From: a virus
DNA length: 48,902 nucleotides
Strand: one strand, 5' to 3'
Virus record (IMG/VR): IMGVR_UViG_3300032087_006134
Coordinates: 1 to 48,902 of that record
Under the pieces are notes generated by a model, which saw nothing but the letters and a program-made list of their open reading frames with translations, did not search any database and was not told the DNA's origin. This document shows positions 1-48,902 of this stretch, piece after piece (the first letter of the stretch is position 1; every line of letters begins with the position of its first letter). Both the position numbers and the translations under genes were made by a program.

Positions 1-108
1 ACATTCTGTAGCGACTGGATTAAAGTTATCGACGATACCATCGAAAAACATGGTTCCTGGGACACAAGAAAATCCTACACACCATACACATTCACGGAGA
101 TTAAGTAA
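1..108 (+). CDS. 3' end of an unidentified gene (partial)
   Basis: An open frame runs from base 1 to a TAA at 106-108 and encodes 35 residues ending PYTFTEIK. It is cut by the window edge. The stop overlaps the ATG of the next gene by one base (TAATG), the same coupling seen throughout this locus, which supports it being a real gene end. The fragment is too short to assign a family. Its position next to glycosyltransferases suggests a glycan-related role, but this is only inference. Confidence 0.6.
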   Translation, partial: TFCSDWIKVIDDTIEKHGSWDTRKSYTPYTFTEIK

Positions 109-1370
109 TGAAGACAATTTTAGTTAAAGGACCAGCACTCTCTCGCTCCGGATATGGCGAACAAACTCGATTTGCCCTCCGTGCCTTGCGTGCTCATGAG
201 GAAAGATTTAACATCCTACTTCAGAACATTCCTTGGGGACATACGGGGTGGATTACAGAAACCGGTGAAGAACGAGATTGGTATGATCACTTAATTGGAA
301 AGACTCAACACCACATTAACCAGAAACTGCCTATCGACATATCTTTGCAGGTTACCATTCCGAATGAGTGGGAAAAGATTGCACCAGTTAATATTGGATA
401 TACAGCCGGTATTGAAACAACAAAAGTAGCCCCCCAATGGATTGAGAAGGCTGCCCTGATGGATAAGATTATTGTTGTCTCCAATCATTCAAAAAATGTT
501 TATGAAGAAACCGTTTATGAAGCAACGATTCAGGAGACTGGGCAAAAGACTCAATTCAGGGTCAATACACCAATCGAGGTTGTTAACTATCCAGTACGAA
601 ATCGTGAGGCAGAAAATCTTGATATCAATTTGGATTACGATTTTAACTTCTTATCCGTAGCCCAACTTGGTCCAAGAAAGAACATCGGCAACACACTTAA
701 CTGGTTCCTGCAAGAGTTCCAGAACGAAGAAGTTGGTATGGTACTTAAAACAAATATTGCAAATTGCAGTACCTCTGACTCGCTTCATACTCAAGCAAAG
801 ATCGCAGATCTTCTCGCAACTTATCCAGATAGAAAGTGCAAGGTTTATCTTCTCCATGGGGACTTGACTTTAGGTCAGATGAATGCGCTTTATACAAACC
901 CAAAAGTGAAAGCATACGTAACCCACACTCATGGCGAGGGATTTGGCATGCCTATCTTCGAAGCAGCATATCACGGAGTGCCCGTAATCGCCCCTGCTTG
1001 GAGCGGACAAAATGATTTCCTCCATGCCCATGCTAAAATCGGCAAGCGAAAGAAACCGAAACTACGCGCCCTATTTTGCAAAGTTGATTACACCATCAAT
1101 CAAGTTCCACAAGAAGCAGTTTGGAATGGCGTTATCCAGCCTGATTCTGGCTGGTGTTTTCCAACTGAAGAAAGCGCCAAGAAGACCATGAGAGCGGTTT
1201 ATACAAATTATTCCAAGTACACCGAGATGGCTGATCAACTACAAAAGCACCTTTTAGAAAACTTTACTGAAGAACAACAGTATGCAAAGTTCGCAAATTA
1301 CATTTATCAAGAAGAAACATTTGATGTTGAGAACTGGCTCTCCGCTTTAGATATCGAGGATCATGAGTAA
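108..1370 (+). CDS. Glycosyltransferase, GT-B fold (GT4-like)
   Basis: A 420-residue protein, a usual length for GT-B enzymes that move a sugar from a nucleotide donor to an acceptor in the cytoplasm. The C-terminal donor domain begins near residue 178, with the strand-plus-basic motif LGPRKN (187-192). It holds the hallmark HGEGFGMPIFEAAYHG stretch (275-290), in which E277 and E285 form the EX7E motif of GT4-type retaining enzymes. The N-terminus (KGPALSRSGYGEQTR) resembles the glycine-rich start of these enzymes. The ATG overlaps the upstream TAA, and the 3' end overlaps the next gene by 8 bases, so it is in one operon with the glycan genes downstream. Donor and acceptor are unknown. Confidence 0.88.
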   Translation: MKTILVKGPALSRSGYGEQTRFALRALRAHEERFNILLQNIPWGHTGWITETGEERDWYDHLIGKTQHHINQKLPIDISLQVTIPNEWEKIAPVNIGYTAGIETTKVAPQWIEKAALMDKIIVVSNHSKNVYEETVYEATIQETGQKTQFRVNTPIEVVNYPVRNREAENLDINLDYDFNFLSVAQLGPRKNIGNTLNWFLQEFQNEEVGMVLKTNIANCSTSDSLHTQAKIADLLATYPDRKCKVYLLHGDLTLGQMNALYTNPKVKAYVTHTHGEGFGMPIFEAAYHGVPVIAPAWSGQNDFLHAHAKIGKRKKPKLRALFCKVDYTINQVPQEAVWNGVIQPDSGWCFPTEESAKKTMRAVYTNYSKYTEMADQLQKHLLENFTEEQQYAKFANYIYQEETFDVENWLSALDIEDHE

Positions 1371-2208
1371 AATTATATTCATCGCTGATTTTTTCGCTCA
1401 TGAAATCCCCGGTGGTGGTGAGTTAAACAATCACGAACTTGTGCAGATTTTAAGGAAACGAGGCACTGACGTTTTAGAAATAAAAAGTCAGAATGCCTCT
1501 CCTGCATTTTTACAAGAGCAAGATGATGATACTAAGTTTGTTGTTGCGAACTTTATTGGTCTCACCGAGGCAAGCAAAAACATCTTAAAATCAGAAAAAG
1601 ATTATATTATTTACGAACATGACCACAAATATGTAAAAACAAGAAATCCTGCAAATTATGAAAACTTTATTGCACCAAAAGATCATATAATCAATTTTGA
1701 CTTTTATGAAAGTGCAAAAGCAGTCTTGTGTCAAAGCGACTTTCACGCAGGTATCGTAAAATCAAACTTACATTTGGACAACATAAAAAGCGTTGGTGGC
1801 AACTTGTGGTCTGCTCAAGTTTTAGATTTTATGTACGAGATATCAAAATCTGAAAAGCAAACAACTTGTGCCGTAATGAACTCTGATAACTGGCATAAGA
1901 ACACATCTGACGCAGTAAGGCTCTGTAAAATTAAAGGCTGGGAATATGATCTTATCCCAAGTCTGGCTTACAAGGACTTCTTAACAAGATTAGGCAAGAG
2001 TAAAAAATTTGTTTTCCTACCAAAGACGCCTGAAACATTGTCCCGTATCGTGGTTGAGGCAAGAATGATGGGCTTATCAGTGATAACAAACAATCTTGTC
2101 GGTGCAACAAAAGAAGAGTGGTTCTCACTCAAGGGCATCGAGTTAATCAACATCATGACCGAGAAGAGAAAACAAATTCCAGACTTAGTAGAGGCGGTGT
2201 TAAAATGA
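1363..2208 (+). CDS. Glycosyltransferase, GT-B-like
   Basis: A 281-residue protein. Near the N-terminus it has a GT-B-like loop, HEIPGGGELNNHEL (13-26). Near the C-terminus PETLSRIVVEARMMGLSVI (223-241) gives an EX7E arrangement (E224, E232), followed by NN as in donor-binding domains. It is shorter than typical 350-400 residue GT4 enzymes, so it may be a reduced form. It overlaps the preceding gene by 8 bases, and its TGA overlaps the next ATG (ATGA at 2205-2208), which indicates translational coupling. Substrates cannot be named from the sequence. Confidence 0.75.
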   Translation: MSKIIFIADFFAHEIPGGGELNNHELVQILRKRGTDVLEIKSQNASPAFLQEQDDDTKFVVANFIGLTEASKNILKSEKDYIIYEHDHKYVKTRNPANYENFIAPKDHIINFDFYESAKAVLCQSDFHAGIVKSNLHLDNIKSVGGNLWSAQVLDFMYEISKSEKQTTCAVMNSDNWHKNTSDAVRLCKIKGWEYDLIPSLAYKDFLTRLGKSKKFVFLPKTPETLSRIVVEARMMGLSVITNNLVGATKEEWFSLKGIELINIMTEKRKQIPDLVEAVLK

Positions 2209-3113
2209 AAGTATATATTAAAAACCATCCTGCTCATGCTGGAAAATGGATATATGAAGGCTATAAAAGAGCATGGACTGCACTAGGGTACGATGTACAA
2301 TATTTCACTAATTTAAGCGAAATAAAAGAAAGTGGTGATTATTATGTTATGGCTACGGACTATGATGTAAAAAATGATAGCTCCTATTCTTCAATTTCAA
2401 ATTCTACGAAAAGTTTTATTTTTGCCCAACCAAACACTTTTCCTGAGCCGTGGGGTCGGCATCCCAATTTTGTTTCCAATGCATCGCCATCAACTATCGA
2501 CTTAATTAATCAAACCGATAATGCTGTGTTGTGGACGTTTTCGGACAATGTTAGTTTTCATACTAAATGGAAGACTGTTCATACTGTTCCATTGGCATTT
2601 GACTCAATCGGATATATTCCAGAGAAGAATGAAGATTATTCTCAGTATGATATCTGTTTTGTTGGTGGGTGGGCTAATAATGGCTTCGATGAAAAAAGAA
2701 AAATAATGATTGAGATATTTTCGAAGTTTATGGATTCTGGACTTAAATGTGGCTTTTTTGTCAACAAGAATTTGACACATGAACAAGAGTGCAATTTGTT
2801 ATACAATAGTAAAACAGCACTAAACATACATGATGCATATCAAAGAGTATTAGGATGTGATACCAATGAAAGAACTTTTAAGTCTCTTGGGTTAAATGGT
2901 GCCTTAATATCAGATAAAATACAACAGTTAAATAAGTTGTTCCCAGAAGTCCCTACGTCATTAAGTGCTGATACGTTGGTTAGTGATACTAAAAAAATAT
3001 TATCCTTGACAAAGAATGAAATTCGTGGTATAAAAGAAAAGAACAAACAAAATATTTTGGATAAACACTGTTACACGAATAGAGTAGAGCAGCTTTTAAA
3101 AATAGGGATATAA
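2205..3113 (+). CDS. CgeB-like glycosyltransferase
   Basis: A 302-residue protein from the ATG at 2205. The frame stays open further upstream, but 2205 is preferred because a purine-rich GAGGCGG lies just before it and it forms an ATGA overlap with the preceding stop. The C-terminal half carries the CgeB/Glyco_trans_1_2 signature: a FVGGW strand (152-156), then NIHDAYQRVLGCDTNERTF (207-225) and a GALISDK strand (232-238). In this family the NER-F-E/K region belongs to the nucleotide-sugar binding domain. The base composition looks more AT-rich than the aminotransferase and Gmd genes further down, which hints at separate acquisition. The related gene at 7964 is probably a paralog. Confidence 0.8.
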   Translation: MKVYIKNHPAHAGKWIYEGYKRAWTALGYDVQYFTNLSEIKESGDYYVMATDYDVKNDSSYSSISNSTKSFIFAQPNTFPEPWGRHPNFVSNASPSTIDLINQTDNAVLWTFSDNVSFHTKWKTVHTVPLAFDSIGYIPEKNEDYSQYDICFVGGWANNGFDEKRKIMIEIFSKFMDSGLKCGFFVNKNLTHEQECNLLYNSKTALNIHDAYQRVLGCDTNERTFKSLGLNGALISDKIQQLNKLFPEVPTSLSADTLVSDTKKILSLTKNEIRGIKEKNKQNILDKHCYTNRVEQLLKIGI

Positions 3114-3117
3114 AAAA

Positions 3118-3864
3118 ATGAGTGAAAGTATCAGTGTGGATATTATCATACCATGCTACAATGGTGCTAAATTCTTAGAACAGAGCATTCTTTCTGCTTT
3201 AAACCAAACGTACCAGAATACAAGAGTATTGTTTGTAGATAATGAGAGTACAGATGATAGCTTGTCTGTTGCAAAAAGAATTCAAGAGCAAAATCCAGAA
3301 TTAGTTGTCTTAGAGTCACCTAATTTATACGAATATTCATGGCAAGAGCCAGTATCTGTTGCTATGAAAAACTGCAACGGTGAATACTTTACTATTTTAG
3401 CAGCAGACGATTATATAGGACCAGAATATATTTCAAAAATTGTTGCCATTGTTGAAAAAACGCAGAGAAAAATTAAAGTTTTGCAATCTCCAATTCTTGG
3501 CTTCTCCTCTCAGACTAATAGCAGGTTGGATGGTCTGATATCTCATTCATACAAAAGTATTGATGAATTCAGAATGTTGCTTTTTAAAAAGTGCCCAGTA
3601 AATACTCCAACTGTTTTTTATTCCAGAGAATTATACGATAACGGTTTAATACAGTGGAAGTCGGAAATTTATAAAGGCTCTGGAGATTATAACTGTTATT
3701 TTAATTTGACGGATAATAATATTTTTGTTTACCCAGTTCCAGTGTGGTTGGGATATCACTATCGTTGGCATCAAGATCAGTCCACCTGGGGTATGCAGAA
3801 AAACTTTAATGGGATAGACTTAAAAATTAAAGAATTCTGGAAACAAAAATGGAATATGCCATGA
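3118..3864 (+). CDS. Family 2 (GT-A) glycosyltransferase
   Basis: A 248-residue protein with the classical GT2 start: VDIIIPCYNGAKFLEQSI (7-24), a VDNESTDDS nucleotide-binding segment (40-48) and AADDYI (95-100), which supplies the metal-binding DXD-type aspartates D97 and D98. GT2 enzymes are inverting and use nucleotide-diphosphate sugars. No membrane segment is visible, so it is probably a soluble cytoplasmic transferase acting on a growing glycan or a protein. Start ATG 3118 follows AGGGATATAAAAAA, a reasonable ribosome site. Its TGA overlaps the start of the TPP enzyme at 3861. Confidence 0.9.
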   Translation: MSESISVDIIIPCYNGAKFLEQSILSALNQTYQNTRVLFVDNESTDDSLSVAKRIQEQNPELVVLESPNLYEYSWQEPVSVAMKNCNGEYFTILAADDYIGPEYISKIVAIVEKTQRKIKVLQSPILGFSSQTNSRLDGLISHSYKSIDEFRMLLFKKCPVNTPTVFYSRELYDNGLIQWKSEIYKGSGDYNCYFNLTDNNIFVYPVPVWLGYHYRWHQDQSTWGMQKNFNGIDLKIKEFWKQKWNMP

Positions 3865-5618
3865 TAAATGTTGCTGATTATATAATCAAGTTCTTGCAAG
3901 AGAGGGGAGTAAAATACGCTTTTCAAGTCACTGGTGGTGGAGCGATGTTTTTAAACGACGCTGTTGAAAAAAGCAATATTAAACCAATTTTTTGCCATCA
4001 TGAACAATCTTGTGCTATGGCGGCTGTTGGGTATACTAAAGTTACCAATGAGCCTTCTTTAGTTATTCCAACTTCTGGGTGTGGAAGCACTAACACAATC
4101 ACTGGTATTCTTGATGCATGGCAAGACAGTCATCCAGTTATTGTTGTTTCTGGGCAAGCAAATAAGAAAGACACAACATACCTGTCCTCATTGCCACTGA
4201 GAAAATTGGGAGTGCAGGAGGTTAACATAATTGAGATTGTAAAATCAATTACGAAATTTTCAACTATGATTACAGAACCTGAAGATGTAGCGATCATAAT
4301 GGAAAAAGCTTTTCATATTGCCACATCTGGCAGGCAAGGTCCAGTTTGGATTGATGTCCCACTTGATGTACAAAACTCTATAATTGATGAAGAGAAGTTG
4401 GCTCACTGGTCTAATAAAGATGTTGAGGATAACGAGGACGGCGTAAGTGAATTTGAAGCTTTTTTAAAAAACTCAAAACGACCAGTGGTAATTGCCGGGA
4501 ATGGAATCAACTCAGCAGATGCAAGAAAAGAGTTTGTTGAATTTGTAGAAAAGTACAACCTGCCATGCACTTTTACATTTTTAGCGACTGATCTATTAGA
4601 TGCAGAACATCCACTGTATATTGGAAGGTTGGGCATAAAAGGAACTCGCGCTGGCAATTTTGCAGTGGCGAATGCTGATTTAATTATTAGTATTGGAAGT
4701 TCCCTTAGCATACCTTTAGTTGGTTATCGTTATGAGTTTTTTGGCAGAGATGCAAAAAAATTCGTTGTTGATATCGATAAAAACGAGCATCTTAAAGAAA
4801 CTATCAAAATTGATAAGATTCTACAAATGGATGCACGAAAATTTCTTGTATCTAATATGGAGCACGACTACTCTACCAGCAGTTCTTGGCAAAACAAATG
4901 TTTGCATTGGAAGAATAAGTGGAATGTGTTTGATAGAAACGATATTCGCGAACTTAATATGTACTCCTTCTCTAAAAAATTATCAAGCTTGACAAAAGAT
5001 ATTAACTCTGCTATAATAGCAGATGCTGGTTCGGCTTATTATGTAATGGCGCAATCTGCACAGAATAGTAGAATTATCTTACCAGGAGCACAGGGAGAAA
5101 TGGGGTTCACTTTACCGGCTTCAGTTGGTGTTGCATTAGCAAATAAAGACTTAGAGGTATTTGGTGTTACTGGTGATGGTTCTTTTCAGTTTAACATACA
5201 AGAATTACAAACCATTATGCAATACAACTTACCAATTAAAACTGTTGTACTAAACAATAATGGCTATTTATCAATTAAAAACACTCAAAGAAAATATTTC
5301 AATGAAAGATACTCTGGCACTGAGGCTAACAGTGGTGTTTCTTTCCCCGATTGTTCAAAAATAGCAAAGGCTTATGGTATGAAATATTTTAAGATTAGTA
5401 AGCCTGAACATTTAGATACTGTATTGCCCGAAGTGGTAAAATATGATTCTTATTGTATATGTGAAGTAATATGTCCAGAAACTGAAAACATTGTTCCCAC
5501 CGCAGCCTCTAAACAGAATGCAGATGGAAAAATTGTTTCTCAACCACTGGAAAATATGTTCCCATTTTTATCAGATGAAGAATTTGAACAAGAAATGATT
5601 ATCAAACCTATAGGATAG
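3861..5618 (+). CDS. TPP-dependent acetolactate synthase-family enzyme
   Basis: A 585-residue protein from ATG 3861, which makes an ATGA overlap with the preceding gene; a second ATG at 3849 is possible. The three-domain layout of the acetolactate synthase/YerE family is visible. In the N-terminal pyrimidine-binding domain, HHEQSCAMAAVGY (46-58) carries the catalytic Glu48. The central domain contains RPVVIAGNGI (207-216). The C-terminal domain has GDG at 438-440, then 24 residues, then NNN at 465-467, which is the Mg/TPP-binding motif. Such enzymes decarboxylate a 2-keto acid and pass the acyl unit to an acceptor. In glycan loci the known precedent is YerE, which adds a two-carbon branch to a 4-keto-3,6-dideoxysugar. 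With an E1-type dehydrase and a 4,6-dehydratase in the same locus, a branched-sugar role is a fair inference. True acetolactate synthesis is the alternative. Confidence 0.9.
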   Translation: MINVADYIIKFLQERGVKYAFQVTGGGAMFLNDAVEKSNIKPIFCHHEQSCAMAAVGYTKVTNEPSLVIPTSGCGSTNTITGILDAWQDSHPVIVVSGQANKKDTTYLSSLPLRKLGVQEVNIIEIVKSITKFSTMITEPEDVAIIMEKAFHIATSGRQGPVWIDVPLDVQNSIIDEEKLAHWSNKDVEDNEDGVSEFEAFLKNSKRPVVIAGNGINSADARKEFVEFVEKYNLPCTFTFLATDLLDAEHPLYIGRLGIKGTRAGNFAVANADLIISIGSSLSIPLVGYRYEFFGRDAKKFVVDIDKNEHLKETIKIDKILQMDARKFLVSNMEHDYSTSSSWQNKCLHWKNKWNVFDRNDIRELNMYSFSKKLSSLTKDINSAIIADAGSAYYVMAQSAQNSRIILPGAQGEMGFTLPASVGVALANKDLEVFGVTGDGSFQFNIQELQTIMQYNLPIKTVVLNNNGYLSIKNTQRKYFNERYSGTEANSGVSFPDCSKIAKAYGMKYFKISKPEHLDTVLPEVVKYDSYCICEVICPETENIVPTAASKQNADGKIVSQPLENMFPFLSDEEFEQEMIIKPIG

Positions 5619-5622
5619 AAAA

Positions 5623-6450
5623 ATGAAAAATACTACAATTGCTGGTAAATGGCATGGTAAAAGATATTATAAAGATGAACAAGCCAAGACATTTAAAACA
5701 TTAGTCGATGAATTAAAAAACGTCAACGACAAATATAATGTTATTGGGATCAAACAGTCATTTGAGGATGAGGGTGCTCAACTCGATGATGTACTTACTA
5801 TGAGAAGAATAACTGAACTATGTGACATGTCAATGTATGTTAAGATTGGAGGCTGTGAGGCTATAACCGATATTAACAATTGCGTAAATATGGGCATAAA
5901 CAACTTGATCGCCCCGATGGTTGAGACTGAGTATTCTTTTAAAAAGTTCATAACATCTGTTAAAAATATAAAGAATACAAACTTTTATTTTCTTTGTGAA
6001 ACTAAGACGGCTTATGAGAACTTGGATAGTATTTTGGAGTCTGAAGAGGCTTCTTGTTTATCGGGCGTGATTGTAGGTAGATCTGATTTTACTAAGTCAT
6101 TTGGACTTGATAAGGAACAAACTGATAGCGCTTTCATAATGGAAAAAGTAAGAGATGTCTTCACCAGGGTTAAGAAAAAGAATCCATTGCTAAAAACAAC
6201 TATGGGAGGAAATATCTCAGTTAACAGTTCCAATTATATTAGAGATCTATACAACGACGGCGTTTTAGATAAGATTGAGAGCAGGAATGTTGTTGTGGAA
6301 CTAAACGACCAAAATGTTGATAACTTTGAGCAAACTGTATCAGCCATGTTATCTTATGAAATTAGCTGGTTAGAGTTTAAAGCAATAAACTATGGTGGAA
6401 TCTGCGACTCATATATAAACAGAATTAGGACTTTAGAGAAAAGAATATAA
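5623..6450 (+). CDS. HpcH/HpaI (citrate lyase/aldolase) family protein
   Basis: A 275-residue TIM-barrel-type protein. Family features in order: VKIGGCEAITDI (73-84), a NNLIAPMVETEYS segment (93-105), LCETKTAYENLDSIL (124-138) with the metal-ligand position Glu126, and VIVGRSDFTKSFGLD (149-163) with Asp155 as the second metal ligand. HpcH/HpaI enzymes catalyse metal-dependent retro-aldol or aldol reactions with pyruvate or acetyl groups. The start at 5623 has AGGA 7 bases upstream. It sits directly between the TPP enzyme and the iron-sulfur protein, so the three probably act on one pathway. It could generate or use a pyruvate-derived unit in an unusual sugar, which is inferred. The substrate is unknown. 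Confidence 0.82.
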   Translation: MKNTTIAGKWHGKRYYKDEQAKTFKTLVDELKNVNDKYNVIGIKQSFEDEGAQLDDVLTMRRITELCDMSMYVKIGGCEAITDINNCVNMGINNLIAPMVETEYSFKKFITSVKNIKNTNFYFLCETKTAYENLDSILESEEASCLSGVIVGRSDFTKSFGLDKEQTDSAFIMEKVRDVFTRVKKKNPLLKTTMGGNISVNSSNYIRDLYNDGVLDKIESRNVVVELNDQNVDNFEQTVSAMLSYEISWLEFKAINYGGICDSYINRIRTLEKRI

Positions 6451-7607
6451 TGACCAATAGGTTTTTAGATCTTAAAAACATTTTAAATGCAGAAAAGTGC
6501 TTTAAAATGATTTGCGGCGCTGGTAACGAAGATAAAGAGCAGGTTAAGAAATATGCATTTATCTATACGCTTGCCGGTGCAAAAATACTTGACGTTTCAG
6601 CAAACGTTGATGTAGTCAGGTACGCTATGGATGGCATTGACTTGGCTTTTAAGAAAGCCGAAGAGCTTAAGTTGGATATTGGAATCCGACCATATATTAT
6701 GGTGAGTGTTGGAATGCCCGGTGATCATCATGTTAGAAAATCTTACATAGATCCTAATACATGCATATCTTGTGGGTTATGTGCCCCTGTGTGTCCTACT
6801 GAGGCTATTCCGTTTGACTTTCATAAAAACCTAGATTTCTTTAAGTCTCTCGGCGGCTCTTATGAAACAGAAGATCAGACTAAAGAAATTGTATACAAAG
6901 ATAGGTGTATAGGGTGCGGTAAATGTAGTAATATATGCCCCAAGGAAGACATAATTTCGTATCGACATAATGACAGAGAGCTAAGAGAGCTTCTTCCACA
7001 GTGTATGGAGGCTGGAGCAGAGTGTTTTGAACTACATGCGGCAGTAGCAGACGATGATGTGATATTAAAAGAATGGCAAATGATTGTAGAATTGAATCCT
7101 AATAATTTTAATTCAATGTGCTTAGATAGGTTACATTTGGGAAACTTTAATCTTGAACATAGAATAGAAAAAGTTAAAGACATTTCGCAGGACAAGGTAA
7201 TCATTCAAGCTGATGGATACCCTATGAGTGGAGGACAAGATGACTATAACACCACTCTACAAGCAGTATCTTGTGCTGATGTTATAAATAAGAAATTTAA
7301 TATGTTTCAAAACAAGAAAAGAGAGGGAGGGAAAATTCACTCTAAGATGATCTACAGAAAGCTTTCCGATAGCAGAACTATCCCAATTATCCTCTCCGGT
7401 GGCACTAACTCAAACTCTAAAAGCTTATCTAACATGAGCGGAGTCCGCGTTAATGGGGTAGCAATCGGCACATATGCTCGAAAAATTATCGATGAATATG
7501 TAGCCCACCCTGAATTTTACACAAATGAAGAAATTGTCTTGTCTGCTTACAGTATTGCAGAAACACTCGTACAGGCAAATATTGGAGAAACTTATGACAA
7601 AAGATAA
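6450..7607 (+). CDS. LdpA-like protein with two [4Fe-4S] clusters
   Basis: A 385-residue protein. The N-terminal part (FKMICGAGNEDKEQVKKYAF, 18-37, then TLAGAKILDVSAN) matches my memory of the start of LdpA/DUF561, a barrel-like domain. Two complete ferredoxin motifs follow: CISCGLCAPVCP (105-116) and CIGCGKCSNICP (153-164). The C-terminal segment has QADGYPMSGG (253-262) and ILSGGTNS with GVAIGTYARK (314-345), which match the LdpA C-terminal domain. LdpA is a redox-active iron-sulfur protein known from cyanobacteria, where it affects the circadian clock. Here it sits between an aldolase and a phosphatase in a phage glycan locus (TAATG overlap with the aldolase). An electron-transfer role in sugar deoxygenation or host redox modulation are both possible; neither is shown. 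Confidence 0.85.
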   Translation: MTNRFLDLKNILNAEKCFKMICGAGNEDKEQVKKYAFIYTLAGAKILDVSANVDVVRYAMDGIDLAFKKAEELKLDIGIRPYIMVSVGMPGDHHVRKSYIDPNTCISCGLCAPVCPTEAIPFDFHKNLDFFKSLGGSYETEDQTKEIVYKDRCIGCGKCSNICPKEDIISYRHNDRELRELLPQCMEAGAECFELHAAVADDDVILKEWQMIVELNPNNFNSMCLDRLHLGNFNLEHRIEKVKDISQDKVIIQADGYPMSGGQDDYNTTLQAVSCADVINKKFNMFQNKKREGGKIHSKMIYRKLSDSRTIPIILSGGTNSNSKSLSNMSGVRVNGVAIGTYARKIIDEYVAHPEFYTNEEIVLSAYSIAETLVQANIGETYDKR

Positions 7608-7953
7608 AAAACTTACAATTGCTGTTGATTTTGACGGAACTCTATGTGAATACGCCTTTCCAGAAATTGGCGAGCAAACTGAAGAGCAAAAAAAATTAAT
7701 GGATGCACTCATTGAACTTCGTAGGGATGGGAACAAATTAATCTTATACACTTGTAGAGGCGATAACGATGAATATCCTTGTCTAACACAAGCAGTTGAG
7801 TGGTGTAAGAAAAAGGGATTGGAGTTTGACTCTATTAATTCAAATGTTCCGGGTTTTGTTAAAAAGTCAGGTCCGAGTCCAAAACCAGTGGCTGATATTT
7901 ATTTAGATGACAAAGCTGTCAATGTTACAGATTGGCGTACTCTTTTGAATTAG
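7594..7953 (+). CDS. Small HAD-superfamily phosphatase (BT0820-like)
   Basis: A 119-residue protein from ATG 7594, which has GGAG 6 bases upstream. The frame stays open to 7525, but the longer N-terminus lies inside the previous gene and is not needed. HAD motifs in order: IAVDFDGTLCEY (9-20) with nucleophile Asp12 and Asp14, LILYTCRG (49-56) with motif-II Thr53, and DIYLDDKAVN (101-110) with the Mg-binding acidic pair Asp105/Asp106. No cap domain is present. Such minimal HAD enzymes dephosphorylate small metabolites such as sugar or keto-acid phosphates. It overlaps the LdpA-like gene by 14 bases, so it belongs to the same module and may remove a phosphate from that pathway's intermediate (inference). 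Confidence 0.85.
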   Translation: MTKDKKLTIAVDFDGTLCEYAFPEIGEQTEEQKKLMDALIELRRDGNKLILYTCRGDNDEYPCLTQAVEWCKKKGLEFDSINSNVPGFVKKSGPSPKPVADIYLDDKAVNVTDWRTLLN

Positions 7954-7963
7954 GTATTTGTTG

Positions 7964-8866
7964 ATGAAAATATTACTTACATCTAATAAAACATATCGTG
8001 GTTCGCTAGATGGTAGTTGGTGGTATTTTTACTTACCACTTCAGTCATTAGGGCATGAAGTGTATTTTTATGACACAGTTTCAGGTGATGACAAAACCTA
8101 TACCGAAATCGTTGAAAGTTTTAAACCAGAACTAATTTTTTGCATTCTGACCGGAGATCCCAATATTGCACCAAAAGAGCCATGGAACGAAATAGCCAAG
8201 GAGACACAAACAGGTAGAACAAAGACATTTAATTGGTTTTGTGATGATACATGGAGGTATAACAACTTTTCAAAAAAAGTGTGTCACTATTTTAATGTAT
8301 GTTCAACTCCTGAAAGATTTAGGGTTGACGATTATCAAAAAGATGGTTATAATAATATAATCGTTGCTAACTGGCACACTAACTCTGATTTTTATCAACA
8401 AAAGAGCTTCAGAGATAAAGTGAACAATATTGCTTTTATAGGCTATCCGACACCATCAAGAAAAATGTTCTTTGATAAAACTGGAGTACCCGTAACATTT
8501 TTGAGTGGTATTACACAGCAGCAACTTTTTGAAGAACACTGTAACACGAAGATCGGCATCAATTTATCAAAAAATGATAATGATCCGTCCAAGAGCACTC
8601 AAATGAAACAAAGAATATTTGAAATTCCAGCAGGTGGTGGGCTTTTAATGACTGAATACCATAAAGGTATTGAGGAATACTATAAGATTAACAATGAAAT
8701 TATTACTTTCTCAACAATTGACGAATTCACACAGAAAGCAAAATATCTCTTAAAAAACCCCGCAATTTGTGAAAAGATATCCCACAATGGGTACAAAAGA
8801 TTTCTTAAAGAGCATGAATCTAAAATTAGATTATCGAAAACATTAGATAAAATTATAAAAATATGA
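7964..8866 (+). CDS. CgeB-like glycosyltransferase
   Basis: A 300-residue protein. ATG 7964 is chosen over the upstream in-frame TTG codons at 7958 and 7961; a weak AGG lies 9 bases upstream. The C-terminal half shows the CgeB/Glyco_trans_1_2 pattern: IGINLSKNDNDPSKSTQMK (197-215), RIFEIPAGGGLLMTEY (217-232), then a helical tail. This is the same architecture as the gene at 2205 with limited identity, so the two are probably diverged paralogs or independently acquired members. The N-terminus (MKILLTSNKTYRGSL) is a Rossmann-like start. The last bases form an ATGA overlap with the SDR gene at 8863. Donor and acceptor are unknown. Confidence 0.8.
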   Translation: MKILLTSNKTYRGSLDGSWWYFYLPLQSLGHEVYFYDTVSGDDKTYTEIVESFKPELIFCILTGDPNIAPKEPWNEIAKETQTGRTKTFNWFCDDTWRYNNFSKKVCHYFNVCSTPERFRVDDYQKDGYNNIIVANWHTNSDFYQQKSFRDKVNNIAFIGYPTPSRKMFFDKTGVPVTFLSGITQQQLFEEHCNTKIGINLSKNDNDPSKSTQMKQRIFEIPAGGGLLMTEYHKGIEEYYKINNEIITFSTIDEFTQKAKYLLKNPAICEKISHNGYKRFLKEHESKIRLSKTLDKIIKI

Positions 8867-9705
8867 AAATACTCATAACAGGTGGTAACGGCTTTCTTGC
8901 AAGGGAGTTGGCGTCTTATTTTACGTCCAACTCCCACAATGTTATTACAACAAATCGTAACTCTCTTGATCCTACAAATTATGAAAACGTAAAAGCGTTT
9001 TTCGAACATGTAGAGGTTGACGCTCTGGTTCACACTGCGGTTAAAGGTGGAAGGCGAGGGCATCAAGAGAACATGAAAGATATGCTTGATAACCTTGCGA
9101 TGTTCCACAATCTTCGATCATTTTCACACAAATATAAAGTGATGTTTAATTTTGGTTCTGGTGCGGAGTTTGACAGGACAAAGAACATCAGCAAGGCAGA
9201 GGAGCCAAATATATTCAATTCTCTGCCCGCTGACTATTACGGACTGTCCAAAAACCTCATATCAAGAGATATAATACAAAAGTGCGATAATGCATATAAT
9301 CTTAGGCTTTTTGGCTGCTTTGGCGTCAACGAAGAGCCACAGAGATTATTTAAGGCAACACACGATAGGTTTATCAATGGAAAAGATGCTGTAATTCATC
9401 AAGACAGATGGATGGACTATTTTTATGCCCAGGATGTTGGAAAAGTTATAGAACACATTTTTGAGAATAGAGCAGATAATATCCCAAAAGATATTAACCT
9501 CTGCTATCGGGAAAAATATAAACTCAGCGATTATGTGAACAAAATAAAAAACTTGATGAATGTTGATCTTGGTGTTATAATACAAGACAATACATATGCA
9601 TATTCTTATGATGGCAACGCAGAAAGACTGCAAAGCTTAAATATAAACTTACATGGATTAGAAAAAGGATTACAGGAATGTCTGAAAAGTTGGAACAAAT
9701 CTTAG
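8863..9705 (+). CDS. NAD(P)-dependent sugar epimerase/reductase (extended SDR)
   Basis: A 280-residue protein with the N-terminal Rossmann motif TGGNGFLARE (6-15), a GSG containing the catalytic-type Ser99, and Tyr126-GLS-Lys130 forming the YXXXK pair. Length and order fit the NAD-dependent epimerase/dehydratase family acting on nucleotide sugars. It is short in the C-terminal substrate domain compared with typical 310-340 residue members. It lies directly before the RfbH-like dehydrase, overlapping it by 28 bases. It may therefore reduce or epimerise a 4-keto-deoxysugar made by that enzyme, much as YerF-type reductases act after YerE (inference). Confidence 0.85.
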   Translation: MKILITGGNGFLARELASYFTSNSHNVITTNRNSLDPTNYENVKAFFEHVEVDALVHTAVKGGRRGHQENMKDMLDNLAMFHNLRSFSHKYKVMFNFGSGAEFDRTKNISKAEEPNIFNSLPADYYGLSKNLISRDIIQKCDNAYNLRLFGCFGVNEEPQRLFKATHDRFINGKDAVIHQDRWMDYFYAQDVGKVIEHIFENRADNIPKDINLCYREKYKLSDYVNKIKNLMNVDLGVIIQDNTYAYSYDGNAERLQSLNINLHGLEKGLQECLKSWNKS

Positions 9706-11009
9706 AATTGGTTTCTGAATATATTGGTGAGAAAGGTGATGACTGGAAACCCGGCGAAGATTGGGTTAGTTACTCTGGTCCTCATTATGATGAAAAAGAA
9801 TATCTTGCGGCAATTGAAGTGCTGCTGGATGGTTGGCTAATCTTCGGAAAGAATGCGCGAGAATTTGAGAAGCAGTTCCCAGTTCACCTGGGCATGAAGC
9901 ATGGATCACTAACCAACTCTGGCTCCTCCGCCAATCTTCTTGCCGTAGCAGCCCTCAAGTCCAAGAATGGATATAACCTTCCAGAGGGCTCGAAGATTAT
10001 CACACCAGTTGTTTGTTTCCCAACAACGATTAATCCAGTTATTCAGAGTGGGTTTCAGCCGGTATTTGTTGACGTGACCTTGCCCGATTTAAATCCCGAT
10101 TTGGATCAGGTAGAGAGACTTCTTGAGAGCGACCCTGAGATTCGTGGGATTATGTTCGCTCATGTTCTCGGCAACCCTCCCGACATGAATCGTTTGATGG
10201 CGCTTGTAGAAAAGCATGATCTTATTTTTGTTGAGGACGCTTGCGATGCACTTGGCTCTTATTACGACGGTAAGAAACTTGGCTCATTTGGACATATCTC
10301 AACATGCTCCTTTTTCCCCGCTCACCATATGACGATGGGTGAGGGTGGATTTGTTGCGACCAATAGCGGCAAGATTCGTAAAGCCGTTGCGAGCATTCGT
10401 GACTGGGGACGCGCCTGTTATTGCAACACCTCCAAGCCAGGTAATGTTACTGCTGGAACTGCTTGCGGAAACAGGTTCAAAAACTGGCTAACTGGTATGC
10501 CTGAAGCGGTTTACGATCACCGCTACGTTTTTGATGAAATTGGATATAATCTCAAGCCTCTTGACTTGCAAGCAGCCATGGGCTTGCAGCAGTTAAAGAA
10601 GTTACCAGACCTTGATGCGGCTCGTCGAAAGAACTTCGCAATCCTACAGGAAATTTTTAAACCTTACGAGAAGTACCTTCATCTTCCACAGGCAACTGAA
10701 CTTTCTGATCCTTGCTGGTTTGCTTATCTGCTCACTGTAAAAGAGGACGCCCCATTTGATAGGGCAGATATTGTTGATTATTTGGAGAACGAGAAGATTC
10801 AGACTCGCTCTTATTTTGCAGGCAATATTCTTGCTCACCCTGGTTACAGGCATCTTGCCGAGCCTTATGGAGACTTAAACTCCATGTTCCCCGTCGCAGG
10901 ATTGGTGACTACAAACTCTTTCTTCCTCGGCACGTTCATTGGTTTGACCGAAGAGAAGCTTGCATACATCAAGAAGGTTGTTGATTCCTTCTTCGGGGCG
11001 GTGCGATGA
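9678..11009 (+). CDS. rfbH-like: RfbH/E1-type sugar 3-dehydrase (DegT family, [2Fe-2S])
   Basis: A 443-residue DegT/DnrJ/EryC1-family protein of full RfbH length. Two features mark it as the E1 dehydrase of 3,6-dideoxysugar synthesis rather than an aminotransferase. The PLP-lysine position is histidine in FFPAHHMTMGEGG (212-224, His216 equivalent to E1 His220). The cysteine series C189-X57-C247-X1-C249-X13-C263 follows the E1 [2Fe-2S] spacing C-X57-C-X1-C-X7-C, with six extra residues in the last interval. The conserved region from FKNWLTGMPE to GYNLKPLDLQAA (267-300) also matches RfbH. E1 removes the C3 hydroxyl of a 4-keto-6-deoxy nucleotide sugar using PMP and electrons from a partner reductase. 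No standard E3 gene is visible here. The gene is clearly richer in G+C than its upstream neighbours. Confidence 0.92.
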   Translation: MSEKLEQILELVSEYIGEKGDDWKPGEDWVSYSGPHYDEKEYLAAIEVLLDGWLIFGKNAREFEKQFPVHLGMKHGSLTNSGSSANLLAVAALKSKNGYNLPEGSKIITPVVCFPTTINPVIQSGFQPVFVDVTLPDLNPDLDQVERLLESDPEIRGIMFAHVLGNPPDMNRLMALVEKHDLIFVEDACDALGSYYDGKKLGSFGHISTCSFFPAHHMTMGEGGFVATNSGKIRKAVASIRDWGRACYCNTSKPGNVTAGTACGNRFKNWLTGMPEAVYDHRYVFDEIGYNLKPLDLQAAMGLQQLKKLPDLDAARRKNFAILQEIFKPYEKYLHLPQATELSDPCWFAYLLTVKEDAPFDRADIVDYLENEKIQTRSYFAGNILAHPGYRHLAEPYGDLNSMFPVAGLVTTNSFFLGTFIGLTEEKLAYIKKVVDSFFGAVR

Positions 11010-11953
11010 AGATCGTATACGTCACAGGCTGCCTTGGATTTATCGGCTCTTACGTTACCAGAAAATGCCTCCAAAGGGGCTGGATGGTGTATGGTATTGA
11101 TAAGTGTACCTATGTTGCAAATCGAGGACTATTAGAAGAGTTTGGTCAATACGATAACTTTACTTTTTTAGAAAAAGACATTAAAGATCTTGACCATCTT
11201 TACGATTGCGATTATATTATTAATACTGCTGCTGAGTCTCACGTCGGAAACAGCATTATCGATAGCGAGGACTTTATTAGCAGCAATATCATGGGTGTTC
11301 GTAACCTGCTCGACTTGGTTCGTAATAAACCTATCAATTGCAACCGTAGACCGATTATGTTCCACTTTAGCACTGATGAGGTTTATGGAGATATTGTTGA
11401 GGGTGAACACACGGAAGAACACTTACTACACCCCAGCAACCCTTATTCAGCCGCAAAAGCCGCCGCAGACATGCTTGTACTGGCTTGGGCAAGAACTTAC
11501 AATATAGAATATATTATTTTACGCCCAACAAACAACTACGGTATTGGACAATATCCAGAAAAACTGATTCCCCTCTCGGTAAAGAATATGATGCGAGGGC
11601 TCAAGATTCGTCTTCACAACAATGGTACACCTATTCGAAACTGGCTTCATGCCGACGACACAGCCGAAGCAGTCATGGCGATTATTGACTCTGGTAATAT
11701 TAACGAGATTTATAATGTAGCCGGTGGCTTTGAACAGACAAATGCCGAGACTGTTAGAAAAATAATAACCGCACACCACAGTACAGATAATTGGGAACAA
11801 TATGTTGATTTTTCATATTCTCGTCAAGGACAAGATGTCCGATATGCTTTAAATGACGATAAACTAAGGTCTCTCGGCTGGAAACCTAAGAAGATTTTTG
11901 ACGAGGAGATTGCATCAATCGTCGAACACTATAAAACAAACTTTATTTGGTGA
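11006..11953 (+). CDS. Nucleotide-sugar 4,6-dehydratase (RmlB-like SDR)
   Basis: A 315-residue extended SDR. It has the Rossmann loop GCLGFIG (8-14), the dehydratase triad segment FSTDEVYGD (121-129) with Thr123-Asp124-Glu125, and YSAAK (Tyr147, Lys151), followed by RPTNNYG (173-179). The TDE motif identifies a 4,6-dehydratase that makes a 4-keto-6-deoxy sugar nucleotide. The pattern is closest to dTDP-glucose 4,6-dehydratase, but the nucleotide (dTDP, CDP or UDP) cannot be fixed by eye. Its ATG overlaps the RfbH-like stop (ATGA at 11006-11009), so the two are expected to work in sequence: 4,6-dehydration first, then C3 deoxygenation. Confidence 0.88.
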   Translation: MKIVYVTGCLGFIGSYVTRKCLQRGWMVYGIDKCTYVANRGLLEEFGQYDNFTFLEKDIKDLDHLYDCDYIINTAAESHVGNSIIDSEDFISSNIMGVRNLLDLVRNKPINCNRRPIMFHFSTDEVYGDIVEGEHTEEHLLHPSNPYSAAKAAADMLVLAWARTYNIEYIILRPTNNYGIGQYPEKLIPLSVKNMMRGLKIRLHNNGTPIRNWLHADDTAEAVMAIIDSGNINEIYNVAGGFEQTNAETVRKIITAHHSTDNWEQYVDFSYSRQGQDVRYALNDDKLRSLGWKPKKIFDEEIASIVEHYKTNFIW

Positions 11954-11960
11954 TGTCGCG

Positions 11961-12794
11961 ATGAAAAAAATAGCTTGCGTTATATATTTTTTTGGAAAAA
12001 GATACGAAAAAATAGGCTTATGTGCGATTAACAGTTTTAAAAAATTTCATCCTGATATTGACCTGATTCATGTTAATGAACATAATGGTGATGAATATAC
12101 TGCAACCAAAAGTCTACATGAGGTGGGACATGGAGCGTATAAATATTTGTTAGCCGCTGAGATAATGCTTAAACACAAATATGATAAGGTTATTATTTTA
12201 GGTGCAGATACAATAACATGTTCACGCTTGGATGAATTCATAGAAGGCGAAGAAGATATTTTAGCCACCTTGGATTATCCATACAGATTAGAAATTCCCA
12301 GAGGCAATCCGATATGCCCAGATTCTGAGACACATGTAAATGCAGATGTTGTATGTTTTAATAAAGTTGAGCCAATTTTAGATATTGTTAAAATTGCAAA
12401 AAGATTTGGACCATACGCTGAACAGGGTGCTTTAAATTACGTATTGTGGTCTGGAAATTATGAATATTCTCATAAAATAGTGGACGGACCATACAATAGT
12501 AGCGAGGTTGTTTACAACGCAAGAGCGAAAGGTAACATAGCCGCAGGTCCAGGCGAAAAACCATGGGCACAGTATACAAATCAATTTTATGTTAAAGACG
12601 ATAAGCTGTTCACATTCGATAACAAAAATGTTAAAGTTTGGCATTATTGTGAGGGCTTTGGAGCATTGCCTGAACAAATGTTTATAGACTTAATGAACAA
12701 CTGGGTTAACCACTGGTTTAATGACGAAACTAAGGCATTTTTTAAGAAAGAATGTGATTGTGGTGACTTCTTTGAACAAGATTTTGCATTATAG
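11961..12794 (+). CDS. GT8-like (GT-A) glycosyltransferase
   Basis: A 277-residue protein from ATG 11961. The frame is open to 11898, but that part lies inside the dehydratase gene. GT8/glycogenin-like features: an N-terminal strand (IACVIYFFGKRYEKIG, 4-19), ILGADTITCSRLDEF (79-93) with a D-type metal site, HVNADVVCFNK (125-135), an EQGALNYVL helix (154-162), and a late histidine in VKVWHYCEGFG (224-234), like the HYxG element that contacts the sugar donor. The start lacks a clear Shine-Dalgarno site; it is 7 bases after the previous stop and may rely on coupling. The gene is AT-rich compared with its neighbours on both sides. Confidence 0.72.
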   Translation: MKKIACVIYFFGKRYEKIGLCAINSFKKFHPDIDLIHVNEHNGDEYTATKSLHEVGHGAYKYLLAAEIMLKHKYDKVIILGADTITCSRLDEFIEGEEDILATLDYPYRLEIPRGNPICPDSETHVNADVVCFNKVEPILDIVKIAKRFGPYAEQGALNYVLWSGNYEYSHKIVDGPYNSSEVVYNARAKGNIAAGPGEKPWAQYTNQFYVKDDKLFTFDNKNVKVWHYCEGFGALPEQMFIDLMNNWVNHWFNDETKAFFKKECDCGDFFEQDFAL

Positions 12795-12809
12795 GTATAT
12801 GGTTTTTTA

Positions 12810-13718
12810 ATGGAAAAGTATAAAACAGTTTTAGTTACAGGAGGCAGCGGCTTTTTAGGAAAGCGGCTGGCTTTACAGAAGCCAAACTGGATTTATGCCT
12901 CATCGGCTGATTGTAACTTAACAGACTTTCGCGATGTATGTTCTTACATCGAAGACGTAAAACCTGACGCCATCGTACACTTAGCAGCACGGGTCGGAGG
13001 CATAAAAGACAATTCAGAGAGACAAGCAGATTATTATTTGCAAAATACATTAATTAACACCAACCTGCTGCATGCAGCGCACTTGGCTGGTATTGACCGA
13101 ATCTTATCCTCCTTGAGCACCTGCGCCTTTCCGAACGAGGTCAATGAATATCCACTTACCGAAGAAAAGATATTTGATGGTCCTCCCGCTGTAACTAACT
13201 TTTCATATGGTTACACAAAACGCGCTTTACATGTCCAGTCTGTATCCTACAGAAATCAATACAATAGAAATTATTCAACCTTTGCACCATCAAACATATA
13301 CGGTCCAGAGGATCACTTTAATACCGATAAGTCTCATTTTGTTCCCGCGTTGATATCAAAATTAATTTCAGCAGATAATGGTTCAGAAATTGAGTTATGG
13401 GGAACAGGCGCACCTTTAAGGCAGCAGTTGTATATTGATGACTTAGCGGCAATCATTCCTATACTGCTTGAGAAGCATAATACCGATGTTCCATTAATTG
13501 TTGCACCAGACGAGAACTTATCAATTAAGGAGATGGCTAACATCGCTTTAAGTAAATTTGAAAAGAATATTAAAATAAGTTATAATGGTAAACTAGATGG
13601 GCAATATCGGAAAGATGGTAGTAATAAAAAACTTATTGACTTAATTGGTGAGTTTGATTTTACATCTTTTGATTCCGGCGTTGAGAAAACCATTAGATGG
13701 TACATGGAGAATAAGTGA
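12810..13718 (+). CDS. fcl: GDP-L-fucose synthase-like epimerase/reductase
   Basis: A 302-residue SDR close to the family's usual length. Features: [11 protein letters not shown] (10-20); [15 protein letters not shown] (58-72), characteristic of the WcaG/Fcl family; [10 protein letters not shown] (101-110) with the conserved Cys105 general base/acid; YGYTK (Tyr133, Lys137); and SHFVPALI (175-182) with His176. Cys and His at these positions match the epimerisation residues Cys109/His179 of the E. coli enzyme. The enzyme converts GDP-4-keto-6-deoxymannose to GDP-L-fucose with NADPH. It is directly followed by Gmd with a GTGA overlap, so the two-step pathway is intact. Related outputs such as colitose-type sugars cannot be excluded. 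Confidence 0.85.
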
Positions 13719-14689
13719 AGACAGCATTAGTAACAGGCATCACCGGACAGGACGGTTCCTATTTGGCGGAACTGCTTTTGGACAAGGGCTATAAAGTTAT
13801 CGGAGTGAAGAGACGTACTTCTTTGATCAGTACGGACAGGGTAGATCATTTAATAAATAATGAAAACTTTATTTTAGTTTATGGAAACCTAAACGACTCG
13901 GGCTGTATGCACCGACTGCTGCTTGAGCACAAGCCCGATGAGATTTATAACCTTGCTGCTCAATCGCACGTCCGTGTTTCTTTTGAGACTCCCGAGGAGA
14001 CAACCGAGTTTGTAGCGCTGGGTACACTTCGTCTTTTGGAGGCATATCGCAATGTATGCCCTGAAGCGAAGTTTTATCAAGCATCCTCGTCCGAAATGTT
14101 CGGAGATAATCCAGAACATCCGCAGAGCGAAACCACAAGACTAACACCAGCCAGCCCTTATGCTTGCGCGAAGGTATATGCTCATAATCTTTGTAGAAAT
14201 TATAGAGAAAGTTATGGGCTCCATATTTCCAGCGGCATCCTATTTAATCACGAGTCTCCCCGTCGTGGAGAGACATTTGTTACCCGTAAAATCACCCGTG
14301 CAGCAGCCCGTATTAAAATGGGACTACAGGACAAGCTTTATTTAGGTAACCTCGATGCTAAGCGAGACTGGGGCTTCGCAGGAGACTACGTAGAGGCAAT
14401 GTGGATGATGTTGCAACAAGAGCAGGGCGATGACTATGTTGTAGCTACAGGCGAGACTCATACAGTTAAAGAATTTTTAGAAGTGGTATTTGAGCACGCA
14501 GGACTTGATGTAAATGAATATGTTGAGATTGATGAACGTCTGTTCAGACCACACGAAGTTCCGCTACTACTTGGAGACCCCTCAAAAGCCCACCGAGTTC
14601 TTGGGTGGGAACCAAAAACAAGATTCGAGGGTCTTGCAAAGATGATGTATGATGAGGATTTAAAGGAAATAAAAAATGAGAAGAGTTGA
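13715..14689 (+). CDS. gmd: GDP-mannose 4,6-dehydratase
   Basis: A 324-residue protein with strong Gmd features: [15 protein letters not shown] (8-22), [14 protein letters not shown] (33-46), [18 protein letters not shown] (79-96), [10 protein letters not shown] (122-131), YACAK (149-153) and [17 protein letters not shown] (177-193). It uses NADP and turns GDP-D-mannose into GDP-4-keto-6-deoxymannose, the Fcl substrate. The start is GTG 13715 inside the TGA of the fcl-like gene (GTGA), with GGAG upstream in ATGGAGAATAA. The order here is fcl then gmd. No GDP-mannose pyrophosphorylase is in the window, so GDP-mannose must come from the host or from outside the window. Confidence 0.95.
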
Positions 14690-15005
14690 AAAGCCCTGGG
14701 GTTATGAAATTATTTGGGCAGAAACAGCAGATTATGTTGGTAAAATCTTACACATTAATGCTGGACACAGGCTTTCCAAGCAATACCACAACATCAAAGA
14801 AGAGACGCTTTATGTTTTAGATGGTACACTATGCAACTACGATAAAAATGACAAAACACAGCACTTTCAACCCGGAGAGGCATTTCACGTTGTGCCAGGG
14901 CAGATACATCGATTTGGTGCTCTTCAAGAAGATGTAGAGGTGGTTGAAGTCAGCACGCCTCACTTAGATGATGTCGTTAGATTAGAAGACGATTACACAC
15001 GATAG
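14676..15005 (+). CDS. Cupin, mannose-6-phosphate isomerase type II-like
   Basis: A 109-residue single-domain cupin. It begins with KPWGYE (6-11), a hallmark of the phosphomannose isomerase domain of bifunctional ManC/AlgA proteins. The first cupin motif, [15 protein letters not shown] (30-44), supplies Gln36, His38 and Glu43; the second, PGQIHRFGA (74-82), supplies His78. These are the usual metal ligands. The C-terminus ends EDDYTR, like the ED-YGR end of that domain. Only the isomerase part is present; the nucleotidyltransferase half is missing. It probably supplies mannose-6-phosphate towards GDP-mannose. AAGGAA lies 6 bases before the ATG, and the 5' end overlaps gmd by 14 bases. Confidence 0.82.
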
Positions 15006-15035
15006 TTTAAAACAAATAATAAAATATGTTATTAT
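15006..15035 (+). promoter_or_regulatory. Possible sigma70-like promoter with extended -10
   Basis: The 52-base gap after the cupin gene contains TGTTATTAT at 15027-15035, an extended -10 (TG-N-TATTAT). A weak -35-like TTTAAA lies at 15006-15011, 18 bases away. It precedes a strong ribosome site, AAAGGAG at 15046-15052. It would separate the glycan operon from the sigma-factor cluster. The call rests on motif shape only. Confidence 0.35.
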
Positions 15036-15057
15036 ATTGTTAACAAAGGAGATAAAC

Positions 15058-15285
15058 ATGCAACTTTCAGACCAAGCACTTGGAGCACTTATGCTCGCAC
15101 TGCAAAACTCACTCTTAAACCAAACAGATATTGTTCCTGTTTTAAAAGAGTTTAACTTTACTGCAACTGACGATGGACTCGTTGTTGAGAACCCGCCCGT
15201 TGTAGATTTAACCGCACCAGAGGCTGAAGCAGAAGGCAGCGCCATTTTTGACGCCTATGTTGATGCTGTAAACCCAACCAGTTAA
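15058..15285 (+). CDS. Small acidic protein of unknown function
   Basis: A 75-residue acidic protein from ATG 15058, chosen because AAAGGAG sits at 15046-15052 with ideal spacing; an in-frame TTG further up is not needed. The N-terminal half is amphipathic-helical (LSDQALGALMLALQNSLL, 3-20). The C-terminal half is rich in Glu, Asp and Ala (PEAEAEGS). No family is recognised. It is the first gene after the glycan operon and has the best Shine-Dalgarno site in the area, so it may be well expressed. The next gene starts two bases after its stop. Confidence 0.75.
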   Translation: MQLSDQALGALMLALQNSLLNQTDIVPVLKEFNFTATDDGLVVENPPVVDLTAPEAEAEGSAIFDAYVDAVNPTS

Positions 15286-15286
15286 A

Positions 15287-15553
15287 ATGCCGAAATATGT
15301 CTACAAGTGCTTAAAATGCGAGAACACTTTTGATGTTACGCACTCTTTTAGTGAGCAAAAGGAAGACTGTTCACAAATAACAGAGTGCAAGGAAAACTCA
15401 AAAATAGAGCGAGTTCCACAACACATCAATTATGTTAAGAAGCAAGAAGAGAAGAAAGCACAAGTAGGACAGATCGTCGATGACTTTATTAAAGACGCAA
15501 AAAAAGAAGTCAAAGAATATAAAGATGAGATGATCAACTGGAAACCTAAATAA
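15287..15553 (+). CDS. FmdB-type zinc-ribbon small protein
   Basis: An 88-residue protein. The start MPKYVYKCLKCENTFDVTHS (1-20) matches FmdB/putative regulatory zinc ribbons: an aromatic-rich strand followed by CXXC (Cys8, Cys11). Cys28 and Cys34 may complete the zinc site, though the second pair has X5 spacing, unlike the usual CPXC. The rest is a Lys/Glu-rich helix (VKKQEEKKAQVGQIVDDFI, 50-68). Its role in phages is unknown; DNA or protein binding is plausible. Its stop overlaps the next gene's ATG (TAATG). Confidence 0.72.
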   Translation: MPKYVYKCLKCENTFDVTHSFSEQKEDCSQITECKENSKIERVPQHINYVKKQEEKKAQVGQIVDDFIKDAKKEVKEYKDEMINWKPK

Positions 15554-15843
15554 TGTTTATTTATATTATATTACTGCTCTCGATAGCACTTAACGTGTTG
15601 CTGGCGTGGTTTGCTCGTAAGGTACAAACAGAATATATTTTGTTTATCAGAGATAACCTCGAAGCACTTTCACAGATGCACAATGAGTTTAACGAGCATC
15701 TTGAGGTAGTAAATAATATGGAGATGTATTTCGGTGACCAGACTCTTGTAGGGCTATTAGAACACTCCAAGTTTGTTAAAGAACAGACAGCGGAGTTTCT
15801 TTTAGTCTTGCAAGGTTTAGACGAAGAAGCAGAAGAAGAATAA
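15553..15843 (+). CDS. Single-span membrane protein, unknown function
   Basis: A 96-residue protein. Residues 1-19 (FIYIILLLSIALNVLLAWF) form one strongly hydrophobic segment, followed by basic residues (ARK), so a membrane anchor with a cytoplasmic C-terminus is likely. The remainder is predicted helical and acidic and ends EEAEEE. The layout fits a membrane-anchored coiled-coil, such as a spanin-like or inner-membrane regulatory protein, but no lipobox or partner frame is seen, so no function is assigned. It is translationally coupled to the zinc-ribbon gene by TAATG. Confidence 0.7.
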   Translation: MFIYIILLLSIALNVLLAWFARKVQTEYILFIRDNLEALSQMHNEFNEHLEVVNNMEMYFGDQTLVGLLEHSKFVKEQTAEFLLVLQGLDEEAEEE

Positions 15844-15846
15844 TAT

Positions 15847-16536
15847 ATGCCAAGAAAGCGCAAAGCAGGTAAGCACTATTTTACAAAGGATCACGAGAAT
15901 GCTATTATCCAATATGTTGCTACCGATGACCAGAAGATAAGAACACAACTATACGTCGAGTGGATAGGTCCAGCATTTGATGAGATGGTGGACAAGATTG
16001 TATACACTTATAAATTTACTACCCTCCCGAACATTGACGCACTTAAAGACGAGTGCAAAGTTTGGCTGACGACTATCCTCGACAAGTACGATCCAAGCAA
16101 GGGATCAAAAGCATTTTCGTATTTCTCAGTTATCACGAAGAACTGGTTTATCCACAAGGTCAAGAAAAACGCCAAGCGGGCAAAAACCGAAGTTCTTTAT
16201 GATGAGATGCCCAAAGAAGTTGATAACGAACTTATCACCACTCACAACAAATATCACGAGGAACGTGAAGAATTGGAGTTTTGGAATTCTTTATGGGGTG
16301 AGATTGAGTCTTGGGACACCGGAAACCTAAAAGAAAACGAAAAGAAGGTTTTGGAAGCAATCAAGATTCTCTTAAACTCAATTGATGAAGATCAGATGAT
16401 TTACAACAAGAAAGCGATCTATCTTTATCTTCGAGAACTCACCGGTCTCAACACAAAGCAGATCGTAAACAATCTTAATAAACTCCGTGTAAAATATCGG
16501 ATTTTTAAGAAAAATTGGGTTAACGGCAAAATATAA
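15847..16536 (+). CDS. Late-transcription sigma factor, T4 gp55-like
   Basis: A 229-residue protein, close to T4 gp55 (185 residues) but longer. It has a basic start (PRKRKAGKHYF) and a sigma region 2-like core, ILDKYDPSKGSKAFSYFSVI (77-96), followed by TKNWFIHKVKK. A C-terminal helix-turn-helix-like segment, LRELTGLNTKQIVNNLNKLR (195-214), is also present. gp55-type factors direct host RNA polymerase to simple TATA-like late promoters, usually with the sliding clamp. It fits the candidate late element found upstream of several virion genes here. The ATG lies 3 bases after the previous stop, with GAAGAAGAA-type purine sequence upstream. Confidence 0.82.
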   Translation: MPRKRKAGKHYFTKDHENAIIQYVATDDQKIRTQLYVEWIGPAFDEMVDKIVYTYKFTTLPNIDALKDECKVWLTTILDKYDPSKGSKAFSYFSVITKNWFIHKVKKNAKRAKTEVLYDEMPKEVDNELITTHNKYHEEREELEFWNSLWGEIESWDTGNLKENEKKVLEAIKILLNSIDEDQMIYNKKAIYLYLRELTGLNTKQIVNNLNKLRVKYRIFKKNWVNGKI

Positions 16537-16573
16537 ACTTCGTCGCTTCTAATTAATACGGAGCACGATTATA

Positions 16574-16858
16574 ATGAAAAAGCCAGATGATTATCTTGAT
16601 GAAGCCATCGAGAACATCAGAAAAGATCGCGAGATCACAAAAGATTTATTAAACGACCTTATCGTTTATCTTAGCAAAGACGAAGCACGCCACACGGAAG
16701 TAGGCACCGTCGCTGCTAAATATGTTGAAACTTTACAACGCTCCAACGAGCAACTTGTAAAACTTGTTACTCTTTTGGAGAAAAAGAAGAGCGCATCCAC
16801 CGGTCTTACCGATGATGATAAGTCAGAGATTTTTGACTTGCTCAACGGAGACAACTAA
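16574..16858 (+). CDS. Small helical protein, unknown function
   Basis: A 94-residue, highly charged, helical protein with heptad-like repeats (LDEAIENIRKDREITKDLL, 8-26, and VETLQRSNEQLVKLVTLLEK, 51-70), so a coiled coil is likely. GGAG lies 10 bases before the ATG. Its TAA overlaps the start of the next gene (TAATG). It sits between the sigma factor and presumed tail genes; a chaperone or minor structural role is possible but unproven. Confidence 0.7.
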   Translation: MKKPDDYLDEAIENIRKDREITKDLLNDLIVYLSKDEARHTEVGTVAAKYVETLQRSNEQLVKLVTLLEKKKSASTGLTDDDKSEIFDLLNGDN

Positions 16859-17577
16859 TGCCAGATATGTCAGGGTTCATTGACGCTCTCATTGAGTTAT
16901 TTGGCGCAAGCCAAGATGTCGTTCCAGAGGATATAGAGACGGCATTTGGCAGTTCCGTTTATCGAAGTGTCTTTAGAGAACAATCGGCTATTGGGCAAAA
17001 CCTTATCGAGTCTCTTAATGGCGGCGAAGCTGGTTTATATGCTCTTGTTTTAGCAAATAGAGCGAGTTATGAACAACAACAAGCAATATCTGAAAACTCA
17101 GTATGGAACTATCTTACTAACGTTTGGAACAATGGAAATACTGAAGAGGCAGAAGAAGACCCAGCGCGAACTTTAACCAACATATTAAATTTCCCAGAGT
17201 ATTATGTTTTTATACTCTCGCGTTCAAACGAGGAAAATCCAATACCAACCGTGGTGAGCAGTAATGAGATCTTTTCTACCGAGTATATATTCTTAAACTT
17301 AGAAGCATATCCAGTAGCGCGAATGGTGTCCAAAAGGTTTAAAAACACTGATTTAAAATCAGGATCACTTATCAAGGTGCAATACGAAAACGCACAAACA
17401 AGAGATCTGCTTTCGGTGATTGATATTGTAGAAACTGATGAAAATTTTACAGGACTGGTAATGGCTTCACTCGAAGCAAAGTCGGCTCAAAGTAATATCG
17501 AACAATGCGCCACTGATTCAATCTTAACAGGCGTCACACATCCATCAGGTGATCCAATCGGAGGAACAGAAACCTAA
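16858..17577 (+). CDS. Probable tail/baseplate-associated protein
   Basis: A 239-residue protein with no family recognised. The N-terminal half is helical. Residues around 130-190 look beta-rich (YIFLNLEAYPVARMVSKRF and LKSGSLIKVQYENAQTRDLL), like the OB-fold/barrel start of baseplate hub or spike proteins. It overlaps both neighbours by TAATG junctions and is coupled to the lytic transglycosylase, which supports a hub-associated function. That assignment is inferred from context. Confidence 0.55.
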   Translation: MPDMSGFIDALIELFGASQDVVPEDIETAFGSSVYRSVFREQSAIGQNLIESLNGGEAGLYALVLANRASYEQQQAISENSVWNYLTNVWNNGNTEEAEEDPARTLTNILNFPEYYVFILSRSNEENPIPTVVSSNEIFSTEYIFLNLEAYPVARMVSKRFKNTDLKSGSLIKVQYENAQTRDLLSVIDIVETDENFTGLVMASLEAKSAQSNIEQCATDSILTGVTHPSGDPIGGTET

Positions 17578-18224
17578 TGTCTCAATTACCAACAACTCAA
17601 AGTACAGAAGCACAAACACCAATTGTATCTACATGCGATGCCTCTACTCTCGATACACAGACTCGGTTTACTGGTGGAGTAGAACCTGTATTTGGCGATA
17701 CCCCATCTACAGCCGCTGATATCAATGCGGCATATCCAGAGATAGCCGCTGTGCCTGGTTGGGCGGAAAAAATTGTAGAAGTTGCAGGCAGACTAAGAAT
17801 TCCAGACCCAGGTTGGCTTGCAAACGCTATGTGGTTCGAATCTCGCCTTGATCCTGCTGCTACAAATGCATCATTTGGTTGCACTGGTTTGATTCAGTTT
17901 TGCCCCAACTCAGGTGCAAAAAGAGTAGGCAAGACAACAGATGAGTTAAGGGCTATGGGTGCTATTGAACAAATGGATTATGTTGAGATATATTTAAGCG
18001 ATTATAGGGGCAGAATGAATACTTCCGCCGATTTATATATGTCAATTTACTTTCCAGTAGCAGTTGGAAGAGGTCCGAGTTACAGCATTTATAATTGGTA
18101 TTTTGTTAACAAGGGTGTTAATGCTGCCACGAGATACTTAAATGCCAACAATGGCATAAGAACTTCTGGAGATTATCAAAGCTTTGCAGATAGAGGTGCT
18201 CGCTTGCCAACTGCACTAGCATAG
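17577..18224 (+). CDS. Lytic transglycosylase (SLT-like), probably hub-associated
   Basis: A 215-residue protein. After a low-complexity Thr/Ser/Pro-rich N-terminus (about 1-50), the lysozyme-like domain shows LANAMWFESRLDPAATN (81-97) with catalytic-type Glu88, then FGCTGLIQFCP (100-110), equivalent to the GxxGLxQ motif of SLT enzymes. The Cys102/Cys109 pair may form a disulfide, which would be unusual for a cytoplasm-made hub enzyme. No signal peptide is visible, and it sits among tail genes, so it more likely cuts peptidoglycan during DNA injection than in final lysis (inference). A terminator-like hairpin begins in its last codons. Confidence 0.8.
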   Translation: MSQLPTTQSTEAQTPIVSTCDASTLDTQTRFTGGVEPVFGDTPSTAADINAAYPEIAAVPGWAEKIVEVAGRLRIPDPGWLANAMWFESRLDPAATNASFGCTGLIQFCPNSGAKRVGKTTDELRAMGAIEQMDYVEIYLSDYRGRMNTSADLYMSIYFPVAVGRGPSYSIYNWYFVNKGVNAATRYLNANNGIRTSGDYQSFADRGARLPTALA

Positions 18225-18240
18225 CCAGTTGTTTAATTTT
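18208..18240 (+). terminator. Rho-independent terminator-like hairpin
   Basis: CAACTG at 18208-18213 pairs with CAGTTG at 18226-18231. Inside, CTA at 18216-18218 can pair with TAG at 18222-18224 around a GCA loop. The stem is followed at once by TTTAATTTT (18232-18240). It overlaps the end of the transglycosylase gene and lies just before a candidate late promoter, so it would insulate the next transcription unit. Confidence 0.6.
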
Positions 18241-18245
18241 ACAAA

Positions 18246-18253
18246 CTATTTAT
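18246..18253 (+). promoter_or_regulatory. Candidate late promoter element CTATTTAT
   Basis: CTATTTAT, preceded by A, directly follows the terminator-like hairpin and ends 4 bases before the ATG at 18258. The same element occurs before 23522, 43319 and 48577, with a variant before 23960. If it is placed as in T4 late promoters, transcription would begin at or very near the start codon. Confidence 0.5.
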
Positions 18254-18257
18254 TATT

Positions 18258-19178
18258 ATGAGCAATACAACTAAATCAGTAGACACCTCTGGCGTTCCAT
18301 CAACAATTCAAGAGATAACGAGTACAGACTCTGTTTATGCAAATGGCGGCGCAAACCGTGGTGTTTTTAATGACACTATTTTAGAGGCTGTTCCAAAATA
18401 TATTAGGTCTGCTGCCGAAGAAATTATTAGCAAAGGCAACTCTCATATTGTCCTCGGGAGAGACCGCCCTGCATCAAGAGCATCTGGTTATGGTGGACAA
18501 GGGCACACGCAAGCCTCGTCAATTGATCTTGTTGTTGGAAGGGGTGGTCCATCACCCGATGCATCAATAAATGTTGATCCAAACTTTCGTTCCGATGGCG
18601 CAAGGGTGTATATCAGTCAAAAAACAGATATTGATACAAATTTTAATCTTGCATCTGGGGCACAGGGCAACCTAACTGCTCGCTCTGGTATCGGCATAAA
18701 AGCAGATGCTGTTCGAATTATTGGTACTGATGGAATTAAATTTGTTACAAGAGCCGAGCCAGAAAACTCAAAAGGCGGTTCAGCATCTTACAACGGTATT
18801 GAGTTGATCGCCTGTAATGATGAAACAGATATTCAGTCAATCGTCAAGGGCGAGAACTTAGTTGAGGCGCTACAGGAACTTGAAGCAAGGCTCTCCGAGT
18901 TATCTTCAATTGTTTTAAATCACCTCAAGGATCAGTTGCAGTTCAATTTAAAAGTTGCTTCACATACACATGTTGCCCCACAAGCCCCAGTTGGAGCCAT
19001 ACCAACACTTCCATCAATCTCGCTCATTCCTGCTGGTATAAATGCAACAATGGATGCAGCCGAGGGTATGATTGATAATTATAAGCACAGGATCAATACA
19101 AATATCCTCTGGAAAACTAAATACTTAAACTCCGCATCAAGCAAATATATTTGCAGTAAATACAATAAGGTCAACTAA
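18258..19178 (+). CDS. Baseplate/central-spike-like protein
   Basis: A 306-residue protein. Residues 110-190 alternate like a beta-helix or beta-sandwich (VYISQKTDIDTNFNLASG, then LTARSGIGIKADAVRIIG). A late Pro-rich segment contains a HTH triplet (236-238, SHTHVAPQAP), resembling metal-binding histidines in tail spike tips. Together with the preceding transglycosylase this suggests a central hub/spike function, but no exact family is recognised. No Shine-Dalgarno site precedes the ATG, and no other in-frame ATG occurs until late in the protein, so initiation may be leaderless. It overlaps the next gene by one base. Confidence 0.6.
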   Translation: MSNTTKSVDTSGVPSTIQEITSTDSVYANGGANRGVFNDTILEAVPKYIRSAAEEIISKGNSHIVLGRDRPASRASGYGGQGHTQASSIDLVVGRGGPSPDASINVDPNFRSDGARVYISQKTDIDTNFNLASGAQGNLTARSGIGIKADAVRIIGTDGIKFVTRAEPENSKGGSASYNGIELIACNDETDIQSIVKGENLVEALQELEARLSELSSIVLNHLKDQLQFNLKVASHTHVAPQAPVGAIPTLPSISLIPAGINATMDAAEGMIDNYKHRINTNILWKTKYLNSASSKYICSKYNKVN

Positions 19179-22100
19179 TGTCGCTAACACAAGATTGGAG
19201 ATTCAGAAATGAGTGTTCCCCGTTTCAGGACGAGGAGAACTATTACATCACAGTTGAAAGCCAATATGAAACTCCTAATGACGAAAAAGAGCAGCGACTG
19301 ACTGAGGCACAACGTGATGGTGTTTTTAAATTATTAAAGTTTTACGGAAAAGAAGTACCCCAGTTTTTAAGAGATGTGGTAGGTACAAATGCTTATATAT
19401 CATCAAATGTAGAGGACTATTATGTAGCGTATCGCCCTTGTGTTCGCATGAAAGTGCTTGTATCGATTCCCAAGTCGGTTTTCGATGCGGTTGATGATGA
19501 TCCTACTGCATGTGACATCAATAAGCCTGCTGAGGGTTTTCTATCCGCATTTATCCCCATCGGACAAGCCTCCACTTCCATAGAACTTGTAGCACAGGGC
19601 TTAGAATCATTATTGCCAGAACTAATCAAGTCTGACAAATTTATATCAAATGTTAACATAACACGAGAAATTAAAAGACTTCGAGCCGCTGGGAGGGCAA
19701 TAGACAGATACATTAACCTTAATAATATTCCCCCCTCTGATATCCAAGACCCAGAGTGTGTTCAGCCAAACGAAGTTGATCGTGAATTAGAAATTGGTTT
19801 TTCATTTGATTATAAAGCAGTGTTTGCCTTGGTTGAGAGAGAACAATATACAATTGGTTATGATTGTTTTTTGGCAACCCCTGAACTGAGTCACATTACT
19901 ACTGTAAACTATCTCATCAATCTCAAACTAATGTTGCAAGAACTTACCGAAAAGCAGAACGCCTCATTTAATGCTTTTGACTTGTTAGCGAAATATACTT
20001 TACCAACCCCTGTTTTAGAAACAAAACAGAAACCCCTTGATGGTTTAGACAAGTATGATCAAAACGGTAATTTGTTTTCTTTTGCTAACCTTGCTAAACT
20101 TGTCACGCTTGACTTAGATGTTGATCTGTGCAAAACAGACGAAGAGAAGTTGGCAGAGGACACTACTTTGTTAAACTCTGAAACAAGAAGACAGATCGCA
20201 GATGCAGCAGAACAAACCGAAGAGTTTGTTGGAAATAATGTGATATCAGCCGAGGGTGTACAAAGACTACGAACAAGAATACAAAAAGCTTCTGAGAACG
20301 CCGAACAAGGCGAAGCCATCAGAGTTCTTTACGATGATGTGATGGCAAGAATTAATCTTGGCTGTGTTTTAGAAGAGACAATCCAGTGCGTTTTGGAAAA
20401 TATGATCAGTTCTTTTGGCGAGTCTGTTTTTAATGATCCAGACTTAGAAGAAGTGATCAGAATTGGAAATGTTGCTTTTAACGAACCTTCTATATCACCA
20501 AACAATTGCACCTTGGAACGTTGCGACGGTACACCAGATATAGACTTTAAAATTGGCTTCCCTGTTTTTCAGGGGTTGGAAATACCCTCTAACTTTCCAA
20601 CACTAGACTTTCTCGCAGGCATTATTGATGCAGCATTATTAAATTTATATAACACGCTAGTCAGTTCTTTATCATCGCTCATCCTTGGCATTATTGAGAG
20701 TTTGTGCGATTTGCTCACCTCTCTACCAGATGGAGTCGTAGAACAAATAAACCAAGGTTTTAAAACTTGGCTCTCTGATACACTTGGAATTGACGTAGCC
20801 GATTTATCAAATCCAGATGTGTGGGCAAGCACTTTAGTTTCTGCCGGAGGAAAGGGTTTTGTTGGCGTTATTGGCAATGCCGTGTCCAAGTTTGAAGGCT
20901 CTTTGGAGGCAGCTTGGTCTGAAACAGGCGTGGCAGTTAATATTCCTAATCCACAGACAGGCGAGATAGAAGAAAGATTTATATCCCCAGAGTTCTTAGT
21001 TAATGCGTTGAGCGAGGTTTCGCGTGGAGTTGACGAACTGGAAGCAGTCTGTACACCAACAGAGATCCAAACCATTTATAAGGGAACTGCTCGTCCAAGT
21101 GTGGTGGAACTTGCATTTAAATGTGTAACAAGAAATGGAAGCACTCTTTTCGACTCGCAAGAAACTTTTGTTGATGTGATGAGCGGGATTGGAGATATCT
21201 TAAACCCTCAGTTTCTAACACAGAAAATTGAAGAACAGTCTGTAACATCAAATATATGCGACGTTGGAGATGGAACACAGCAAGCGCTCTTACGTGAAGC
21301 TATATTGCGACAAAAAGATACAAACTTAAGTTCGCAAGAAATTGATGAGATCATCAATAAAGAAAAGCAACGTAGCAAAGAAAAAGTATTGCAAGCCGCC
21401 GATACTCTTCGTTCGTATCAAGCAGGTGGGCTTGCCCCTGCTTTCCCAAATATTTTTGGTGAAGGTGGTTTGATACCTGAAACCCCTCCAGTGATCGATG
21501 ATATCGTAAGATTGGTTGCAGAGTTATCAATGCAGTCTGTGGTAAACAATTTTAGCATAGACTCCTCAAACTACTCAGGCTCATGGGAAGCGCTCAATGA
21601 TGATAACCCATTCGGTATTTATTATAATTCACTAATTTCCGAACAAAACAACATTTATAACATTGGGTATTCATTAACCTCTCAGCCCCAAGACACGGTT
21701 GAGGAGGAAGCGTTCCTCCCTATATTGGGAACAGGCGACATTCAACCACCCCCATCTGAAATATTTACATATGATTTTGGAAAAAATTACCGCCGCCTGG
21801 GAGCCTTTGGGCGGTCGCTTGAGTCCCTTGAATTTGAACGCAGCTTAGAATTCGAATATCCAGGCACTTTTAGAGTCACTGATGAACACAAACTTCTTTT
21901 TAGAAATATAGAATCTTTTGTCGAAGACAACGATTCAGGTTCCGGCGATACGCCAGTCACTGAACGATTCGAGGATCCGCTAGACCCAACAATATTTTAC
22001 ATTGTTACAGTGAGAGAAAGCGACGGTCAAGTAGACGTAGCAAAGCGTCAAGGCTTGGTGCAAGAGTCTGATGTTATTCGTGGATCAGGTTTTGAAAATG

Positions 22101-23494
22101 AAATTATCAAACTTTCTTTAGCATCGCAAACAACAAAAACAGTCATACAAAAAAGTGATGACTTTACAATTGGAAATACTGCTGCCTCTTTAGGAACCAA
22201 ATTTACAACAGGTAGACTGAGGACAGATGTCATTACCACAGGTCTCGGAGATTTTGAGTTAGAAATACCAGATGTAATATTGAGCCCAGAGGCACAGGCT
22301 TTTGGTGAGGACTTAGACCTCGCAATATTAAATGAAACATTAATAAAACAGTTCATTGCCTATATTCCAGAACAAGCAGATACTGAAACAGAATTAAATT
22401 TAACTTATCCTGCGACCGATATTCTTGCTTATTCTCAGTTATCGCAGTTCTCAAAAGAGTTTTCATCGCGTATTCTTTCTGTAACATTAAGCGGAGAAGT
22501 GTGTGATACACTAAGTGCGTCAAGGCGCACAAATGCAACAGCAGCCCTTAGAATGCTTGTTAGAAACTTTATAATCGAGCAGGCACTAATATCAATTCAA
22601 GTATTTAACTCTTTTGATATATCTTTTATGGAGAGTGACTTGTTTATTTCTTCTGTATATCGAACACTTGCAACAGAGATGTCCGAATACCAAAGTAGTT
22701 TTGATACTTTAGAGTCTTCGTTACTTTCTGAACTTAAAGAAGTCGCACTAAAATATTATGAACTTTTAAAAGTTCTTGGTGAAGACGACAGGGAACCCCA
22801 ATCGGGCAAACTTGCAATTAAAGAAGTTATTGCCGATGAAGTTAAAATATTGAAGCAGCCAATTATCAACGCCCTCGGTTTACAGTTTAACACCAACACT
22901 TGGGACGACTTTTTGATTGATAATGTTTTTGGTGAAGTTGATAACATTGACGAGATACTGCAAAAAGATACAATTGCCTCCTCGACACCTGAAGAACCAA
23001 GTTTTGTATTTTTCCGAAACAAAATTGAGGAAGATGATGTTGTTACTTACGCATACGACTTGTTGAAAATAACCGGTGGAACCGAAACCAGAGAAGCTGG
23101 AGGAGATACCGAGACAAGAATAACTTATGAAGTGACTACCGAAATTCAAGCAGAAACAATTATCTCAATTCAATGCGAGCAAGAGAATGCATCCGAGGCA
23201 GATGAAAATGAGATTTACTCCAACCTTCGAGCCATGATGATAGAAACAGAAAACTATAAAAAGTTGTTTTACGTTCTCATTCCAGTAGACTCCTTAGTTG
23301 CAGCACTTTCCTTGTATCAATACTCGGCACTATCAGATCCAGCAGTTTACCCTAATAACGATGACTTATATGATCTCATGGGTAAAACAAAACTTTCAAC
23401 ATTACAAATATTTGCTGCGGCTATTTATGGTGGAGGAAAAATATCTTATCAAGACCCCTTCTTGGAAAAAGCAGGAACAGATCAGGTATTTTAA
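19178..23494 (+). CDS. Very large (1438 aa) tail/baseplate protein
   Basis: A 1438-residue protein with no recognised family. The N-terminal 450 residues are mixed helix/strand and acidic. Residues about 476-513 form a long hydrophobic helical stretch (LAGIIDAALLNLYNTLVSS and LILGIIESL), like a membrane-active or bundle-forming segment. Later parts contain charged helices (for example EIDEIINKEKQRSKEKVLQ) and Ser/Gln/Asp-rich linkers. Position between the spike-like protein and gp25/gp6 supports a baseplate or tail-interior role. The hydrophobic segment could act during DNA injection, as tape-measure proteins do, but a tape-measure identity is not established. Confidence 0.6.
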   Translation: MSLTQDWRFRNECSPFQDEENYYITVESQYETPNDEKEQRLTEAQRDGVFKLLKFYGKEVPQFLRDVVGTNAYISSNVEDYYVAYRPCVRMKVLVSIPKSVFDAVDDDPTACDINKPAEGFLSAFIPIGQASTSIELVAQGLESLLPELIKSDKFISNVNITREIKRLRAAGRAIDRYINLNNIPPSDIQDPECVQPNEVDRELEIGFSFDYKAVFALVEREQYTIGYDCFLATPELSHITTVNYLINLKLMLQELTEKQNASFNAFDLLAKYTLPTPVLETKQKPLDGLDKYDQNGNLFSFANLAKLVTLDLDVDLCKTDEEKLAEDTTLLNSETRRQIADAAEQTEEFVGNNVISAEGVQRLRTRIQKASENAEQGEAIRVLYDDVMARINLGCVLEETIQCVLENMISSFGESVFNDPDLEEVIRIGNVAFNEPSISPNNCTLERCDGTPDIDFKIGFPVFQGLEIPSNFPTLDFLAGIIDAALLNLYNTLVSSLSSLILGIIESLCDLLTSLPDGVVEQINQGFKTWLSDTLGIDVADLSNPDVWASTLVSAGGKGFVGVIGNAVSKFEGSLEAAWSETGVAVNIPNPQTGEIEERFISPEFLVNALSEVSRGVDELEAVCTPTEIQTIYKGTARPSVVELAFKCVTRNGSTLFDSQETFVDVMSGIGDILNPQFLTQKIEEQSVTSNICDVGDGTQQALLREAILRQKDTNLSSQEIDEIINKEKQRSKEKVLQAADTLRSYQAGGLAPAFPNIFGEGGLIPETPPVIDDIVRLVAELSMQSVVNNFSIDSSNYSGSWEALNDDNPFGIYYNSLISEQNNIYNIGYSLTSQPQDTVEEEAFLPILGTGDIQPPPSEIFTYDFGKNYRRLGAFGRSLESLEFERSLEFEYPGTFRVTDEHKLLFRNIESFVEDNDSGSGDTPVTERFEDPLDPTIFYIVTVRESDGQVDVAKRQGLVQESDVIRGSGFENEIIKLSLASQTTKTVIQKSDDFTIGNTAASLGTKFTTGRLRTDVITTGLGDFELEIPDVILSPEAQAFGEDLDLAILNETLIKQFIAYIPEQADTETELNLTYPATDILAYSQLSQFSKEFSSRILSVTLSGEVCDTLSASRRTNATAALRMLVRNFIIEQALISIQVFNSFDISFMESDLFISSVYRTLATEMSEYQSSFDTLESSLLSELKEVALKYYELLKVLGEDDREPQSGKLAIKEVIADEVKILKQPIINALGLQFNTNTWDDFLIDNVFGEVDNIDEILQKDTIASSTPEEPSFVFFRNKIEEDDVVTYAYDLLKITGGTETREAGGDTETRITYEVTTEIQAETIISIQCEQENASEADENEIYSNLRAMMIETENYKKLFYVLIPVDSLVAALSLYQYSALSDPAVYPNNDDLYDLMGKTKLSTLQIFAAAIYGGGKISYQDPFLEKAGTDQVF

Positions 23495-23496
23495 GA

Positions 23497-23504
23497 CTAT
23501 TTAT
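23497..23504 (+). promoter_or_regulatory. Candidate late promoter element CTATTTAT
   Basis: In the 27-base gap before the gp25-like gene, ACTATTTAT is followed by AAGAGGAG, whose AGGAG at 23508-23512 is the ribosome site for the GTG at 23522. The octamer matches the other candidate late elements in this window. Its closeness to the ribosome site would leave a very short leader. Confidence 0.45.
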
Positions 23505-23521
23505 AAGAGGAGCAAAGTTGA

Positions 23522-23923
23522 GTGCCTGGGTTATCACCAAAACTACCATTAAATATTGATCCAATTGATGGATACAATTTAAATAAAGATTTTGTAGAGG
23601 TTGCAAGACAAAACCTAAAAATGGTGATTCTTACAAACCCAGGTGAACGAATTATGATCCCTGGTTTTGGTGTCGGCATTAAAACATATCTATTCGAAAA
23701 TGCAACTCAAACAACTTTTAATCAGATTAGTGACAAGATCGAGGATCAGGTAGCAAGATACTTGCCTTATATATCAATTGATTCAATTGACTTTTTATCT
23801 GAAAGAAACGACTTTAACATGACGGAGATTGACCCTTCTTCGTTATCAAATTATGTAAACATACAAATTAAATATCGTATTCCATCGATATTTATTTCTG
23901 ATGAATTAGTATTAGAAATTTAG
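23522..23923 (+). CDS. Baseplate wedge protein, gp25-like (GPW/gp25 family)
   Basis: A 133-residue protein, the normal size for this family. The conserved core is LTNPGERIMIPGFGVGIKTY (37-56), matching the gp25/GpW signature (T-x-GER-x-x-P-x-FG), followed by helix ISDKIEDQVARYLPYI (69-84) and a beta-hairpin end. gp25 is a core wedge component that contacts the first sheath ring in contractile tails. The start is GTG 23522 with AGGAG 9 bases upstream. Its presence is strong evidence for a contractile-type tail. Confidence 0.92.
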   Translation: MPGLSPKLPLNIDPIDGYNLNKDFVEVARQNLKMVILTNPGERIMIPGFGVGIKTYLFENATQTTFNQISDKIEDQVARYLPYISIDSIDFLSERNDFNMTEIDPSSLSNYVNIQIKYRIPSIFISDELVLEI

Positions 23924-23931
23924 TTATTTAC
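23924..23931 (+). promoter_or_regulatory. Variant candidate late promoter element TTATTTAC
   Basis: TTATTTACAT in the 36-base gap before the gp6-like gene resembles the other elements, with T for the first C. It ends 28 bases before the GTG at 23960, which has its own CAGGAGA site at 23944-23950. It is the weakest match in the set. Confidence 0.35.
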
Positions 23932-23959
23932 ATAATTATCAAACAGGAGACATCTTTTC

Positions 23960-25762
23960 GTGGCGAATAAGCAAGAGAATGTTAAAATAAATTATCTAAG
24001 CAGAGACTTTGAATCAATCAAGAACGAATTGGTTGAGCATGCGAGAAGATATTACCCAGATACTTTTAGGGATTTTTCCGATGCTGGTTTTGGTGCGCTC
24101 ATGGTGGACGCAGTGTCCTACATTGGCGACGTTCTATCTTTTTACTTAGACTATCAGGCAAACGAAAGCTTTCTCGCCACCGCGATAGAATATGACAATG
24201 TTCTAAAACACGGACAAACAGTTGGCTACCGCCATCAAGGACCACGCTCAACTTTTGGCGATGTTACACTTTATGTTTTAGTTCCAGCCAATAGTTCTGC
24301 TACCGGACCAGACTTAGCGTATGCTCCAAAATTACGCGCAGGTTCAAGTTTTTCTGGTGCAAATAGCGCTCTCTTTTCTCTGTTAGAGGATGTAGATTTC
24401 GCTGACCCAACAAATGAGGTCGTTGTTGCAACAACAAATGCGACCACAGGCGTACCAATTAACTATGCCATCAAGACGACTGGGCAGGTTGTTTCTGGTG
24501 AGCTTCGCACAAAAACTTTTGACCTTGGTAATTTTGTTAGGTTCCGACGCTTGGCTATAGATAATCCAAATGTAACCGAGATCATTTCTATTACAGATGC
24601 TGAGGGTAGAGAATATTACGAAGTAGATCACTTGTCTCAAAACACAATTTATATCCCCATTGCTAACACTGATACAACAACCAATGTCCAGGCTCCTACA
24701 ATTGTAAAACCTTTTGTTGTTCCACGTCGGTTCATTGCCAGACGAGACCGAGCACAAATGAACATTGTTTTTGGATATGGTTCTGATTCACAATTGAATA
24801 ATGCAAGTTTAGCTGAAGCGCGTGATGTGGTATTAGACTTGCACTCAAAAGATTATGTCACGGACACAGCGATGGATCCAACACTTTTAATCAAGGGTGA
24901 TAAATTCGGTGTCGGTCCTGCGAACACCACGCTGACCGTCACTTACCGCGTTAATACATCCGAAAACTCAAATGCAGCCGCCAACGCAGTAAATACGGTT
25001 GCTTCAACAACTTTTGAGTTCGCCAACAGAACTGCATTAAACTCTTCTACAATTGCAACAGTTCGAGGTTCCTTGGAGGTTACAAACGAAGAGCCCATCC
25101 AGGGTGACGTTGCACCACCATCCATCACAGAATTGAAGCAACTAATTTCAGGCGCTCAATCAGCACAAAACCGCGCAGTTACTGCCGAGGACTTCAAGAC
25201 TCTCGTACTTTCAATGCCTCCAAAGTTTGGTGGAGTAAAACGCTGTACGGCTATACAAGATGTAGACTCAAACTTAAGAAATATCAATATTTACGTTGTC
25301 AGTGAATCAACAAATGGTACACTTGAGCCAACTAATACAATATTAAAAGAAAACATTAAAACTTGGTTAAATACCAAGCGTATGATCAATGACTCTATAG
25401 ATATCCTTGATGCAAAGGTTGTCAATCTTGGGATCAAATTCTCTGCAATTGCAAGTAACAACGAAAATAAAACAGTTGTTTTTGATAGAATTCAAAGAAG
25501 AATGAATGAATATTTCGCAACAAAGCTTGACATCGGAGAGTCTTTCAGCATTACAGACCTTTATTCGTTGATCAACTCTACACCTGGAGTTGTTGATGCA
25601 ACATTTGTAAAAGTGTTTCAAAAGACCGGAGCAGGCTACGCAACAACTAAGTTTAATGTGAAGAACTTTTCCACTTCAGACGGAAGGCTGATCAGGGCAC
25701 CAAGAAATGTAATTTTTGAAGTCAGATTCCCAAGCGCAGACATCGAAGGAACAATTAGATAA
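23960..25762 (+). CDS. Baseplate wedge protein, gp6/baseplate-J-like
   Basis: A 600-residue protein, similar in length to T4 gp6. The N-terminal block INYLSRDFESIKNELVEHAR (10-29), then DAGFGALMVDAVSYIGDVLS (41-60) and FYLDYQANESF, is the standard start of gp6-type wedge proteins. A later segment, QNRAVTAEDFKTLVLSMPP, with GGVKRCTAIQD is the baseplate-J-like domain, and the C-terminal region again has a DLYSLINSTPGVVDATFVKV motif. gp6 forms the inner baseplate ring linking wedges. The start is GTG with AGGAGA 9 bases upstream; the stop overlaps the next ATG (TAATG). Confidence 0.9.
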   Translation: MANKQENVKINYLSRDFESIKNELVEHARRYYPDTFRDFSDAGFGALMVDAVSYIGDVLSFYLDYQANESFLATAIEYDNVLKHGQTVGYRHQGPRSTFGDVTLYVLVPANSSATGPDLAYAPKLRAGSSFSGANSALFSLLEDVDFADPTNEVVVATTNATTGVPINYAIKTTGQVVSGELRTKTFDLGNFVRFRRLAIDNPNVTEIISITDAEGREYYEVDHLSQNTIYIPIANTDTTTNVQAPTIVKPFVVPRRFIARRDRAQMNIVFGYGSDSQLNNASLAEARDVVLDLHSKDYVTDTAMDPTLLIKGDKFGVGPANTTLTVTYRVNTSENSNAAANAVNTVASTTFEFANRTALNSSTIATVRGSLEVTNEEPIQGDVAPPSITELKQLISGAQSAQNRAVTAEDFKTLVLSMPPKFGGVKRCTAIQDVDSNLRNINIYVVSESTNGTLEPTNTILKENIKTWLNTKRMINDSIDILDAKVVNLGIKFSAIASNNENKTVVFDRIQRRMNEYFATKLDIGESFSITDLYSLINSTPGVVDATFVKVFQKTGAGYATTKFNVKNFSTSDGRLIRAPRNVIFEVRFPSADIEGTIR

Positions 25763-27228
25763 TGGGTATTAAAAGATATACAGCAGACGCAGATAATACA
25801 ATTACAAATGCGTACAAGTCCAACTTGACTACCAGAGCAACTGCTTCAAACATGGGCTTATCAGATTCTGTTGAAGTTTTCCGTATTTACGGTCAAGAAT
25901 CGTCCGGTTCTTCAGAACTATCTCGCGTCCTTGTTCAGTTCCCAGTTTCCGATATCAGCACAGATAGAACTGCTGGGCTACTTCCCGCAAGTGGAAGCGT
26001 AAGTTTTTATCTTCGCATGTTCAATGCTAAGCACCCATTCACGTTGCCCCGCAACTACAACATGATCGTTGCACCCGTATCTCGTTCTTGGGACGAGGGC
26101 ACTGGCTTGGATATGGAAAGCTACTCAGATCAAGGTGCATCAAACTGGGTTGACGCCGCTTCATCATCTGCCGGTGTTACAACTTGGACAACAGCAGGCG
26201 GAGATTATCACGCAGAGCCCCGCTTCACTGCATCTTTCGTCGATGGTACAGAAGATATCGAACTAAACGTAAGTGAGCTTGTTGAGCAATGGATCGCAGG
26301 AACAAAACAAAATTATGGGTTCGGTGTTTTCTTGGAAAACGAAAGCGCTTTCTCTTCCTCCTACACCAAGAAGTTTTTTGCCCGAGGTTCCGAGTTCTTC
26401 TTCAAGCGCCCTGTTATTGAGGCACGCTGGGACTCCGCAACGAAAGACAACCGAGGCAACTTCTTTTACAGCAGTTCACTCGCCCCAGCAGCGGACAACT
26501 TAAACACTCTTTATCTTTACAACTACGTTCGTGGACGCCTCACCAACATTCCAAGTGTTGGCACAGGAGAGATTTTAGTCAGCCTTTACAGCGGCAGCGC
26601 AAACAACAGCGTACCTTCCGGCTCCAAGTTGCTTCTCGCAGCCGGCGGTGGCGTTGTAGCCGACTTAGACACAAATGCAACAGGAGGCTATGTATCAACC
26701 GGTATTTACTCTTGTTCACTGGCAATCACTGCCTCCTCCCCAGCACTAACAACACTATTTGATGTTTGGCATGCAGGTGGCACAGAATTGTTCACCGGAT
26801 CTGCAATTGAGCCAGAGACTGTACAAGCAAGCAGCACCAATCCCTACTCAAAATACGTCATGAACATTACAAACTTGAGGGACAAATATTATCGCAATGA
26901 GACTGCACAATTCAGACTTTACACACGCAATAAAGATTGGTGCCCAACTATTTATGTAAAGGCAAGCGCCGTTCCAGAAAACATAATCATCGAAAGTGGA
27001 TCTTTCAAGGTCGTAAGACTTGTTGATAACTTAGAGGTTATCCCATTTGGAACAGGTAGCGAAAACCATACTCAGTTATCTTACGATGCTAGCGGAAGTT
27101 ATTTCGACTTAGATATCAATATGTTAGAGGCTGATTATGCTTACGGTATCAAGTTTGCTTTTTACGACGATGTAGCCCAGAGTTGGAATGAGTATCCAGA
27201 TATATTCAAATTTAGAGTAGAGGAATAA
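25762..27228 (+). CDS. Tail protein with a DNRLRE-like beta-sandwich
   Basis: A 488-residue protein. Residues about 1-220 have a pattern of the DNRLRE family: YTADADNTITNAY at the start, RVLVQFPVSDI (about 55-65), a WDEGTGLDMESY loop (about 112-123), and LNVSELVEQWIAG, the typical amphipathic element. Such domains are beta-sandwiches found in extracellular and tail proteins. The remainder is beta-rich with many Ser/Thr/Asn residues, consistent with a baseplate-peripheral or fibre-connector protein. It is coupled to gp6 (TAATG) and followed after one base by the 3099-residue gene. Confidence 0.65.
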   Translation: MGIKRYTADADNTITNAYKSNLTTRATASNMGLSDSVEVFRIYGQESSGSSELSRVLVQFPVSDISTDRTAGLLPASGSVSFYLRMFNAKHPFTLPRNYNMIVAPVSRSWDEGTGLDMESYSDQGASNWVDAASSSAGVTTWTTAGGDYHAEPRFTASFVDGTEDIELNVSELVEQWIAGTKQNYGFGVFLENESAFSSSYTKKFFARGSEFFFKRPVIEARWDSATKDNRGNFFYSSSLAPAADNLNTLYLYNYVRGRLTNIPSVGTGEILVSLYSGSANNSVPSGSKLLLAAGGGVVADLDTNATGGYVSTGIYSCSLAITASSPALTTLFDVWHAGGTELFTGSAIEPETVQASSTNPYSKYVMNITNLRDKYYRNETAQFRLYTRNKDWCPTIYVKASAVPENIIIESGSFKVVRLVDNLEVIPFGTGSENHTQLSYDASGSYFDLDINMLEADYAYGIKFAFYDDVAQSWNEYPDIFKFRVEE

Positions 27229-27229
27229 A

Positions 27230-30200
27230 ATGTCTATAAAAGACCTTTTTAACAGAAGTTCACAAGTTGTAGTATCTTCGAGCCTCAAAACTCTTTCCGA
27301 GGACGTTGAGTCTCCAGAATACATTCAAGAATACATTGAAGAGCAGGGAAGGCTTGAGCCGCACATTGACTTCAGCGATCCAGCCAACTTCGCAAAATAC
27401 GGCTCTGCACAGGAATACTACGACAAGTCTCTTAAACACATTTATGGCGAGTATCCTTATGATGGTTCTTTAAAAGAAAGAGTAGAGTGGCGCAACGACG
27501 CAACACTCCTTGACCTTTACATTTTTGATAACAGATACCCCAAGACAACCGGTTATGCAATAATATCCAGCAATGGGTGGGGAACATTAACTGGAAGCCT
27601 TTCAGGAGGCTATGGAGCGCCCGCAACAGGCGACTACGAATACATTAACGTCAAGGGTGGACCAAACTCGGTTTATGGTTCATCGCTTGGCACTTCCTCA
27701 TTGGCAGATGTATTTGACTCCAAGTCAAATATTTATGATACAACAGTCACCGGCTCAACTGGTCCTGTATCTGCTACAAGAGAAAACAATTTACAAACAG
27801 ACTTAAACCAAGGTGTTACAGTAGAGTTCTGGCTACAGACCGGCTCACTTGATACCACCCTCACCGAGAAACAGGTTGTTTTTGACCTCTGGAATGGCGC
27901 ATTATCTTCAAGTGCCGACTATGGTCGTCTTCGTATCGAACTTACCGGTTCTTCAACTGGTTCACCGTTCTTGGTTACCGTGCTTTCCGGTACAGACGGC
28001 TATTCACAGCAGTCAATTGGTTCCGGTCTTGATAAGTCTTCACTCAGCAGTTGGGCTCACTACGCAGTATCTTTTGCGAACAGCGGCAGCACAATTGTAA
28101 CAAGGCTGTACAGAAACGGCGTACTAAATGATACGCTAACCACTGGAACAGATATTGGCGAGATCACAGAAAATATTGAAGCCAACATCGGTGCCCTTGT
28201 TGCTGCTCCTTCCGGTAACGTATACACTGGCGCTGCGATTGGTGAAGGTTGGGGTAAACTTTCCGGCTCCATTGACGAGTTCCGTTTTTGGAAGACACGC
28301 CGTACTGAAAAAGAAATTTCAAGATACTATTTTACAAGCGATCTTGGCGGCGGCACAAACACAGATACAGCAAACCTCGACTTGGGTGTTTACTATAAGT
28401 TTAACGAGGGTGTTACAACTGATACATCAACCGACAGCATCGTTCTTGACTATTCTGGACGTATCTCAAACGGAACTTGGGAAGGCTATCCAGGCATAAC
28501 TGCAAGAAACACTGGCTCTGCTATCGTATCTGCATCAGCGGGCACAGAAGAATTAGATCCAATTATCCGATCAAATCACCCAAGAGTTGCAGATCTTAAC
28601 GCAGAACTTCAGTTATCCGGTACAATTTGGGACTACGAAAACAACTCTTCGCTATACTACACAATGCCTACTTGGATCATCGAAGAGGACGAGGGTAACG
28701 GCACAACTGGAAATTTAAGAAAACTAACTCAGATCATGTCCAGTTATCTTGACAACCTTGATCTTCTCGTTGGCGAACTTCCAAAACTTAATGTTGCAAG
28801 TTATCCAAGCGCGTCAACCTCCGGCGAGACATTTAAAGTTTATCCTTACATCCAGACGGCAGTTCGCTCTTTTGGACTTGAGGCTCCCGAACTATTCTCC
28901 AACGGCAACGTCTTAGAGTATTATCTTAACCGTGACGAGACAAAAGAGTACGAGGAAGACCTTAACACAGTTAAGAATTTAATTTACAATAACATTTATA
29001 ATAACCTTACCGATATTTATAAGGCAAAGGGAACCGAGAAGGCTTTCAGAAACCTTATTAGATGTTTCGGAGTTGGTGACGACGTTATCCGCATCAATGC
29101 TTATGCAGACAACGATACATATAAGTTTGAGACTAAGCGACGAGCAGTAAGTTACAGAACCAACGCAGTCAACTTTAATAATGCTGATAATTTCGCTGGA
29201 ACTGTTTACCAGTATGCTGATGCGTCGAATGCTAACAGTGTATCATTTATCTCAGGTTCCTCCACAGCAGGTGAGGCACTTGAGGACGGCTTCCCAATTA
29301 CAGTTGAGGCAGAAGTTGTTTTCCCCAAGAAAATTTCAACATTACTTGAGAATGCTTACACACAAGAGTTCCCCTACTTAACTGCTTCATTGTTCGGTAT
29401 GCACACACCGACAGCAACAAGTCCAACCGAAACTGACTTGACTTGGGCTGCTTCCGATGTTGCAAACTTCCAGGTCTTGGCGGTTAGGGATCAGGTTTAC
29501 TCCGACGATGTTAAATTTGTACTTACATCCTCCAATCCTTTCCCAGTTCCAGAGCTTACAACCTCATTTTACCAGAACACTTACGACAATCAAAAGTGGA
29601 ATTTTGCCGTAAGAATTAAGCCCTTGGGTTACCCCCAATCTTTTTCGAGCGGAGCCTTAGATAACAATTATATCGTGGAATTTTACGGGGTTAACTACGT
29701 TGCTGACCGAAAACTTAACGAGTTCACCGTTACAGGCTCAATTGCAAAAGCGACAGCAGAAAGTTTATTAACTTCTCCAAAACGTCTCTTCGTTGGATCA
29801 CACAAGACAAACTTCACCGGCTCAACCCTACAATACACAGACGCGAAAGTCACATCTTGCCGTTACTGGTTCGACTACCTCGATGACTCTGCAATTCAGA
29901 ACCACGCAATCGATCCAGGCAACTTCGGTCACCCACGACCCAACCGCGACACATATCTTCTTGAGTCCGATCTTCCAAGCGTGCAGGTGCCCGAGATTGA
30001 GTCACTTGCTCTTTACTGGGACTTCGAGACTGTAACAGGTTCAGACAACGGAAGCGGAGTCCCAAGCACCTACGACGGTAAATTTACAGTACAAGACGTA
30101 ACCTCCGGTTCTGTTGCGTTAACCTCACGCTACAACTGGCTCGGTCCAATTCTCAAGTACCAGCACACCGGACGAGGTGATGCATTCCCAATCAACTCAA

Positions 30201-33200
30201 CTGGCTCAGTAGAAACTCAATATTTGTACGCTGGAAGGCAGCAGTTGCCCGAGGTCGTATTTGGCGACGATAACATTCGCGTATTAAACCAGGAAGAGAC
30301 TGAGGTCTTTACAAAGGAAACCAGACCTACCAAAACATACTACGCTTTCGAGAAAAGTATGTATCAGGTCATCTCCGACGAGATCATCAACTACTTCGGC
30401 TCCATCGCTGACTTTAATAACTTAATCGGTGATCCCGTAAACCGCTACCGCCAAGAATACAAAGACTTAAATTATCTCCGTCAGTTCTTCTTCGAGCGAG
30501 TCACAAACACACCAGACTTAGACAAGTTTATCAGTTACTACAAGTGGATCGACTCAACCCTCGAAACCATGTTGATGCAACTTGTTCCTGCTTCCGCTCA
30601 GTTCAGCGACGGCATTGATAACGTTGTCGAGAGCCACGTATTAGAAAGAAATAAATACTGGTCCAAGTTCCCAACGTTAGAATTTAACACACCCGATCCA
30701 GAAGGCGGTGCAGTTAGCATTAACAAACACCTTTATAACTGGAAGCAGGGACATCGCCCAATTCCAGCAGAAGAGGACGACAACTGCCTATACTGGAAGG
30801 AGCGTGCAGAACGAGACGACGCTCCGATCAGCAGCGGCGATGCAGCAGTCGATAGCAACAGAAGCAGTATCTTAGATGCATCACTCCAAGTTCTCAATCG
30901 CAGATTTACCACTCCTTATCGCTATACACTTGATAAGACACCAGCCATCCACGGCGGTATCAACTATTCCGAGAACAAGAAAACAAACTTTTATCGCGGT
31001 GTTAACTTCCCCCATGGACCAGTTACAAGTATTGGACTTCCAGAGAATGTTCTCAATGCTTGGAATGTTGACGTAGAGCCACTAAAAGATTGCGATGATG
31101 TTATTATTCCCAATGAAAAGAAAAAATATTCTTTTGGAACAAGAGATGGTCGTTCTTTCGACTCTGGCTCTTTTGACGGAATCAAGGGCGAAATCGCAAT
31201 GCCCTTTAATATCCTCTCTGCATCTCAGGGACTTGGTGGTTATAATACATTAATTCAAGATAATTTTCTATCAAGTTCACAGTTAGTAAACCTCCATTCC
31301 GATGCATATGGAATTAGAAATGAAACTCCAATGCAGGGTCCATTCACCGAGAAATATGTCGGAGGACACCAACATCGTCATATAAGGTTGAATAGTTATG
31401 ATGCAAATCGTATTGGTGGCGACGGAGCGTCTGCCCCTAACAATCTTGACGGTCAATACACACGTCCAGAGGCTTGGCGTCTTCTCCTTGGTGGAGGTCC
31501 AGCGGCTTCAGGAGCCATCGGCTTAACCGGTCCCGATTATGGTGGACCCTATCCAGACCCAACGAGATTCCGTGCCTGGTTCTTCCGTGAGGAAACCGCA
31601 AAGCGTCCCGTAAATATCCGTAATATCTTGCAAACAACCGCCTCAGTTGACACTTCACTCTCCGGTACATTGCAGTTTGGTCCTATCGGAAACTACGAAA
31701 AGACTTATCAAGTTGTTCAAACTTCCGGTCGTAGCACAAATAACTTCTGGTTTAACGACAACGGTGCAACCCTTCCTGAGAGATATGCAAACGACAATCC
31801 GGCAACCACAAATGTCCATACACTTGTTGGGGTGAGACCTTCTGACTATCTGGCTGCTCGTCAACGCGGCAACACTTTCATCCCAGGAACTGCCGTTGGA
31901 GGCGTTCCCAATGTTGCGTCACTAAGAAGACTTAGCAACAGATACTACCCCGCTCAGACTCCTGCAAGTGCAGCAGATCGACGAACCGTCTTCGAGGTTC
32001 CTGATAGAACTAAACAAGATGCTGTAATCGTTGAGAGATTCTCTGCTCCCGGTGGTCCTGAAATTAGTTCTCTCGGCTTCCTCGACGTTATGGCTGCTGA
32101 AAAATCTGTTTACAATGCACTTCCATACAGAAACTTAACCGTTCGTGGCTCTGGCTCAGGTGAATCTCCAACATATGTTCCTGGTGGACAACCAATTAAA
32201 ATAGAAGATCATCTTGGATTCCGCCGAGGACTCCGCACACTTGCAGCCCTCCACGCAGGACAATTCGGTTCTGATGCAACTTATGGAACAATTACAGCAG
32301 ATAGTTATATAACCTCGCCTTCTTTCTATAAAGTTAATCGTAACGCACTATTAAGAATAGAGGGGGAACCCAACTCTTATACCACAGCCTCTGTTTACGA
32401 TAACTTTTATATTCAGCACCCAATTCCACAAAACGATAGCCAATATGCTTGGATCAGCGGCTCTATCTTATCAGGCACTACTGCATTTGGTCATGCTCCA
32501 AAGTCAGGACAAGTATCTGGTACGAACGGCTTCAATGCAGCGATAACTTTCTTATCCTCATCGCTACCTGATTATTTTGCAGATGCAGATCCAGGTCCAG
32601 CAATTGCAGAGATCCCAGTTGACTTTGTAGGTATTAACACTCTCATTTATGATCCCACAGGATCTGTATTTAATATCCTATCTTCATCAAGCGGCACTTA
32701 CCTCAACACACAAATTGCAACCGTTGGAAATGAGTTCAATGCCCTAATGCTTCATCGCAATGGACCATACGGCTACTCTTCATGGCGTCAAGTCCGAGGC
32801 GATTATCACTCACTTGTTCGCCAAATGCGCGAAAACAATACAGTTTCTGTGGTAGATCCTGATACTGAGCGTAACATAACAAGACTTGCTGCCGGATACG
32901 CAGGATATAAATGGGGACAGTCAGGGCTTGCAAATAATGCTTCAATTTTTGGCAATGCAACTCCAATTAACCAAGACCGTGTTGTACTCGCTTATCATGA
33001 GCCCGCGATTGAGAAAAAGTTCAAGCCAATGAACTTTACCGTTAGTCTTGCTGATGTAACATTGTCTAATATCAAAGCAACATATGCCAACCAAAAGAAG
33101 TATTTTGTTAACTCAAAACTTAACGACAATCTTTCATTAGACGAAAACAGTGAATCGCCAGCAGACTTAGTTATTAACTCACTTAGCGAAACAGGGATAA

Positions 33201-36200
33201 ATAAACTTTTAACTGCTCGATATGCAGAGACTGTTTATCCAGCCGCTATCAATGTTTATCGTCCATATATTCGCGAGAGAGCGACATACGGAAACACTTA
33301 TTGGAAAGATTCCAGAACAGATAGAGATGTTAGAAACGCACAAAATTCACAAGGTGCAACCATTCCATCAGCCAGTATTTGGAACTTAGATGCTCGTCTT
33401 GGTTTTGCAACGAGCCCAGGTCCAAGAGTCGGCGTTGCTGTGGACTATGGTCCTGCAATTAGCTTAGGTGGGGCAGAAGGAGAACTTCAAAACTCCTATA
33501 ATACTTTCTATTCCCCCTACCCAGGTTGTGGCTCTCCTGGTCCGATTGATACAATTACTGGATCTGCGACATATAATAGAAGACACGGTAATACAACAGG
33601 ATCTAGTGGACGTTCCCGCTCTTCAGCCTTTGGGCAGCCATATGGGGGTGCCGCCGATATCCTTGTTCCTTTCTCTGGCGATGCTCCATGGGATGCTGGC
33701 TCACAATCAGGCAAAAACCCATTCTACAATTCGTACTCTGAGTATGTCGAGGAAATGAAGAGAATTGGAAAGGATTACTCAATTTTGCCAGAGTATCGAA
33801 TTAGTGAGAGAGTTGAAGATTATTTAATCAACGGAGTGGATAAATTTAATGACACATCTTTATTTAACTTAACAGGTGCTCTTGCCAATACAACTTCGAG
33901 CAATGAAGCCGACTTCTATAAAATTTACAGTCACTCTGACTTTATGAAATACTTTAATGTTGCAGAAACATCATTAGAGTCTTCTCTGTCAACAGAAACA
34001 TCAAAGATTACAGTTAGTTGTAATGCATTATTAAAGTTGCTACCATATGATGGTTTCTATCCCGCTAATAGAACTTTGCAGTTAGCAACCTTGTTTTCTC
34101 AGTCATATGGGCAGCATGTAACTTTAACAGGCTCTAACGACGGACTTAGTTTTGATCCACGACACTCATATTGGCGAACATTCTTGACACCCGTCGCTGC
34201 TCCTGGCGTACTGTTCAATACAATTAAATCTGGTATTGCAGTTGACTTCCCACTTTTAACTGGTACAGTAACAAGTCTTTCTTCAAATGCGCCCATAGAC
34301 AATAACTTTGTGCTTGCAAATGATAACTTTGACTATCGTGTTCCCTTTGAGACGCTTGTCGAGCCTGAAAATTATCTTGCAAACTTTGATATCTTGGATA
34401 TGGAGCCACACCCATCTGCATCATTAAATGCAACTGCTTCTTGGAATGGCAATGGTGACACAAGATTTAAACTTGCTATGCACAACTTCTTGGCGGAAAC
34501 ACCAGAGTTTTTCTTAGATAACGGAACGTTTACTTCTTTCTTCTCACGCCCTCAGTCAGACTGGGAATTTGACACAACAAAGACTTATAAGATGCGAGTG
34601 CAAATTAGAAAGTCCTATAACGATACAGCCGCCCCAGGCACTGTTGACTATACCACAACTCCACAAATTGTATCAGGTACAGAAAATATCTTAATGTACA
34701 GCAGACCTACTTCTTTTGGTCCTCCTTGTCAGGGTGCTGCGACAACAGTTGATCAGAACGGCTACGGCGGCGGAGCGCTCCAGGGATACAATGCACCGTT
34801 TACGCCTCCTTACTATGATGGCGCTGCTTGGGTTGATTTAGAATATAATCCAAGAAGTGCAAGCCCAACTATCGATGAGGTGTTGAGTGAGATCACTTCT
34901 TCTTACTTGCGATACAGTACAGACTGGAAAACTGATGCCTCTGATCCATCCGGCTCACAGCAAGGAACAAATATTAATAACAATGCAGTTCAGATCTCTG
35001 CGTCTGTAAACCTCTTTGGAAAAACTGATGGACTCAAACAACTTAATAGATATGAGGGGTTTGACTCCACTGGTGACGGTCAATGGGTCATTCAGACAAA
35101 ATTTGAAACCCCAATTCTTAACTTTATCGATGCCAATGTTGGCGCAACAGCTATTACAGATAATTGGCCATGTTCCGGTGGTGCTGAGACACGCCCATTC
35201 GGTATGTGGCATCAATATGGACGCGAGCCAAGCGGTTCCGAAGGTGTCAGCTTAGAAGTTTCTGACCATCCGTCAAGAGCATTTAAGTCTCTTGCAGATG
35301 CTGTTGGATTTTCCAAAACCAGCGAGAACCTTGGAAAGGTCGCTTCTTCAAAAACCATTCGTGAGGCGGTTGTTGCAGTTCCTTTTATTGAAAACATCAC
35401 AACGAGCGCGAGAGAGTTCTTTGCGATTGACAGACGCCAAATTGATACAGCACTAAACGGATTTGAATCAGGTCCACAAGCAAACACATCCGAGGCTCCA
35501 GTAACAGCCGGAGATTCTATTAGAGAAATGGTTGATGCAATGGGGCGTTATATTTTCCCACCAAGCATGGACTTTATAAACAACCCAGATCAAGTTGATC
35601 CATTCGCGATGTATATTTTTGAGTTCGAACACACATTAAACAAGCAAGATCTAATTGACATTTGGCAGAACTTGCCTCCTCGTATTGGGCGAGCATTTAG
35701 TCAAGACTCCAATTTAGAAACAAGCGAGATTAAACAGGTAAAACAAATTACACATGATCTCGGCAGAACAGATGAATTGTTAAACGGACCTTTGTCTCCT
35801 CGCTTACAATGGATGGTTTTTAAGGTAAAACAAAAAGCGAATACAAACTATTACCGTAAAGTTGTTACAACTAATCCCGCGACAACTTTGCCAACCGTTG
35901 CAGAACAAGCTACCAGTTTTGATCCATCAGGTATTATCGCACCTCAAGCTACAAAGACAGTAAGAGGCACTGTTGCTGAAGCAGTTGAGAGATCACCAAA
36001 CGGCGTGTTTGACTTTATAGCGGAAGGCGCAGGCTCAGGTGCTATCGTGAAGGGAGAAGACTTTAAGACATCCTACAACTGGCCATATGACTTCTTCTCA
36101 CTTGTTGAGTTGGTCAAGATCGATCAGGAAGTTGAGTTTGAAACTGGAGAAGAGTTTACTGCTCAACCAATAGAGCAAATTCAGTTTGTCACAAGCACAG

Positions 36201-36529
36201 AAGCGGCAGAAGATATTCTCTTTAGCTTCGGTCCAAATGCTGCACAGAATTCGTTCCGACAGCAGGTAGACACTGTTATGATCGACAAGTTTAAGATAGG
36301 CGTAGAGTCTTTATCTGTCACCCAAGAGGTATCAAACTTCCTTGGAGAGGTAGATTCAGAATATGTAAAACCTCCAGCGACAAGCGACGGCACTTTGCCA
36401 GTAGAAGTGTTCAGAAAAACATTCTCAGACCCAGTGGTTTCAGGCGTTAGTTACAACGTCGAAGTACGGGTTACAGAATTTCAAGAGGGCTCAGCCACAA
36501 TTTCTAAAGTAATATCAGCACAAAACTAA
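27230..36529 (+). CDS. Giant (3099 aa) virion protein with LamG-like domain
   Basis: A 9.3-kb gene, the largest here. After a helical start (YIQEYIEEQGRLEPHIDFSD, 31-50), residues 190-415 form a concanavalin-like LamG/pentraxin domain: TVEFWLQTGS, then WAHYAVSFAN with TRLYRNG, then GSIDEFRFWKTRRTEKEI. A segment TEKAFRNLIRCFGV near 600 is followed by a second possible jelly-roll part (YIVEFYGVNY, about 820-900). The middle and C-terminal two thirds are Asn/Ser/Tyr/Gly-rich without recognisable domains. LamG domains bind glycans or proteins, so a host-contact or baseplate-periphery role is likely (inference). Ribosome site AGAGGA precedes the ATG. The frame is intact throughout. Confidence 0.78.
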   Translation: MSIKDLFNRSSQVVVSSSLKTLSEDVESPEYIQEYIEEQGRLEPHIDFSDPANFAKYGSAQEYYDKSLKHIYGEYPYDGSLKERVEWRNDATLLDLYIFDNRYPKTTGYAIISSNGWGTLTGSLSGGYGAPATGDYEYINVKGGPNSVYGSSLGTSSLADVFDSKSNIYDTTVTGSTGPVSATRENNLQTDLNQGVTVEFWLQTGSLDTTLTEKQVVFDLWNGALSSSADYGRLRIELTGSSTGSPFLVTVLSGTDGYSQQSIGSGLDKSSLSSWAHYAVSFANSGSTIVTRLYRNGVLNDTLTTGTDIGEITENIEANIGALVAAPSGNVYTGAAIGEGWGKLSGSIDEFRFWKTRRTEKEISRYYFTSDLGGGTNTDTANLDLGVYYKFNEGVTTDTSTDSIVLDYSGRISNGTWEGYPGITARNTGSAIVSASAGTEELDPIIRSNHPRVADLNAELQLSGTIWDYENNSSLYYTMPTWIIEEDEGNGTTGNLRKLTQIMSSYLDNLDLLVGELPKLNVASYPSASTSGETFKVYPYIQTAVRSFGLEAPELFSNGNVLEYYLNRDETKEYEEDLNTVKNLIYNNIYNNLTDIYKAKGTEKAFRNLIRCFGVGDDVIRINAYADNDTYKFETKRRAVSYRTNAVNFNNADNFAGTVYQYADASNANSVSFISGSSTAGEALEDGFPITVEAEVVFPKKISTLLENAYTQEFPYLTASLFGMHTPTATSPTETDLTWAASDVANFQVLAVRDQVYSDDVKFVLTSSNPFPVPELTTSFYQNTYDNQKWNFAVRIKPLGYPQSFSSGALDNNYIVEFYGVNYVADRKLNEFTVTGSIAKATAESLLTSPKRLFVGSHKTNFTGSTLQYTDAKVTSCRYWFDYLDDSAIQNHAIDPGNFGHPRPNRDTYLLESDLPSVQVPEIESLALYWDFETVTGSDNGSGVPSTYDGKFTVQDVTSGSVALTSRYNWLGPILKYQHTGRGDAFPINSTGSVETQYLYAGRQQLPEVVFGDDNIRVLNQEETEVFTKETRPTKTYYAFEKSMYQVISDEIINYFGSIADFNNLIGDPVNRYRQEYKDLNYLRQFFFERVTNTPDLDKFISYYKWIDSTLETMLMQLVPASAQFSDGIDNVVESHVLERNKYWSKFPTLEFNTPDPEGGAVSINKHLYNWKQGHRPIPAEEDDNCLYWKERAERDDAPISSGDAAVDSNRSSILDASLQVLNRRFTTPYRYTLDKTPAIHGGINYSENKKTNFYRGVNFPHGPVTSIGLPENVLNAWNVDVEPLKDCDDVIIPNEKKKYSFGTRDGRSFDSGSFDGIKGEIAMPFNILSASQGLGGYNTLIQDNFLSSSQLVNLHSDAYGIRNETPMQGPFTEKYVGGHQHRHIRLNSYDANRIGGDGASAPNNLDGQYTRPEAWRLLLGGGPAASGAIGLTGPDYGGPYPDPTRFRAWFFREETAKRPVNIRNILQTTASVDTSLSGTLQFGPIGNYEKTYQVVQTSGRSTNNFWFNDNGATLPERYANDNPATTNVHTLVGVRPSDYLAARQRGNTFIPGTAVGGVPNVASLRRLSNRYYPAQTPASAADRRTVFEVPDRTKQDAVIVERFSAPGGPEISSLGFLDVMAAEKSVYNALPYRNLTVRGSGSGESPTYVPGGQPIKIEDHLGFRRGLRTLAALHAGQFGSDATYGTITADSYITSPSFYKVNRNALLRIEGEPNSYTTASVYDNFYIQHPIPQNDSQYAWISGSILSGTTAFGHAPKSGQVSGTNGFNAAITFLSSSLPDYFADADPGPAIAEIPVDFVGINTLIYDPTGSVFNILSSSSGTYLNTQIATVGNEFNALMLHRNGPYGYSSWRQVRGDYHSLVRQMRENNTVSVVDPDTERNITRLAAGYAGYKWGQSGLANNASIFGNATPINQDRVVLAYHEPAIEKKFKPMNFTVSLADVTLSNIKATYANQKKYFVNSKLNDNLSLDENSESPADLVINSLSETGINKLLTARYAETVYPAAINVYRPYIRERATYGNTYWKDSRTDRDVRNAQNSQGATIPSASIWNLDARLGFATSPGPRVGVAVDYGPAISLGGAEGELQNSYNTFYSPYPGCGSPGPIDTITGSATYNRRHGNTTGSSGRSRSSAFGQPYGGAADILVPFSGDAPWDAGSQSGKNPFYNSYSEYVEEMKRIGKDYSILPEYRISERVEDYLINGVDKFNDTSLFNLTGALANTTSSNEADFYKIYSHSDFMKYFNVAETSLESSLSTETSKITVSCNALLKLLPYDGFYPANRTLQLATLFSQSYGQHVTLTGSNDGLSFDPRHSYWRTFLTPVAAPGVLFNTIKSGIAVDFPLLTGTVTSLSSNAPIDNNFVLANDNFDYRVPFETLVEPENYLANFDILDMEPHPSASLNATASWNGNGDTRFKLAMHNFLAETPEFFLDNGTFTSFFSRPQSDWEFDTTKTYKMRVQIRKSYNDTAAPGTVDYTTTPQIVSGTENILMYSRPTSFGPPCQGAATTVDQNGYGGGALQGYNAPFTPPYYDGAAWVDLEYNPRSASPTIDEVLSEITSSYLRYSTDWKTDASDPSGSQQGTNINNNAVQISASVNLFGKTDGLKQLNRYEGFDSTGDGQWVIQTKFETPILNFIDANVGATAITDNWPCSGGAETRPFGMWHQYGREPSGSEGVSLEVSDHPSRAFKSLADAVGFSKTSENLGKVASSKTIREAVVAVPFIENITTSAREFFAIDRRQIDTALNGFESGPQANTSEAPVTAGDSIREMVDAMGRYIFPPSMDFINNPDQVDPFAMYIFEFEHTLNKQDLIDIWQNLPPRIGRAFSQDSNLETSEIKQVKQITHDLGRTDELLNGPLSPRLQWMVFKVKQKANTNYYRKVVTTNPATTLPTVAEQATSFDPSGIIAPQATKTVRGTVAEAVERSPNGVFDFIAEGAGSGAIVKGEDFKTSYNWPYDFFSLVELVKIDQEVEFETGEEFTAQPIEQIQFVTSTEAAEDILFSFGPNAAQNSFRQQVDTVMIDKFKIGVESLSVTQEVSNFLGEVDSEYVKPPATSDGTLPVEVFRKTFSDPVVSGVSYNVEVRVTEFQEGSATISKVISAQN

Positions 36530-36536
36530 TTAAGAC

Positions 36537-37646
36537 ATGGAATTTTTTGATAAAAAAGAAGAAGTCATCGACTTGCAACTTACTCAATACGGAAAGTATC
36601 TTCTTTCCTTGGGTAAACTCAAGCCCGTGTATTATGCTTTTTATGATGACGGAGTTGTTTACGACTCAGAGTATGCAGGATTCACCGAGGATCAAAACGC
36701 TGCTGAAGGGCGTATCCAAGACGATACTCCAAACACAAAAATCATTCACAACTTCCATGGCATTGAAGATGACTTATCCCGTGCAGTTGAGACAAAAAAT
36801 TCTGGTGATGAAGCCCTCGCACAATTAATGTTGCAGCAAACACCTGATAAATCTCAGGTACTTATCAACCCTCTTGCAAACTCAGACTTGGGCACAGACA
36901 AAGCTCCTGCTTGGAGTGTTTCTTTACTTAGTGGTAAAATTTTAACAGGCTCAACTACTTCAACTTTGACACTTAGTAGTTCTGCAACTGTTTTAAACAT
37001 TCCACAAGTCGAAGTAGAAATAGCCTATAGACCAGAAATAAAAGATTCAAATACACTAACAGAAGCAGAACTACGCGAGTTACAAGTTCAGGCTTCCGGC
37101 AACCTTCCTGTCTCACTCGTTGCGGGCGGTGCAGTGTTGGACGCAGAAAATGTTATAGACTTTTTTGATATCCGCGTGTTTGACGATGGAACGTATTTTA
37201 CAATTGACAAAGACGATCTTATTTTTCAAATCATTGAAGAGAATGTTCCGCAAGGCAATGACAACTTTGAGATCGAAATATTTGAGATAGAAGATGTTGA
37301 CGGCAACGGAAAGATACAGAATACAACATTTGTAACAGAGTTAAAACAACTTAGGCTTTTAGTAGAACCTGAGTTATTAGTAAATGATATCTTGATGGAT
37401 GAGGCAGAGGGAAATATGCTTCCCACTTCGGAAATAGACAGTAGTTTTGCGGATTACTATTTTGATATTGAAGCAGACGATGAAATTGATGCTTCGATTA
37501 TTTGTAAACTAATTAAATACGGCGATGAAGACTTGTATAAATTTGCAAGAAAAGACTTCGAGTGCCCAGAACAAGAACCAGGATATCAGGTTGATAGCCC
37601 TTATTCACAAAAAGAAGATTCAGAAATCTGCGAGGATAATTCATAA
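36537..37646 (+). CDS. Virion structural protein with LTxxG-type N-terminal module
   Basis: A 369-residue acidic protein. Its N-terminus (EEVIDLQLTQYGKYLLSLGK, 8-27, then YYAFYDDGVVYD) lines up with the N-terminus of the protein at 43319 (DIILDAVLTDTGRLRLAKG, then FALGDDEINYE), so both probably share a small assembly module. The rest is acidic, with beta-rich and Asp/Glu-rich segments (EIEIFEIEDVDGNGK). A head or tail structural role is inferred from position. The upstream gap is only 7 bases, and no clear Shine-Dalgarno site is visible. It ends in a TAATG overlap with the next gene. Confidence 0.65.
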   Translation: MEFFDKKEEVIDLQLTQYGKYLLSLGKLKPVYYAFYDDGVVYDSEYAGFTEDQNAAEGRIQDDTPNTKIIHNFHGIEDDLSRAVETKNSGDEALAQLMLQQTPDKSQVLINPLANSDLGTDKAPAWSVSLLSGKILTGSTTSTLTLSSSATVLNIPQVEVEIAYRPEIKDSNTLTEAELRELQVQASGNLPVSLVAGGAVLDAENVIDFFDIRVFDDGTYFTIDKDDLIFQIIEENVPQGNDNFEIEIFEIEDVDGNGKIQNTTFVTELKQLRLLVEPELLVNDILMDEAEGNMLPTSEIDSSFADYYFDIEADDEIDASIICKLIKYGDEDLYKFARKDFECPEQEPGYQVDSPYSQKEDSEICEDNS

Positions 37647-40264
37647 TGGCTAATACTTGTGGTTTATTCGGCAACCTTGTTCCAAACATTTTTATTGACA
37701 AAGTGTTTTTGGAAGAAGCTTTAGTAGATACAAATAACGATGGAACATTTGACCTCCAGACACCTAAAGTTAGCATTAATTTAAAGGTTATCGACTCTCT
37801 TAGCAGCGGCGGAACATTTTCTATTATAGGTGACGCATTAGAAATACAAAATGGAAACCAAAACATTGACTTTAAGAAGTATTTTAAAGTCTGGCTGGTA
37901 TTGTCAGATACACAAGAACTAACTGATAAGTTTCAAACATTTTTTGAGTCAGGTGGATATGGTGGCAGTTTTACGTGGACACAGGAAAAAATAGAAACCG
38001 GACAGTTTGACGGTAGTAAAACATTAGTAGATTTTACGGATCAATATGTAAATGCTGATGGTGACACAGAAGTTCTCAGTTCTTATACATTTGATATTGA
38101 CGAAAATAATAAATTAGAGCACTTAACCGTTTTTGCTTATATTCAGCTTGACACAAATACATTGGAAAGCGATTTCGATATAGAACTACCCCTGTCATTA
38201 AAAGGCATAGTGGGAGAGTTTCAGTCACAAATAACAATACAAAATTCAGCAGTTGTTGCCGATAACGTACAGGACTTCCGTATTCGTGACGAAATTGACG
38301 CCTATATTGCTCAACTAGATTTAACACAGACAGTGCAACAAACTTTCCCCGAGCAGAGAGATATATTAAACCAGGCTCTTTCTAAAAACTCATATTTCTC
38401 AGAAATACTTGTAACTAAAGATGCTGCAAGAAATGCCCGTTTTTATTTTGCTTTTGATTATGGAAAATACGTTTTAGAAAATACAAAATTTTCTGGTCTT
38501 GTATCAAAAATGAGCGAGGAAGCAAAAACACAAATTATTAACAACTCGCAAATAGTCAAGTTTATTTTGCGACGAGGGCAAGTTAAGCAACAAGCAGCAA
38601 AGAATGTACTTGGCTCGCCTGTGCAGAACGCAGTGTTTTCTGACGAAACAATACAAGAGCCAGTTATTCTATCGCTTGATGACTCAAATTTAACTGAAAT
38701 TGGTCTAATTTTGTCCGAGCAACCAGAGGTTTCTGATTCGCTTATCAGGCACTTCACTGGTATCGACTCTGAGTTAGGCGATATAGAGAATGGTTTTTAT
38801 CAATACTCAATTGATATTGAAATAGTTGATGGCTTTATCCCAGTTATGCGAGAGGTTCTTGCAAACTTATCAAATGCAGTTGCATCATACAACAACTATG
38901 TTGCACTTGCTAACATCCCAGGTGTTTATGATATACAAAATAGAAAATTTACAAGCACTCCTGCAAACCCAAGCTCCGTGATTGACGACGAGGGGGATGT
39001 GGTCCTCCCCGATTCTGGGCAGGAAATAATGGAGTCTTTTGGAAACGATAAGTTAATTGACATTATCAATACTTATTTAAATTCACTTGATTTATTTGTT
39101 GACATCGACGTTCCATTCGCTAACAACGAAACTGTAAGAAGGATTTTGCAAGATAGCATTGGCAGAAACATATCACCCAATATTGGATCTGTTGATGGTA
39201 TTATTCTGTTCCAAGACTTAATGACACAACTACTTGGTATCATTAACGATGTTTTAAGTGTTGGGAGCAACTCTGTTGGAGTCGAGGCAACACAAACGAA
39301 CCGCCCAGCAGATAGTGTCTCAACACTAAAAACCACATCGATTAGCACAACTGAGACTTTTGATAATACAATTGGTGCCAGATTCATAAACGAGAGTTAT
39401 ATTGATAATATCGGCGCAGGCACCGACACAACATTTAGTGGCTTAAATATTTACACAGGAAACAGTTTAGCCGAAGCCTCTCCATCCTTAGTCTCGCCCG
39501 AAAGTCAGGTGCTCGATGCTCAAGAAAGGTTGGCAAATAATAATATCACTTTTGAGACAATTCCATCAAAAGTCGCAGCCAATATCGAAGATGTTTTGCA
39601 GGGCTCACGTTTAAGTTCTACAAACTTTCTTGGAGCAGATAGCGAAGGTGCAGTTGGAAACTTAAATACACAAAACTTAAGCGCTACAGACTTAGAGGTT
39701 ATAAAGTTCGAAGATCTAGTTCCTCCACCAGCCCAGTCTTTAGCAGCGTTTAATGTCCAATCTGAGAATGTTAATGAAATTCTCTCGACCTCTGATTTGC
39801 AAACCGAAGTAGATGTATTGGTAGGTTTTATTGTACCGGAAATAATTAATGTTGCAGAATATCAACAAAATCTAGTTAACAAATATATGATCAGAGATGC
39901 AAAGTTTGAAACAAAACAACTCGGTGAACTTACCACACCAGTTGCTACAGATAGGTTTTATCTCTGTAGGCAGACACGACGAAGCGATGTCGAAGTAGTA
40001 GACTCTTATTTTCTACTCTCCCCGGTTTCGGCAACTTTTGAGACCCCATCCGAAATAACAGCCGAGGGTGTTACTGGAATATTTTCCGAAGAAGAAACTA
40101 CAAGCACCACTGGCGGAACCGGAACAACTGGAGCCCCAGGCAGACCTGGACCTTCTGGTACATTCGGCGGGCTTTCCATCGGCGGGGCTGGAGAGGATGA
40201 AGTAGGAGTAGGCACTCAGGGCACAACCGGCTCCCCAGGCGGCGGAGCAGATGAATTACTATAG
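37646..40264 (+). CDS. Large virion protein with collagen-like C-terminus
   Basis: An 872-residue protein of unknown fold. The first 300 residues alternate beta segments and acidic loops (SINLKVIDSLSSGGTFSIIG and similar). The middle is helical with long Asn/Gln/Ser-rich stretches. The final 57 residues are Gly/Thr/Pro-rich, with G-X-Y triplets (GTT GAP GRP GPS GTF, 826-840, and GTQ GTT GSP, 856-864). Collagen-like triplets in phages usually form trimeric fibre or tip connectors. It lies between two other virion proteins, so a fibre or neck/baseplate extension is plausible. GAGGAT lies about 9 bases before its ATG. Confidence 0.62.
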   Translation: MANTCGLFGNLVPNIFIDKVFLEEALVDTNNDGTFDLQTPKVSINLKVIDSLSSGGTFSIIGDALEIQNGNQNIDFKKYFKVWLVLSDTQELTDKFQTFFESGGYGGSFTWTQEKIETGQFDGSKTLVDFTDQYVNADGDTEVLSSYTFDIDENNKLEHLTVFAYIQLDTNTLESDFDIELPLSLKGIVGEFQSQITIQNSAVVADNVQDFRIRDEIDAYIAQLDLTQTVQQTFPEQRDILNQALSKNSYFSEILVTKDAARNARFYFAFDYGKYVLENTKFSGLVSKMSEEAKTQIINNSQIVKFILRRGQVKQQAAKNVLGSPVQNAVFSDETIQEPVILSLDDSNLTEIGLILSEQPEVSDSLIRHFTGIDSELGDIENGFYQYSIDIEIVDGFIPVMREVLANLSNAVASYNNYVALANIPGVYDIQNRKFTSTPANPSSVIDDEGDVVLPDSGQEIMESFGNDKLIDIINTYLNSLDLFVDIDVPFANNETVRRILQDSIGRNISPNIGSVDGIILFQDLMTQLLGIINDVLSVGSNSVGVEATQTNRPADSVSTLKTTSISTTETFDNTIGARFINESYIDNIGAGTDTTFSGLNIYTGNSLAEASPSLVSPESQVLDAQERLANNNITFETIPSKVAANIEDVLQGSRLSSTNFLGADSEGAVGNLNTQNLSATDLEVIKFEDLVPPPAQSLAAFNVQSENVNEILSTSDLQTEVDVLVGFIVPEIINVAEYQQNLVNKYMIRDAKFETKQLGELTTPVATDRFYLCRQTRRSDVEVVDSYFLLSPVSATFETPSEITAEGVTGIFSEEETTSTTGGTGTTGAPGRPGPSGTFGGLSIGGAGEDEVGVGTQGTTGSPGGGADELL
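40121..40246 (+). repeat. Collagen-like G-X-Y and Gly-rich tail segment
   Basis: Within the 872-residue protein, codons for residues 826-867 encode five consecutive G-X-Y triplets, then a Gly-rich linker, then another run of triplets. This low-complexity stretch is at the extreme C-terminus and may trimerise or vary in length between related phages. Confidence 0.6.
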
Positions 40265-40275
40265 GTTAAAAAACA

Positions 40276-43224
40276 ATGGCAGTTAAGAAATGTGATGACA
40301 TCGTAGAAGAGACAGAAGTTCCAGCAGAAGAAGCCGAGGGTACAACTGCAACTACCACACAAAACGAGACTTCCCAAGTTAAAGAAAACTCTTATCTTGG
40401 AAAAAGTCTCACAGCCGTGGAAAGAAATATCTATGATGATATCTCCGATGAGCTTGTTGATGCTACAGGGGGAACACTTCAAGAAAAGGTGTTAACAACA
40501 TTTGGCAACGCTCGCATTCATGTAGTAAGGGCACCCGATATCGCTGATCCACTTCGAGCAGATGCAAAAAAGTTTTTTGTTCGAAATACAAATAATCAAG
40601 TTGTCTATCTTAATTCAGATTTATCAGAACTTGGTGCTTCTGTGGATGACAAGTATGGAACATCGCCAATTACTGTAACGTCATTAGCGCCCGCCACTGT
40701 GGTCAGTGGTTCTAATAGTGGTTCTTTGTTTAAAGTTTATCAACAAGGTTTCGAGGTATCTAGTAATCAGTTTATATCAAACACAGCAGGTCCAGCATAC
40801 TCAGACGAACTTTTTAATGAAGCTTGGAGTGCTTTTGTCAACGGAGGGACCAGTACCCTTGGCTTATCTAGACCTTCTCCGCTTATCGACATAGAGGGAA
40901 CTTACACTGATCATAACACAAATATTACGGTCCCTTTCTCTGAAGAAGAGTTAGAAGTGTTTCTTAATAATGTTAATAACCCAGCCTATGCAAAAGTTAA
41001 TGGCAAGTACAACTTCTTTTCACCTGGCTATGAGGAATACATTAAGTCAGCAGATGTTAAAGAATATCAACTGCAAAATCAATTTTCAAACATTACACGA
41101 GAAGCATCTTATATACAAGAAAGTCTTTTCACATTTGGACCGGACTTAAGTTATATTAAAAATGTTCAGGCACTACAGCAAGCGCAAGGTTTTGATATTA
41201 CAGAAAAATATCAGAATATTGGCATCCCATCTTCACAAGTGCCAGAGATCAAAAAAGTTACTGATACTGATGACTTGTACACAATGATTAACACTATCGA
41301 GTTTAATACAGATAGAACGGGCTTGTTCTTGGCATCATCTGACGAATCGGGTCTAACCGACGAGTTGCTTAAACACGTAATGGATCAAACAATTATTTAT
41401 CCTGGTGATATAGACCCAGCGGCTGCTGCCAACTCTCTACCATTTGTATTATCAAATGAGCAAATCGCCTTTACTGGCGCAGAAACAATTATTACAACAA
41501 AACAAACAGAAGAAGAAGTTCAGCTTATCAATTTAGGGACTTGGTTATCATCTTATTTCAGCACCACTGGAACCGAACCACTAAATGAACAGTTCGTTGA
41601 CGTAGCAATATTACTCGGTGTCGATCCGAATGCAGCAGAGACATCTGATGAGTGCAGTGCTTTTGCCAACACACTGAAGGCAATGGTGCTGTCTGGCAAG
41701 ATCAATAATCTTGTAGAGGACAGCTTTCGTACATTCGAAGAGATGTTAGCAGGCAAAGAAGCATACAACGAGACAGTTATTTACGAGATATTAAAAACAT
41801 CAACTGACAATAATGCTCAGCAAAGAATATTTGTACCAAATACAGAGGAGTTAGATATCTTACAGTACATTGATACGCAAATCAAGTACGACAAGAGTTA
41901 TACATATAACCTATTTGCTCACCAGTTGATTATTGGTACAGAATATAAATATTTTAATTTTACAGGTGCTCAAACTGACAAGACAGCAAGATTTGCAGTT
42001 GAGTATAAACCATCTTTACAAATTGCAAGGCTTCCAGTATTCAGTGAGTCAACAAGGGTATTGGACAATGCACCAGTATTTCCAGATGTCAACTTGGTGC
42101 CGTATAAAGGTGTTGCGACTCGTATCCTAATCAACTTAAACTCTAACGTTGGCGACTACGACTTACAGCCAATCATTATCAACGAAGCAGACACAGAGTT
42201 TGTAGCAAAATTTAGAGAAGCCAGAGGGCTGCGAGAAACAGATCCGATCAAATTTAAGACTGACGATCCAGTAAATCAATTCGAGATCTACAGAACAACT
42301 GAGCCACCTATGTCGTACAGCGATTTTACGGGACAGTTGCATGCAACTATTTCATCAAGCGATGCCGTATCTACTTCTCTTGTCGATGAAGTTGAGCCAA
42401 ACATAAAATATTATTACACTTTTAGAACTATAGATGTTCACGGTAACCGCTCAAACCCAACAGATGTTTATATGGCAGAGTTGGTACAGTTTGAGGGTAT
42501 GATATTTTTTAATACACGAGTCTACAATTTCGAGGGCGTGGAATATGATAACGTCAAAACATCTCGTGACTTCAGAAGATACTTTAAAATTAACCCAAAT
42601 TTAATTCAGTCACTTATCAACTATGAAGAGTCGATTCCTGACGGTAGCACAGAGTCTGCCTATAACGCAGCAAGTATAGCGTTGGGACGTGCAGAAGAGC
42701 CTGTTTGGAACAAGAGATTTAAAATTAGAATTACTTCTAAAAATTCAGGCAAGAAGTTTGACATCAATCTTAATTGCAAAGTAGACTACACTCGCCCAAG
42801 CGGCGGAAGACCTTTCGGGACACCCGACTTACAACTATCTATTCCAAAACCCCAACCTCAGGCTACAGGGGATTTAAAAGCAGATATATACAAATCGAGA
42901 GGTGAAGCACTTGCAAGCGAAAGCGCTTTTAATACTGTTGCTGACAGTCTTAGTGTTTTAAATCGAAACAAAGCAATAACTACTTATGTACCAGATACAG
43001 TGCAAGCACAAATAGATTCATTTATTGCTGATATCAAGACTGGGGATTTCACCGAGGACTTGGCAATGGATATTAGAAACACTTTTCTCGGACTCCAAAG
43101 CAACGGATCTATATCTGGATTTGATATGGAATTGTTAGGTGAAGCGATTGATGGAATTACTAATATAGTGGAATTGAAATTTGGTTCAACTGCTATGATT
43201 AACAATATGATGCAAAAATTATAA
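40276..43224 (+). CDS. Large virion protein (982 aa) with FN3-like domain
   Basis: A 982-residue protein. The start is acidic and low-complexity (EETEVPAEEAEGTTATTT, about 11-28). Residues about 669-737 look like a fibronectin type III/Ig-like sandwich: FEIYRTTEPPMSYSDFTG, then IKYYYTFRTIDVHGNRSNP. The C-terminal part is helical (NRNKAITTYVPDTVQAQIDS). FN3-like domains are common in phage tail and capsid decoration proteins and bind carbohydrates weakly. The ATG at 40276 has a weak site, ATAGGTT, upstream. It is the last gene before a 94-base gap holding a weak hairpin and a candidate late promoter. Confidence 0.65.
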   Translation: MAVKKCDDIVEETEVPAEEAEGTTATTTQNETSQVKENSYLGKSLTAVERNIYDDISDELVDATGGTLQEKVLTTFGNARIHVVRAPDIADPLRADAKKFFVRNTNNQVVYLNSDLSELGASVDDKYGTSPITVTSLAPATVVSGSNSGSLFKVYQQGFEVSSNQFISNTAGPAYSDELFNEAWSAFVNGGTSTLGLSRPSPLIDIEGTYTDHNTNITVPFSEEELEVFLNNVNNPAYAKVNGKYNFFSPGYEEYIKSADVKEYQLQNQFSNITREASYIQESLFTFGPDLSYIKNVQALQQAQGFDITEKYQNIGIPSSQVPEIKKVTDTDDLYTMINTIEFNTDRTGLFLASSDESGLTDELLKHVMDQTIIYPGDIDPAAAANSLPFVLSNEQIAFTGAETIITTKQTEEEVQLINLGTWLSSYFSTTGTEPLNEQFVDVAILLGVDPNAAETSDECSAFANTLKAMVLSGKINNLVEDSFRTFEEMLAGKEAYNETVIYEILKTSTDNNAQQRIFVPNTEELDILQYIDTQIKYDKSYTYNLFAHQLIIGTEYKYFNFTGAQTDKTARFAVEYKPSLQIARLPVFSESTRVLDNAPVFPDVNLVPYKGVATRILINLNSNVGDYDLQPIIINEADTEFVAKFREARGLRETDPIKFKTDDPVNQFEIYRTTEPPMSYSDFTGQLHATISSSDAVSTSLVDEVEPNIKYYYTFRTIDVHGNRSNPTDVYMAELVQFEGMIFFNTRVYNFEGVEYDNVKTSRDFRRYFKINPNLIQSLINYEESIPDGSTESAYNAASIALGRAEEPVWNKRFKIRITSKNSGKKFDINLNCKVDYTRPSGGRPFGTPDLQLSIPKPQPQATGDLKADIYKSRGEALASESAFNTVADSLSVLNRNKAITTYVPDTVQAQIDSFIADIKTGDFTEDLAMDIRNTFLGLQSNGSISGFDMELLGEAIDGITNIVELKFGSTAMINNMMQKL

Positions 43225-43248
43225 TGTTAAAAAATATTAGTAATAATC

Positions 43249-43274
43249 CACCATTCGAAAAATTGGTGTTTTAA
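43249..43274 (+). terminator. Weak terminator-like hairpin
   Basis: CACCA at 43249-43253 pairs with TGGTG at 43264-43268 around a 10-base AT-rich loop, followed by TTTT. The stem is only five base pairs. It lies between the 982-residue virion gene and the candidate late element at 43287, a fitting place for a terminator, but strength is doubtful. Confidence 0.35.
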
Positions 43275-43286
43275 TATTATTCAGAA

Positions 43287-43294
43287 CTATTTAC
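43287..43294 (+). promoter_or_regulatory. Candidate late promoter element CTATTTAC
   Basis: ACTATTTACAT lies in the 94-base gap and ends 24 bases before the ATG at 43319. A purine-rich AGAGGT at 43303-43308 is the ribosome site. Apart from the element and the weak hairpin upstream, I see nothing else in this gap. The spacing would give a normal short leader. Confidence 0.5.
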
Positions 43295-43318
43295 ATACGA
43301 TAAGAGGTATATTATACA

Positions 43319-44227
43319 ATGGCATTTCTTGATAACTCAGGCGACATTATTCTCGACGCAGTATTAACTGATACAGGGCGTCTTCGATTAGCAAAGGGCG
43401 ATGGCTCTTTTAACATTACAAAGTTTGCTCTTGGCGACGACGAGATCAACTACGAACTTTACGACAAAAACAATGCGAGTGGCTCTGCCTACTACGACAT
43501 TGAGATTCTACAGACACCAGTGCTTGAGGCGTTTACCAATAACACTTCACTGCTAAAATCAAAACTTCTTTCAATCTCAAGAACCAACCACCTTTACCTC
43601 CCAGAAATTCGAAATAATGCCACTGAGGGAATCGCCCCAAATACAACAAATAACATTGTTTCCGTTGCTGTAGATGAGGCAACTGTCACCGCCCTGCAAG
43701 ATAGTAATAGTAATCTTTCGGGTGGCATTATTAATGGCTTCGAGCTAGATCAAAACAATGCCGATACACGTCGCCTACTTTTTGATCAAGGTATTGTCAG
43801 CAACGCTCTTGGTGATACTGGCAAGGTTGCCTTGGATGCAGACCTTGTTGAGACACAGTACATTATCGAAATTGATAATCGTTTAGGATACTTGGCAGAC
43901 CCAGACGGAAACCAAGCAACTCCATCTTTTGTTGATGACGACAATATCGCATCTTATTTCTTATCACTCACTACAAATTCAGAATACTTTAGTGATAGCA
44001 CACTAACAAGTAGTGATGTGTTGGCAGGTCCAGCAGGCTATCGTCTTAGGTTGCTCGTTGGCGCATCCACTAACTTAAACTCAAGCACTTACTTGTTTAC
44101 GCAGCTTGGAAGCACAAGCACAATTGGCTCTACAAACCTATATCATATCGATACAACAATTAGAGTAACAGGTGCAACAACTGGGTTTAGAGTTGACATT
44201 CCAATTAGATTTCTTAAGCAGCAATAA
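43319..44227 (+). CDS. Virion structural protein with LTDTGR N-terminal module
   Basis: A 302-residue protein. The N-terminal motif (FLDNSGDIILDAVLTDTGRL, 3-22, then LAKGDGSFNITKFALGDDEI) is a compact module also recognisable in the protein at 36537. The C-terminal half is beta-rich with many Ser/Thr/Asn residues, ending RVDIPIRFLKQQ. Such proteins are probably tail or capsid-surface components; the exact role is not known. It has its own candidate late promoter and ribosome site AGAGGT, so it may be produced in high amounts together with the next gene 12 bases downstream. Confidence 0.7.
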   Translation: MAFLDNSGDIILDAVLTDTGRLRLAKGDGSFNITKFALGDDEINYELYDKNNASGSAYYDIEILQTPVLEAFTNNTSLLKSKLLSISRTNHLYLPEIRNNATEGIAPNTTNNIVSVAVDEATVTALQDSNSNLSGGIINGFELDQNNADTRRLLFDQGIVSNALGDTGKVALDADLVETQYIIEIDNRLGYLADPDGNQATPSFVDDDNIASYFLSLTTNSEYFSDSTLTSSDVLAGPAGYRLRLLVGASTNLNSSTYLFTQLGSTSTIGSTNLYHIDTTIRVTGATTGFRVDIPIRFLKQQ

Positions 44228-44239
44228 TAGGACTTAAAT

Positions 44240-45262
44240 ATGGCTACAACATTTAAAACAATCACCGCAAATGATGTTACTAATACTAGAACATTATTAC
44301 ACGAGGCAATCCCACTAACTGGAACAATTGCTTCAGGAACTTATAACGACGATAACATTAAAGAATTTTCTCATGGTATGTTTCAGTCTGTTTATGACTA
44401 TCCTTATTTAAGTTCCTCAGCCAACCATATTTTTGATGTTACCCATGGTTACTCTTCAGAGTCTGCTTTATCTGGTGCTTCTTCTGTTCAAAACTCAAAG
44501 AAAATTAATATCTACAATCAGATGGCATCCGTGCTTGTCGGACACGATGCGACTGGTTCTATTCAAAGATTTGATCAAGACGGCAACATCGCCGCTGGCG
44601 GAGCAAAGCTTAATGAAGCGTTTTTCTTAAACTTTTCTCGCTTGCTCTCAAAAGATGAGATCAAAAAAGACAGCTTTAGAATGTCATTTCTTACAGGTGG
44701 CACACCTGCTGCGAGGACAGATACATTAACAATTGGTGATTACGGTGCGTCAACAAGTTATCTTGTGAACTCTCCTGCTGGTGAGTATGCAGTTCTTTAT
44801 ACCTCATCGGCAACCCCAAATGCAAATTCAGGCGTGGGACTTCTTTACTATCAAGCAGGCGTAGCAGTGCTCACCGGCTCTATCTTTGATGGAGATATGG
44901 GTCCAGGTGTAACCTCTGGTTCTTATGACGCCCTCGCAACTGGTTCGAACATCAACGTTATGGCTGATTCGATCCGCAATAGACTTGTTGATATCGACTT
45001 TAACAACACAGTGGAACTAAACTCAACAATTTACTTCTGCCGTGCAAACCACAACGAGTTCAACTACAGTGCGAACCCAACTTATCTTTCACAAAGTCAA
45101 ATTCGCGTAAAGAACACAACTACAGACAACCCCGTCTCTTATATTACAACGGTTGGTCTTTACTCCTCCGATAATGAGTTACTTGCAGTTGCAAAACTTT
45201 CCGAGCCTCTCAAGAAGGATCCAAACACCGAACTTACAATCCGTGTTCGCTTAGACTACTAA
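44240..45262 (+). CDS. Virion structural protein, paralog of 45910 gene
   Basis: A 340-residue, Ser/Thr/Asn-rich, beta-type protein. Its C-terminus (HNEFNYSANPTYL, then YITTVGLYSSDNELLAVAKL and SEPLKKD, ending RVRLDY) aligns with that of the protein at 45910 (GELNHSNNPTYL, VSSVAIYDENRNLIGIAKL, TPVKKTE, MKLDI). Both also contain internal GxYxVLYTSS- or VLLTGSW-like strands. The shared 90-residue C-terminal module suggests related virion surface or tail-periphery proteins. It follows the 43319 gene closely; AGGACTTAAAT is a weak ribosome site. Confidence 0.7.
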   Translation: MATTFKTITANDVTNTRTLLHEAIPLTGTIASGTYNDDNIKEFSHGMFQSVYDYPYLSSSANHIFDVTHGYSSESALSGASSVQNSKKINIYNQMASVLVGHDATGSIQRFDQDGNIAAGGAKLNEAFFLNFSRLLSKDEIKKDSFRMSFLTGGTPAARTDTLTIGDYGASTSYLVNSPAGEYAVLYTSSATPNANSGVGLLYYQAGVAVLTGSIFDGDMGPGVTSGSYDALATGSNINVMADSIRNRLVDIDFNNTVELNSTIYFCRANHNEFNYSANPTYLSQSQIRVKNTTTDNPVSYITTVGLYSSDNELLAVAKLSEPLKKDPNTELTIRVRLDY

Positions 45263-45274
45263 ACTCGCAAGGTC

Positions 45275-45892
45275 GTGGCTACAAGAGATAGAAAATATAA
45301 TAACCTCTTGTTGGAACTGAAGTATCTTTACGCCAGGGCTGAATACAGCGACGAGATATACGATCAGGCTAAACGAGAGTTCGAAGAGTACGCCAAGACT
45401 TTCTGCGAAGAGAACGGCATTGAGATCGAGGGCACTCTCGTTCCAAATAATGATGTTACGGAACTTGATTTATGCCGTGAACAGTTGTATGATGATATAG
45501 AGTTAGGAGAAGATACTACAAATATCTTCTGCAAGTCGCTCTTTAAGAAGATTGCAACCAAGACACATCCAGACAAACTTGCTTCTTTAAGCAAGGAAGA
45601 AAAAGAACGCAAGAGCGAACTATTTAAGAAAGCAAGGAAAGCCGTTAATGCAAATCAATGGTTCATCCTTGTTCAGATTGCACAGGAACTAAAAATACAA
45701 CTTCCAGAAATCCAAGAGGAACACGTTGAATTACTGGAAAAAGAACTAAAAAACATCAAGCAAACAATACACAACATGGAAGGCACTTATGCATGGAACT
45801 TTTTTAACCAAGAAGACGACATGAAAAAAAGAGTGCTCATGATTATCTATCTAAAGAATTTTGGTATTGATTTGACCAAAGTTAACAATTAG
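45275..45892 (+). CDS. J-domain-like protein (DnaJ-type HPD motif)
   Basis: A 205-residue, mostly helical protein. The central region LFKKIATKTHPDKLASLSKE (89-108), followed by ERKSELFKKARKAVN (111-125), matches helices II and III of a J-domain, including the invariant HPD at 98-100, which activates Hsp70/DnaK ATPase. The domain is embedded in the protein rather than at the N-terminus. The rest (EEHVELLEKELKNIKQTIHN) is coiled-coil-like. The start is GTG 45275 with a close AAGG. It sits between two paralogous virion genes, so it may recruit the host DnaK for folding or assembly of those proteins (inference). Confidence 0.72.
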   Translation: MATRDRKYNNLLLELKYLYARAEYSDEIYDQAKREFEEYAKTFCEENGIEIEGTLVPNNDVTELDLCREQLYDDIELGEDTTNIFCKSLFKKIATKTHPDKLASLSKEEKERKSELFKKARKAVNANQWFILVQIAQELKIQLPEIQEEHVELLEKELKNIKQTIHNMEGTYAWNFFNQEDDMKKRVLMIIYLKNFGIDLTKVNN

Positions 45893-45909
45893 TTCTAATT
45901 ACTATACAA

Positions 45910-47085
45910 ATGGCGTACAAGAAATTTAAAAGCAACGACTTATTTTACAACACTCTGGAGATGCATCCCGAGTTTGATTTTGCAATTTACAACAGCAAAA
46001 TTTACCTAAACAACCGAGGAGCCATCACGGGCGCTCATGTTGATAATGCAGGCGATGTTCCAACCGGACACGTCAGCCTATACGAACTAAATGTTGATCG
46101 TCCAGATGGCGAGAAGATTTATCCCTTCATCAGCAAGAACGGTTCTCTCTCTTCTTTTAAGACAATCTCGACAGCAAGTTTTAATTCTGATTATGTTTAT
46201 GGCGATGAGATAACTGGCTCGTACCCGCTCTCCGCAAGTATTGTTCGAGAGTTCTTCGCGGCAACCGCTACTTCGCGGACTACAACAGCCAACCACCTAA
46301 ACTCACTCAGAAATACTCTTAACTTCTACCAGCCACTGAGTAACCACTATGCCTTCAGCGGCTCTCTTGGGGATAAGGGTACACAGGACGTAAATCTTAT
46401 TAGTATACCCTCCATTATTTTTGGTTCCGAGGTTGAGAAGGGCACTGTAGACCTTAAATTTTATGTTAGTGGAACGCTTATCGGACAACTCAAGGATCAG
46501 AACCGAGATGGTGAATTAATCCAAGTTGGACCCGAAGGAAGCGTAGGGTCGGGCTCCGTTGCGGGCGTAGTGCTTTACAACGAAGGTTTCGTGCTGCTAA
46601 CTGGCTCATGGGACATCGGCGCTGGTTTTGCTGGCGAACCTTATGTTGGAGGATCCCCAGTTGTACCAAAATGGATTTACTTTGGAAAAGGTGCGAACGA
46701 CGGCACAGCAACAGGAACAATTATCTCCTCCAGTTTTGGCATGACCCTCAAGGGCACAACCAAGACACAAACAATTACAATGTTGGCTCACGCACCCAAG
46801 GGTGAACTAAACCATTCCAACAACCCAACTTACTTGCAATTCAATCAATCAAAGACACCAAGCAGTTCATCTGTTGCTTATGTTGAGAACGACAACATTG
46901 CAATTAAAAACATTGTATCGTCTTCCTACTCCGATCCCTACGCGGACTTTAAGAAGACAACATACGTATCCTCAGTCGCAATTTACGACGAGAACAGAAA
47001 CTTAATCGGCATTGCAAAACTTGCAACACCAGTTAAGAAGACTGAAGATATCGAATACACATTCAAAATGAAGTTAGATATATAA
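45910..47085 (+). CDS. Virion structural protein, paralog of 44240 gene
   Basis: A 391-residue, beta-rich protein, longer than its paralog at 44240. N-terminal residues (AYKKFKSNDLFYNTLEMHPE, 2-21) are distinctive. The middle holds glycine-rich loops (GPEGSVGSGSVAGVVLYNEG). The C-terminal 100 residues share NPTYL, SVAIYDENRNLIGIAKL and a KK-containing end with the 44240 protein. No Shine-Dalgarno site is obvious in the 17-base gap. A surface or tail-periphery role is inferred. The gene ends one base before the RuvC-like gene. Confidence 0.68.
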   Translation: MAYKKFKSNDLFYNTLEMHPEFDFAIYNSKIYLNNRGAITGAHVDNAGDVPTGHVSLYELNVDRPDGEKIYPFISKNGSLSSFKTISTASFNSDYVYGDEITGSYPLSASIVREFFAATATSRTTTANHLNSLRNTLNFYQPLSNHYAFSGSLGDKGTQDVNLISIPSIIFGSEVEKGTVDLKFYVSGTLIGQLKDQNRDGELIQVGPEGSVGSGSVAGVVLYNEGFVLLTGSWDIGAGFAGEPYVGGSPVVPKWIYFGKGANDGTATGTIISSSFGMTLKGTTKTQTITMLAHAPKGELNHSNNPTYLQFNQSKTPSSSSVAYVENDNIAIKNIVSSSYSDPYADFKKTTYVSSVAIYDENRNLIGIAKLATPVKKTEDIEYTFKMKLDI

Positions 47086-47086
47086 C

Positions 47087-47617
47087 ATGAAAATACTGGG
47101 ACTTGATATAAGTTCCTCCAAGATAGGCATTGCACTTTTAGACAGCGACGAGATCGTTATAAGCGAAGTGCTCAAATTTAAAACAAGCATGTCCTTGGAA
47201 GAACGCGCTGAAATTTTTGAACAGCGAATGCGACAGATAAACGAACAGCACGTCGTTTACGATGTTTTCGTAGAACAACCTGCTATGATGTTTAAGGGCG
47301 GCAAGACAACCGCGTTTACAATGGCTACACTGCAACGGTTCAACGGAATGTGTTGTTATGTCGTGAACATTGTTTTCGAGATGGAGGCAGAATTAATCAA
47401 CCCGCTCTCCGCTCGCTCAGCCTTGGACATAAAAGTTCCGAGAGGCATTCCATCGAAGGAAAAGAAAAACTTTATTATTGAGAGAATGTCCGAACGTTTT
47501 GGTGAGGAGTTCTCCTACAACATGACGCGCCAAGGAAACCCGCAACCCGGAACGGACGACCGAGCCGACGCACTCGTCGTAGCATTAGCAGGTCCACTTT
47601 TACTTGACGAAGAATAA
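47087..47617 (+). CDS. RuvC-like Holliday junction resolvase
   Basis: A 176-residue protein with the RNase H-fold resolvase pattern: LGLDISSSKIGIALL (4-18) with catalytic Asp7, VFVEQPAMMF (60-69) with Glu63, and TDDRADALVVALA (156-168), supplying the final acidic residues Asp158 and Asp161. Length fits RuvC (about 170). RuvC-type enzymes cut branched DNA, and in phages they resolve junctions before packaging. It directly follows a virion gene with one base between, so it is probably in the late transcript, which suits a packaging-time function. Confidence 0.85.
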   Translation: MKILGLDISSSKIGIALLDSDEIVISEVLKFKTSMSLEERAEIFEQRMRQINEQHVVYDVFVEQPAMMFKGGKTTAFTMATLQRFNGMCCYVVNIVFEMEAELINPLSARSALDIKVPRGIPSKEKKNFIIERMSERFGEEFSYNMTRQGNPQPGTDDRADALVVALAGPLLLDEE

Positions 47618-47632
47618 ACTCTGTGTTATAGT
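47604..47632 (+). promoter_or_regulatory. Strong sigma70-like promoter before the primase gene
   Basis: TTGACG at 47604-47609 and TATAGT at 47627-47632 are separated by exactly 17 bases, and the -10 is preceded by TGT (extended -10). The -35 lies inside the end of the resolvase gene. The expected start point, about 7 bases after the -10, coincides with the ATG at 47639, so the transcript could be leaderless. This is the best bacterial-type promoter seen in the window. Confidence 0.65.
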
Positions 47633-47638
47633 TTATTC

Positions 47639-48574
47639 ATGCAGAAAAAGTTTAAGATCATATCCGCGATCCTTGGGGACAGTTATCGCTCCAACGACGA
47701 GCATCTTTTTGCGTGCCCGTATTGCAGGCACCCGAAGAAGAAGTTATCAATAAATATTGATAAGAATGTTTACAAATGCTGGATCTGCGAGTCAACGGGT
47801 AAAGACATTCGTCGCCTCGTTCGCCGCTTTGGCGACTTTAACCAACTGCAAGAGTGGGACACCCTCACGAATCGCGTCAATATTACAGACTTCGACGATA
47901 TCTTTGCAGAGAAAGAAGAATCCTCACCTTTCCCAGAAAGACTGGATATGCCGCAGGGCTTTGCTTCACTAAACAACGAACCATCATTATCAGCCACCCC
48001 AGCCCTCAACTATCTTAAAAGACGAGGCGTGACGGAAACCGACATCCTATATTGGAAGATGGGCTACTGTATGGAGGGGCGATACGCTAAGCGCATCATC
48101 ATTCCTTCTTTTGATATCAACGGCGACTTAAACTATTTTATTGCGAGAACATTCTCCTCTGATCCTCGGAAATATCTTAACCCTCCTTGCTCCAAGGACG
48201 TTATCTTTAACGAACTTTATTTGGAGTGGGACACAGATCTCGTAATTACCGAGGGAGCGTTTGACGCCATTGTAGCAGGTCCAAATGCCGTCCCTTTGCT
48301 CGGCTCCACTCTTCGTTCGAACTCCAAGTTGTTTATGAAGATACTCCAGAAAGACACACCAGTTTTCCTTGCTCTCGATCCTGATGCAGCCAAAAAAGAG
48401 CAGAGGATCATTAAGACGCTGCTAAACTACGGTGTAGAAGTTTATAAGATCGACACCAGCGGCTATGAAGACGTTGCCGAAATGGGACGTGAGGAGTTCA
48501 CTCGCAGAAAAGAAAATGCGCTTTTTGTTGATGAAAGCGACTATTTATTAGAGACCGCTATCTTGAGTATTTAA
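47639..48574 (+). CDS. DNA primase, zinc finger plus Toprim (DnaG/gp61-like)
   Basis: A 311-residue protein. An N-terminal zinc-binding domain has CPYCRHPKKK (26-35) and YKCWICESTGKDI (45-57), giving Cys26, Cys29, Cys47 and Cys50. A Toprim domain follows: ITEGAFDAIVAGP (203-215) with Glu205, then VFLALDPDAAKKE (242-254) with the Asp pair 247/249. It makes RNA primers for lagging-strand synthesis in partnership with a helicase. It is smaller than bacterial DnaG (about 580) and close to T4 gp61 (342). No Shine-Dalgarno site precedes the ATG. A sigma70-like promoter overlaps the start region, so early expression separate from the virion genes is likely. Confidence 0.88.
   Translation: MQKKFKIISAILGDSYRSNDEHLFACPYCRHPKKKLSINIDKNVYKCWICESTGKDIRRLVRRFGDFNQLQEWDTLTNRVNITDFDDIFAEKEESSPFPERLDMPQGFASLNNEPSLSATPALNYLKRRGVTETDILYWKMGYCMEGRYAKRIIIPSFDINGDLNYFIARTFSSDPRKYLNPPCSKDVIFNELYLEWDTDLVITEGAFDAIVAGPNAVPLLGSTLRSNSKLFMKILQKDTPVFLALDPDAAKKEQRIIKTLLNYGVEVYKIDTSGYEDVAEMGREEFTRRKENALFVDESDYLLETAILSI
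48541..48548 (+). promoter_or_regulatory. Candidate late promoter element CTATTTAT inside primase gene end
   Basis: ACTATTTAT lies within the last codons of the primase gene and ends 28 bases before the ATG at 48577. The element would allow late expression of the following gene independently of the primase promoter. The site also encodes protein, so chance cannot be excluded. Confidence 0.4.
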
Positions 48575-48576
48575 AA

Positions 48577-48902
48577 ATGCCGCACGAACCAACTTCGATA
48601 TATCACGTTGGGTTGCGAAACGCTGGTTCTTACCAAGTATCCGCAGAACCCTATCTTACTGGTAACTTATCTGTACCAGCCTCTGGCTCAGAGCCAATAC
48701 AAATTGAGTTTCCAAACGTAAGTCGTTTTGTTATTATCACGAACACAACTCCCAACACTGTTGCAAACATGCCTATGCGTTTTGGCTTTTCAGCAAACGG
48801 AGTAAAGGGTATCGAGAACCACAACTATTGTATCTTAAACAACGGAGAAAGTTTCGAAGCAGAGTTTAAGGTTGTAGATGTTTTTCTCATGAGCGACAAC
48901 AG
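48577..48902 (+). CDS. Unidentified gene, 5' part (cut by window end)
   Basis: An open frame starts at ATG 48577, two bases after the primase stop, and continues without a stop to the window end (108 complete codons seen). The translation begins MPHEPTSIYHVGLRNAGSYQ and is beta-rich (LSVPASGSEPIQIEFPNVSR, then FVIITNTTPNTV), similar in style to virion decoration or tail proteins. No family is recognised. No good ribosome site is visible. The candidate late element at 48541 fits a structural role. Confidence 0.7.
   Translation, partial: MPHEPTSIYHVGLRNAGSYQVSAEPYLTGNLSVPASGSEPIQIEFPNVSRFVIITNTTPNTVANMPMRFGFSANGVKGIENHNYCILNNGESFEAEFKVVDVFLMSDN

Follow-up and report, generated by a model that had tools for sequence, protein, structure and literature searches.

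Four adjacent genes within a phage glycan cluster appear to encode those steps of a surface-glycan pathway that make a donor and use it to branch a deoxy sugar at C4, a reading drawn from sequence and gene context to which we assign a probability of about 0.6. The cassette as a whole probably produces a branched sugar of an unusual kind for this glycan. The window, i.e. the entire stretch of DNA analyzed, comprises 48,902 bases and is recorded in IMG/VR as viral. Its baseplate wedge genes, together with a Holliday junction resolvase and genes resembling a late sigma factor and a primase, mark the source as a tailed phage that is probably myovirus-like. The glycan genes form a block from base 108 to ~15,000, all in forward orientation and mostly overlapping. 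The block begins with a GT4-like glycosyltransferase (108-1370; Glycos_transf_1, 6e-5, below cutoff) and a conserved glycosyltransferase-like gene with no Pfam match (1363-2208), both of which are syntenic in loci L004 and L118, followed by a CgeB-like glycosyltransferase (2205-3113; Glyco_trans_1_2, 8e-9) and a GT2 glycosyltransferase (3118-3864; PF00535, 9e-22). The four-gene module then encodes a YerE-like ThDP-dependent carboligase (TPP enzyme), a divergent HpcH/HpaI-fold protein (HpcH*), an LdpA-like protein, and a small HAD phosphatase. Downstream are a second CgeB-like glycosyltransferase (7958-8866; PF13524, 3e-20), an RmlD-like SDR (8863-9705; PF01370, 8e-21), an RfbH-type Fe-S/PMP 3-dehydrase (9678-11009), an RmlB-like NDP-hexose 4,6-dehydratase (11006-11953; TIGR01181, 4e-88, 295 bits vs. 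a cutoff of 365), another conserved glycosyltransferase-like gene with no Pfam match and a homologue in L118 (11961-12794; longest ORF 11898-12794), a GDP-fucose synthase-like SDR (12810-13718; PF01370, 6e-44), a GDP-mannose 4,6-dehydratase (13715-14689; PF16363, 1e-134), and a cupin/mannose-6-phosphate isomerase C-terminal-like protein (14676-15005).

The TPP enzyme (3861-5618) matches the N, M, and C Pfam domains of its family at 3e-28 to 6e-36 and keeps both the ThDP catalytic Glu (Glu48) and the GDG...NN motif (GDG438-440, NN465-466). A second possible start, ATG 3849, lies upstream, and from either start the gene overlaps the preceding GT2 gene. Its top PDB match is 8rph (1e-104, 354 bits; runner-up 245 bits), which is JanthE, a YerE-like enzyme (PMC12188165), whereas the acetolactate synthases (AHAS) of plant, yeast, and E. 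coli score ≤227 bits. The sequence thus appears closest to the YerE-like carboligases, which join 2-oxo acids to ketones, and we propose that C4 of a keto sugar receives an acyl anion that the enzyme draws from a 2-oxo acid, creating a tertiary alcohol. Within this group, the preferred donors of ErwE are 4-hydroxy-2-oxo acids and it acts on CDP-4-keto-3,6-dideoxyglucose, while YpYerE favors pyruvate as donor (PMC12247030). Matches of the TPP enzyme in "phage" records were AHAS-like with ≤32% identity and were left out, as many are in short or oversized records and are probably bacterial DNA.

An acceptor of the expected kind could be made by the neighboring genes. RfbH scores above its curated NCBIfam cutoff (NF011936, 460 bits vs. 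423), and in an alignment to 3bcx, a solved CDP-4-keto-6-deoxyglucose 3-dehydrase, it retains H220, the His replacing the PLP Lys, as well as C193, C251, C253, and C261. From what is known of 3bcx/3bb8, we take H220 to be the catalytic His and the four Cys to be the [2Fe-2S] ligands. Judging from their families, the RmlB-like enzyme would turn host NDP-glucose into a 4-keto-6-deoxy sugar and RfbH would remove its 3-OH, such that the two together should yield an NDP-4-keto-3,6-dideoxyhexose. A 4-keto-3,6-dideoxyhexose nucleotide is the acceptor in both yersiniose and erwiniose synthesis (PMC12247030). Neither a nucleotidylyltransferase nor an RfbH reductase was recognised within the 16-kb cluster and therefore the host must supply both.

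HpcH* (5623-6450) was assigned by Pfam, fold, profile alignment, and residue conservation. Its HpcH_HpaI Pfam score is 26 bits, barely above the cutoff of 25, while its predicted structure (pLDDT 89) has HpcH/HpaI pyruvate aldolases as the best Foldseek match (E 6e-9). The metal carboxylates E126 and D155 are retained, but K74 and E50 stand where ordinary HpcH aldolases have Arg and His (profile alignment, 98% probability). A preliminary description of this DNA had considered the catalytic residues of all four consecutive genes to be intact. The ORFs are indeed real, intact, and contiguous, and the residues are present in the TPP enzyme, LdpA, and HAD; the Arg/His pair of HpcH* is the exception. 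Both replacements are near-invariant among HpcH* homologues (84/87), so that the active site is altered and the gene is not a dead one. Since the Arg and His of known HpcH aldolases are absent, pyruvate aldol chemistry is not assured, and a phosphorylated 4-hydroxy-2-oxo acid is the proposed product. Neither HpcH* nor LdpA yielded a match in 50,697 phage records.

The ldpA gene (6450-7607) overlaps the end of the HpcH* gene by 1 base (6450). Its product has two ferredoxin-type [4Fe-4S] motifs and an LdpA_C match of 30 bits, and is modelled as a TIM barrel with a ferredoxin-like Fe-S insert of low confidence; Foldseek with this model returned generic TIM barrels only. K19, D48, D92, H94, K97, E194, H196, Q253, D255, GGTN317-320, R344, and the eight Fe-S cysteines are kept (i.e. 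present in every row, or all except one or two gapped rows) across 88 glycan-type or other non-canonical sequences and 28 canonical LdpA of Cyanobacteriia, the latter having been collected by profile and not by motif pattern. In the LdpA set found by pattern, conservation inside the search motifs ICGAGNE and GMPGDxHV is biased by the search, and other positions are unbiased. The GGTN/GxxxGxxAR site looks like the common phosphate-binding site of TIM barrels, and its candidate ligand may be FMN or a sugar phosphate. We know of no enzymatic activity for LdpA. The Fe-S clusters, the conserved barrel, and the aldolase-fold protein and phosphatase that often accompany LdpA all suggest that it acts on a small phosphorylated molecule by a redox change, which is the least certain step of the proposed pathway. 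The final gene of the module encodes the HAD phosphatase (7594-7953; longest ORF 7525-7953), with ATG 7594 being the most likely start because homologues begin there. It has no Pfam match, but DxD and the terminal DD are visible in the translation, and it matches phrog_1238 and, below cutoff, NF046079 BT0820 (6e-21, 75 bits vs. 165).

Searches of viral contigs recovered 21 LdpA loci and 103 HpcH* loci. A search of genome contigs with an LdpA alignment recovered 67 loci, while a single LdpA sequence as query gave zero matches there. The genes for HpcH*, LdpA, and HAD stand side by side in 19 further viral contigs. The same holds for four contigs from bacterial MAGs, one of Chloroflexi, two of Pelagibacteraceae, and one labelled Flavobacteriales, and the linkage is therefore beyond chance. 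The Flavobacteriales-labelled contig shows viral gene order. The preliminary description had named a failure of the four genes to occur together elsewhere as the outcome that would speak against a module; this is clearly not the case, as 10 other non-redundant viral contigs carry all four (L003, L004, L006, L011, L012, L014, L015, L017, L097, and L104), some with an SDR or a conventional HpcH aldolase between TPP and HpcH*. The TPP gene of L015 is split over two frames. Versions of HpcH*-LdpA-HAD without TPP also exist in both viruses and bacteria and can adjoin CMP-ulosonate synthetases, while marine and groundwater bacteria carry LdpA in HMGL-LdpA-HAD-HpcH-KdsB clusters. Several Prochlorococcus contigs contain two LdpA genes alongside one or two HpcH* genes. 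In L010, LdpA directly follows TPP with no HpcH* between them, which counts against our preferred explanation.

Neighboring genes were scored for 71 non-redundant viral HpcH* loci. RfbH is found in 41 of the 49 TPP loci (p 1e-6) and RmlB in 42, with the reservation that the Fisher p-values here and below presume independent loci, and relatedness persists after near-duplicates were removed by hand. TPP and CMP-ulosonate synthetase (13 loci; KdsB- or NeuA-like) show zero co-occurrence (p 9e-9). As the simplest common currency of these two alternatives is a 2-oxo acid, this is what we propose HpcH* to produce, and we read the TPP carboligase and the CMP synthetase as its alternative consumers. 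LdpA (22 loci) and an AroB-like phospholyase (TIGR04425; 28 loci) are mutually exclusive as well (p 9e-7), and HAD is present in 22/22 LdpA loci and in 0/28 AroB-like loci, where an AroB-type phospholyase would itself expel phosphate. HpcH* can accordingly be read as the producer of a phosphorylated 2-oxo acid that is finished by LdpA+HAD, SDR+AroB-like, or HAD alone.

The 23 loci carrying all of TPP, HpcH*, RmlB, and RfbH fall into three insert types. The TPP tree requires two insert-type changes, which is the minimum, as compared to four for HpcH*, six for RmlB, and seven for RfbH, while shuffled insert labels gave a mean near 10 and a minimum of 6-7. Thus, the donor module is tracked more closely by the TPP enzyme than by the acceptor genes, and linkage of adjacent genes could explain part of this contrast among only 23 loci. 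L118 shows a direct example of module exchange: its glycan cluster is the same as that of the window (RfbH 73%, RmlB 72%, glycosyltransferases 40-55%), but its donor module is an HpcH*-HAD-TPP of another type that lacks LdpA and has a TPP enzyme only 35% identical to that of the window, whereas L004 carries the window-type module (TPP 65%).

From these families and patterns, we infer the following use of the acceptor. HpcH* would couple a pyruvate unit and a phosphorylated aldehyde into a phosphorylated 4-hydroxy-2-oxo acid (3-deoxy-2-ulosonate), LdpA would perform an Fe-S-dependent redox change on this product or its precursor, and HAD is proposed to remove the phosphate. The YerE/ErwE-like TPP enzyme would then decarboxylate the 2-oxo acid and join the resulting acyl anion to the ketone at C4. 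Reduction of the new side-chain ketone is proposed for the RmlD-like SDR, whose group is represented close to the module in the majority of TPP loci, after which the glycosyltransferases would use the sugar. The preliminary description had likewise envisioned a carbon-carbon bond-forming route to an unusual sugar or keto-acid decoration, and such a route, with a keto sugar and a 2-oxo acid as its inputs, a setting in a glycan cluster, and a recurring gene order, is supported, but it had called the route complete, whereas the keto sugar requires the RmlB-like enzyme and RfbH, both outside 3861-7953, in addition to the two activities we assign to the host. Its view that the combination is not a described pathway stands in part. 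The TPP branching step, i.e. YerE/ErwE-type branched-sugar synthesis, is already known (PMC12247030), while our literature search found no described precedent for the HpcH*-LdpA-HAD donor module. A description of the cassette was not found in the searchable open-access literature, where the LdpA donor module, its viral spread, and a connection between the LdpA family and carbon-carbon bond chemistry all appear to be undescribed.

The same TPP branching could instead use plain pyruvate to make a yersiniose-type acetyl branch, with HpcH*-LdpA-HAD making a separate sugar or acid on the same glycan. This would agree with the pyruvate preference of YpYerE (PMC12247030), the proximity of TPP-less modules to CMP-ulosonate synthetases, and the independence of LdpA and TPP presence (p 0.27). 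It would also agree with L025, in which a window-type TPP (68%) and HpcH* (64%) are followed by a 29-codon remnant of ldpA and then a HAD of another kind, indicating that LdpA is not strictly required and contradicting a strict match between TPP and module. However, the TPP tree fits the donor module with the minimum number of changes, the acceptor genes fit it much less well, TPP and CMP synthetase exclude one another, and the window cluster has no recognised CMP-ulosonate synthetase. We therefore regard pyruvate as an unlikely donor and favor the HpcH*-derived 2-oxo acid.

Two further explanations reassign single genes of the module. LdpA might stand in for the E3 reductase RfbI and pass electrons to RfbH, with HpcH* and HAD as incidental neighbors, given that LdpA has two [4Fe-4S] motifs, that RfbH is an Fe-S enzyme needing electrons, and that ldpA is located directly behind rfbF-rfbG-rfbH in the bacterial locus L064. 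Yet RfbH occurs in 13/22 viral LdpA loci vs. 33/49 others (p 0.59) and is missing from the fetched DNA of L002, L013, L018-L021, L023, and most bacterial LdpA loci, the constant partners of LdpA are HpcH* (or an HMGL-type aldolase) and HAD, and the conserved barrel active site would be superfluous for a pure carrier. With no link in their occurrence in viruses, this role was rejected as highly improbable. More improbable still is that the TPP gene encodes an acetolactate synthase boosting host branched-chain amino acids, with the four genes being unrelated auxiliary metabolic genes. AHAS models do lead its NCBIfam list (TIGR00118, 362 bits), but every AHAS equivalog cutoff is missed (538 for TIGR00118), the best structure match is YerE-like, no AHAS small subunit was recognised near the gene, and RfbH and RmlB accompany it in 41-42/49 loci; the missed cutoffs and gene context led us to reject it.

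Descriptions of the LdpA family have so far been limited to redox sensing for the cyanobacterial body clock. One survey, covering 11,264 genomes, found LdpA confined to cyanobacteria and treated it as a redox sensor (PMC5520375), and a 2026 review lists its mode of action as unresolved (PMC13421787). In the present loci, which span viruses as well as phyla other than cyanobacteria, LdpA is a conserved Fe-S TIM-barrel protein partnered with one of aldolase fold, rather than a protein exclusive to cyanobacteria. A broader and more tentative reading, which we hold at somewhat less than even odds, is that the family is at its root composed of Fe-S TIM-barrel oxidoreductases that make unusual 2-oxo sugar acids with an aldolase-fold partner for viral and bacterial glycans. 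The clock LdpA would then be a derived member retaining most of the active site, and viral HpcH*-LdpA-HAD a swappable donor module feeding C4-branched sugars or CMP-ulosonates. The prediction is of a new route to the donors of branched sugars and ulosonic acids, one that numerous uncultured phages would share with some oceanic bacteria and that would give LdpA a concrete biochemical context beyond cyanobacterial redox sensing, while the interchangeable finishing routes and consumers offer natural controls for substrate specificity.

Among known systems, HpcH* shares the fold and metal carboxylates of the class II HpcH/HpaI pyruvate aldolases and differs in its K74/E50 pair and marginal Pfam score. 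The window LdpA matches cyanobacterial LdpA (NF045992) in its eight Fe-S cysteines and its barrel residues, but scores 137 bits, far under the cutoff of 450, and differs from the 28 canonical LdpA at the positions that separate canonical from non-canonical sequences (E27, R227, Q271, and S316); its HpcH* partner is missing from 95/96 Cyanobacteriia genomes and found only weakly in the other. The bacterial HMGL-LdpA-HAD-HpcH-KdsB clusters (e.g. L033, L036, and L038) similarly combine LdpA, an aldolase-type enzyme, and HAD in a polysaccharide cluster, except that they have an HMGL-type aldolase, a larger HAD, a terminal CMP-Kdo synthetase-like gene, and no TPP. With the YerE/ErwE pathway to yersiniose and erwiniose, the window system shares an RfbH-type 3-dehydrase, a predicted 4-keto-3,6-dideoxyhexose acceptor, a ThDP carboligase of the same group, and a nearby SDR, and ErwE takes 4-hydroxy-2-oxo acids, the kind of donor proposed here. 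It differs in lacking a recognised nucleotidylyltransferase and E3 reductase, in being phage-borne, in having an RmlB-like enzyme instead of a CDP-glucose dehydratase, and in a donor that apparently comes from HpcH*-LdpA-HAD.

In several Prochlorococcus contigs, the genes encoding LdpA-like [4Fe-4S] proteins are arranged in tandem pairs together with one or two genes for the divergent HpcH/HpaI-fold protein HpcH* (loci L037, L039, L041, L042, and L045), and HAD, HpcH, and KdsB-like genes are also present at some of these loci. This arrangement suggests that HpcH* and LdpA work as pairs. Another contig, binned as a Flavobacteriales MAG (L031), has the gene order of the viral loci L019-L023 and is probably a viral contig within that bin.

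A bacterial contig from sheep rumen carries consecutive rfbF-rfbG-rfbH-ldpA genes (L064:5383-9550), with ldpA occupying the usual position of the reductase gene. At locus L003, an FAD/NAD(P)H reductase gene immediately follows HpcH*-LdpA-HAD (9525-10247), and its product is a candidate source of electrons for LdpA or the Fe-S 3-dehydrase RfbH.

At L025:9001-9760, only the first 29 codons of ldpA are left. The sequence beyond them is unrelated, with a HAD gene of another kind behind it, and the site looks like a recombination scar from an exchange of LdpA+HAD. Among viral loci L120-L172, ~28 non-redundant contigs share the fixed order RmlB, HpcH*, FabG-like SDR, AroB-like phospholyase (TIGR04425), YerE-like TPP enzyme, and SDR (e.g., L126:8046-13967), and RfbH is close by in most of them. 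These AroB-type cassettes are apparently a distinct and bigger set of phage branched-sugar pathways.

The phage also encodes Gmd and a GDP-fucose synthase-like gene (window positions 11006-14689). No nucleotidylyltransferase was recognized within the window's glycan cluster and therefore the phage must rely on the NDP-sugar pools of its host.

Seven of the 49 viral TPP enzymes have GEG in place of GDG in the ThDP/Mg motif, six of them from LdpA-type loci (TPP genes listed for GEG: L004, L007, L010, L014, L017, and L025). The window enzyme has GDG, and its best PDB match, JanthE, has CDG.
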